From Alteromonadaceae bacterium (GTDB lineage: Bacteria; Pseudomonadota; Gammaproteobacteria; Enterobacterales; Alteromonadaceae), in contig JALUXV010000493.1 in assembly GCA_027013165.1 (NCBI GenBank), positions 1 through 37,230 of the forward strand: a stretch of DNA of 37,230 nt, written 5' to 3'. This document shows, piece after piece, positions 1 through 37,230 of the stretch. The notes under the pieces are model-generated. The model was not told the origin of the DNA and ran no database searches. It saw only the letters and a list, made by a program, of their open reading frames with translations. Both the position numbers and the translations under genes were made by a program. The first letter of the stretch is position 1; every line of letters starts with the position of its first letter.

Positions 1-110
1 TAGAAGGTTATTCAGCAGAGGACGCGACAAAAATATTGGAGCAAGCAGAAAGTATCGCTGTTATAGAGACGGGACAGAATGAAAGCTCGAAAGAACTTGA
101 AGAAAAATAA
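1..110 (+). CDS. C-terminal end of an unidentified protein (partial)
   Basis: The frame starting at base 3 is open from the window edge to a TAA at 108-110 and gives about 35 residues. They are acidic and helix-prone (rich in Glu, Ala and Lys) and end in KELEEK. The other two forward frames hit stops earlier. There is too little to name a family, and the true start lies outside the window. The composition fits a coding tail, but a chance open frame of this length cannot be excluded. Confidence 0.4.
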   Translation, partial: EGYSAEDATKILEQAESIAVIETGQNESSKELEEK

Positions 111-411
111 TACCGTTTCGCTATATATAGTTTATTTTTTATAACCACCAGCGATACCTCAATTATATGAGGCTAAGCAAGTTAATTGGTGCTACATTTG
201 GTGCTATAAATGGTTAGTTAACTTTAAAATAAATTATTAAATCAATCGGTTAGATTTGTTTTTTAACTTCGGCCCCGGCACCATTTCTTAATACCTTTTA
301 ATAAATCTTTTTATCCAAATAGCTTATGTTACGATTGAGTATTATTTCACAGTATTACTTTACCTGTTAGATTTACAGCATTAAGAAATTACAACACTGG
401 ATTTATCAAGG
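111..411. other. Gene-free AT-rich stretch with a tRNA 3'-end-like sequence
   Basis: No credible gene is seen here. The 9-base word TTGGTGCTA occurs twice, 12 bases apart, at 186-194 and 198-206. At 268-283 the GC-rich string TTCGGCCCCGGCACCA stands out from AT-rich surroundings. It reads like the last bases of a tRNA: the end of the T arm, the acceptor 3' strand CCCCGGC, a discriminator A and CCA. No tRNA body precedes it. Such isolated 3' ends are typical att scars of integrated elements, so this may mark an old element boundary. That interpretation is inference. Confidence 0.4.
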
Positions 412-2364
412 ATGAAAAAGCACGGATTAGCTGTCGTCATTATTGTGGCTTTAGTACTATTGATTGGGTACTATTTTGCGCCCATCGAAGTAACTATTTC
501 TGATACCCATACAGTAGAAAGTTCCACGGGTAATCAAGATCTATCATCAGTAATCGTCCCCACTTCAAGCAACAATCATCAAACATTTGATTCGGAAAGT
601 TTTCGTCAATGCGTTCAACTTACAAGCGATGTATCTAATTACCGTTGGGGTTGGACTAAACAAAGACATGAAAGCTGGGGTGAGTTCATAGATAACGAAG
701 AGTACTCTTTGAATGACGTCACCCTCGCCATTGAATATTTTACCAACAGTAATTTTGCCGAATCTTTCAGAGTGACTCATATCAGAAAAAATGCGCCACT
801 CACCGACATTGTGAATAGCCTAAGCCAGCAAATGTTAGATGCAATGCCAACGTTTTTCGATTCTGGATTCAGGGTACACCCTCAGCTTCCTCAGCCATTT
901 TTAGATGGGTTTGAAACCCTGCCTTATTCAGAAAAGGTAAAGGTCATCGAAGAGAATGAAGTAATCATTGATGATGTTGCTTACGTACTTTTAGAACCAT
1001 CGTTTTCTGATAACGACATAATCATGTTAATAGACGCATTGCGGTCAACCCATGAATTAGTCGCTTATGATAAATACGCCGCAGTATCACTGCTTGATTA
1101 CGCAATAATAGCCTCGCGCCCTGCTATTGTAGAAATTCTGCTTAATATGGGCCATGAGCCAACTCACGATGAATATCTTGGTTCAAGCATGGAGTGGGCA
1201 CTCAGTAGACTGCAACACTCACTTTATGAGAGCCGAATAGAGCGAGCAGTAAGCGTTGTCAAATTGCTAATGCAAGCTAATGGGCGCGCTAGATTTAAAA
1301 CAAAATCTTCTGAGCTTGTTGAAGGTACGTTTCCAAGAAGATTCTATGAGTTTAACGAAGAGCAAATTTCCATGTTAGCTGTAGAACACTATTTGGATCT
1401 GACTCAAATTCAAACGCGGGAGGTAATCGCTGTTGATCAAAACTTGCCATTGATAAAACGCTTAAAAGCAGAGCAGATAGCAGATTACGCAAAGGAAAAT
1501 AACTTACCCGATGTCGAATCTTTACTTCCAGTTTGCACCGAAACGCTTAGTGAATTAGAAGCGCTCTGGCAACCCGAACACGCTAATACAATTATTGCAC
1601 GAACGTTAGAACTATTTGGAGACGACGAATATCACGTCAGAAGAGAGTTAAGCACCATTGACCCATTTTTGACTGATGTATTTGATAGACGTCAAGCTGC
1701 ATCTATGCCTAAAGGCCGAATCAGTAATGAATTGCGAATGAGCTTTGATAGTGCATATGAATTGTTCATTGCTGGTAAAGTTAGCGAAGGAATAGATCTT
1801 GTTTTATCCAAAGGTATACCAGAAGGTAAGCGAGAATGGGTGATGCTTCACATGTTTAGACTTGGTGAGAGGTATTACAACAGTATTCTAGCTAGCCAGT
1901 TACACACCGAGTTAACGAACTATGGTGCCTTAAGATCCTTTCGCTTGCTTAACAAGCGGGACATTATGAAATTGTCTGACGCTGGGCTTAATATATATAA
2001 CAAAGACGGATTCGGTAAAACATTAGTTTACTATGCAGCTCATGCACGGGATATTGAGCTGTTGGACTGGCTATATGAGAACAACTTTACCTATGGTGAC
2101 GCTGACAATGGCCAAGACCCCCTTCATACAGCCTTGAATATTACTCGAAAAGCTGGCGACCTTGATGGTTTCGAAGACACAATTGATAGGGTAATGCAAT
2201 TCAATCCCGCTGTAGACAATCACCATTTAAGTCGCATGGCCCTTATCAAAATATACTACCCAGAAACCTATAGCAGACTGACAGCTAAATACAGTGAACT
2301 GGAGGTCACAGAGGGGAGCGTAGCGCTCCCACCTGTATCTTATGGATGGATATGGTTTTCATAG
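412..2364 (+). CDS. Membrane-anchored ankyrin-repeat-like protein, unknown function
   Basis: A 650-residue protein. Residues about 5-24 form one hydrophobic helix after MKKHG, reading as an uncleaved signal anchor that leaves the rest in the periplasm. Two stretches look like degenerate ankyrin repeats: around residues 225-265 (SLLDYAIIASRPAIVEILL) and around 540-590 (GKTLVYYAAHARDIELLDWL, then DPLHTAL). Ankyrin repeats mediate protein binding; no enzymatic motif is visible. The ATG is preceded directly by AAGG, closer than an ideal ribosome site, but no other start suits the N-terminal helix. The stop lies next to the stop of the converging MATE gene, so the two frames overlap by 6 bases. 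Function and partner are unknown. Confidence 0.75.
   Translation: MKKHGLAVVIIVALVLLIGYYFAPIEVTISDTHTVESSTGNQDLSSVIVPTSSNNHQTFDSESFRQCVQLTSDVSNYRWGWTKQRHESWGEFIDNEEYSLNDVTLAIEYFTNSNFAESFRVTHIRKNAPLTDIVNSLSQQMLDAMPTFFDSGFRVHPQLPQPFLDGFETLPYSEKVKVIEENEVIIDDVAYVLLEPSFSDNDIIMLIDALRSTHELVAYDKYAAVSLLDYAIIASRPAIVEILLNMGHEPTHDEYLGSSMEWALSRLQHSLYESRIERAVSVVKLLMQANGRARFKTKSSELVEGTFPRRFYEFNEEQISMLAVEHYLDLTQIQTREVIAVDQNLPLIKRLKAEQIADYAKENNLPDVESLLPVCTETLSELEALWQPEHANTIIARTLELFGDDEYHVRRELSTIDPFLTDVFDRRQAASMPKGRISNELRMSFDSAYELFIAGKVSEGIDLVLSKGIPEGKREWVMLHMFRLGERYYNSILASQLHTELTNYGALRSFRLLNKRDIMKLSDAGLNIYNKDGFGKTLVYYAAHARDIELLDWLYENNFTYGDADNGQDPLHTALNITRKAGDLDGFEDTIDRVMQFNPAVDNHHLSRMALIKIYYPETYSRLTAKYSELEVTEGSVALPPVSYGWIWFS
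2314..2330. repeat. Perfect 7-bp hairpin (GGGAGCG/CGCTCCC) inside the 3' end of the ankyrin-like gene
   Basis: The arms GGGAGCG (2314-2320) and CGCTCCC (2324-2330) pair perfectly around a TAG loop. A second outer arm, AGGT (2303-2306) with ACCT (2331-2334), can pair further out. It lies about 30 bases before the end of both converging genes and has no T run, so it is not a classic intrinsic terminator. It may act as a stability hairpin or be a dispersed small palindrome captured by the reading frame. Confidence 0.45.
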
Positions 2365-3693
2365 TCCAAGTTTCTCAAATTGCCCCTTTACTAAATACAA
2401 ATTCAAAGTCATTTGTACTAGTACAGTAGCAACTGATAAATACCATACCTGCTCGATATAAAAATTAGGTTGTGATGTTAACCATACTAGCGGAGTGACA
2501 AACACCACAAGGCGTATAGTGCTACTCCACAATCCTGGCCAAGTATTGCCAATACCTTGGAATAGTCCCGTACAGCTAAAAATAATTCCAGATGGAACAA
2601 AATTAAAGCAAATAATAGTAAGGTATGTGACTGCTATTAAGGCGACTTCTGTTTCGGAAGTAAAAAATGCAACAACAGAGTTAGCAGCGAAGAAACAACA
2701 GGCCGTTACTACACACATTAGCATAATGCTCATACCCACAGACCACTTAAAGCTTTGTTTAACACGCAGCGCTTGTTTAGCGCCTACGTTCTGACCAACC
2801 ACGGCGGGTAGGGCAAAAGCTACTGCCATCGCCGGTAGCATCATTGCTTGTAATACTCGTGTTCCCAACCCAAAAGCAGCAGTTGCATTAGCACCAAAAC
2901 CTTGAATAGCCCAATAAACAAAAGCAGCGTTAAAAAATATGAGTAAAAACTCAGCACCGGCGGGAAAGCCTATTTTTAATAGCTTTTGAATAACTTGTAG
3001 CTTAGGTTTCCACGCGGAGGGAGCTACCGATACGTATTGGGTAAATTTCGCAAAGTAACGCCACAACACAATAACGGCAAATGCCACAGAGATTGTGCTG
3101 GAAAGGCCAGCTCCAGCAACTCCCATGGGGTAGCCTGTTAACCAGCCGTCTATCAGTATTGGCGTTAGAATTATATTGACCACTAACGAAAGCATTTGTA
3201 CCAGCATTGCAGGTTTTACTATGCCTGCACCTCGCATTGCTGCCGACATAGCCACCAATGAAAACTGAAGCGCTAAGCTCGGCATTACATAGTAAAGGTA
3301 TGTTATACCTTCAGCCCGCACTCTAGCGTCGAGAGACATAATATTCATATAATCATGCGCAAACCCATAACCTAGAAGTAAGGTGACTAATACCATTACT
3401 AACGACACCATTAGCGATTGATTGAACACGACATTGGCATCTTTTTGGTCTTTACGACCTACAGCGTGGGCAATAAGAGTACCTGTGCTGACATTTAGCA
3501 TTTGAGTTAGCGCGAGAATAAACATGGAAAGATTTGCAGCAGCGCTCACGCCACCCAGCGATTGCTCGCCGAGTCCCCCGACAAAATACAAATCAATTAA
3601 TAGGTAGCAGGTTTGTACCAGCATACCAATAGCAATAGGCACTGCCATTTTTACTATGTGTTTAGGAATAGAACCCTTAGTTAAGTCTTCCAT
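2359..3693 (-). CDS. MATE family multidrug/cation efflux transporter
   Basis: A 444-residue protein with about twelve hydrophobic segments and the two-fold MatE arrangement, the usual length for the family. The N-terminus (KGSIPKHIVKMAVPIAIGML) and the conserved VVGQNVGAK stretch near residue 300 are typical of NorM/DinF-type carriers, which expel drugs, dyes or metabolites in exchange for Na+ or H+ across the inner membrane. The ATG at 3693 has GAGG five bases upstream. It follows the marR-type gene by 25 bases in the same direction, so the two probably form one operon in which the regulator controls the pump. The substrate cannot be told from sequence. Confidence 0.93.
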   Translation of the reverse strand: MEDLTKGSIPKHIVKMAVPIAIGMLVQTCYLLIDLYFVGGLGEQSLGGVSAAANLSMFILALTQMLNVSTGTLIAHAVGRKDQKDANVVFNQSLMVSLVMVLVTLLLGYGFAHDYMNIMSLDARVRAEGITYLYYVMPSLALQFSLVAMSAAMRGAGIVKPAMLVQMLSLVVNIILTPILIDGWLTGYPMGVAGAGLSSTISVAFAVIVLWRYFAKFTQYVSVAPSAWKPKLQVIQKLLKIGFPAGAEFLLIFFNAAFVYWAIQGFGANATAAFGLGTRVLQAMMLPAMAVAFALPAVVGQNVGAKQALRVKQSFKWSVGMSIMLMCVVTACCFFAANSVVAFFTSETEVALIAVTYLTIICFNFVPSGIIFSCTGLFQGIGNTWPGLWSSTIRLVVFVTPLVWLTSQPNFYIEQVWYLSVATVLVQMTLNLYLVKGQFEKLGL

Positions 3694-3718
3694 GATTACC
3701 TCAAATAGCAGCTATGTA

Positions 3719-4171
3719 TTAGCCCAGTTGTGTTGCATCTATTGCAGAAAGGTGCAAAGTTGAAAGTAAACCTAAGCACTGTTCAGCTTGCTGTTCGTTC
3801 ATCATATTGGTCACTTTTTCTGCGCCAAATTCGATACTCTTAGTTGCGTCAATATAAGTTTGCTTACCCGCACTTGTAAGACGAACCAAGCTTACTCTTG
3901 CATCTCTCGCTTTAGTGGCCTTTTCAACTAAACCCACTTTTTCCATGGGTGACAACAAACGGGTTACGCCTGATGCGGTTAATCCAATACTAGTCGCCAA
4001 CGATGCCCGTTTTAGGGTGAAATCTGATGTTTGACTAAGACGGTGTAATACCAACCATTCGGTAAAACTTAAACCATGATATGAGAGCGCACTTTCCAGA
4101 GGCTTTAGCACCTGACCTTGTGTTTTTACCAAGGTGAGTATGAGCTGCATTGAGTTAGATAAAGAAGACAT
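3719..4171 (-). CDS. MarR family transcriptional regulator
   Basis: A 150-residue protein with the MarR winged helix: a helical N-terminus, the recognition region around residues 55-75 (LATSIGLTASGVTRLLSPME) and the wing with KARDARVSLVRLT. MarR proteins bind palindromes as dimers and release DNA on ligand binding or oxidation. There is no conserved Cys pointing to redox sensing. The start has AGGA eight bases upstream. It is the first gene of a pair with the MATE pump, and a near-perfect palindrome sits between the -35 and -10 of its own promoter (4202-4225). The obvious reading is autorepression together with pump repression. The inducing ligand is unknown. Confidence 0.93.
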   Translation of the reverse strand: MSSLSNSMQLILTLVKTQGQVLKPLESALSYHGLSFTEWLVLHRLSQTSDFTLKRASLATSIGLTASGVTRLLSPMEKVGLVEKATKARDARVSLVRLTSAGKQTYIDATKSIEFGAEKVTNMMNEQQAEQCLGLLSTLHLSAIDATQLG

Positions 4172-4200
4172 AGATAAAATCCTATTCTGTTAATGGTTGT

Positions 4201-4230
4201 AATATACTTGATTGGTCAAGCATATTGCAA
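4201..4230 (-). promoter_or_regulatory. Promoter of the marR-MATE operon with overlapping palindromic operator
   Basis: Read on the minus strand, TTGCAA (4230-4225) and TATATT (4206-4201) form -35 and -10 hexamers separated by 18 bases. The 24-base imperfect inverted repeat ATATACTTGA-ttgg-TCAAGCATAT at 4202-4225 (9 of 10 arm positions pair) fills the spacer and part of the -10. A dimeric repressor there would block polymerase. The transcript would begin some 20 bases before the marR start codon. Assigning the palindrome to this MarR protein is inference from position. Confidence 0.65.
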
Positions 4231-4348
4231 TCATTAATTATCAACGATAACTTATAGTGTGATCACTTTAACCTTGTCTTATGGGAACATTCGCAGGTTT
4301 TATACCCATTTGATAATATGGAGGGGTCACAGCTTTATTTGATGAACT

Positions 4349-4960
4349 ATGGATCTCTTTGAACAATTGGAAGGCATACGTCAAAACTTATTACCCTGCG
4401 ACGGAACAGTGTTTTATTATGGTAACGTTATGTCTCAAAAAGATGCTGATCAGTATTTTTCGACGTTGTTTACAACCATTGATTGGCAAAATGATCGTTC
4501 GGTTATTTTTGGTAAAGAAGTGATTACCAAGCGCAAAGTTGCATGGTACGGCGACAAGCCTTTTAATTATACCTATTCCAAAGTCACCAAAACGGCCTTG
4601 CCGTGGACTCCGGCGTTAAAATCGCTCAAGAACATAGCACAGGAAGAGACAGGCGAAACTTACAACTCTTGCTTGTTGAATCTTTATCACGACGGTAGTG
4701 AAGGAATGTCGTGGCACTGTGATAGCGAAAAAGAACTCAAAAAACATGGTGCTATTGCCAGTATAAGTCTTGGTGCGCAGCGCAAATTTGCGTTTAAGCA
4801 TAAGCGAACCAAAGAGACAATAGTGCAGTTTCTTGCACATGGGAGCCTTCTTGTCATGAAGAATGACACCCAATCCCATTGGCTACACCGTTTGCCTACA
4901 ATGAAGGCGGTAACTACAGCGCGCATCAACCTTACCTTTCGTACTATTGTTGAATATTAG
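4349..4960 (+). CDS. AlkB-like Fe(II)/2-oxoglutarate-dependent dioxygenase
   Basis: A 203-residue protein of the AlkB/ALKBH2-3 type, which removes alkyl groups from nucleic acid bases by oxidative dealkylation. Visible motifs: the iron-binding HxD at H123 and D125 (SWHCDSE), the distal histidine in THWLHR-like context (H177/H180, QSHWLHRLP), and the 2-oxoglutarate-binding ARINLTFR (R192, R198). The nucleotide-recognition lid region with YNSCLLNLYHDG precedes the HxD. Length and motif spacing resemble the compact ALKBH2-like branch more than E. coli AlkB. It stands alone between divergent marR and the DTW gene. A role in DNA or RNA alkylation repair is likely; the exact substrate is unknown. 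Confidence 0.9.
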   Translation: MDLFEQLEGIRQNLLPCDGTVFYYGNVMSQKDADQYFSTLFTTIDWQNDRSVIFGKEVITKRKVAWYGDKPFNYTYSKVTKTALPWTPALKSLKNIAQEETGETYNSCLLNLYHDGSEGMSWHCDSEKELKKHGAIASISLGAQRKFAFKHKRTKETIVQFLAHGSLLVMKNDTQSHWLHRLPTMKAVTTARINLTFRTIVEY

Positions 4961-5012
4961 CAATCAGTAAAAATAAACTGTTACAGTGAGTTTATACCCT
5001 CCAAAATCTCTA

Positions 5013-5018
5013 TATAAT
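5013..5018 (+). promoter_or_regulatory. Candidate -10 (TATAAT) for the DTW-domain gene
   Basis: A consensus TATAAT lies 32 bases before the GTG at 5050, at a fitting distance for a short leader. The -35 is weak: TTTATA at 4991-4996 with a 16-base spacer. Confidence 0.4.
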
Positions 5019-5049
5019 TTGCGCTTTGATTTAAGAGTAGTTCTACGCC

Positions 5050-5742
5050 GTGCACCAAAATTCTGTAATGTGTTTACGTAAACAGGAATTAGCTAAATCC
5101 ACGCGGGGGTTTTCAGCTCGAGGAAGCCGAGTAATTCGTTGTGATGAATGCTTGTTACCCAAGAATAATTGCCTGTGTAGCCAAAAGCCCGTCCCCGCAG
5201 GCGATTGCGCCGTGGTTATGTTGATGTATAAAGGCGAGTACTACAAACCCACTAATACTGGACGACTTATCGCCGATGTTGTTAAGAACAATCATGCGTT
5301 TGTTTGGCATCGCACCGATCCTCAAAAGCCGCTTTTGAACCTATTAAACAACAAAGATTATCAGCCTTATATCGTATTTCCCCATGAGTATGCGTTAAAT
5401 GAACCCTGCGTGTCAGAGGTTAACCATGAAGAAAAGCGCAAGCCTTTGTTCGTATTCCTAGATGGTACGTGGCGAGAAGCCAAAAAAATGTTCACGAAAA
5501 GTGAATATTTACGAGGTATTCCTGTGCTGAGTATTCCAACAAATCAGGAGTCTGAATATAAACTTCGCGAGGCAAGTCATGGGTTTCAACAATGTACAGC
5601 TGAAATTGCTATCGACATATTAAAGCTCGCGGGCGAAACACAATGTGCAGATAATCTAAAAACCTATTTCCACTATTTTAGATACCATTACATCAAAGGT
5701 AAGCCCCATATCGACGACATTCCTCACCCTAAAGAAAATTAA
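5050..5742 (+). CDS. DTW domain protein, probable tRNA-uridine aminocarboxypropyltransferase
   Basis: A 230-residue protein with the DTW-domain hallmarks: a Cys cluster C31-x2-C34-x6-C41-x-C43 at the front and the namesake motif as DGTW at residues 138-141, followed by REAKKMF. Proteins of this family (TapT/YfiP in E. coli) transfer the 3-amino-3-carboxypropyl group of S-adenosylmethionine to uridine in tRNA (acp3U). The start is a GTG at 5050. An ATG at 5068 would remove six residues and leave the domain intact; neither has a strong ribosome site. It stands as a single gene with its own -10. The assignment to the family is firm; the modified tRNA position is inferred from E. coli. Confidence 0.85.
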   Translation: MHQNSVMCLRKQELAKSTRGFSARGSRVIRCDECLLPKNNCLCSQKPVPAGDCAVVMLMYKGEYYKPTNTGRLIADVVKNNHAFVWHRTDPQKPLLNLLNNKDYQPYIVFPHEYALNEPCVSEVNHEEKRKPLFVFLDGTWREAKKMFTKSEYLRGIPVLSIPTNQESEYKLREASHGFQQCTAEIAIDILKLAGETQCADNLKTYFHYFRYHYIKGKPHIDDIPHPKEN

Positions 5743-5789
5743 TGAGTGCAAACACACTATTAAATAACAAAATAGTCATTAACTTGTAC

Positions 5790-5819
5790 TTGCTTCACCC
5801 CTGATTTTACTCATATAGT
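5790..5819 (+). promoter_or_regulatory. Predicted sigma-70 promoter for tpx operon
   Basis: TTGCTT (5790-5795) and TATAGT (5814-5819) are separated by 18 bases, about 33 bases upstream of the tpx ATG, which itself has AAGGA at a good distance. No OxyR or Fur-like site was recognised. Confidence 0.5.
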
Positions 5820-5852
5820 TGCAGTTTCACTCACTGTTATAAAGGAATCACA

Positions 5853-6347
5853 ATGGCAACAGTAACTTTTCAAGGCAATCCCGTTCAAACTATTGGCGAA
5901 CTACCTTCAGTTGGCGCACAGGCACCAGAATTCACATTAGTAGGTGCAGATTTAGGTGATATTACCTTAGCGGGATTAGCAGGAAAGCGTGTAGTACTTA
6001 ACATTTTCCCTTCAATTGATACTGGCACGTGCGCAACATCTGTACGCACTTTCAACGAGAAAGCAGCTAGCTTAGAAAACACGGCAATTATTTGTGTTTC
6101 TGCTGACCTTCCTTTTGCTGCCGGTCGTTTCTGTGGTGCTGAAGGTATCGAAAGCGTAGCAACAGGTTCTACGTTCCGTAGTTCATTTGGTGAAGACTAT
6201 GGCGTTACTTTTGAGTCTGCGCCACTTACCGGTTTGTTATCTCGTACAGTGGTTGTTATTGATACTGACGGAAAAGTGCTTTATACCGAACAAGTTGCTG
6301 AGACTACAGAAGAACCTAACTACGACGCAGCGCTAGCTGTACTTTAA
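5853..6347 (+). CDS. tpx: Thiol peroxidase (atypical 2-Cys peroxiredoxin)
   Basis: A 164-residue protein matching the Tpx family in length and motifs. C60 in the context DTGTCATSVRTFN is the peroxidatic cysteine, C94 in FAAGRFCGAEG the resolving one, and the N-terminal QGNPVQTIGELP is diagnostic. Tpx reduces hydroperoxides in the cytosol or periplasm at the expense of thioredoxin; no signal peptide is visible here. The ATG is preceded by AAGGA with good spacing. It leads a run of four same-strand genes (sulfurtransferase, sirtuin, LysE type) separated by 15 bases or less, so they are probably cotranscribed. Confidence 0.96.
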   Translation: MATVTFQGNPVQTIGELPSVGAQAPEFTLVGADLGDITLAGLAGKRVVLNIFPSIDTGTCATSVRTFNEKAASLENTAIICVSADLPFAAGRFCGAEGIESVATGSTFRSSFGEDYGVTFESAPLTGLLSRTVVVIDTDGKVLYTEQVAETTEEPNYDAALAVL

Positions 6348-6362
6348 TACGGAGTTAGAACA

Positions 6363-7157
6363 ATGCTTGTACAGGAAGTAAACAGTGCTCTGGTATTGCC
6401 TGTACGAGCATTAATGAACAACCCAATTACTGCAAAAGAAGACTCCAGAACACTTTCACCCATTCCCAATACGCTCGATATAGATATTGATGCAGGCGGC
6501 AGTGACCATACTAAGGGTTTGCCCCACATGATGCCTACGTCTGAAGTTTTGCTGAGCTACTTCGAGGGTGCAACAATCCCAAAGCTTCCCATCGTAGTCT
6601 ACGACAATTGGGGCATGTTCTGTGCACCACGGCTTTGGTGGATGCTTAAAGCTATTGGTATATCTCGAGTATTCCTATTGGATGGCGGCCTTCCCGGTTG
6701 GCATTTAAGCAACACACCAAGCGCATTCGAATTACCTGAAGTATCATTAAACGTAAACCCAAACAATATATGGTTTGCGTCTAGCGACGATATTCTCAAT
6801 GAACTAGATTCATCCACTCAAATCATTGATGCACGTGGTGCTGGGCGTTTTAACGGAACGGTTCCAGAACCTCGGGCTGGAATGAAAAGTGGCCACATAC
6901 CTGGCTCATACAATATCCCTTTTGGCGACTTGCTTGATGATGGGCGTTTTAAATCTGTTTCTGTACTTAAGCAGGTTTTTGAGCAAAACAACATAGACCT
7001 ATCTGCGCCAATTATCACCAGCTGTGGTTCTGGCGTTACTGCATGTATTGTAGGTGTAGCAGCCATTATGTGCGGTGCAACTAATGTTAGAGTTTACGAT
7101 GGGTCTTGGTCAGAGTGGGGCAGCGAGACATTTGATTTCCCCGTGACCAAAGACTAA
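6363..7157 (+). CDS. Rhodanese-type sulfurtransferase, probable 3-mercaptopyruvate sulfurtransferase
   Basis: A 264-residue protein with two rhodanese domains. The C-terminal one carries the active-site loop C221-GSGVTA, the CG(S/T)GVT form found in 3-mercaptopyruvate sulfurtransferases rather than the CRKG form of thiosulfate enzymes. The N-terminal domain (to about residue 125, with YDNWGMFCAPRLWWMLKAIG and LLDGGLPGW) is the usual inactive partner. IDARGAGRFNG and MKSGHIPGSYNIPF mark the second domain. The enzyme moves sulfur from mercaptopyruvate to thiols or cyanide. GGAG lies about eight bases before the start, and it follows tpx by 15 bases. It is shorter than SseA at the N-terminus. 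Its place with tpx suggests a thiol/redox role, which is inference. Confidence 0.88.
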   Translation: MLVQEVNSALVLPVRALMNNPITAKEDSRTLSPIPNTLDIDIDAGGSDHTKGLPHMMPTSEVLLSYFEGATIPKLPIVVYDNWGMFCAPRLWWMLKAIGISRVFLLDGGLPGWHLSNTPSAFELPEVSLNVNPNNIWFASSDDILNELDSSTQIIDARGAGRFNGTVPEPRAGMKSGHIPGSYNIPFGDLLDDGRFKSVSVLKQVFEQNNIDLSAPIITSCGSGVTACIVGVAAIMCGATNVRVYDGSWSEWGSETFDFPVTKD

Positions 7158-7172
7158 CCATCAGTTATTACT

Positions 7173-7886
7173 ATGAAACAAAATATTGTCATACTCACTG
7201 GGGCAGGTATCTCTGCTGAATCTGGTATCAAAACCTTTCGCGATAGTAACGGACTGTGGGAAAACCACGCTATAGAAGACGTTGCTACGCCAGAGGGTTT
7301 TGCTCGTAATCCTTCATTGGTCTACCGCTTTTACAATGCAAGGCGAGCGCAACTTCACGATAAAAATGTTGCTCCAAACTTGGGGCATGATGCGTTGGTT
7401 AAGCTTGAGCAAAGCGATGGCTTTGACGTAGCCATTATTACTCAAAATGTTGATAACTTGCATGAGCGAGCAGGTAGTAAAAAAGTGCTTCACATGCATG
7501 GTGAGTTACTTTCAGCTTTGTGTATGTATTCGAATCAGCGCACTTATTATAAAGATGACTTCGATCATACTACCGAGTGTTCGTGTTGCCAGCGTAAGGG
7601 GGGATTGCGGCCCGATATCGTTTGGTTTGGCGAAGTCCCCATGTATATGGACGAGATACAGTCACTGATTGAGCAAGCTACGCATTTCGTTGCTATTGGT
7701 ACCTCGGGTCAAGTGTATCCAGCGGCAGGCTTTGTAAATTTTGCAAAGCAGTTGGGGATAACAACTACCGAGATAAACCTCGTACCCAGCGATAATAATT
7801 ACCTTTTCGACCACACGTATGTAGGGCCTGCCAGTGAGGCAGTGCCTCAGTTTGTAAACGATCTTATTAACAATAAAAACAATTGA
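7173..7886 (+). CDS. cobB: Sir2-family NAD-dependent protein deacylase
   Basis: A 237-residue class III sirtuin, close to E. coli CobB. It removes acetyl and succinyl groups from lysines using NAD. Visible features: the NAD-binding GAGISAESGI (residues 10-19), TQNVDNLHERAG (90-101), the catalytic histidine in HMHGE (H109), and the zinc cysteines C117 and the C136-S-C138-C139 cluster. Y54 and R57 in FYNARR are the residue pair that lets SIRT5 and CobB accept acidic acyl groups, so desuccinylase activity is expected. It lacks the long N-terminal extension of E. coli CobB. It follows the sulfurtransferase by 15 bases, and its stop touches the start of the LysE-type gene. Confidence 0.95.
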   Translation: MKQNIVILTGAGISAESGIKTFRDSNGLWENHAIEDVATPEGFARNPSLVYRFYNARRAQLHDKNVAPNLGHDALVKLEQSDGFDVAIITQNVDNLHERAGSKKVLHMHGELLSALCMYSNQRTYYKDDFDHTTECSCCQRKGGLRPDIVWFGEVPMYMDEIQSLIEQATHFVAIGTSGQVYPAAGFVNFAKQLGITTTEINLVPSDNNYLFDHTYVGPASEAVPQFVNDLINNKNN

Positions 7887-7888
7887 TT

Positions 7889-8521
7889 ATGCCTTATTTA
7901 AATGAATTCCTAACTATTGCATTCGTTCACCTAATTGCTGTTGCTAGCCCTGGCCCAGATTTTGCCATCGTAGTGCGAAACAGTGTGGCATATGGGCGTC
8001 GAATAGCCATGTTCACTAGCGTGGGAATAGGGTTGGGGATACTGGTTCATGTAGCGTATTCCTTGGTAGGACTAAGCGTAATTATTGCCACAACGCCATG
8101 GCTATACGATACCATTAGCTATTGTGCTGCGGCCTATTTGGTCTATCTTGCTATCGGTGCTTTGCGCAGCAAACCTCAACCAAAAACTCAATCAACTGAA
8201 AATGAGGAAGCAGGGAAGTTTGACACTATTACCGCGAAGAAAGCCTTGTGGATAGGGTTCTTAACCAACGGAATAAACCCTAAAGCCACCTTGTTCTTTC
8301 TTTCGTTATTTACGGTACTTATTGATATAAACACGCCAATAGGTGTTAAAGCGGTTTATGGTGTTTACCTTGCGTTTGCGACGGGTGTTTGGTTTTGTTT
8401 TTTGTCGTTTTTACTGAGTACTCACAAGGTCGCAAGCTTTATCGGCGAGAAAGGCTATTGGTTGGATAGAGCCATGGGGTTATTACTTATAGGCTTAGCG
8501 GCTAAATTAGTACTGGGGTAA
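7889..8521 (+). CDS. LysE/RhtB family amino-acid exporter
   Basis: A protein of about 210 residues with five to six hydrophobic segments. The family signature near the N-terminus reads HLIAVASPGPDFAIVVRNS, and GFLTNGINPKATLFFLSLF lies near residue 130; both are typical of LysE/RhtB transporters that export amino acids such as homoserine, threonine or lysine. I chose the ATG at 7889, which gives the usual MPYLNEFLTIA start. A TTG at 7883 overlapping the cobB stop would add two residues. There is no clear ribosome site, so translation is probably coupled to cobB. Substrate unknown. Confidence 0.9.
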   Translation: MPYLNEFLTIAFVHLIAVASPGPDFAIVVRNSVAYGRRIAMFTSVGIGLGILVHVAYSLVGLSVIIATTPWLYDTISYCAAAYLVYLAIGALRSKPQPKTQSTENEEAGKFDTITAKKALWIGFLTNGINPKATLFFLSLFTVLIDINTPIGVKAVYGVYLAFATGVWFCFLSFLLSTHKVASFIGEKGYWLDRAMGLLLIGLAAKLVLG

Positions 8522-8553
8522 CCAAAGCTTACAGTTTTCTCAATGCCTTAAGT

Positions 8554-8582
8554 TTGGGGCCGCTTAACAAGTCATGTATAAT
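8554..8582 (+). promoter_or_regulatory. Predicted sigma-70 promoter for the 8642-10774 gene set
   Basis: TTGGGG (8554-8559) and a consensus TATAAT (8577-8582) are 17 bases apart, just after the LysE-type gene. This would start transcription near 8589 and serve the membrane protein, glucosaminidase and exported protein that follow. Confidence 0.55.
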
Positions 8583-8641
8583 CTTGACCGACCAGATAGT
8601 TGTTGTACGAGGAAATGGTGGCAGGACCTTCACAAAACCCT

Positions 8642-9355
8642 ATGAGTGATAACAATAAACAACCCAATACCAATCAGGCTCTTGGTGTAAAGTCGGTGCT
8701 TCAACAAGCCAATAGATTAGTGAAAAAAGACTTTTTTAATTGGTTGCAGGCCACGGTGATACTTGCCCTTGTTTTTATAGTGTTTGGAGCGGTAGCGTCT
8801 CAGTATATCACTTTTCACGAAGACAATACCTTTACCATTGAACACCAGTCAATCATTGAAATCGTGGGTGTAGTGGTACTGTCGCCCTTGTTTACGGGGC
8901 TCTATGTTATGGGTGTTCGCGCTGCTCGTGGCGATAAAATCAGCGTTTTTGATGTTTTTAAATTCTTCCCTTTAGTTTTTTTAGTGGCATTAACCCAGCT
9001 TCTTATCAGCATTTTGGTACAAATAGGTGCGATAGTTATCATACCCGGCGTATACTTGTGGATGGCAAGTGTGTTTGCTTTAACACTAGTGGCTGAAAAA
9101 CGATTGTCGCCTGTGCAAGCTATTATTGCTTCATGCAAAGGTTTTAATAAAAACTGGCTTCCTTTGTTGGCGCTTTATGGTGTGATGTTTTTATTATTCA
9201 TTACGGTACCGCTGAGTTATGGTTTAACGATATTGTGGGTAATGCCATTATATTTTTGTGTAATGGGTATTGCTTACTCATATATATTTGATGATGCTGT
9301 GCTTATTTCAAGCACGCCTGCAAAGCTTAGCAACGAGTCTCATTTTGATGCTTAA
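8642..9355 (+). CDS. Multi-pass inner-membrane protein of unknown function
   Basis: A protein of about 237 residues with a polar N-terminus (MSDNNKQPNT...) and six or so hydrophobic segments in pairs (about 45-65, 85-105, 125-175, 190-235). It resembles the uncharacterised DUF-type membrane proteins that have a pairwise helix layout. No catalytic motif is seen. The frame is open upstream to a TTG at 8600, with in-frame ATG at 8615 and GTG at 8618. I prefer the ATG at 8642 because the added residues look non-conserved and the promoter ends near 8589, but no start has an ideal ribosome site. Its last codons overlap the start of the glucosaminidase gene, so the two are translationally coupled. 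Confidence 0.72.
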   Translation: MSDNNKQPNTNQALGVKSVLQQANRLVKKDFFNWLQATVILALVFIVFGAVASQYITFHEDNTFTIEHQSIIEIVGVVVLSPLFTGLYVMGVRAARGDKISVFDVFKFFPLVFLVALTQLLISILVQIGAIVIIPGVYLWMASVFALTLVAEKRLSPVQAIIASCKGFNKNWLPLLALYGVMFLLFITVPLSYGLTILWVMPLYFCVMGIAYSYIFDDAVLISSTPAKLSNESHFDA

Positions 9356-10139
9356 ACGGGAAACCCTTCGTATTGTTCTGATAACATTCGCTGTGCTGGC
9401 GGTGATCGTGATTAATGCGTTGATTATATCTAGGCCAACTCCCGATATTATTGATGCACCAATAGCGACTCGTTCGGCAGCAAAAGTTCCTGATTTCAGT
9501 GCGTATACCAATGTAGACGAGAAAAAAGCGGCATTTTTCGATTACTTAAGACCAGAGGTAATTAAGCAAAATAATTATCTACTCACTCTAAGACACTACG
9601 TTCAGACCCTTTATCGACAAGTACTAAATAAACAGCCCCTTAACGCTAACGACCGAGAAAGGTTACAGTGGTTAACGCAAGAATACCGGGTAGATGACAG
9701 TCAAACGATTACGTTGCAGTTGTTGTCCTTGCTTAAAAAGATTGACGTGGTGCCTATCGATCTTGTGCTCGTTCAAGCTGCAAACGAATCCGCATGGGGC
9801 ACGAGTCGATTTGCCAAGCAAGGTTTTAATTTTTATGGACTTTGGTGTTTCAGTGAAGGTTGTGGTTTTGTTCCCTCCCGACGCCAACCGGGTTTAACAC
9901 ATGAAGTGGCTAAATTCGACAACGTTTCTAAAGCAACCTATACCTACATGCGCAATTTAAATAGGCATGAGGCCTACAGCGAGTTGAGAGAGATCCGCAG
10001 TAGGTTACGGGCAAACCAAATACCTATAAACGGCGTAGCGCTTGCTGAGGGACTAATGAACTATTCAGAGCGTGGCGCAGCGTATGTAGAAGAGCTTCAA
10101 AATATGATTCGGTATAACGAGGAGTACTTATCAGAATGA
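9348..10139 (+). CDS. Bax-like peptidoglycan glucosaminidase, membrane-anchored
   Basis: A protein of about 263 residues from the ATG at 9348 (MLKRETLRIV), overlapping the previous gene by 8 bases. The frame is open further upstream, but the upstream part is a shadow of the preceding gene. Residues about 6-27 form one membrane helix; the rest is periplasmic. The glucosaminidase (lysozyme-like, FlgJ/Bax) domain shows QAANESAWGTSRFA with the catalytic Glu at about 147, then NFYGLWCF and NLNRHEAYSELR. Such enzymes cut the glycan strands of peptidoglycan. The closest known relative is E. coli Bax, whose physiological role is poorly defined. The stop overlaps the next start as ATGA. Confidence 0.88.
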   Translation: MLKRETLRIVLITFAVLAVIVINALIISRPTPDIIDAPIATRSAAKVPDFSAYTNVDEKKAAFFDYLRPEVIKQNNYLLTLRHYVQTLYRQVLNKQPLNANDRERLQWLTQEYRVDDSQTITLQLLSLLKKIDVVPIDLVLVQAANESAWGTSRFAKQGFNFYGLWCFSEGCGFVPSRRQPGLTHEVAKFDNVSKATYTYMRNLNRHEAYSELREIRSRLRANQIPINGVALAEGLMNYSERGAAYVEELQNMIRYNEEYLSE

Positions 10140-10774
10140 TAAGAAATGCAATTTTTTTTCTGTTGGTTTCTTTCAGTGCAATGGTGTCAAGTGAAACCAT
10201 AGACGTAGAATATAGTCGTTTTTATAGCCACGTGAATAAACTGAACAGTGAAGATACGCAAGGACTTCAATTTGCGTTTGGGTTTCTGCGCGTTGGAGAG
10301 AGCAGGTTATGTGGCATTAACAAGGCAGAAATAGTCACCGACAAAAAAATCATTCCATTGGAAGTATCCAGTGAGGGACGCTTCACCGTACCGCATGAAA
10401 GAGCCTTAAAGCTGGCTGATGGTATTGTTCGTATTGACTTAGCTGAACGCGCAAACCTTTGTGACATGTCAGTACAATTAGAAACAGTGTCTACCTACGT
10501 TAAAACCAGCTATTCCGCTGATGATCTCAAACTTATCTATGCGCAGTACGAAGCATTCTTTAATGAAATGGGTGGCTTCTTGTCGTTTATGATGCCATCA
10601 GTAGAAGGCTTGATGTTTCAGTTTGAAGATCAGAACTTAGATTTTCATTCTGACGCGCACCCACCAATAATGAAAGGAATAATGCGATTAGACGAATCGT
10701 GGATCAACGAGAACAACACATTGAATTTGCCCGTTGAACCACTTCGTATTACCGCTATAGCATCAGGTAAGTAG
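10136..10774 (+). CDS. Small exported protein, DUF2987-like
   Basis: A 212-residue protein with a cleavable-looking signal peptide (residues 1-19, ending VSSE). The mature part begins IDVEYSRFYSHVNKLN and contains a region with two cysteines (C59 and C108 by my count) that could pair. It resembles DUF2987 proteins of Shewanella and Alteromonas, which have no assigned function. It overlaps the glucosaminidase gene by 4 bases (ATGA), so the two are made together and both act outside the inner membrane. A cell-wall-related accessory role is inference. Its 3' end overlaps the converging phospholipase gene by 12 bases. Confidence 0.75.
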   Translation: MIRNAIFFLLVSFSAMVSSETIDVEYSRFYSHVNKLNSEDTQGLQFAFGFLRVGESRLCGINKAEIVTDKKIIPLEVSSEGRFTVPHERALKLADGIVRIDLAERANLCDMSVQLETVSTYVKTSYSADDLKLIYAQYEAFFNEMGGFLSFMMPSVEGLMFQFEDQNLDFHSDAHPPIMKGIMRLDESWINENNTLNLPVEPLRITAIASGK

Positions 10775-11767
10775 CTGAAACCTTATTTGTTCGGCGAGGC
10801 GCTCTACCGTAGCTTCGCCTTTCAAGCAAAGTTCACCGGCGCGGTGAAACTCCATGATACCCACGTCTGTCAGTTGGGGCTCAATGAGAATATCAGGCGG
10901 CTCACCGGCTAACCGAGAGCGGGTAACTCTGGCCTGAAGTATTTCCAACGCACTGCTCATTACATTCATGATACCAGGAGCAGCACCAAGGGGAGGCACA
11001 TCCTTAGCTTCTTGCTCAATTATTTGAAGCTCGTGACTTTCACCGACAGCATCGTCGTCAGTCATTAGGCCTGTAGGCACTTCATCAGGCGTTTGGTCTG
11101 TCGATTTTTCATTGTCAGAGCTAAACCATTGCTTAAGTGCATTATGGCTTTTAGTCAGAAAATCTTCGGTTTTACGCTGGTTCTCTTCGTGATCTCGACG
11201 TAACTTTTCCAATCGTATATGTCTGAAATCGGCATTAAGATTAACCGCAATAACGTAATCTGCACCTAACTGACGACATAGGTTTACCGGTACAGGATTA
11301 ACTACAGCACCATCGACAAGCCAACGGCCTTCGTGTGCTACCGGTGCAAATAAAGCGGGTATAGCACAAGAGGCTTGGACCGAGGGTCCAACATTACCCT
11401 TATTAAATATCACCTCGCGCCCAGTGTGAATATCGGTGGCCACGCAGGCAAAAGGCTTTTGCATTTCTTCGAATGTGGGGAGACTAAAATCACTGGCAAG
11501 CTTATCAAATACTTTCTGGCCGCTGACGATACCGCCTCTTCGTAATCCAACGCCTAGCAGACCAAGTACTTGCCATTCAGTAAGGCCTACCGCCCAATCG
11601 TGTAACTCGTCGAGTTTGCCACTGGCGTACGCAGCGCCCACATAAGCACCGATGGAGCAGCCTGCAACCACATCTATTTGAATGCCTAAACGTTCTAATG
11701 CACGTATTACACCAATGTGGGTCCATCCACGTGCAGCTCCGGCACCTAATGCAAGTCCTATCTTCAT
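10763..11767 (-). CDS. Patatin-like phospholipase family protein (RssA-type)
   Basis: A 334-residue cytosolic serine hydrolase. The oxyanion-hole glycine stretch GAGAARGW (residues 8-15), the nucleophile in GCSIG (S38) and the catalytic aspartate in DGA (D152, followed by VVNPVPV) are all present, so the Ser-Asp dyad is intact. Relatives include E. coli RssA and the NTE esterases, which hydrolyse (lyso)phospholipids. Residues about 200-255 form a charged, probably disordered insertion with many Asp and Glu. It begins 4 bases after ttcA stops and is probably translated from the same message. Confidence 0.92.
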   Translation of the reverse strand: MKIGLALGAGAARGWTHIGVIRALERLGIQIDVVAGCSIGAYVGAAYASGKLDELHDWAVGLTEWQVLGLLGVGLRRGGIVSGQKVFDKLASDFSLPTFEEMQKPFACVATDIHTGREVIFNKGNVGPSVQASCAIPALFAPVAHEGRWLVDGAVVNPVPVNLCRQLGADYVIAVNLNADFRHIRLEKLRRDHEENQRKTEDFLTKSHNALKQWFSSDNEKSTDQTPDEVPTGLMTDDDAVGESHELQIIEQEAKDVPPLGAAPGIMNVMSSALEILQARVTRSRLAGEPPDILIEPQLTDVGIMEFHRAGELCLKGEATVERLAEQIRFQLLT

Positions 11768-11771
11768 TTAG

Positions 11772-12710
11772 CTATTCCGTTACGTTAACAATCTGGATCC
11801 CTTCAGTTTTTGTTGAGGGGCTAATATGAGTAAACGATGGTTGATCAAACGCCGTATCACCGTCTTTGACTGGTGCGTCTGATGTGGCTATACCTTTAAA
11901 ATCGTATAGATTTTTGTCGATTAAATGTGACGGGGCAACGTTCTGGAGTGCACTAAACATAGACTCTATTCTTCCAGGAAAACGTCGATTCCAGTCTTGA
12001 AGCATAGCTTTTACATTTTGTCGTTGTAAGTTTTCTTGCGATCCACAAAGGTTGCAAGGAATGATAGGGAAGGCCTTTGCTTCAGAGTATTTCTTAATGT
12101 CTTTTTCGGTACAGTACGCTAATGGACGAATAACAATATGTTCACCATTATCGCTGACCAATTTGGGCGGCATAGACTTGAGCTTGCCACCATGAAACAT
12201 GTTTAAGAAGAAAGTTTCGAGCATGTCGTCTCTGTGATGCCCTAATGCTATTTTAGTTGCACCTAGCTCTTTTGCTGTTCTATATAAAATGCCTCTACGT
12301 AGCCTTGAACACAAGGAACAGGTGGTTTTACCTTCAGGGATCTTTTCTTTAACGATGGAGTAAGTGTCTTCTTGAACAATCAGGTATTCGACCCCAAGGG
12401 AGTCTAAATATTTTGGAAGCACTTCTTCTGGAAAGCCGGGTTGCTTTTGGTCTAGGTTAACCGCAACTATATCGAAATGAATGGGCGCAACCCGTTTCAT
12501 AAACATGAGTATATCGAGTAGGGTATAACTGTCCTTCCCGCCAGAAAGGCAAACCATTACCTTATCGTTATTTTCTATCATGCCGAAATCGTCGATAGCT
12601 TTACCAACATTTCTACGCAAACGTTTTTCTAACTTATTAAGGTTATATTTTTGCTTACTCTCTGGCGTTTTAATAACATCGTCGGTGACACCAGTCAGGC
12701 TTATACTCAT
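11772..12710 (-). CDS. ttcA: tRNA 2-thiocytidine(32) synthetase
   Basis: A 312-residue protein with all TtcA hallmarks: the PP-loop SGGKDS at residues 56-61 that adenylates cytidine-32, the CxxC pair C131/C134 ([10 protein letters not shown]), and the third iron-sulfur ligand C222 in CNLCGSQ. TtcA carries a 4Fe-4S cluster and inserts sulfur into C32 of certain tRNAs. Length is normal. Next to uspE and fnr, as in many gammaproteobacteria. A TATAAT on the minus strand at 12749-12744 lies about 34 bases before the start and may be its -10, with no clear -35. Confidence 0.96.
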
Positions 12711-12743
12711 AGTTTTGCAGTAACATCAATTTCTAAAAACTGC

Positions 12744-12749
12744 ATTATA
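12744..12749 (-). promoter_or_regulatory. Candidate -10 (TATAAT) for ttcA
   Basis: A consensus TATAAT on the minus strand, 34 bases before the ttcA ATG and just downstream of the uspE stop. No -35 hexamer of quality is seen at the usual distance, so this is a weak call. Confidence 0.35.
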
Positions 12750-12769
12750 CCCAAGCAAGTGTGAATGAG

Positions 12770-13690
12770 CTACGATAACGGTGAAACAAAGCCGTCGGGT
12801 TTTATCGCAAGAACATCACAGGCGAGCTCGTCTATGACGTGCTCGGCGGTATTACCTATAAGAGCAGCTGACAATCCCACACGACCCACAGTACCGATCA
12901 CTACGAGTTCGGCGTCAGTCTCTTTGGCGATATAAGGGATCACTTTTTCAGGTAAACCTTCTTTCACGTAGCAGTGGTCGCCCTCTACATTGAATTTTTC
13001 GGCATGCATTGCCATCTGTTTTAAGTGATGGTTTTTCACTGCGTCATTATAGGTACTTGCGTCAAACTCTGGGACTTCAATGGCAATGTTCAGTGGCGTG
13101 GAAGGATAGCAATTTACCAAATTAACGTGTCCGCTCAAAAGGTTGGCATAGTCATTCGCAATAAGGGTGATTTTATCATTGAGACTGGCGTGTACTTCGT
13201 CCTCAGTACCAACATTCACCGCTGCGATAATTTGCCCGTCGGGAGGCCAGCCGTGATCCTTAACCAACAATACTGGAGAAGGGCATTTTCGAAGAAGGTG
13301 CCAATCTGTTGGAGTAAAAATTACCGAAGCAAGGTCATCGTGACGACGGGTAGCCTTGATAACTATGTCGGCACTAGAATTAATCGCATGATGAATAATG
13401 GCCTCGTAGGCGCGATTGTTCCATTCAACCACCGTATCCAATTCTGCGTATCCTAATTCGGCGAGATGCGTAGCTAACCACTTTGCGTGTTCATTAGTTA
13501 CTGCGTCGCGCATGGCTTCGCGCTCGTCCGGACTAAGCATAGTGGTCATATCGTAGGATAAGTCGTATACCACAAGCATTGCTGTAATGCGCGCGCCAGT
13601 TTTATTGGCTAACTCTATGGCCCGCGCAAGGGAGGGTTGATTGTCGCGGTCTGCGTCAACCACGGCTAAAATATGCTTATATTCGATCAT
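12770..13690 (-). CDS. uspE: Universal stress protein UspE (tandem Usp domains)
   Basis: About 306 residues comprising two Usp domains (roughly 1-150 and 165-306), as in E. coli UspE. The N-terminal IEYKHILAVVDADRDNQPSL and the C-terminal ELVVIGTVGRVGLSAALIGNTAEHV (an ATP-binding-type G-2x-G-9x-G(S/T)-like loop) are recognisable. Tandem UspE proteins affect stress survival, motility and aggregation. I chose the ATG at 13690, which has AGGTGG six bases or so upstream, over the in-frame GTGs starting at 13699. It lies downstream of fnr in the same direction with about 100 bases between, the standard order in this group. Confidence 0.94.
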   Translation of the reverse strand: MIEYKHILAVVDADRDNQPSLARAIELANKTGARITAMLVVYDLSYDMTTMLSPDEREAMRDAVTNEHAKWLATHLAELGYAELDTVVEWNNRAYEAIIHHAINSSADIVIKATRRHDDLASVIFTPTDWHLLRKCPSPVLLVKDHGWPPDGQIIAAVNVGTEDEVHASLNDKITLIANDYANLLSGHVNLVNCYPSTPLNIAIEVPEFDASTYNDAVKNHHLKQMAMHAEKFNVEGDHCYVKEGLPEKVIPYIAKETDAELVVIGTVGRVGLSAALIGNTAEHVIDELACDVLAIKPDGFVSPLS

Positions 13691-13789
13691 TACCACCACC
13701 TAGCATTCGTTCAATAACACTCAAGCAACTCTTATAAGTGTAATACGTGATCGAAATTTTGTGGTGGAATTTGCTAAAAATTTGCTGGC

Positions 13790-14530
13790 TTATCCGTCAC
13801 ATACAATACTGTGACGGCCTACATTACTGAGTTTGTCTCGCATTAAATCGAAATCGGTAATAGTGATTAGCTTGCCTTCTACGCGAATAATGCCTTCTTT
13901 TTGAAAGCGACTAAGTAGGCGGCTGATGGTCTCAATTGTTAAACCCAAATAGTTACCAATTTCATTGCGAGTCATGGTTAGGTGAAATTCTTTATTTGAA
14001 AAGCCTCTTGCCTCAAATCGTTCAGAAAGGTTAGCAATAAAGTACATTAGACGTTCTTCGGCAGTGCGCTTATTAAGTAGCATCATCATGTCGTGGTCTT
14101 GCTTAATCTCAGCGCTCATAAAGCTCATTATCTGGTGACGGAGCTTAGGAAACTGCATTGCCACTTCATCTAGTGTTTCGTAGGGAAGCTCACAAACCAT
14201 TGCTGTTTCTAATGCTTGAGTGTAACTGTGGTGTCTGTTCTCTCGCAAGGCATCGAAGCCTACAATATCCCCTGGAAAGTGAAAACCGGTGATTTGCTCT
14301 TCTCCGTCAGCGTTAGTGACGAAAGATTTAAACGAACCAGTTCGCACGGCATACAGTGAGGAGAACGGATCGCCGCTTTGAATAAGGGCATCACCTTTGT
14401 GAAGTGGCTTTTTTCTTTCAATAATATCGTCTAAAGACTCGATTTCCGTTTTATCGAGGGCAACAGGCAAACACAAATGACTGAAACTGCAATTTTGACA
14501 ATGAATAGAAAACTGGCTTCCTTTGCTCAT
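13790..14530 (-). CDS. fnr: FNR/EtrA-type oxygen-sensing transcriptional regulator
   Basis: About 246 residues of the CRP-FNR family with the complete oxygen-sensing set: C11, C14 and C20 at the front ([13 protein letters not shown]) and C113 in the effector domain (MVCELPYE), which hold a 4Fe-4S cluster destroyed by oxygen. The helix-turn-helix ends in [11 protein letters not shown], with the E-xx-SR residues that read TTGAT half-sites. It is therefore an active FNR with FNR-type DNA specificity. The ATG at 14530 is preferred to the GTG at 14539. It sits at the end of the cbb3 maturation genes, and matching FNR boxes occur in this window at 21785-21798 and 25635-25648. Confidence 0.96.
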
Positions 14531-14572
14531 AATACACACACTTGACGCTTTGAACTCATAAAACGAATACTA

Positions 14573-15241
14573 CTATGAGATAGCATGAAATGCTCGATAA
14601 ATTAAGAAAATCGCATACATTAACAAACTAATGGCTATGGCTTGACGTACAATAGGATGTTTAAACCCTTTGATCAAGTACTGACTTCCAACACTAGCAG
14701 CAACTAGGGTAGGCAGTGTGCCTAACCCGAAAGCTAGCATTATTAAAGCGCCGTCTATAGCATTACCTACCGCTAGTGACCAGGTAAGGGTTGAATACAC
14801 GAGTCCACAGGGGAGCCAACCCCAAATAAACCCATAAGGTATTGCATATGCGGGGTTTTTAAACGGAATAAAGCGCTTTGACACTGGTTGTAAAGTACGA
14901 AAAAGTCGTTGACCTAAGGCTTCTACATGTACCAATCCCCGCCACCAGTTGCCTAAGTAACAAGCAAGAAGCAAAAGCATTATCGCGCTGATAAAAGACA
15001 AAATAGGCCCACCTAAGGGAATGAAATTCGTTGCCATTTGACCAAGCGCACCAGTAATTGCCCCTGCGATTGTGTAGCTAGTAATACGACCAAAGTTGTA
15101 CGCTAAGGTGTAAGGAAGTTTATTTTGATCAGCAGGAGTTACCGCGTTAAGTGCTGCAACAACACCGCCACACATACCAATACAATGAACACCCCCAGCA
15201 ATGCCAACGAGGAATGCCGAAAAAGCATTTAGCTCAGTCAT
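14573..15241 (-). CDS. TauE/SafE-like membrane protein of the cbb3 maturation cluster
   Basis: About 222 residues with six hydrophobic segments. The motif HCIGMCGG near residues 19-26 and GWLPCGLVYS near 145 are typical of the DsbD-like/TauE-SafE group regularly placed after ccoS. The family is named for sulfite export, but in this context a role in metal or thiol handling for the oxidase is more plausible; the Met/Cys/His in the first helix could bind copper. The ATG at 15241 overlaps the ccoS stop by 8 bases. The longer open frame up to 15352 is the shadow of ccoS. About 40 bases separate it from fnr. Confidence 0.88.
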   Translation of the reverse strand: MTELNAFSAFLVGIAGGVHCIGMCGGVVAALNAVTPADQNKLPYTLAYNFGRITSYTIAGAITGALGQMATNFIPLGGPILSFISAIMLLLLACYLGNWWRGLVHVEALGQRLFRTLQPVSKRFIPFKNPAYAIPYGFIWGWLPCGLVYSTLTWSLAVGNAIDGALIMLAFGLGTLPTLVAASVGSQYLIKGFKHPIVRQAIAISLLMYAIFLIYRAFHAIS

Positions 15242-15443
15242 TGGATTCGCTTTGTTGTTGTATTTTTTTACGCTGTTCAGCGAGTGCTTTTTCTTCTGGT
15301 GAAAGGTCGTCGTCAAACAATATGCTATATCCTTGACGATCCAAGTCGTCAAATTGATTAGACTTTACCGCCCAGAAAAATACCAAGACTGCAATTGCAA
15401 CAATAATAATTGCGATGGGGATCAATACATAAATAATACTCAC
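15234..15443 (-). CDS. ccoS: cbb3-type oxidase assembly protein CcoS
   Basis: A 69-residue protein with one membrane helix (about residues 3-25) followed by the conserved WAVKSNQFDDLDRQGYSILFDD. This is the CcoS signature: an aromatic/Asp-rich segment right after the helix. CcoS is needed to insert cofactors (heme and copper) into CcoN. It starts one base after the ccoI stop and overlaps the TauE/SafE-like gene, so all are translationally coupled. Confidence 0.95.
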   Translation of the reverse strand: MSIIYVLIPIAIIIVAIAVLVFFWAVKSNQFDDLDRQGYSILFDDDLSPEEKALAEQRKKIQQQSESND

Positions 15444-15444
15444 T

Positions 15445-17829
15445 TTAACCCCTTAGTAAACGCGTTGAGTTATACACCACAATAATACTGCTTAAACTCA
15501 TGCCGACCACAGCCATCCAAGGGCTTAGTATACCCGACACTGCAAAGGGCAAGATAACCAGATTATAACCTACGGCCCAAGCCATATTTTGACGTATGGT
15601 AGATTTAACACTTTGTGCCGATGCTAGTAAAAAAGGCACAACAGAGAGCTTGTCGCCAAGTAAAATAACGTCAGCAGCAGTTTTCGCAACGTCAGTTGCG
15701 TTACCCACAGCAATAGCGACATCTGCGCTGGCAAGCACAGGTGCATCGTTGATTCCGTCGCCCATCATGAGTACAGAATCGCCTTGCTGTTGCAACGCTT
15801 TTACTTCGTTAAACTTTTGTTCTGGCGAAAGTTCTCCTTTTGCTAAATCGATAGATAACGACTTAGCAACGGAGTCAACGTTACTCTGTATATCACCACT
15901 AAACATTGCTAATTTGAACGCAGATAATTGTGACAAACTGTCTTTTGCGTCTTCTCTTAATGTATCACTTACAGTAAAAGCTCCGAGCAATTCACCTTCA
16001 CTGACCAAAAATACGTTGGCTTCAATGTCTAGTGCTGGAGCGGTGGTTTCGCCAAAGCAAAATTGCTTGGAACCCAGTGAATACTGATTTCCATCAATAA
16101 CTCCAGAAACACCTCCACCGGGAGTGACTTTGTAATTGTGTAAAGACAACGTGTTTGATTCTACACAGAAGGCCTTAGCAATAGGGTGTTCTGATCTCGA
16201 CTCAAGGCAGGCTGCAATGTTGCGTACTGCATCTTCTGGATAATTTGGATTAAACCAGGTGTCTTGAATTGAAAATTTTCCTTGGGTTAGGGTGCCCGTT
16301 TTATCAAGAGCAATGGTATTTACCTTTGTTAGCTGTTCTATGGCATCGGCGCGCTTTAGTAAAATTCCGTGCTTGTTTAATTTTGCCATTGCACAAGTTA
16401 ACGCCGACGGTGTAGCAAGACCAAGTGCACAGGGGCAGGTTGCCACTAACACTGAAACTGTGATCCAAAAGGCGCGATCACTTCCCTGTAAATACCAAAA
16501 CAGAAAAGTTGCCGATGACACCACAAGTACGGCAATAACGAATATACGAGAAAACTCGTCGGCAATTTGAGCCACTTTGGGCTTACTTGCCATGGCGGTG
16601 GTTTGAAGTCTTACAATTTGATTTACCAAGGCGTGCTTAAGCGTATTCGTTACACGAATGGTTAGGCTGCCGTCTTTACTGACTGTACCGCCATAGACGG
16701 TACTGCCAACTTCTTTTAACACAGGGTTAAATTCACCTGTTAGCATTGATTCATCTACCGATGCCGATCCGTCTACGACAATACCGTCTACAGGGATGGT
16801 TTCACCGGGCTTTATCAGGGTTAGCTCCCCCTTTTGTAGCTGTTTTGCCAAACATTGAATGAGATTGCCGTGTTCATCTATTTTAGTCGCAGAAACTGGT
16901 ACATATTGGGTCATATTGGCAGAAATCTGCGCTGCCCGATGTCGGCTTCTATGCTCTAAAAAGCGACTCAGTAACAACAAAAAAATGAACATACAAATGG
17001 ATTCAAAGTACACTTCTCCTTCTTGAAGAAGCGTAGACTTTAAGCCGGCTATGTAGGTACCAAAGACAGCCAGTGTAATAGGAACATCCATATTCACAGT
17101 TCGGGCTAGCAAAGCTTTTGAGGCACCAATATAAAATAGGCTGCCGGAATACAGAACAACAGGTGTAGTAAGGGTAAGCGCCACCCAGTAAAAGTAGTCG
17201 CGAGTTTCCGCTTCTATGGCGCCGAACCAATCAAAATACAAACCGGCCATTAGCATCATGACTTGCATAGTCATTAATCCGGCTAAACCGAGTTTCTTAA
17301 GAAATGCTTTTTCTTCTCTTTTGTAGCTAGCTTCATGATCGTCGGGTTGAAAAGGCGCGCCTTTATAACCTATACGCTTTAATGCATTGAGTATTTGACT
17401 CAACTTTAGCTGATTGTCGTCCCATGATACGGCAGCGCGACGCTCTTGAACGTTTACTGATACTTGAGCTATCCCTTTAACTTTTGATAGCTGTTTCTCA
17501 ATGAGCCACCCACAAGCGGCACAGGTGATACCTTCAACGGTTAACTGAATAGACTTATGTTTACCCTGGTCAATAACAAAGTCTTCTTGCAATGCGGGCT
17601 CATCAAACAAGCTTAATTTGTTGAGCTGTGCAGGAATTAGGTCATCGCCCTTTATTGCTGGTTCAGTGCGAAATTGGTAGTAATCTTCTAAGCCATTTTG
17701 AACGATAGCTTCAGAAACTGCCAAGCAACCAGGGCAACATAACTGACGAGTTTCACCCAAGATATGGGTTGAGTAGGTATGTTCTTTGTCATTGGGAAGT
17801 CCACAATGATAGCAATTCGGGTCTTTCAT
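15445..17829 (-). CDS. ccoI: Copper-exporting P-type ATPase for cbb3 oxidase (CcoI/FixI)
   Basis: 794 residues. From the front: a Cys-rich segment (C6, C9, C31, C32, C35) typical of FixI-type pumps; a heavy-metal domain with CAAC at 103-106; eight membrane helices; the actuator loop with TGEFNPV near 364; the metal-passage CPC at 465-467; the phosphorylated Asp in DKTGT (509-513); and GDGINDAP near the C-terminal end. It exports Cu(I) to the periplasm for oxidase assembly. The ATG at 17829 overlaps the ccoH stop (TGATG); a TTG one codon earlier is possible. Same strand as ccoH and ccoS, which flank it with no gap. Confidence 0.95.
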   Translation of the reverse strand: MKDPNCYHCGLPNDKEHTYSTHILGETRQLCCPGCLAVSEAIVQNGLEDYYQFRTEPAIKGDDLIPAQLNKLSLFDEPALQEDFVIDQGKHKSIQLTVEGITCAACGWLIEKQLSKVKGIAQVSVNVQERRAAVSWDDNQLKLSQILNALKRIGYKGAPFQPDDHEASYKREEKAFLKKLGLAGLMTMQVMMLMAGLYFDWFGAIEAETRDYFYWVALTLTTPVVLYSGSLFYIGASKALLARTVNMDVPITLAVFGTYIAGLKSTLLQEGEVYFESICMFIFLLLLSRFLEHRSRHRAAQISANMTQYVPVSATKIDEHGNLIQCLAKQLQKGELTLIKPGETIPVDGIVVDGSASVDESMLTGEFNPVLKEVGSTVYGGTVSKDGSLTIRVTNTLKHALVNQIVRLQTTAMASKPKVAQIADEFSRIFVIAVLVVSSATFLFWYLQGSDRAFWITVSVLVATCPCALGLATPSALTCAMAKLNKHGILLKRADAIEQLTKVNTIALDKTGTLTQGKFSIQDTWFNPNYPEDAVRNIAACLESRSEHPIAKAFCVESNTLSLHNYKVTPGGGVSGVIDGNQYSLGSKQFCFGETTAPALDIEANVFLVSEGELLGAFTVSDTLREDAKDSLSQLSAFKLAMFSGDIQSNVDSVAKSLSIDLAKGELSPEQKFNEVKALQQQGDSVLMMGDGINDAPVLASADVAIAVGNATDVAKTAADVILLGDKLSVVPFLLASAQSVKSTIRQNMAWAVGYNLVILPFAVSGILSPWMAVVGMSLSSIIVVYNSTRLLRG

Positions 17830-18308
17830 CAAGGATTAAATCTGATTGTTGCACCGTAGGGTAATGTCAGGGTTTGTTGAATTTTCCATGCTTCGTCCAT
17901 TGGCATTAATGACACTCGCCACTTACCAGATAAATCATTATCAGTGGACCCACGGTATGTACCAGTAGCATCTCGCGACAATAAAACTTCAGTATCTTTT
18001 TCTTCTAGGGTGACATGATGAAAGGTAAGTTTTAACGCATTACCTTCCTGTGGTATGCCAGAATGAAATTTAAGGGCAATACGACCGTTGTCTATAGTTA
18101 AGTCTGTGGTAATACGAAGTCGACGGGCATTGGCAACTTTATCTAACCTAGCGTTAATCGCTTTTCCTTCTTTGTAGTAGTCGTCTACTACTAAACTGTC
18201 TTCAGTGGTTATTGCTAGACGTACTAATACTACACCCATAATAAGGGTGATCACAGGTACAGCAATAAGAAACCAGGGCCAAAACTGTTTATACCAAGGT
18301 GTGTTCAT
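17829..18308 (-). CDS. ccoH: cbb3 oxidase assembly protein FixH/CcoH
   Basis: A 159-residue protein with one N-terminal membrane helix (about residues 10-30; WPWFLIAVPVITLIMGVVLV) and a periplasmic domain containing VDDYYKEGKAIN, the most conserved FixH stretch, and a C-terminal Ig-like part (SGKWRVSLMP). FixH stabilises the oxidase during assembly. It is the first gene after a strong hairpin that follows ccoP (18361-18385), so it is either expressed by read-through or from its own weak promoter. The customary ccoG gene is missing before it. Confidence 0.92.
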   Translation of the reverse strand: MNTPWYKQFWPWFLIAVPVITLIMGVVLVRLAITTEDSLVVDDYYKEGKAINARLDKVANARRLRITTDLTIDNGRIALKFHSGIPQEGNALKLTFHHVTLEEKDTEVLLSRDATGTYRGSTDNDLSGKWRVSLMPMDEAWKIQQTLTLPYGATIRFNP

Positions 18309-18362
18309 TAAGATCCTACTAGCGCGTTGTATTAATAGTTAGGAAGTTGAATAGTCTCATAA

Positions 18363-18390
18363 AAAAAGCCCCGTGGTCACGAGGCTTTTT
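18363..18390 (-). terminator. Intrinsic terminator after ccoNOQP
   Basis: On the minus strand AGCCTCGTG and CACGGGGCT form a GC-rich stem with one mismatch and a short loop, followed by seven T. It lies between ccoP and ccoH, so it separates the structural genes from the assembly genes. Since ccoH starts only about 50 bases beyond it, partial read-through may set the ratio of oxidase to assembly proteins. The stem is also flanked by T on the plus strand, so it could work both ways. Confidence 0.75.
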
Positions 18391-18411
18391 ATACGTTAGC
18401 TATGTAAGTGA

Positions 18412-19368
18412 CTATTCGTCAGACAAGCTGTATACGTAAGCCGCAACAACATGGATTTTGTCATCACCCAAGGTGTTCTTGAATGAAGGCATAACACCAT
18501 TACGTCCGAACGTTAGCGTTTCTACAACAGCTCTGTGTGAGCCACCGTATAGCCAAGTAGTATCAGTTAGGTTAGGGGCGCCCAACATTTGGTTACCTTT
18601 AGCGTCCATACCGTGACACGCCGCACATACCATGAACTTACCTTTACCAGCCTCTGCAAGCTCAGGATCTACATCTGGTAATCCGCTTAGGCTACGCACG
18701 TAGTTTGCCACTTCCTGAATACCTTGTTCACCTAATGCTGGAAGTTGTGCAGGCATTAGACCTGAACGACCAAGCGTTAAAGTTTCAACAATCTTAGCGC
18801 CAGAGCCACCGTACAACCAGTCGTTATCAGTTAGGTTAGGGAAGCCACCGTTTTGACCACGAGCATCTGAACCGTGACACTGAGAGCAGTTTTGTAGGAA
18901 CAAACGCTTACCTACTTTGTTTGCTTCTGGGTCTTTTGCCAGTTCTTCAACCGGAATTTGAGCATAGGCTGCAAAAATTGGGTCGAATTGCTCTGCTGCA
19001 TAGTCTAACTCGCGGTCATACTCTACAACATAACCTTCAGCAGAAGCTTGTTCACGAGCCTGTGCTGACTCTTCAAGCGACTGAACATTTTGGTTTGAAC
19101 TACGCCATTTCCACAAGCCTTCGTATGCACCAAGGCCAGGATAGAGTGCAAGGTAGATAAAGCCCCACACGATAGTCACGTAAAACATAATTGTCCACCA
19201 ACGTGGAAGTTGGTTGTTTAGTTCGATAATACCATCGAACTCGTGACCCATTGATTCACCTTCTTCAACGCCCGTTTGGTTTGACAAACACCAGCGAAGA
19301 AGAAAATAGCATCCAATAATCAACCCAAGGGTGATTACAGAAATCCATATTGTCCAAAACATACTCAT
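18412..19368 (-). CDS. ccoP: cbb3-type cytochrome c oxidase subunit III (diheme)
   Basis: A 318-residue protein with two N-terminal membrane helices (about 5-25 and 55-78) and two periplasmic cytochrome c domains, each with its heme-binding motif: CSQCH and CAACH, followed by the matching methionines in GLMPAQL and GVMPSFK. CcoP passes electrons from soluble cytochromes to CcoO and CcoN. The ATG has GGAG about ten bases upstream and follows ccoQ by 15 bases. Last of the four structural genes; a terminator follows. Confidence 0.97.
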   Translation of the reverse strand: MSMFWTIWISVITLGLIIGCYFLLRWCLSNQTGVEEGESMGHEFDGIIELNNQLPRWWTIMFYVTIVWGFIYLALYPGLGAYEGLWKWRSSNQNVQSLEESAQAREQASAEGYVVEYDRELDYAAEQFDPIFAAYAQIPVEELAKDPEANKVGKRLFLQNCSQCHGSDARGQNGGFPNLTDNDWLYGGSGAKIVETLTLGRSGLMPAQLPALGEQGIQEVANYVRSLSGLPDVDPELAEAGKGKFMVCAACHGMDAKGNQMLGAPNLTDTTWLYGGSHRAVVETLTFGRNGVMPSFKNTLGDDKIHVVAAYVYSLSDE

Positions 19369-19383
19369 AGTTTAAGACTCCTG

Positions 19384-19545
19384 CTAATCTTTTTTTGATT
19401 CGTTGTTATCTTCGTCAGCGAAGGGTAGGTTAGCGGCTTCGTCGAACTTACTTTTGTTTCGACCACTGAAAGCCCACCAAACTATGCCTATAAAGCTGAC
19501 AAAAACGATGACAGTAAAAATGCTGCCTACAATACTCTGGTCCAT
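19384..19545 (-). CDS. ccoQ: cbb3-type cytochrome c oxidase subunit CcoQ (short)
   Basis: A 53-residue protein: MDQSIVGSIFTVIVFVSFIG is one membrane helix, then IVWWAFSGRNKSKFDEAANL, with the WAxS-x-x-x-KxxFdeAa pattern of CcoQ, and an acidic tail. CcoQ stabilises the CcoP interaction with the core. It starts one base after the ccoO stop and ends 15 bases before ccoP. Translated directly from bases 19545 to 19384. Confidence 0.94.
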   Translation of the reverse strand: MDQSIVGSIFTVIVFVSFIGIVWWAFSGRNKSKFDEAANLPFADEDNNESKKD

Positions 19546-19546
19546 A

Positions 19547-20152
19547 TTAGTTCAAATGTGTGCCAAGAGATTGAAGGTAAGCAATAAGGGCTTCCATTTC
19601 TGTTTTGCCCGACACTGCCGCTTGCGCACCTGCGATATCTTCATCGGTATATGGAACGCCGAAGCCTCGGAACACTTCCATCTTCTTACCGGTTAACTCA
19701 CCTGATAACTTGTTCTTTTCTAACCACGGGAAACCCGGCATATTAGATTCTGGAACAACGTTACGTGGGTTGATCAAATGTACGCGGTGCCATTCATCAC
19801 TGTATCGACCGCCAACACGGGCTAGGTCGGGACCAGTTCGCTTAGAACCCCACAGGAAAGGGTGCTCCCAAACAGACTCACCGGCAACACTGTAGTGGCC
19901 ATAGCGTTCTGTTTCAGCGCGGAATGGACGAATCATTTGGCTATGACAACCTACGCAACCTTCACGGATATAGATGTCACGACCTTCCAATTCTAGTGCC
20001 GTATAAGGACGAAGACCTTCGACAGGTTCCATCGTCTGTTGTTGAAACATTAACGGCGTAATCTGAACCATAGCACCGAAACTGATTGCAACAAGAATCA
20101 AAACGGTGAGTAGGCCGACGTTCTTTTCAATTAACTCATGTGGATTTTTCAC
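19547..20152 (-). CDS. ccoO: cbb3-type cytochrome c oxidase subunit II (monoheme)
   Basis: A 201-residue protein with an N-terminal membrane anchor (about 12-30) and one heme c motif in the characteristic context [17 protein letters not shown]; methionine ligand candidates occur in [10 protein letters not shown]. CcoO is the electron entry to the catalytic subunit. The start is a GTG at 20152 with AAGGAG seven bases upstream. It follows ccoN by 14 bases and is of normal length. Confidence 0.97.
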
Positions 20153-20166
20153 TTCACGTCTCCTTA

Positions 20167-21600
20167 TTACGCAGCCTGAGCTTCAGGTTCTACTGCAATA
20201 CTGCCTTTGGGTGCACGCACAGTCATGTAGGTGTTATATGCCATTACCAACATACCTGCTACCACGAATACGCCACCGATGAAACGAACCACGTAGAAAG
20301 GCTTAGACGCTTCTAGAGACTCAACAAAGCTATACGTTAGTGTTCCGTCTGGGTTTACGGCACGCCACATTAGGCCTTGAAGTACGCCAGACATCCACAT
20401 TGCTACGATGTACAAAACAACACCAATAGTTGCTAACCAGAAATGCACGTTAACTAAACGAGTGCTGTACATTGCAGGCTGGCTAAACAGCACTGGGATC
20501 AAGTGGTAGATAGAACCAATTGAAACCATGGCAACCCAACCTAGCGCGCCAGAGTGAACGTGACCGATAGTCCAGTCAGTGTAGTGAGACAGTGCATTTA
20601 CTGTTTTGATTGCCATCATTGGGCCTTCGAAGGTAGACATACCGTAGAAAGACAATGAAACGATAAGGAAACGAAGTACTGGGTCAGTACGCAGTTTATG
20701 CCATGCACCAGATAGCGTCATAATTCCGTTAATCATACCACCCCAAGACGGTACGAATAGGATAACTGACATCACCATACCTAGTGACTGCGTCCAATCA
20801 GGAAGAGCCGTGTAGTGCAAGTGGTGAGGGCCTGCCCAAATATAAAGTGAAATCAATGCCCAGAAGTGAACGATAGACAGACGGTACGAGTAAACCGGAC
20901 GACCCGCTTGTTTTGGAACAAAGTAGTACATCATTCCCAAGAAGCCTGCTGTTAGGAAGAAACCAACCGCGTTGTGTCCGTACCACCACTGCATCATTGC
21001 ATCAACAGCACCAGCATAAAGCGAGTAAGACTTAGTGAAAGAAACCGGAATTGCCATGCTGTTACCGATATGAAGAACGGCAACAGTCAACATGAACGCA
21101 CCCAAGAACCAGTTCGCTACGTAAATGTGCGAAACCTTACGGATAACGAGCGTACCGAAGAAGTTGATGATGTATGCAACCCAAACTAGCGTTATAAGAA
21201 TGTCGATTGGCCACTCTAGTTCTGCATATTCCTTCGAACTGGTTAAACCCAGCGGTAAAGTAATGGCTGCAAGAACGATTACAGCTTGCCATCCCCAGAA
21301 GGTGAATGCTGCTAGCTTGTCACTGAATAGTCTTACCTGACAGGTACGCTGAACAATGTAGTACGACGTTGCGAATAGAGCACAACCGCCAAAGGCAAAA
21401 ATAACGGCATTAGTGTGCAATGGGCGCAAACGTGAGAAAGTTAACCATGGTGTGTCGAAGTTAAGCATAGGTGCAAATAATTGCGCGGCAATAAATACCC
21501 CTATACCCATACCAACGATACCCCATATGATGGTCATGATGGTAAATTGCCTGACGACTTTGTAGTTGTAATCAGGTTGTGCTTGGCTTATTTCACTCAT
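20167..21600 (-). CDS. ccoN: cbb3-type cytochrome c oxidase subunit I (catalytic)
   Basis: A 477-residue protein with twelve hydrophobic helices of the heme-copper oxidase superfamily. The low-spin heme and CuB histidines lie in [26 protein letters not shown] and [11 protein letters not shown]. The enzyme reduces oxygen with high affinity at the inner membrane and pumps protons. The ATG has GGAAGA about nine bases upstream. It is the first gene of ccoNOQP; the upstream region holds an FNR box 185-198 bases away, so the leader would be long (about 150 bases). Confidence 0.97.
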
Positions 21601-21784
21601 TTTAATGAATCTTCCACTTCAAATGAACTTATGGTCTCCAATTGCCGTTTTATTACGGTAAAATGTGATAGAGCGGTCCCTCTTCACACTGAGCTTGGAA
21701 AGAGTAATAATTATTGCTCCAAGCCAATTGGTACGCGGATGATAAGGTTTTTAATTACAAAAAGATACCATAAACTACGCGACG

Positions 21785-21798
21785 TTGATCTCGGTCAA
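21785..21798. promoter_or_regulatory. FNR box between ccoN and an unknown membrane protein
   Basis: TTGAT-CTCG-GTCAA matches the FNR consensus TTGAT-N4-ATCAA at 9 of 10 specified positions. It lies in the divergent region between ccoN and the gene at 21842. Towards ccoN, a TATCTT lies 18 bases beyond the box, slightly closer than the ideal class II spacing. The same window encodes an FNR with the reading helix for this sequence, which supports the call. Confidence 0.7.
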
Positions 21799-21841
21799 TA
21801 CAGAATCATTCAAAAATTAATCAATGTTAAAAATTTGCAAC

Positions 21842-22303
21842 ATGAATACAACAAAACGCTTACGTTCCTACCTTGGGCCCCTCACTATTTTTTTCGTTGC
21901 ATTAGCGATATTTACCGTTCATAGGTATCAACAAGCATGGCAAAACAATGGAGCGTCCTATGTTGAAATAGGTAATAGCTGTAATTTTGTCAATAATCGA
22001 TGCGAACTTTTAATTGGCGATCAAAAAATAACGGCAAGGTTTTCTCAGCATCCAGAGGTTGAAGAATCGATAACCTTAGAATTTAGTAGTTTAAGCGGTT
22101 TAGTTCCTGAAAGCGCGTGGATTGAGGGCGTTAATATGTATATGGGGAAAATTCCAGTACTCATTGACAAAGACGAACATGGAAGTTGGAGCGGTTGGTT
22201 TATGTTAGGAAGCTGTTCGGAACCTAGAATGGACTGGCGAATTCAGTTGAACTTGGAAAATTCCGAACCCGTCTATTATCTCAACTTTTCAACCGAACAA
22301 TAA
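21842..22303 (+). CDS. Unknown single-pass membrane protein divergent from ccoN
   Basis: 153 residues from the ATG at 21842 (MNTTKRLRSYLG; an in-frame ATG at 21824 would add six). One hydrophobic helix at about 10-25 is followed by a periplasmic part with three cysteines (GNSCNF, NRCELL, GSCSEP). The layout (one helix, small beta-rich domain, a GSWSGWFML stretch near the end) recalls FixH, but I see no firm homology. It shares an intergenic FNR box with ccoN and ends at a shared terminator, so it is probably a single FNR-controlled gene. An oxidase-associated role is inference; I do not recognise the family. Confidence 0.78.
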   Translation: MNTTKRLRSYLGPLTIFFVALAIFTVHRYQQAWQNNGASYVEIGNSCNFVNNRCELLIGDQKITARFSQHPEVEESITLEFSSLSGLVPESAWIEGVNMYMGKIPVLIDKDEHGSWSGWFMLGSCSEPRMDWRIQLNLENSEPVYYLNFSTEQ

Positions 22304-22304
22304 A

Positions 22305-22327
22305 AAGGCCTCTTTGTGAGAGGCCTT
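22305..22327. terminator. Bidirectional intrinsic terminator
   Basis: AAGGCCTCT and AGAGGCCTT form a perfect 9-base stem with a TTGTG loop, between the ends of the converging plus-strand gene and the bacterioferritin genes. The minus strand continues with five T, so it is strongest for the bfr operon; the plus side has only a weak T run. Confidence 0.85.
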
Positions 22328-22344
22328 GTTACATGGATTATTGT

Positions 22345-22812
22345 TTACATTTGAGACTGCAAGTAATTTTGTATACCCAAACGTTTAATTAACCCTAGTT
22401 GCTGCTCTAACCAATGAGCATGGTCCATTTCGGTATCGTCGAGCAAAACAGTAAGCATTTCTCTTGTTACGTAGTCATTTTCAGACTCACATAGCGCAAT
22501 GACTTCTTTTAATTTTGCGTCTACTTCGTATTCTACCCGTAAATCGCTTTCAAGCATTTCTGGAACGTCAGCACCAGCTTTGAAGCCAGTGCGAGTAACC
22601 ATGTCTGGTTGACCTTCCAAAAACAAAATACGTTCTATCAACTTAGTCGCATGACCGCGCTCATCATCGAATTCGTGATTAATTCGCTCATAAAGCTTAT
22701 TTAATCCCCAGTCTAGATACATTTGTGAATGAAGGAAGTACTGATCCATCGCTGCTAATTCATAGGACAGTAGTTCGTTCAACGCGTTAATAATTTGCGT
22801 ATTGCCTTTCAT
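22345..22812 (-). CDS. Bacterioferritin, ferroxidase-type subunit (heme Met missing)
   Basis: A 155-residue four-helix-bundle protein. Compared with E. coli Bfr the di-iron ligands are all present: E18, E51, H54, E94 and, shifted by one, E128 and H131. The heme ligand Met52 is replaced by Arg (DDERGHA), so this subunit should oxidise and deposit iron but not bind the inter-subunit heme. Starts at the last base of the neighbour's stop codon (TAATG), so the two subunits are translationally coupled and probably co-assemble into one 24-subunit shell. Confidence 0.93.
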   Translation of the reverse strand: MKGNTQIINALNELLSYELAAMDQYFLHSQMYLDWGLNKLYERINHEFDDERGHATKLIERILFLEGQPDMVTRTGFKAGADVPEMLESDLRVEYEVDAKLKEVIALCESENDYVTREMLTVLLDDTEMDHAHWLEQQLGLIKRLGIQNYLQSQM

Positions 22813-23288
22813 TATTCGTCTCCCATCACTTGTGCTTGCAGGTAATTCTCTAAGCCCATGGCGTTGATTTGATAATCCTGCGTTTCGAGCCAGTCTAGGT
22901 GCTCTTCTTCATACTCCAAAATAGACTCGAGCATGTCTCGTGATACATAGTCTTGCTTCTGTTCACACAATGCTATTGCGTCTTTTAAAAGTGGAATTTG
23001 TTCCTGCTGGAAACGTGCATCGCACTCTAGCATCTCTACCGTATCTTCACCGATATACAGTTTGCCTAGTGCTTGGAGGTTAGGTAGCCCCTCTAAAAAC
23101 AAAATGCGTTCGATGATATCGTCCGCCTGCTTCATGTCTTTGATCGACTTTTTGTAATTCTTACTGTTGAGCTCTGTTAAACCCCAGTTCTTGAACATAC
23201 GTGCATGTAGAAAGTACTGATTTATGGAGGTTAATTCACTCGTCAATACTTTGTTTAAACTTTCAATAACGTCGCTGTTGCCTTTCAT
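22812..23288 (-). CDS. Bacterioferritin, heme-binding subunit (ferroxidase site incomplete)
   Basis: A 158-residue protein that looks more like E. coli Bfr overall ([27 protein letters not shown]), and keeps the heme ligand M52 (IKDMKQADD). However, several di-iron residues are changed: position 51 is Asp, 54 is Gln instead of His, and 94 is Gln instead of Glu, while E18, E127 and H130 remain. It should bind heme but oxidise iron poorly. It is the first gene of the pair; AGGG lies before the ATG. Heteropolymers of a heme subunit and a ferroxidase subunit are known from other bacteria. Confidence 0.93.
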
Positions 23289-23317
23289 GTTTAGCCCTCG
23301 TCAGCTTATTGAGGCTA

Positions 23318-23346
23318 AGTGTAGGCGTTCATAATGATAAAATCAA
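23318..23346 (-). promoter_or_regulatory. Predicted promoter of the bfr pair, with a Fur-like half site
   Basis: On the minus strand TTGATT (23346-23341) and TACACT (23323-23318) are 17 bases apart, about 30 bases upstream of the first bfr start. The spacer contains TTTATCATTATGA, which agrees with one half of a Fur box, but the second half is poor (11 of 19 over the whole site). Iron control is therefore possible, not shown. Confidence 0.5.
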
Positions 23347-23416
23347 AGAAATTTTAATAAAAACAAATAGATACAAATGTTAACCATTCTCAGTTAATCC
23401 TTTGTTCTCATTGTAT

Positions 23417-24997
23417 TTACGGTTTCAACTGTTGAGATTGAGCATAGGCCATACTTTCTTCAGCAAAACCTAAACCGGCTTCAGTGAAAAAGTTAAATAC
23501 TTTATCTATTCCATTAGACCGCAGGTGCTTCACCTCGTCTTCGTAACGTGCAATGGCGGCAACTTTACCTTGATACCCTGCGACTTTTAGTTGAAGGGTA
23601 ATATTCACAGCATCGTGAATGGATGGAAGGGCAAGTAACACAAGCTGAATATTTTCAATATCAAGGTTTTCCCAAAGGTCGATATCCTCTCCGTCGCCAC
23701 AAATAATGTTCATTCCGCTCTGCTGGAGTTGCTGGACCTTTACTTGATCGGCGTCCATTCCCCATACATTAATCTCTTCCAAGCAATTAAGGGCATTAAA
23801 GGCTCCAGTACCTACACGACCCATTCCAATAACCAAAAAATCTGCGTCGTTCATGGTGGGGTAAACGTCTTCTGGTAAACGCCGTTTTTTCTCAAATTGC
23901 TTTATATAGCTTTTTAGTTCGTTGTATTGGGCATGTGATTGGCGATATAAAATACTGGTAATGACAAATGAAAAAGAAACCGCTAAGGCGATAACCACCA
24001 GCCATTGATCGGTTAGCATGCCTAAGGAGACTGCAAGAGCTCCCACAATTAATCCAAATTCGCTGTAATTAGCAAGTATCAAGCTGCTCAAGTAGGCTGT
24101 TCGAGCTCGTAATCTTAAACTAGTGAATAGTCCAAAAAACAATAACCCTTTAATGGGTAGTAATAAGCACAATCCTATGGCGATACCCAGCATTCCTATG
24201 GTAGGTAGTGCGGTTAGACCGATAGATAAGAAGAATCCTACTAAAAAGAGATCTTTGAAGCTCATTAAAGACTTAGATAATTCAGCGGCTTTGGGGTGTT
24301 GAGCAATCATGATCCCAAAAATAAGAGCGCCTAAATCTCCTTTGATGTTTACAATTTCAAACAATTGGTATCCACCTAGAGCGAGCATAAATCCTGTTAA
24401 AGGTAAAAGCTCACCGTGACCTGATTTATCTATCATTCGATAAATCAAAGGCAGTAATGGGAATAAAGCAAGTAAACCGAATGCATAGAGTGAGGGTAGC
24501 TTACCCGTCGCAGCTACTAGAAACACCACCGCGAAAACATCCTGCATAACCAATATGCCAATCGCTAACTTACCATGGCGGGTCTTCATTTCTCCGCTTT
24601 CATCCAGCACTTTAACTACACACACCGTACTGCTAAAGCTAAGTGCAAAAGCAATTAGCAATGCACTTTGAATATCAAGTGCCGAAATAAAGTGGCTAGC
24701 CACAACCGATAGGCCATAAAACACGCCAGTGGTTAGCGCTACCCACAATAATGTATGAGATACACTACCGCCCCAGACTTCCCGCTTACTGAGGTCTTTT
24801 AAGTTTAGTTTTAAACCAATGGTAAACAGCATTATGGTGATGCCCAAATCGGCAACGGTAACTAGACCATCGGATAGGGTGTAGCCCATAAAGTTAAGTA
24901 AAAACCCCGCTAAAAGGAATCCAACAAGGGGAGGAATACCGATAAGTTTTACGCCTAAGCCGCAAATAAACGCAAAGAAAAGAAGAGCGTACTCCAT
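23417..24997 (-). CDS. KefB-like cation:proton antiporter with C-terminal NAD-binding (TrkA-N/RCK) domain
   Basis: 526 residues. The first 365 or so form about twelve membrane helices of the CPA2 Na+/H+ exchanger fold (GVKLIGIPPLVGFLLAGFLL at the front). A cytosolic link leads to a Rossmann domain with the glycine pattern VIGMGRVGTGAFNAL starting near residue 390, a TrkA-N type regulator of K+ or H+ movement. Proteins of this form (KefB/KefC/YbaL group) exchange K+ or Na+ for protons under thiol or redox control. It stands alone between the bfr pair and the cytochrome lipoprotein. The ion is not determined by the sequence. Confidence 0.9.
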   Translation of the reverse strand: MEYALLFFAFICGLGVKLIGIPPLVGFLLAGFLLNFMGYTLSDGLVTVADLGITIMLFTIGLKLNLKDLSKREVWGGSVSHTLLWVALTTGVFYGLSVVASHFISALDIQSALLIAFALSFSSTVCVVKVLDESGEMKTRHGKLAIGILVMQDVFAVVFLVAATGKLPSLYAFGLLALFPLLPLIYRMIDKSGHGELLPLTGFMLALGGYQLFEIVNIKGDLGALIFGIMIAQHPKAAELSKSLMSFKDLFLVGFFLSIGLTALPTIGMLGIAIGLCLLLPIKGLLFFGLFTSLRLRARTAYLSSLILANYSEFGLIVGALAVSLGMLTDQWLVVIALAVSFSFVITSILYRQSHAQYNELKSYIKQFEKKRRLPEDVYPTMNDADFLVIGMGRVGTGAFNALNCLEEINVWGMDADQVKVQQLQQSGMNIICGDGEDIDLWENLDIENIQLVLLALPSIHDAVNITLQLKVAGYQGKVAAIARYEDEVKHLRSNGIDKVFNFFTEAGLGFAEESMAYAQSQQLKP

Positions 24998-25110
24998 GAA
25001 ACCACTGAATCCTTTATGAAAAGTTATTTACCAGTTATTTATACCTAATACGCGAAAGATTGTCACACATTGTAATAACAGCGGTTGAAACGAGGTAACG
25101 CGTAACCAAC

Positions 25111-25587
25111 TTACTCAGTTGTTCTTAATTCGTATAGGCGATATTCAGACGTACGATAAGGCTCTACTTTATATTTCGGCTGAAGAAATGCTACTAGGTC
25201 TACGAGTTCGGTTACAGTTAAGATGTCGTTGATATTTCTCATTCTAGACTCGCCGTTCTCGGTTGTCATACTAATGGGTTGCCGGCGAGTGATTTTGTGT
25301 GAAGGATTAATAATACTCGTGACTAGTTCACCGTATGTTGTAATTCTTCCGCTGCTTCCGCCCAATGGCACTGGACGAACTAGCAGGTACGTGTGGTCTT
25401 CATTAACTGTAATTCCCGCAACAGTATGACAATCAGTACAGCGATATTTTTCAAAATTTTCCGCTCCGAGTTGTGGATTGCCTTGCGGAAGACTAAATCC
25501 TCGCGACGAGTTGGGGCTACACCCACTAGTTAACAGTACCAAAACTATAATGATAACGAGTGACTTGATTCTCATAGTAATGTCCAT
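25111..25587 (-). CDS. Monoheme cytochrome c lipoprotein
   Basis: A 158-residue protein. MRIKSLVIIIVLVLLTSGC forms a lipoprotein signal, with the lipobox LTSGC giving a lipidated Cys. One heme c motif, CTDCH, follows in KYRCTDCHTVAG, and a C-terminal VTELVDLVAFLQPKY resembles the last helix of class I cytochromes. It is probably tethered in the periplasm and shuttles electrons. No family name recognised. The ATG at 25587 or one four codons in (25575) is possible. It is divergent from a universal stress gene and shares an FNR box (25635-25648), so it is likely made at low oxygen. Confidence 0.82.
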   Translation of the reverse strand: MDITMRIKSLVIIIVLVLLTSGCSPNSSRGFSLPQGNPQLGAENFEKYRCTDCHTVAGITVNEDHTYLLVRPVPLGGSSGRITTYGELVTSIINPSHKITRRQPISMTTENGESRMRNINDILTVTELVDLVAFLQPKYKVEPYRTSEYRLYELRTTE

Positions 25588-25634
25588 TTAATTTTCGTGT
25601 AGCATTTAGTATGAGTGAAAAATAGACTTTCATC

Positions 25635-25648
25635 TTGACCTCAATCAA
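25635..25648. promoter_or_regulatory. FNR box between cytochrome c lipoprotein and universal stress gene
   Basis: TTGAC-CTCA-ATCAA matches TTGAT-N4-ATCAA at 9 of 10 positions. Its centre fits the class II position (-41.5) in both directions: towards the stress gene a TAAAGT -10 (25670-25675), and towards the cytochrome gene a CATACT on the minus strand, each follow the box by 21 bases. Both genes may therefore be activated by one site. Confidence 0.75.
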
Positions 25649-25709
25649 GGTTCATTTGCATAAATGACGTAAAGTTAATGTGGTAAATCCATAAAGCGAG
25701 GGCGATTCC

Positions 25710-26132
25710 ATGGAAAATTATGAAACAATCTTGGTTCCAATTGATGTTTTCTCTGATTACGATGCTGTGATTCAACGGGCGCTTAATATCGCGGGTAATC
25801 CGCACAAATGCCATTTGTTGTACGTGGCATTTCCTCAAGCTAGCATGGAACCGTACGGTTTATTTTTAGAGCGAGATTTTTCGCTAGAGGTGACGGAACA
25901 AGCTGAACGAAAGCTAAAAGAAGTTGCGGCACGTCATGATATTCCTTATAGCCACGTAAAGGTAGTAATTGGTTCTCCGGCTGAAGAAATTCATATCATG
26001 GCGGAAAAGATAGGTGCAGACCTTATTGTTGTAGGGACCCATGGCCAAAGTGGCCTAAAGTTACTTTTAGGATCTACTGCAAATGCTGTATTGCATGGTG
26101 TAAAAACCGATGTATTGGCAGTAAAAGTATAA
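25710..26132 (+). CDS. Universal stress protein, single-domain UspA type
   Basis: A 140-residue protein with one Usp fold. The nucleotide-binding loop GTHGQSGLKLLLGSTANAVL near residues 110-128 has the G-2x-G-9x-G-(S/T) pattern, so it probably binds ATP (UspFG-like branch). The start has a GAGGG-type site upstream. Neighbour and regulator: the FNR box at 25635-25648 lies in front, and a hairpin follows the gene. It is separate from uspE and may be the anaerobic counterpart; that is inference from the FNR box. Confidence 0.92.
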   Translation: MENYETILVPIDVFSDYDAVIQRALNIAGNPHKCHLLYVAFPQASMEPYGLFLERDFSLEVTEQAERKLKEVAARHDIPYSHVKVVIGSPAEEIHIMAEKIGADLIVVGTHGQSGLKLLLGSTANAVLHGVKTDVLAVKV

Positions 26133-26148
26133 AGTGATTCATTGCAAC

Positions 26149-26172
26149 GGCGCGTGAAATCCTTCACGTGCC
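26149..26172 (+). terminator. Hairpin after the universal stress gene, likely terminator
   Basis: GGCGCGTGAA and TTCACGTGCC form a 10-base stem (one G-T pair) with loop ATCC, starting 16 bases after the stop. The T run after it is weak (AATTCTTG), so termination strength is uncertain. Confidence 0.55.
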
Positions 26173-26300
26173 AATTCTTGTGCTCAAGTCCCTCCAATCA
26201 TCTCCATATTTCTATTTTTGTACTAGGCTTCATACTGAGTTTATTATACTGACTAATAGCTAAGTTTCTGTTTCAAGGTTTGTTTAGGTAAAACATTACT

Positions 26301-28331
26301 ATGCCCGCAATACTAATGTTGCTAATTTTAATGGTGATAAGTGGCACAGCGCATTCTTCGAGTTATCCAGATGAAGAGGTGTTATTTTCTATGTCGCTCG
26401 ACGAGTTGCTCGAAGCCAAATTTACTACAGCGACACTTACACCGGAAAAAGTCGATTCGGTGCCTGCGGCGTATTCTATTTTTACTCGAAATGAAATAAC
26501 TTCTCTTGGGGCAAGATACCTGCACGAATTACTCGAGTATGCTCCAGGGTTTCAGGTAACTCGATACGCTGACTTTTCTCAACAGTATTCCATCACGTCT
26601 CGTGGCTTAAATATTGGCTCATCGTCGAGAAAAATACTCTTCTTGATTGATGGCTTTGCCGCTAATGATCCTAGATCGGGTAGTGCAGAGAATTTGCTTA
26701 ACTACTCACTGGAACACGTGCAAAAAGTTGAAGTGCTACGAGGACCGGGCTCAGCAATTTACGGCTCAAATGCATTCACTGGTGTAGTAAATATCATTAC
26801 TCGCAGTAGAGACCGGCGAGTTCGTCTTCAAAGTGGAAATGAGATCACTTCAGACCTTTTTGTACAATCGTATAAAGACTTCAAATTGTTAAGCCTAAGT
26901 GGGCAAGTTAGCCTTATTAATTCAAGAGGCGACAACTACCGAGTATACGACTACCTCAATAATGCGAATAAAAGCATAGAAGACCCTTTTAATCAAAAAT
27001 CGGCAATCTTCACGCTGAGTAATAGTCGTCATAACCTTACATTGAACTATCGCTATCGAGAGTCAGAAGACTTTTATACTGTTGAGCGATTGAGTGATAG
27101 GTACGAAAACTACAACATCAGGTCAATGACTGGGATATTTTACAGTTATGAATTTGAATGGCTTAATTCCATTGAATCTCACGTTGATCTTAGTTATCTA
27201 GTTACTGAGCTAGAGACAGCTTCACAATCTACCCCTGTGGGTGCGTTTATCAACCTTAGTATACCGAACAGTGATGAACCTTTTTATGGGATAGGCTACC
27301 TTGAATCAAAAGGTCTTAAAGCTTCTTGGTTTAATAACTATCACTACGGGGAAAACGTCTCGATCCAATTTGGACTATCAGTACAAAACAGTGATGAAAC
27401 TCGTGCCGAAGGGGTAACGAATTTTGATTTAAATGGGTTAGTCAATGGTGACTTTCCTATTCGATACTCTAGTAATATCGACTTACCCGCTAAGGTAGGA
27501 ACTGAGGAAGGACAAGATGCGGCCGGGGCATTCTTCCAATACCAACATCAAGCTGGGTTCTGGAATTGGATAGTCGGCGGCCGATACGACCGCTTTGAGT
27601 CCATCGGTGGCCGATTTACTCCTAGGTTTGGTATTGTGTATGATTCGGGTAATCGCTTTCAGTTCAAAGCGCTGTACGGTCAAGCCTTTCGGTCACCCGA
27701 CCTTGCTGATTTAAACCTGTTTAATGGTATTGCCCGAGGAGGCAACGATTCACTTCGTTTTGAGTCAACCCAGTCTTTTGATTTTATTGTGCAATACAAG
27801 ACTTCCAGCACGCTTGCATCAGTAAATTATTTTGTTACTTCTTACGACGATCCCATTATCAATACGGAAATTGATGGTCAAACAACCTTGATTAACGGTG
27901 ATGCCTCTCAAGTTCGAGGGATAGAGGCAGAAGTGAAACACTTTTTAAATCAAGATTTATGGATACGAGTCGCATATACCCAGTACTTCGAGTTACCCGA
28001 TAGTGCGTTTAGAGAGTCAAAAAGATTGGTTAATTTTCATATTAGTCAGAGTATTGGAGAAAAAATTCTATTGGGATTAAGTGGAGATTACAGGTCATCT
28101 CGACGTACGTTAACGAATTCATTCCCACTAGAATTTAATAATATAAAATCCTATTGGCGGTTTAGGTTAATTTCTTATTACGAATTTAACGATAGATTGA
28201 CCTTTAGCCTTATTGTGAATAACCTTGAAGGAAACCAATATATTGGACCAGCCTTAGGGTCAGGGCTTCCCGATGGGGTTATCCACCCCGGAAGACAATG
28301 GACCGCGGGCTTTGAATGGGAATTTGATTAA
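26301..28331 (+). CDS. TonB-dependent outer-membrane receptor, signalling-associated type
   Basis: 676 residues: signal peptide (about 1-19, cleavage near TAHSS), then the segment MSLDELLEAKFTTATLTPEK, a pattern often seen in receptors of unknown ligand; a plug domain (residues about 50-160, with LHELLEYAPGFQVTR and VEVLRGPGSAIYGSNAFTGV); and a 22-strand beta-barrel ending in FEWEFD, where the last strand meets BAM requirements. Such receptors import ligands with TonB energy. No TonB box is evident. The next gene starts at its last stop base (TAATG) and encodes a YfiR-kinase fusion, so receptor and sensor are cotranslated. Ligand unknown; nothing nearby suggests siderophore or vitamin. Confidence 0.93.
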   Translation: MPAILMLLILMVISGTAHSSSYPDEEVLFSMSLDELLEAKFTTATLTPEKVDSVPAAYSIFTRNEITSLGARYLHELLEYAPGFQVTRYADFSQQYSITSRGLNIGSSSRKILFLIDGFAANDPRSGSAENLLNYSLEHVQKVEVLRGPGSAIYGSNAFTGVVNIITRSRDRRVRLQSGNEITSDLFVQSYKDFKLLSLSGQVSLINSRGDNYRVYDYLNNANKSIEDPFNQKSAIFTLSNSRHNLTLNYRYRESEDFYTVERLSDRYENYNIRSMTGIFYSYEFEWLNSIESHVDLSYLVTELETASQSTPVGAFINLSIPNSDEPFYGIGYLESKGLKASWFNNYHYGENVSIQFGLSVQNSDETRAEGVTNFDLNGLVNGDFPIRYSSNIDLPAKVGTEEGQDAAGAFFQYQHQAGFWNWIVGGRYDRFESIGGRFTPRFGIVYDSGNRFQFKALYGQAFRSPDLADLNLFNGIARGGNDSLRFESTQSFDFIVQYKTSSTLASVNYFVTSYDDPIINTEIDGQTTLINGDASQVRGIEAEVKHFLNQDLWIRVAYTQYFELPDSAFRESKRLVNFHISQSIGEKILLGLSGDYRSSRRTLTNSFPLEFNNIKSYWRFRLISYYEFNDRLTFSLIVNNLEGNQYIGPALGSGLPDGVIHPGRQWTAGFEWEFD

Positions 28332-30250
28332 TGAAAACACACATTGTGGCAATCTTCATTTGTTGCGTAGCCGCGATGTGCCATTCTTCAGCGTATGGCC
28401 AATTTTCTCAATATGACTTAAAAGTTGCCTTCATTAACAAATTTACAGGGTATGTAACATGGCCAGACAACCCAGATGAGATGATTGTTACTTATGTCGG
28501 AGAAGAGGATGTCTATTGGGAAAGCATTAAAAAACTTTCAGCAATAGATGCAGCGAACAAAACCTTTTTAGTATCACGAACATCGGGGTTTGAACCGGTG
28601 CCTTACTCTCACATTCTAGTTGTAAGCGCTAATTTAAATAATCACGTAGAGTACATTTTACAACAAATAGAAAACAAACCTACCTTACTGATAACGAATA
28701 ACTTTTTAGACAATGCTCTGATTGGTATCGACTTGGTTACACAAGAAGGCAGAACAATCTCTTTTAGTGTTAACCGCTACAATTTGGCGTTTCAAAACTT
28801 AGAAGTTGATCCAGACATTGTTTTGTTGGGGGGCTCAGAAGTTGACGTTGCCACGCTAGTGCGGGAAATGAATTCCCAACTTAATGAGTTAAATGCTGAG
28901 GTAGAAGAAAAAAATGCGTTATCCCGCTCATTGCAGGAAGACGTTGAATCAAGTCAAGCGTTACTTAATCAACAAGCAAGTGAATTGGAGCAACTGGCTT
29001 CGTCGTACACAGAGTTTCAGCAAAGGTACAACAGTCTAAACAGTGAATACGAGCCCCTTCGTCAAGCACTGGAAAGTGCTCAAGCTGAGTTAAATACGAG
29101 TCGAGAACAATTAGCAACTAATACTCAAGAGCTAGAAACTCTCAATAGTGAACTCGCAGAAAGAGCAACGGCTAATAATGCATTGAATGCTTTAATTGCA
29201 CAGAATCAGACGCGATTAAATGAACAAAATGAATTGTTAAGCCAACAAGATGCAGCGCTCCAGCAATCTAAGCAAACCATAGCGGTTCAAGACGAAACTC
29301 TACAGTCACAAAGTTCTACAATAAAAGCCCAGTCTATCGTTGTGTCTTTGGCGGTGGTCGTGGCCTTGTTAACGGGTATAACTGTTGTGTTGGTTTACCG
29401 TACCGCCAAACAACGACAGCGTTCCAATATTGTACTGCATGAAAAAAACCAGCAGCTAGAAGCAATGAACGAGCAAATTATCAATACGCAGGAACAATTG
29501 ATTCAGTCTGAAAAAATGGCATCGTTGGGCAACCTAGTGGCTGGCGTGGCTCATGAGATAAATACACCGCTGGGCGTAGGTATTACGGCAATTTCTCATT
29601 TGACCCATTCAACCCAAGAATTCGCTAAAACTGTTGAAGAAAATCGCCTCACCAAATCGCGAATGAATAGTTTTATAAAATTACTTATAGAAACTGGTGC
29701 TATTGTCGAGAATAACTTAACCCGAGCCGGTGAACTTATTAAAAACTTTAAGCAAGTGTCGGCCGACCAAACTACCGACGAGCTGCGCTCTATAGAGTTA
29801 AAGCAGTATATTGACGAGGTGGTTTTCAATTTGCACTTTAGGCTTAAAAAGGCCAAACATACCGTTAATGTCGTTAGCGAGACTAAACAAAAAATCAAGA
29901 CTTACCCGGGAATATTGGCACAAATCATCACTAATTTGGTGATGAATTCGGTGATCCACGGATTTAAGACAATTCAAAATGGAATTATCACCATTTCGAT
30001 AACACAACAGCAAGGGAAAGTCATAATCCACTATAAAGATAATGGGTGTGGTATTTCTGCCGAGGTGAGAAAGAATGTATTCGACCCCTTTTTTACTACG
30101 AATAGAGCCCATGGCGGAACTGGGCTTGGAATGCATATTTGTTATAACTTAATCAACCAAAAACTAGGTGGCACCATTGTTTGTGAACCCTCAGAGCAAG
30201 GCGCACATTTCATTATTGATTTTCCAATTCGTGGCTCGAATCAAGACTAG
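28331..30250 (+). CDS. YfiR-domain / coiled-coil / histidine kinase fusion
   Basis: 639 residues. Order: signal peptide (1-23, ending AYG); a YfiR/DUF4154 domain (about 25-168; DLKVAFINKFTGYVTWP at the front); a long predicted coiled coil (171-334) with no glycine and one proline (P242); one membrane helix (336-356); a short coiled coil; a HisKA domain with phospho-acceptor H408 (MASLGNLVAGVAHEINTPLG); and an ATPase domain with N-box NLVMNS (535-540), DNGCGI (570-575) and GTGLG (596-600). It should sense a periplasmic signal and phosphorylate a regulator encoded elsewhere, as none is adjacent. YfiR is normally a separate periplasmic partner of a diguanylate cyclase. Its 3' end overlaps the converging GGDEF-EAL gene by 38 bases. 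Confidence 0.9.
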   Translation: MKTHIVAIFICCVAAMCHSSAYGQFSQYDLKVAFINKFTGYVTWPDNPDEMIVTYVGEEDVYWESIKKLSAIDAANKTFLVSRTSGFEPVPYSHILVVSANLNNHVEYILQQIENKPTLLITNNFLDNALIGIDLVTQEGRTISFSVNRYNLAFQNLEVDPDIVLLGGSEVDVATLVREMNSQLNELNAEVEEKNALSRSLQEDVESSQALLNQQASELEQLASSYTEFQQRYNSLNSEYEPLRQALESAQAELNTSREQLATNTQELETLNSELAERATANNALNALIAQNQTRLNEQNELLSQQDAALQQSKQTIAVQDETLQSQSSTIKAQSIVVSLAVVVALLTGITVVLVYRTAKQRQRSNIVLHEKNQQLEAMNEQIINTQEQLIQSEKMASLGNLVAGVAHEINTPLGVGITAISHLTHSTQEFAKTVEENRLTKSRMNSFIKLLIETGAIVENNLTRAGELIKNFKQVSADQTTDELRSIELKQYIDEVVFNLHFRLKKAKHTVNVVSETKQKIKTYPGILAQIITNLVMNSVIHGFKTIQNGIITISITQQQGKVIIHYKDNGCGISAEVRKNVFDPFFTTNRAHGGTGLGMHICYNLINQKLGGTIVCEPSEQGAHFIIDFPIRGSNQD

Positions 30251-32717
30251 GTTGCTCTGCAATTGGTGCGAGCAATTGGGTTAAATCGGAAACACTCATA
30301 GCTTTACCGATATAAAAGCCCTGAATAAGGTCGCAACCAGCAGAATTCAAAAAATCTACTTGTTCTTCAGTTTCTACACCCTCAGCAATGACTCGCATAT
30401 TCAATTCTTTCGCAATAGTTATCATTGCTTTTATTAAGCTATTTGCTTCGTTTGTTTTGTTGATGTCCCACACAAATTCCCTGTCGATCTTTAAATTGTC
30501 GAATGGATACTGTCGTAGATAGCTCAATGAAGAATAACCAGTTCCGAAGTCATCCATAGCAAGTTTGAACCCAAAATTATGCAGTGCTTCTAGACACTCA
30601 GACGCTTTGAACTCATTACTTAGCAAAATGGTTTCAGTAATTTCTAACTCTAGTAGATGACGGGGAATATCGTAGAGCGAGGTTTTAGCAACGAGAGACT
30701 GAACAAAGTCAGGTTCTCTAAGCTGTCGCGGCGACAAGTTCATTGATACGCGAATAGGCTCGTCCTTATCTAGCTGCAGGCGAATAAAGGTAGCCACTTG
30801 CTCAAAGATAAATTCTCCGATAGCGACAATTAACCCTGACTGTTCCGCCACAGGAATAAATTCAGCTGGGCCAATTGGGCCAAGTTCTGGACAATTCCAA
30901 CGCAGTAAGCCTTCAACACTAACAATGCGCTTTAGTGCCAAGTCATATTGTGGTTGATAGTGAACCTCAAGCTGAGACTTTTCTAATGCGCGTCTTAAAT
31001 GACGCTCTATTAAATACCGGCGAGTGATTTCTCGGTCAATGGTGTCATCATATACGGTGAATCGGCCTTTACCCTGAGCTTTTGCTTTGTACATGGCAGA
31101 ATCTGCTTTACGCATCAAGGTAGACATGGTTCGACCATCGTCAGGGTAAATTACAACGCCTATACTACAGCTTACAAATAATTCATTGTTAGAAATGATA
31201 AATTGACGGGTCAGTGAATCGATAATCTTCTTCGCACTGTTACAGTAGTCGTTAACACTGGCGTGTTCAGAAAGTAAGACAACAAACTCGTCGCCCCCTA
31301 AACGAGCAAGTAAATCTGAATTACCAATAAGCTTGTAAAGTCGTGTGGCCGTTTCTTTTAACAGCTTGTCGCCAATTTCGTGCCCGAGTAAATCATTAAT
31401 GTCCTTAAAATTGTCTAAATCAATAAAAAGGAGCGCAAATTTGCGGTTTGTCTCAAGATTTTGCTGTATGAGTTGATTCATACGAACGCTTAAAAATGCG
31501 CGGTTCGCTAAACCTGTTAACTCGTCGTAATGCGCTTGATAATTCAATTTTAACTCAGCTTCTTTTCTGCCGGTTATTTCTCTGAATACAACGAGTATAC
31601 GATTAGCACTAGACATCAATAGTCGAATTTCAAAGTAGTGTTTTCGCTTTTGCTTAAGTATATCTATTTCAAAAGACACTAAATGGTTTGTGGTGCACAA
31701 CTGCCCAATATTGACAGATAGAAGCGTTTGCAAAGAAGAAGGAAGGCTAGCGTATATAGATCGGTTTATGTCTTTGCTCGACAGGTAGTCAAAGGACGAA
31801 TAGCGAGAAACCCGTAAGTCTAATATTTTTGCGTCGTCGTTAATCAAGACAAACACGTCAGGCATCACACTGAAAACTTCATTGAGTATTTTGTCTTTGT
31901 GATGACTCTCCGTGTAGGCATGCTCTCGCTCTTCGGCTCTAGAAATTAATTTCGCCGCCATATTGTTTAAAGCGTCTCCAAGTCGCTTAAATTCACCTGT
32001 ACCATGAATACGAGCACGTGTTTTTGTTTCGTCAATTGCAATTTTGTTCGCCGTTTTAAGCAGGTAATCTGTTGGAAGCTTTACAAAACGGTAAACCACT
32101 AACCCAGTAGCAGAGGACAAAAGTAGCAAGAGTAGGGCGGCGAGTGCACTGTTGTTCAGTGATTCTCTAATGGCATTTTGTAGATAAAGTTCTATGGAGT
32201 ACACGAGCAATACACGTCCACGAGATAATGAACGAATTTGCCCCCCAATAGGTGCTAACGTCAAAGGGGCCGAGACATAAATGTGTTTTAGGCCAGGATT
32301 AAATCCTGAGCTAATTCCATTGCCGTCCGCTGTTTGATAAAACAATGATGCTCTAGAGTTAATCTCACTGATATGCTGCCCTAAATGGCTCGCATTGGTT
32401 GAAAACATTACTCTGTCGTTGTTATCCAGCGCAATGAGTAGCTCGTATCCAATATTTACACCTCTAGCTCTAAGGGCTTGGTCGGCCCTATGAGATTCAT
32501 CGCCTTCTAAAAAATTATTCATTTCACGCACCAACGAGGCTACGTCTTGCTCGGCGTATTTAATGTTACTGCGCACAATATAATCTACGGTGGAGGTATA
32601 ACTGCTCCATAGTGAATACGTCCAAATAATTACCATTAAAAGAACGGTATAAAGTGGGATCCACAACTTTAAGTCTGCGGAAACAATATGGCGTAATCTA
32701 CTGCGTAATAAACTCAT
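30213..32717 (-). CDS. Membrane GGDEF-EAL protein with periplasmic sensor and HAMP
   Basis: 834 residues. First membrane helix about 18-38, a periplasmic sensor of about 150 residues, second helix about 188-210, HAMP (about 211-260), a PAS-like region (about 275-385), GGDEF (390-560) and EAL (570-815). The cyclase motif GGDEF (474-478) is intact; the inhibitory RxxD site is broken (GNSD at 465-468). The EAL motif reads E602-G-L, with the catalytic Glu kept, and DDFGTGYSS (722-730) and the other metal residues are present, so hydrolysis is likely. It makes and/or degrades cyclic di-GMP. The start lies inside the last 20 bases of the substrate-binding protein gene, so the two are coupled. Confidence 0.92.
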   Translation of the reverse strand: MSLLRSRLRHIVSADLKLWIPLYTVLLMVIIWTYSLWSSYTSTVDYIVRSNIKYAEQDVASLVREMNNFLEGDESHRADQALRARGVNIGYELLIALDNNDRVMFSTNASHLGQHISEINSRASLFYQTADGNGISSGFNPGLKHIYVSAPLTLAPIGGQIRSLSRGRVLLVYSIELYLQNAIRESLNNSALAALLLLLLSSATGLVVYRFVKLPTDYLLKTANKIAIDETKTRARIHGTGEFKRLGDALNNMAAKLISRAEEREHAYTESHHKDKILNEVFSVMPDVFVLINDDAKILDLRVSRYSSFDYLSSKDINRSIYASLPSSLQTLLSVNIGQLCTTNHLVSFEIDILKQKRKHYFEIRLLMSSANRILVVFREITGRKEAELKLNYQAHYDELTGLANRAFLSVRMNQLIQQNLETNRKFALLFIDLDNFKDINDLLGHEIGDKLLKETATRLYKLIGNSDLLARLGGDEFVVLLSEHASVNDYCNSAKKIIDSLTRQFIISNNELFVSCSIGVVIYPDDGRTMSTLMRKADSAMYKAKAQGKGRFTVYDDTIDREITRRYLIERHLRRALEKSQLEVHYQPQYDLALKRIVSVEGLLRWNCPELGPIGPAEFIPVAEQSGLIVAIGEFIFEQVATFIRLQLDKDEPIRVSMNLSPRQLREPDFVQSLVAKTSLYDIPRHLLELEITETILLSNEFKASECLEALHNFGFKLAMDDFGTGYSSLSYLRQYPFDNLKIDREFVWDINKTNEANSLIKAMITIAKELNMRVIAEGVETEEQVDFLNSAGCDLIQGFYIGKAMSVSDLTQLLAPIAEQPSLDSSHELENQ

Positions 32718-33645
32718 TGGTAATCAGTTGCTCGGGTTCTTGATAGTTCAATAGTAGGTCGTTTGATTTCATTATCGCTTCTAAACGTCGGGCGGTTTGG
32801 GTTAATGATGATGGCGATCCACTCATGAGCGCTTGTACTTCTGATAGACTCGGTAAATGTATTTTTTCTAATGTAGTATCTACATACTGAATCTCTGTAC
32901 GCATGAACTTACTCAAATATTGACGGGTGAGATCCGGTTGGGCCTGCATAAATTCACGTGCGCGGTAATAACCTTCTACTAGCGCGTGGATGGTTTCAGG
33001 ACTTTCTTCGATTACCTCTCGTTTCACAGCTAGCACGTCTATGACCGAATTTGGAATGTGTCCACTGTCAAATAGTACGACTGCGCCGCTACTCACTAAA
33101 CGCGTAACAATAGGCTCAAAGGTCACAATACCGTCTGCATGCTCGAAACAGGTCATGTGTTGATCATATGAGCAGTTAATAACGTTTATTTCATTTATAG
33201 AGAGGTTAACCGACGTCAAGGCTCGGTCTAACATAAAACCACCTACGGCAGATCGCTCTACCGCTAGGGATTTACCTTTAAAATCTTCGATTGTCTTTAT
33301 ATAGGGTTTTGCGACGAGTGCGTCTGCACCGTTAGAAGTGTCGAGAATCATTACGATTTGAACATCTATGCCCAAATCGATTACAGTCAGTACCTCGTCC
33401 AGTGTCAGTGCTGCTGCTTCTAGGTTACCCATCGCCAACGCGTGAATAGTTTCGGTGGTAGAGGGTAGTTCAATAACGTCGATGTTGTCGCGATGAAACA
33501 ACGAATTGCGCTTAGCGATATATAAAGGGGCGTAACCAGGCCAACTATTGATTCCAAGCCGAAAAGGTTTCTCGTGCGTTGTAAAACACGATGAAACTAA
33601 TAATGCTAACAATAGAATACATGCCGAATGTAATCTTGCACCCAC
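32698..33645 (-). CDS. Orphan ABC-type substrate-binding lipoprotein (NMT1/SsuA/TauA-like)
   Basis: About 315 residues. I chose the GTG at 33645: AAGGA lies seven bases before it and it gives a compact lipoprotein signal ending LLVSSC with the lipidated Cys at about position 20. A GTG at 33699 would add 18 polar residues and lacks a ribosome site. The mature protein begins with LGINSWPGYAPLYIAKRNSL, the hallmark of nitrate/taurine/thiamine-precursor binding proteins, followed by TTETIHALAMGNLEAAALTLDE. No permease or ATPase gene is present; the next gene is a GGDEF-EAL protein that overlaps its end by 20 bases, which suggests ligand sensing rather than import. A TATACT on the minus strand at 33716-33711 may be its -10. 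Confidence 0.87.
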   Translation of the reverse strand: MGARLHSACILLLALLVSSCFTTHEKPFRLGINSWPGYAPLYIAKRNSLFHRDNIDVIELPSTTETIHALAMGNLEAAALTLDEVLTVIDLGIDVQIVMILDTSNGADALVAKPYIKTIEDFKGKSLAVERSAVGGFMLDRALTSVNLSINEINVINCSYDQHMTCFEHADGIVTFEPIVTRLVSSGAVVLFDSGHIPNSVIDVLAVKREVIEESPETIHALVEGYYRAREFMQAQPDLTRQYLSKFMRTEIQYVDTTLEKIHLPSLSEVQALMSGSPSSLTQTARRLEAIMKSNDLLLNYQEPEQLITNEFITQ

Positions 33646-33730
33646 GTGATAATCCTTATCTACAAAAAAGTGTACAACATTAAATCGAAGAAATTTCACA
33701 CTACACTAGTAGTATAGAACACTAAGCAGA

Positions 33731-33752
33731 AGAGGCTTGATTTAAAGCCTCT
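33731..33752. repeat. 8-bp inverted repeat hairpin near the RND pseudogene junction
   Basis: AGAGGCTT (33731-33738) and AAGCCTCT (33745-33752) pair perfectly around a six-base loop, followed on the plus strand by ATTTTC. It looks like an intrinsic terminator of a gene that is no longer there, or a boundary palindrome. The stretch 33700-33876 otherwise contains nothing recognised. Confidence 0.45.
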
Positions 33753-33876
33753 ATTTTCATAACAAAAATTTAATTTGTAATTTCAGCAAGTTTGGTTCGG
33801 TTTCTGCGTGACAACATAAGCACGTCACCAGTGTTTAATATTACCGAATAATCGCCTTTTTCATTAGGCCTAAGTT

Positions 33877-35078
33877 CAGTTTATTCAACTTAAGCCGAAG
33901 TCTCAATGGCGTGAAGGTGTAACCACCCAAAGCTTGATCGCTGAATTTGATAACCTGATTAACTTCCCCGGATTAACCAATGCCTGGGTAATGCCCATAA
34001 AAACCCGTATCGACATGTTGGCCACTGGAATTAAAACCCCTTTGGGTATAAAAATAGGCGGGCCTGATTTAACTATAATTCAATCGATTGGAAAAAAAAT
34101 CGAAACTATTCTTGGGTCAATGGATGGCACGGCTTCAGTATACGCAGAGAGAGTTGCTGGGGGCGTTACGTTACCATAGACATTGATAGGTTAAGCGCTG
34201 CTAGATACGGCCTCAATATATCAGATGTTCAATCTTTTATTGCCAGTGCTGTCGGCGGTACCAATATTACTAGCAGTGTCGAAGGGCGAGAGAGATACCC
34301 GGTTCAAATACGTTTTCCGCAAGACTATCGAGATTCTCCAGAATCACTACGGCGATTGCCTTTTGTTACGCCAAGTGGTGCACATATTCAATTAGGTGAC
34401 ATTACTTCAATTCAGATTGAAGACAGCCCACCTATGATTAAAAGTGAGAATGCCCGTCCAAATGGTTGGGTTTACGTTGATATTGAAAACATAGATGTGG
34501 CCCAATATGTCACTCACGCGAACGAACTGATTCAACAGCAACTGGAGTTACCAGCAGGGTATTCACTGACATGGAGCGGACAGTACGAATATATGGAACG
34601 GGCTAAGGCGAAATTAACCTATGTTGTACCGCTAACACTGGCAATCATCATTATATTGCTTTACGCCAGCTTCAGAAGCTTTCCGCAGGTTGTAATGATT
34701 ATTGGTACCTTACCATTCGCGCTTATTGGCGGAGTTTGGCTGTTATATTTAGAAAATTTCAATTTTTCAGTGGCGGTAGGCGTTGGGTTTATTGCTTTAG
34801 CTGGAGTCGCCGTTGAAATTGGAATCATTATGCTGGTTTATTTAGACAGCAAATGCAATGAACTGAAAGATAACTTCAGTAACGAAGCACTTAAAAGAGC
34901 CATTATTGAAGGTTCAGAACAGCGTATTCGTCCAGTTATGATGACTTCAACATCAATCATTTTTGGGTTAACGCCGGTACTATATAGCGAGGGAACAGGG
35001 GCTGAAGTCATGAGCCGAATTGCTGCGCCCATGGTGGGTTTTCTTAAATATAAATCAGAATTTCAGTATAGGAACTGA
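33877..35078 (+). pseudogene. CusA-like heavy-metal RND efflux pump, truncated and frameshifted remnant
   Basis: The sequence from 33877 reads QFIQLKPKSQWREGVTT and continues as a heavy-metal RND pump (CusA/CzcA type: RIDMLATGIKTPLGIKI). At 34159-34163 a run of five G breaks the frame; one extra G would join it to the second part (GRYVTIDIDRLSAARYGLNI onwards), which runs in frame to about 35039 (RIAAPMVG). There the similarity stops abruptly and the frame ends at 35078 in unrelated residues. Roughly 390 residues of a protein of about 1,040 remain, covering the porter loop and part of the second membrane half. Both ends and the frame are damaged, so no functional pump is made. No CusB or CusC gene is seen. 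Confidence 0.88.
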
Positions 35079-35352
35079 TTTTTATGCCGATAAAACAATT
35101 GCCTACGATTAATTAGATTTCCAAAATAATGACGTTTCGACACATATAATTTTGGAAAATAAACTAGAACAGAGCCTGGCATTACTATTTTAAGAGCGAT
35201 AAGATACCAAAGCTCTTGATTTACCAATTCCGTCAGGGATTGGTCTAAGTGATGCTCGAGGAAAGTCATTCGTACAAATGGCAGTAACCGAATTTAAATC
35301 TTGCAGAACTAGGTACATCTTTAAATCTTAGCCTTACAAGGATTTTGGGGCG
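35079..35352. other. Non-coding stretch after the pseudogene
   Basis: AT-rich, with stops in all forward frames and no open frame with a ribosome site. A reverse frame of 68 codons exists at 35063-35269 but shows no domain or start signal. It may be decayed coding sequence from the same deleted region. Confidence 0.5.
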
Positions 35353-36051
35353 TTGTACAAAATTATTAACTTTTTAGCTTTTATCGGTTGTATTTTTTGG
35401 CTTTTGATCGAACAGAGCCCAGAACCGGTAGTTGTGCTACTTCTAACTATTGCCGGTTTTTTCCGAGATGACGTTCATGGAATCATAGGTAAAAACGTAT
35501 TTACGCTCACCCCCAAGAATCAACTTATTCGTGATCTTGAATCGTGTAGGTTCTCATTTATAAATCAAGAATTTATTAATCCACTGATATTAGATGATTT
35601 ATCAGGTTGGCTGAGTGATACTGGAGACCAAATTGTATCCATCAACATTTCTGAATCAAATAAGTCAAATCGATATTATGGTGAAATCACGATTGAAGAG
35701 GCAGATGGATATCCCACTGTTACATCTACACCTAGAGTAGGGTGGGTTTCGTATAGGTATATTGGCTGCTCATTCAGTGGCGTACATATAGTTCAAATAT
35801 GGTCAAATGGTGGTGGTACGGGCGTTTCTACAAACATTATGCTGGTTACACTAAGTTCAGATTCATCATTTGAATCAAATGGTGTTAGTTACGATAAGAA
35901 ATCTAGGTACGTTATAAAGTTGATCGGTTCATTACCTCTTGGTGATAGATACCAAGGGCGAATCAACTATAAGTTTGGTGTCTTATCAATATCTCCTTGC
36001 GAAGGGGTGAAATCACTAAGAAAGACAGGCGCCAAAGTTGTCGTCCTGTAA
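35353..36051 (+). CDS. Hypothetical protein with one or two N-terminal membrane helices
   Basis: 232 residues from a TTG at 35353, with AAGGA about ten bases upstream. Hydrophobic residues about 3-37 form one long or two short helices (INFLAFIGCIFWLLI and VVVLLLTIAGFF). The rest is a soluble beta-rich domain with three cysteines (DLESCRF, YIGCSF, SPCEG) and a GGGTG loop near 150. No family recognised. It lies between the pseudogene and another orphan gene on the same strand. Composition is more AT-rich than the neighbouring housekeeping genes, suggesting later acquisition; that is inference by eye. Confidence 0.65.
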   Translation: MYKIINFLAFIGCIFWLLIEQSPEPVVVLLLTIAGFFRDDVHGIIGKNVFTLTPKNQLIRDLESCRFSFINQEFINPLILDDLSGWLSDTGDQIVSINISESNKSNRYYGEITIEEADGYPTVTSTPRVGWVSYRYIGCSFSGVHIVQIWSNGGGTGVSTNIMLVTLSSDSSFESNGVSYDKKSRYVIKLIGSLPLGDRYQGRINYKFGVLSISPCEGVKSLRKTGAKVVVL

Positions 36052-36135
36052 GACTATAAAAATTGCAGTTCGACATGTTTCCGTTGAGCCGATGTCGTAT
36101 GGGTATTTATTTTTTGAAAATTGGGGCACGCTCTT

Positions 36136-36918
36136 ATGGGATTATGCAAGCTAACCAAAACTAGTGGCAAATTTGTGAAATCTCACATAATCCCAAAAGC
36201 ACTGACCAGGCCTACAGTCAGAGGTAATAAGTTCATCCAAAAATCTGTTACCTCTGCACAATCACTTTATATTAAAAGAGCAGATAGCTGGTACGATCAA
36301 GGAATAGTAACAAGAGAAGGTGAGAATTATCTTTCTGATTTTGATGCGCATGCAATCAAAGAGCTAAGAGATAGAGGGATACTTTGGTCGAGCAACACGA
36401 TTGCCCATCCAGCTACTTCTTCCACAAATGAAATAATGGTTACAAGTTTTGAAAACCCCAATAAGATGAGATTATTTTTCTTGAGTCTTCTTTGGCGAGC
36501 GTCAGTTTCAACATTAGCAGAATTGGCGGATATAATTTTACCTTCAGAGAAAGTTGAAAGACTTCGCCGTATAATAATAGGAGAAGAAGATGATGATTTG
36601 TCATTTTTTCCTACAGCGCTAATTCAGCTTACTGAGAAAGGACCTATTCATAATTTCATACCTATAAAGCAAACAATTGGTCAAAGCAAAAAAGAAATAA
36701 TCCGATTCTACATGGACGGTTTAATTGCTCATATGCACCTAGAGGACCCGACCCTTGCTGTTTTAAACTCTCCGATTCCATGGGAGCATTCTATGTTTAT
36801 TGGTCATTCAAAGACTATCATAGTACAAGTTAAAACAAGTGATTCGTTTCATTTAGCTAATCTAACCAAGCTAGTAAAAGAATACGAGCAATATAGAAAT
36901 GACAAGCCTGGTATATAG
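36136..36918 (+). CDS. Orphan protein with an HNH-like SHIIPKAL motif
   Basis: About 260 residues from the ATG at 36136; a TTG at 36121 would add five. Near the front LCKLTKTSGKFVKSHIIPKA recalls the CxxC...SHIIP segment of HNH (treble-clef) nucleases and of a group of uncharacterised proteins in variable regions. However, the first zinc knuckle keeps only one cysteine, so nuclease activity is doubtful. The remainder is alpha-helical (residues 100-150, LFFLSLLWRASVSTLAELAD) with no further motif I recognise. It follows the preceding orphan gene by about 85 bases and could be cotranscribed. A role in genome defence is speculation. Confidence 0.65.
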   Translation: MGLCKLTKTSGKFVKSHIIPKALTRPTVRGNKFIQKSVTSAQSLYIKRADSWYDQGIVTREGENYLSDFDAHAIKELRDRGILWSSNTIAHPATSSTNEIMVTSFENPNKMRLFFLSLLWRASVSTLAELADIILPSEKVERLRRIIIGEEDDDLSFFPTALIQLTEKGPIHNFIPIKQTIGQSKKEIIRFYMDGLIAHMHLEDPTLAVLNSPIPWEHSMFIGHSKTIIVQVKTSDSFHLANLTKLVKEYEQYRNDKPGI

Positions 36919-37230
36919 TTTGTACTAATACAGACCTGAATTGGCAGTTACCCAGTTTTTCTGGTGTCAGCGTAAGATTAGGTTTGAGCTAAATTCTTTT
37001 CAGCTTGTACAATCAATGATTTAGTCGTTCTCGACTTTTGATAATCCCATAGCTAATATTCAGATTACGACAGTCTGTGTATAAATTTCATCGTCTTAGC
37101 TGCAATAATTTTTGTAACCGTTCACCAGGGCCCTATTGACAGCTAAAAATATTTATTTTCAACGATCTTAGAGATCCTATTGATTGATCTCGCCAGTCTG
37201 TCAGAGTGCTTTCATGTCACGTAAAAAGCA
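36919..37230. other. Gene-free tail with a possible gene start at the edge
   Basis: AT-rich and without a long open frame. An ATG at 37214 opens MSRKK before the window ends; it has no clear ribosome site. TTGACA occurs at 37136-37141, without a matching -10. Nothing else is recognised. Confidence 0.4.

Follow-up and report, generated by a model that had tools for sequence, protein, structure and literature searches.

A TonB-dependent receptor gene overlapping the gene of a YfiR-headed histidine kinase with a long periplasmic coiled coil in an Alteromonadaceae bacterium

The YfiBNR system consists of outer-membrane YfiB, periplasmic YfiR and the inner-membrane diguanylate cyclase YfiN, of which CHASE8 is a domain. 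In FecA-FecR-FecI surface signalling a TonB-dependent receptor is the signal source, and in NlpE-CpxA an outer-membrane component contacts an inner-membrane component across the periplasm. HmsCDE is a further system close to the one described here. According to parts of PMC4655355 and PMC4887326, YfiR has the OmpA-like YfiB as its proven partner in the outer membrane, is similar to a single subdomain of a ligand-binding protein of the periplasm and has weak affinity for vitamin B6 or Trp; the N-terminal loop of YfiB puts F48, W55 and F57 into YfiR (part of PMC4887326). The components of RcsF-IgaA also touch across the periplasm, and Rcs is sensitive to periplasm width (part of PMC5736177). A search confined to the open-access literature returned nothing on YfiR-linked TonB-dependent receptors or YfiR-kinases.

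The overlapping receptor and kinase genes

The window analysed here is a stretch of 37,230 nucleotides from a marine Alteromonadaceae bacterium. As the first-pass annotation had claimed, the TAA stop codon of a receptor gene (28329-28331) and the ATG start codon of a kinase gene (28331-28333) have one base in common, and the order it had given for the single kinase gene, namely YfiR, coil, membrane helix and histidine kinase, was borne out by Pfam, hydropathy and sequence (Table 1). The upstream product is a TonB-dependent receptor by its Pfam matches to Plug (E 7e-19) and TonB barrel (E 5e-24), and its AlphaFold2 model has a mean pLDDT of 27.6. It is not a FecA-type transducer, because Pfam found no STN signalling domain in the receptor and no FecI/FecR (sigma/anti-sigma) genes among the neighbour proteins scanned; a YfiB-like OmpA lipoprotein was likewise not found by Pfam among the neighbours scanned at the locus. 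The HAMP-GGDEF-EAL gene on the opposite strand, which is also convergent with the kinase gene in Alteromonas sp. KUL49, hints at a possible c-di-GMP link.

Table 1. Coordinates of the receptor, kinase and convergent genes and of their parts within the window
Feature	Coordinates	Strand	Basis
TonB-dependent receptor, 676 aa: signal peptide, pre-plug box, plug, barrel	26301..28331	+	Pfam
Receptor pre-plug box, residues 28-50, LFSMSLDELLEAKFTTATLTPEK	26382..26450	+	profile scoring
Receptor plug domain	26451..26786	+	Pfam
Receptor beta-barrel domain	26949..28226	+	Pfam
YfiR-coil-histidine kinase, 639 aa	28331..30250	+	ORF, Pfam
Kinase signal peptide, about residues 1-23	28331..28399	+	by eye
YfiR (DUF4154) head, residues 28-166	28412..28828	+	Pfam
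Kinase coiled coil without glycine, residues 171-334	28841..29332	+	AlphaFold2, residue periodicity
Kinase transmembrane helix, single, about residues 336-357	29336..29401	+	hydropathy
Kinase cytoplasmic stretch, membrane to H-box	29402..29551	+	Pfam, anchor distances
Kinase phospho-acceptor His408 in AGVAHEINTP	29552..29554	+	motif
Kinase HATPase_c	29915..30229	+	Pfam
HAMP-GGDEF-EAL gene, convergent, overlapping kinase 3' end	30213..32717	-	Pfam

The kinase head belongs to the YfiR/HmsC-like family (PF13689), since its match to DUF4154/YfiR (E 5.7e-16) covers the profile over its length, at positions 1-141 of 143, and in the PDB a profile built from such heads matched nothing but YfiR entries, 4yn7 among them (E 6e-11). 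The protein is a histidine kinase by its H-box, with His408 assigned by motif, and its HATPase_c domain (E 9e-21), while HisKA matched only under its cut-off. His408 lies 241 residues past G167 of the GGSE anchor; Pfam found neither HAMP nor PAS between the membrane helix and the H-box, and no CHASE8 in the fusion. The fused head is the one PF13689 match in this genome, and thus no free periplasmic YfiR is encoded. Fusion of YfiR to a kinase had been thought unusual, and this did not stand: 58 long-frame matches were retrieved, the fusion is common in the family, and rarity was dropped as a description. Among the 68 relatives examined, the YfiR head and coil are also coupled to hybrid kinases, GAF kinases and one GGDEF.

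Length and periodicity of the coil

The coil, reported at first as glycine-free, indeed contains 0 Gly, to which one proline (P242) has to be added. Its hydrophobic period is 3.50, with a power that was reached by 0 of 1000 shuffles, and such a period is the mark of a coiled coil. In the AlphaFold2 model of the kinase (a monomer from a two-row alignment, mean pLDDT 50), residues 173-352 form a single unbroken helix, with a pLDDT of about 70-80 along residues 181-320 and of 24-40 in the YfiR head. A broken or folded-back coil, or a length varying freely among homologues, had been named beforehand as what would speak against direct outer-to-inner membrane signalling; what we found was one helix, in this low-confidence monomer, the 3.5-residue period, coil lengths of 152-184 residues (mean 166) over 60 fused proteins, and distances that go in steps of seven. 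The distance from GGxE to His was 220, 227, 234, 241, 248 or 255, one class modulo seven, in 45 of 55 fusions, a count that omits 14 of 69 fused proteins missing an anchor. When length changes were placed on a tree built from the non-coil parts, 12 of the 14 proved to be multiples of 7. In the clade of the window, membrane-to-His distances are 62-63 in 14/14, and the periplasmic part measures 172, 179, 186 or 193 in 10 of these proteins, 178 in 3 and 169 in 1.

The steady coil length and the steps of seven from YfiR to His are thus as for a continuous, periplasm-length rod. Any coiled coil can be expected to gain or lose whole heptads, and such indels alone are no proof that the periplasm is spanned; length and period would fit an extended rod reaching the outer membrane. 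We regard as improbable a flexible or folded-back coil, with the head staying near the inner membrane: P242 would allow it and the model is a two-row monomer, but in that model the helix is unbroken, the period holds across 164 residues, and the steps of seven run along the entire path to the His. Lengths in sevens are also described, in extracts of the literature, for the coiled-coil linkers of sensor kinases and cyclases (photoreceptors, BvgS family). To our knowledge, all known heptad-spaced linkers are short, and unlike them the quantised path here takes in a periplasmic coil of ~165 residues and the membrane.

The pre-plug box and its association with YfiR

YfiR-linked receptors have in common an N-terminal box, LSLEEL..VT, ahead of the plug. 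The receptor of the window belongs to this box-bearing class, with scores of 34.0 and 35.7 bits against a profile of which it was itself a member, and its box is 22/23 identical to that of Alteromonas sp. KUL49, compared with 63% identity for the whole receptor. At least 10 bits were reached by 46/46 held-out YfiR-linked receptors. Of the 57 plug matches in this genome all but 27 were fetched, and the 30 control loci gave 28 distinct other receptors besides the window's own (L168 gave the receptor of L167); 26 of the 28 scored below 0 bits, and two, at 26.7 and 13.3 bits, bear the box without an adjoining YfiR gene, which rules out the box as unique to YfiR-adjacent receptors. In the fetched loci, a loose box pattern occurred in 40/51 adjacent and 6/11 non-adjacent receptors, a difference that is not significant (p 0.13), and 5 of these 6 lie within 2.3 kb or two to three genes of YfiR or in the same cluster. 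The same box is also borne by another family of outer-membrane barrels whose genes lie upstream of YfiR, at the mature N-terminus in 8/8 intact upstream proteins; the ~350-aa upstream proteins had at one stage been listed as having no Pfam match, on the basis of one protein, and this was dropped once the barrel family was found. CHASE8 was present in 6/6 scanned kinases beside free YfiR, in one just under the cut-off.

Box receptors and YfiR co-occur also where they are unlinked: YfiR is encoded by 66/67 genomes with strong box matches in the family, where 16 of 83 genomes (10 with YfiR, 6 without) count as box-negative by convention, their matches starting after the box or being unlisted, and by 63/63 in the order. 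At E<=1e-30, no box receptor was found in five genomes of genus g11 and in five with DDKND-type fusions. It is conceivable, though we think it unlikely, that a ligand taken up by the receptor with TonB is bound in the periplasm by the YfiR head, the kinase being an ordinary ligand sensor and the coil no more than a phase-keeping stalk. The likeness of YfiR to a ligand-binding-protein subdomain and its weak binding of vitamin B6 or Trp (parts of PMC4655355 and PMC4887326) agree with such a sensor, as does the retention of kinases without a linked receptor, yet it leaves unexplained why 0/60 coils are under 152 residues, why two kinds of upstream barrel have an N-terminal box in common, and why the box co-occurs with YfiR.

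A receptor lies directly upstream of 19/64 fused and 22/43 free YfiR genes, at position 2 in 2/254 cases and at position 3 in 7/168; seven of 120 loci with overlapping ORFs (L111, L112, L113, L114, L145, L154 and L159) are absent from the neighbour table, and in 5/7 of them a receptor adjoins YfiR. The objection that homologues are commonly found without the receptor gene therefore holds for adjacency, which is missing in 45/64 fusions with a readable upstream gene. In the genome as a whole, 13/13 checked genomes whose uvrD-locus fusion has no adjoining receptor encode a box receptor elsewhere, whereas the five g11 genomes and the five with DDKND-type fusions show none at the cut-off above. 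Those box receptors are not relocated copies, since no orthologue was present in 13/13 and only partial matches of 25-38% identity were obtained; relatives without an orthologue of the linked receptor still keep the kinase. Linkage could also reflect co-regulation, with the kinase only regulating the receptor gene and the head responding to a different, YfiB-like protein of the outer membrane or peptidoglycan. This would suit the divergent orientation of 10/19 receptors directly upstream of fusions, as in regulator-target pairs, and the proven partnership of YfiR with OmpA-like YfiB (parts of PMC4655355 and PMC4887326). We nevertheless judge it rather unlikely, as box receptors accompany YfiR even when unlinked and the window's receptor lies upstream of the kinase with a one-base overlap.

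A proposed contact across the periplasm

A periplasm-length rod with a sensor head, next to a receptor of the YfiR-associated class, suggests a direct signalling line from outer membrane to cytoplasm, and we give a probability of about 0.52 to the reading in which box-bearing outer-membrane proteins serve the YfiR head as docking sites, as YfiB does, and the coil carries the signal. Such a line, as drawn in the first-pass annotation, is supported in part, by the coil, its lengths, the receptor class and the co-occurrence; adjacency speaks against it, as do the genomes in which no box receptor was found, and contact of the head with the plug and independence from TonB are hypothetical. The kinase would form a dimer whose parallel coiled coil, ~24 nm long, carries the head at its distal end; there the head would bind the N-terminal box of the overlapping receptor, and two more box receptors of this genome might perhaps be served in trans by the same kinase. 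A change in the receptor tail, brought about by ligand or by TonB pulling, would alter the head, whose end continues into the coil; rotation or a register shift of the coil would then pass the single membrane helix to reach His408. The fusion may be a one-polypeptide form of the common operon of outer-membrane barrel, free YfiR and CHASE8 kinase or diguanylate cyclase.

As in YfiBNR, YfiR would have a partner in the outer membrane on one side and a signalling enzyme of the inner membrane on the other, and the binding of YfiR by the N-terminal tail of that partner may be the counterpart of box docking. Unlike in YfiBNR, YfiR here forms the covalently attached head of a kinase with a coil of ~24 nm; its linked partner belongs to the TonB-dependent receptors and not to the OmpA-like lipoproteins, and the output is a kinase without CHASE8. 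With FecA-FecR-FecI it would have in common the receptor as signal source, whereas the receptor here has no STN, sigma and anti-sigma genes are absent among the scanned neighbours, and a kinase is present instead. In RcsF-IgaA and NlpE-CpxA the reach is made by the outer-membrane lipoprotein, whereas here the kinase itself would reach. The wider proposal, a class of periplasm-crossing kinases that read outer-membrane proteins by contact, with the head docking on the box common to TonB-dependent receptors and the second barrel family, one kinase for several receptors in trans, and a signal passed as rotation of the coil along ~24 nm and across the membrane, we put forward tentatively, at somewhat less than even odds. 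If it is true, a periplasm-spanning kinase would let the state of outer-membrane receptors be read directly from within the cell, and the receptors that signal through YfiR could be predicted from a short sequence box, with coil length and box as two clean experimental handles.

Linkage of the receptor-kinase pair

The TonB-dependent receptor gene and the YfiR-coil-histidine kinase gene share a single base at the junction TAATG, as the first-pass annotation had read it, and a Pfam scan of the kinase found no HAMP, PAS or CHASE8 domain. This kinase carries the only PF13689 (YfiR) match of its genome. The same pair is present in a named relative, Alteromonas sp. KUL49 (identity 74% for the kinase, 63% for the receptor), and PF13689 lay within a long open frame in two of the 59 genomes of the genus (G000 and G939, both taken as Alteromonas by inference from KUL49).

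Features of the receptor-kinase pair (genes in window coordinates, kinase parts in residues)
Feature	Position	Product	Basis
TonB-dependent receptor gene	26301-28331	676 aa	Pfam: Plug and TonB barrel
YfiR-coil-histidine kinase gene	28331-30250	639 aa	Pfam: DUF4154 (YfiR) and HATPase_c; HisKA under cut-off
Kinase signal peptide	N-terminal		by eye
Kinase YfiR	28-166		
Kinase anchor GGSE	167-170		
Kinase coil	171-334		
Kinase membrane helix, single	near 336-357		
Kinase phospho-acceptor His408	in AGVAHEINTP		by motif
Kinase HATPase	after His408		

Linkage counts come from a neighbour table that covers 113 YfiR genes (70 fused to coil and output in one protein, 43 free; 7/120 loci were dropped). 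A receptor was the immediate upstream gene in 19/64 fused and 22/43 free cases and the immediate downstream gene in 2/68 and 2/43, and it lay two or three genes off in 2/254 and 7/168 (immediate upstream versus two or three genes off, Fisher 8e-13 and 2e-12, values that overstate because the samples share descent). The receptor/YfiR-kinase pairing that the first-pass annotation proposed to survey stands as an enrichment immediately upstream of fusions (9 co-directional, 10 divergent); the other 45/64 have no receptor there. Free YfiR is often in an operon, receptor-YfiR-kinase or receptor-YfiR-GGDEF, and CHASE8 was matched in 6/6 scanned kinases downstream of free YfiR, five above cut-off. The window pair therefore resembles such an operon in which YfiR has joined the kinase in one protein and the coil has taken the place of CHASE8.

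The box ahead of the plug

YfiR-linked receptors start with a box of approximately xLSLEELxxxxVTxxS directly ahead of the plug. In held-out scoring, with the profile trained on one half of the 46 linked receptors and close relatives present in both halves, 46/46 reached at least 10.0 bits. Of the 57 plug matches in the window's genome 30 were fetched as a control, and 26 of 28 distinct other receptors scored below 0 bits with the profile of all 46; receptor loci L192 and L166 of the same genome scored 26.7 and 13.3 bits. The choice of receptors was not box-biased, because a second profile built without box receptors gave no additional receptor in the loci. Window and KUL49 share 22/23 box residues, against 63% identity for the whole receptor, and 69/73 residues over kinase positions 113-185, which run from the last part of the YfiR head into the coil, against 74% for the whole kinase. 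Compared with L090 and L065, kinase 113-185 is more conserved than the remaining head, and the box is no more conserved than the plug. By eye, the V-T part of the box falls at roughly the position where other receptors of this genome carry a TonB-box-like stretch. Besides the window receptor, two box-bearing TonB-dependent receptors of this genome have no adjacent YfiR gene (L193, 9202-11181; L194, 3624-5660) and are candidate trans partners of the window kinase.

In operons of free YfiR with GGDEF-EAL the upstream gene often encodes a protein of ~350 aa (L120, L121, L123, L125, L130, L133, L135, L136). A[ED][ML]S[LF][QN][EDQ]L directly follows the signal peptide in 8/8 with intact start (L137, which is truncated, stands outside these), so the same box precedes YfiR on two kinds of barrel. 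PF13557 (Phenol_MetA_deg), which we take to be an outer-membrane barrel family, matched 7/8, six above cut-off, and L120 was without match; two also weakly match an outer-membrane barrel family, and none was matched by the receptor profiles.

A box-plus-plug profile (A3; box matches begin at column 3 or earlier) was searched against 14 genomes, and among the matches listed, box matches occurred in 7/7 with a YfiR-coil kinase and 0/7 others (five without YfiR, two with free YfiR only). Among the matches listed for 196 genomes of the family, 67 had a box match at E<=1e-30, 66 of them belonging to the 120 YfiR genomes and one, G107 (80% complete), to the 76 without YfiR; among 394 genomes of the order, 63/63 with a match at E<=1e-38 fell within the 134 YfiR genomes. 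This co-occurrence is not independent of linkage, because A3 derives from YfiR-linked receptors, partly of surveyed genomes, and many matches are themselves YfiR-linked. Its independent part is the 13/13 genomes with a kinase at the recurrent uvrD locus and no adjacent receptor, which hold one or more box receptors lying apart from all YfiR genes listed (G069, G130, G079, G101, G076, G169, G013, G150, G124, G061, G025, G095, G039; for both G079 and G101 the matches listed lack one YfiR match). As orthologues of the G021 uvrD-locus receptor these were rejected, none being orthologous in the 13 genomes. Against the co-occurrence rule stand 54/120 family YfiR genomes with no box match among the matches listed, including five of one genus (g11) that encode YfiR-kinases and five (G030, G041, G046, G056, G084) whose fusions are of the DDKND type.

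Coil length and steps of seven

The coil was called glycine-free from the sequence, and 171-334 indeed holds no glycine and one proline; its hydrophobic periodicity peaks at 3.50, with a power matched by 0/1000 shuffles. AlphaFold2, run as a monomer on a two-row alignment, gave a single helix at 173-352 (pLDDT ~70-80 across 181-320); the model was otherwise poor (mean pLDDT 50.3). A survey of coil length, proposed with the original reading, covered 60 fused proteins: YfiR end to membrane helix, defined from Pfam coordinates and hydropathy, measures 152-184 residues (mean 166, SD 8), or ~23-28 nm at ~0.15 nm per residue. This length remains within the range of a periplasm; for comparison, one paper puts the two membranes of wild-type E. 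coli 30-32 nm apart when the medium is hyperosmotic (PMC8824477). The genomes of the g11 YfiR-kinases (L050, L053, L060, L061, L072) measure 2.6-2.9 Mb and gave no box receptor at E<=1e-30; the coil of these kinases is longer by about three heptads (183-184 residues).

Measured between the anchor's first G and the phospho-acceptor His, the spacing was 3 modulo 7 in 45/55 fused proteins (14/69 without anchor were excluded): 220 in one, 227 in 21, 234 in eight, 241 in seven including the window kinase, 248 in six (three with the anchor moved one residue by script because their motif is GxE) and 255 in two. Kinases with another H-box (FLANMSHE and similar) fell in class 1 in 6/7 cases. Exceptions in the whole count were L115 (236) and L076, L088 and L090 (231). 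On a tree of YfiR and kinase parts, coil excluded, 12/14 length changes among 48 proteins were multiples of seven (binomial p 5e-9 versus 1/7), and 14/20 when the seven other-H-box kinases were included, part of the misses being root-state artefacts. Because membrane-to-His is constant in the window's clade (62 or 63 in 14/14), the sevens there lie in the periplasm. Coiled coils normally show heptad indels as such. With these heptad-quantised distances, the helix phase is kept along the whole path between YfiR and the His, membrane crossing included.

Proposed mechanism and output

In the YfiB-YfiR crystal structure, as two reports describe it, YfiR is a dimer, and F48, W55 and F57 of the YfiB N-terminal loop occupy YfiR pockets built partly from the YfiR C-terminal part (PMC4887326, PMC4655355). 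In fusions the chain continues from that C-terminal end straight into the coil. By analogy, where YfiB puts its tail in the YfiR pocket, the receptor box would take the tail's role toward the YfiR head, and pocket occupancy may turn or unwind the coil start.

The outputs driven by one type of head and coil comprise plain kinases, receiver-bearing hybrid kinases (L068, L077, L116), GAF kinases (L078, L079) and a GGDEF (L087, 6931-8526, a single-chain YfiR-coil-GGDEF with a coil of ~156 residues). The first or second gene upstream encodes a GGDEF protein in 17/64 fusions (L036, L037, L039-L045, L047, L048, L052, L054, L055, L057-L059), at a uvrD/EamA-type transporter site checked by Pfam in L036, where the gene encodes receiver-receiver-GGDEF, and by gene order elsewhere. 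A divergent box receptor stands between GGDEF gene and YfiR-kinase in six of these 17.

Downstream of the kinase, the window and KUL49 both carry a convergent HAMP-GGDEF-EAL gene. An NMT1-like binding protein gene (window 32698-33699) overlaps that gene's start on the minus strand, and the two are possibly a separate ligand-to-c-di-GMP pair. Further on, 34356-35078 reads by eye as the C-terminal portion of a CusA-like RND efflux protein, probably truncated and diverging from the family at its end, and a Pfam scan of the open reading frames at 35353-36051 and 36121-36918 gave no match. A c-di-GMP output of the window kinase itself is a guess; in many relatives, it is likely because of their GGDEF neighbours.
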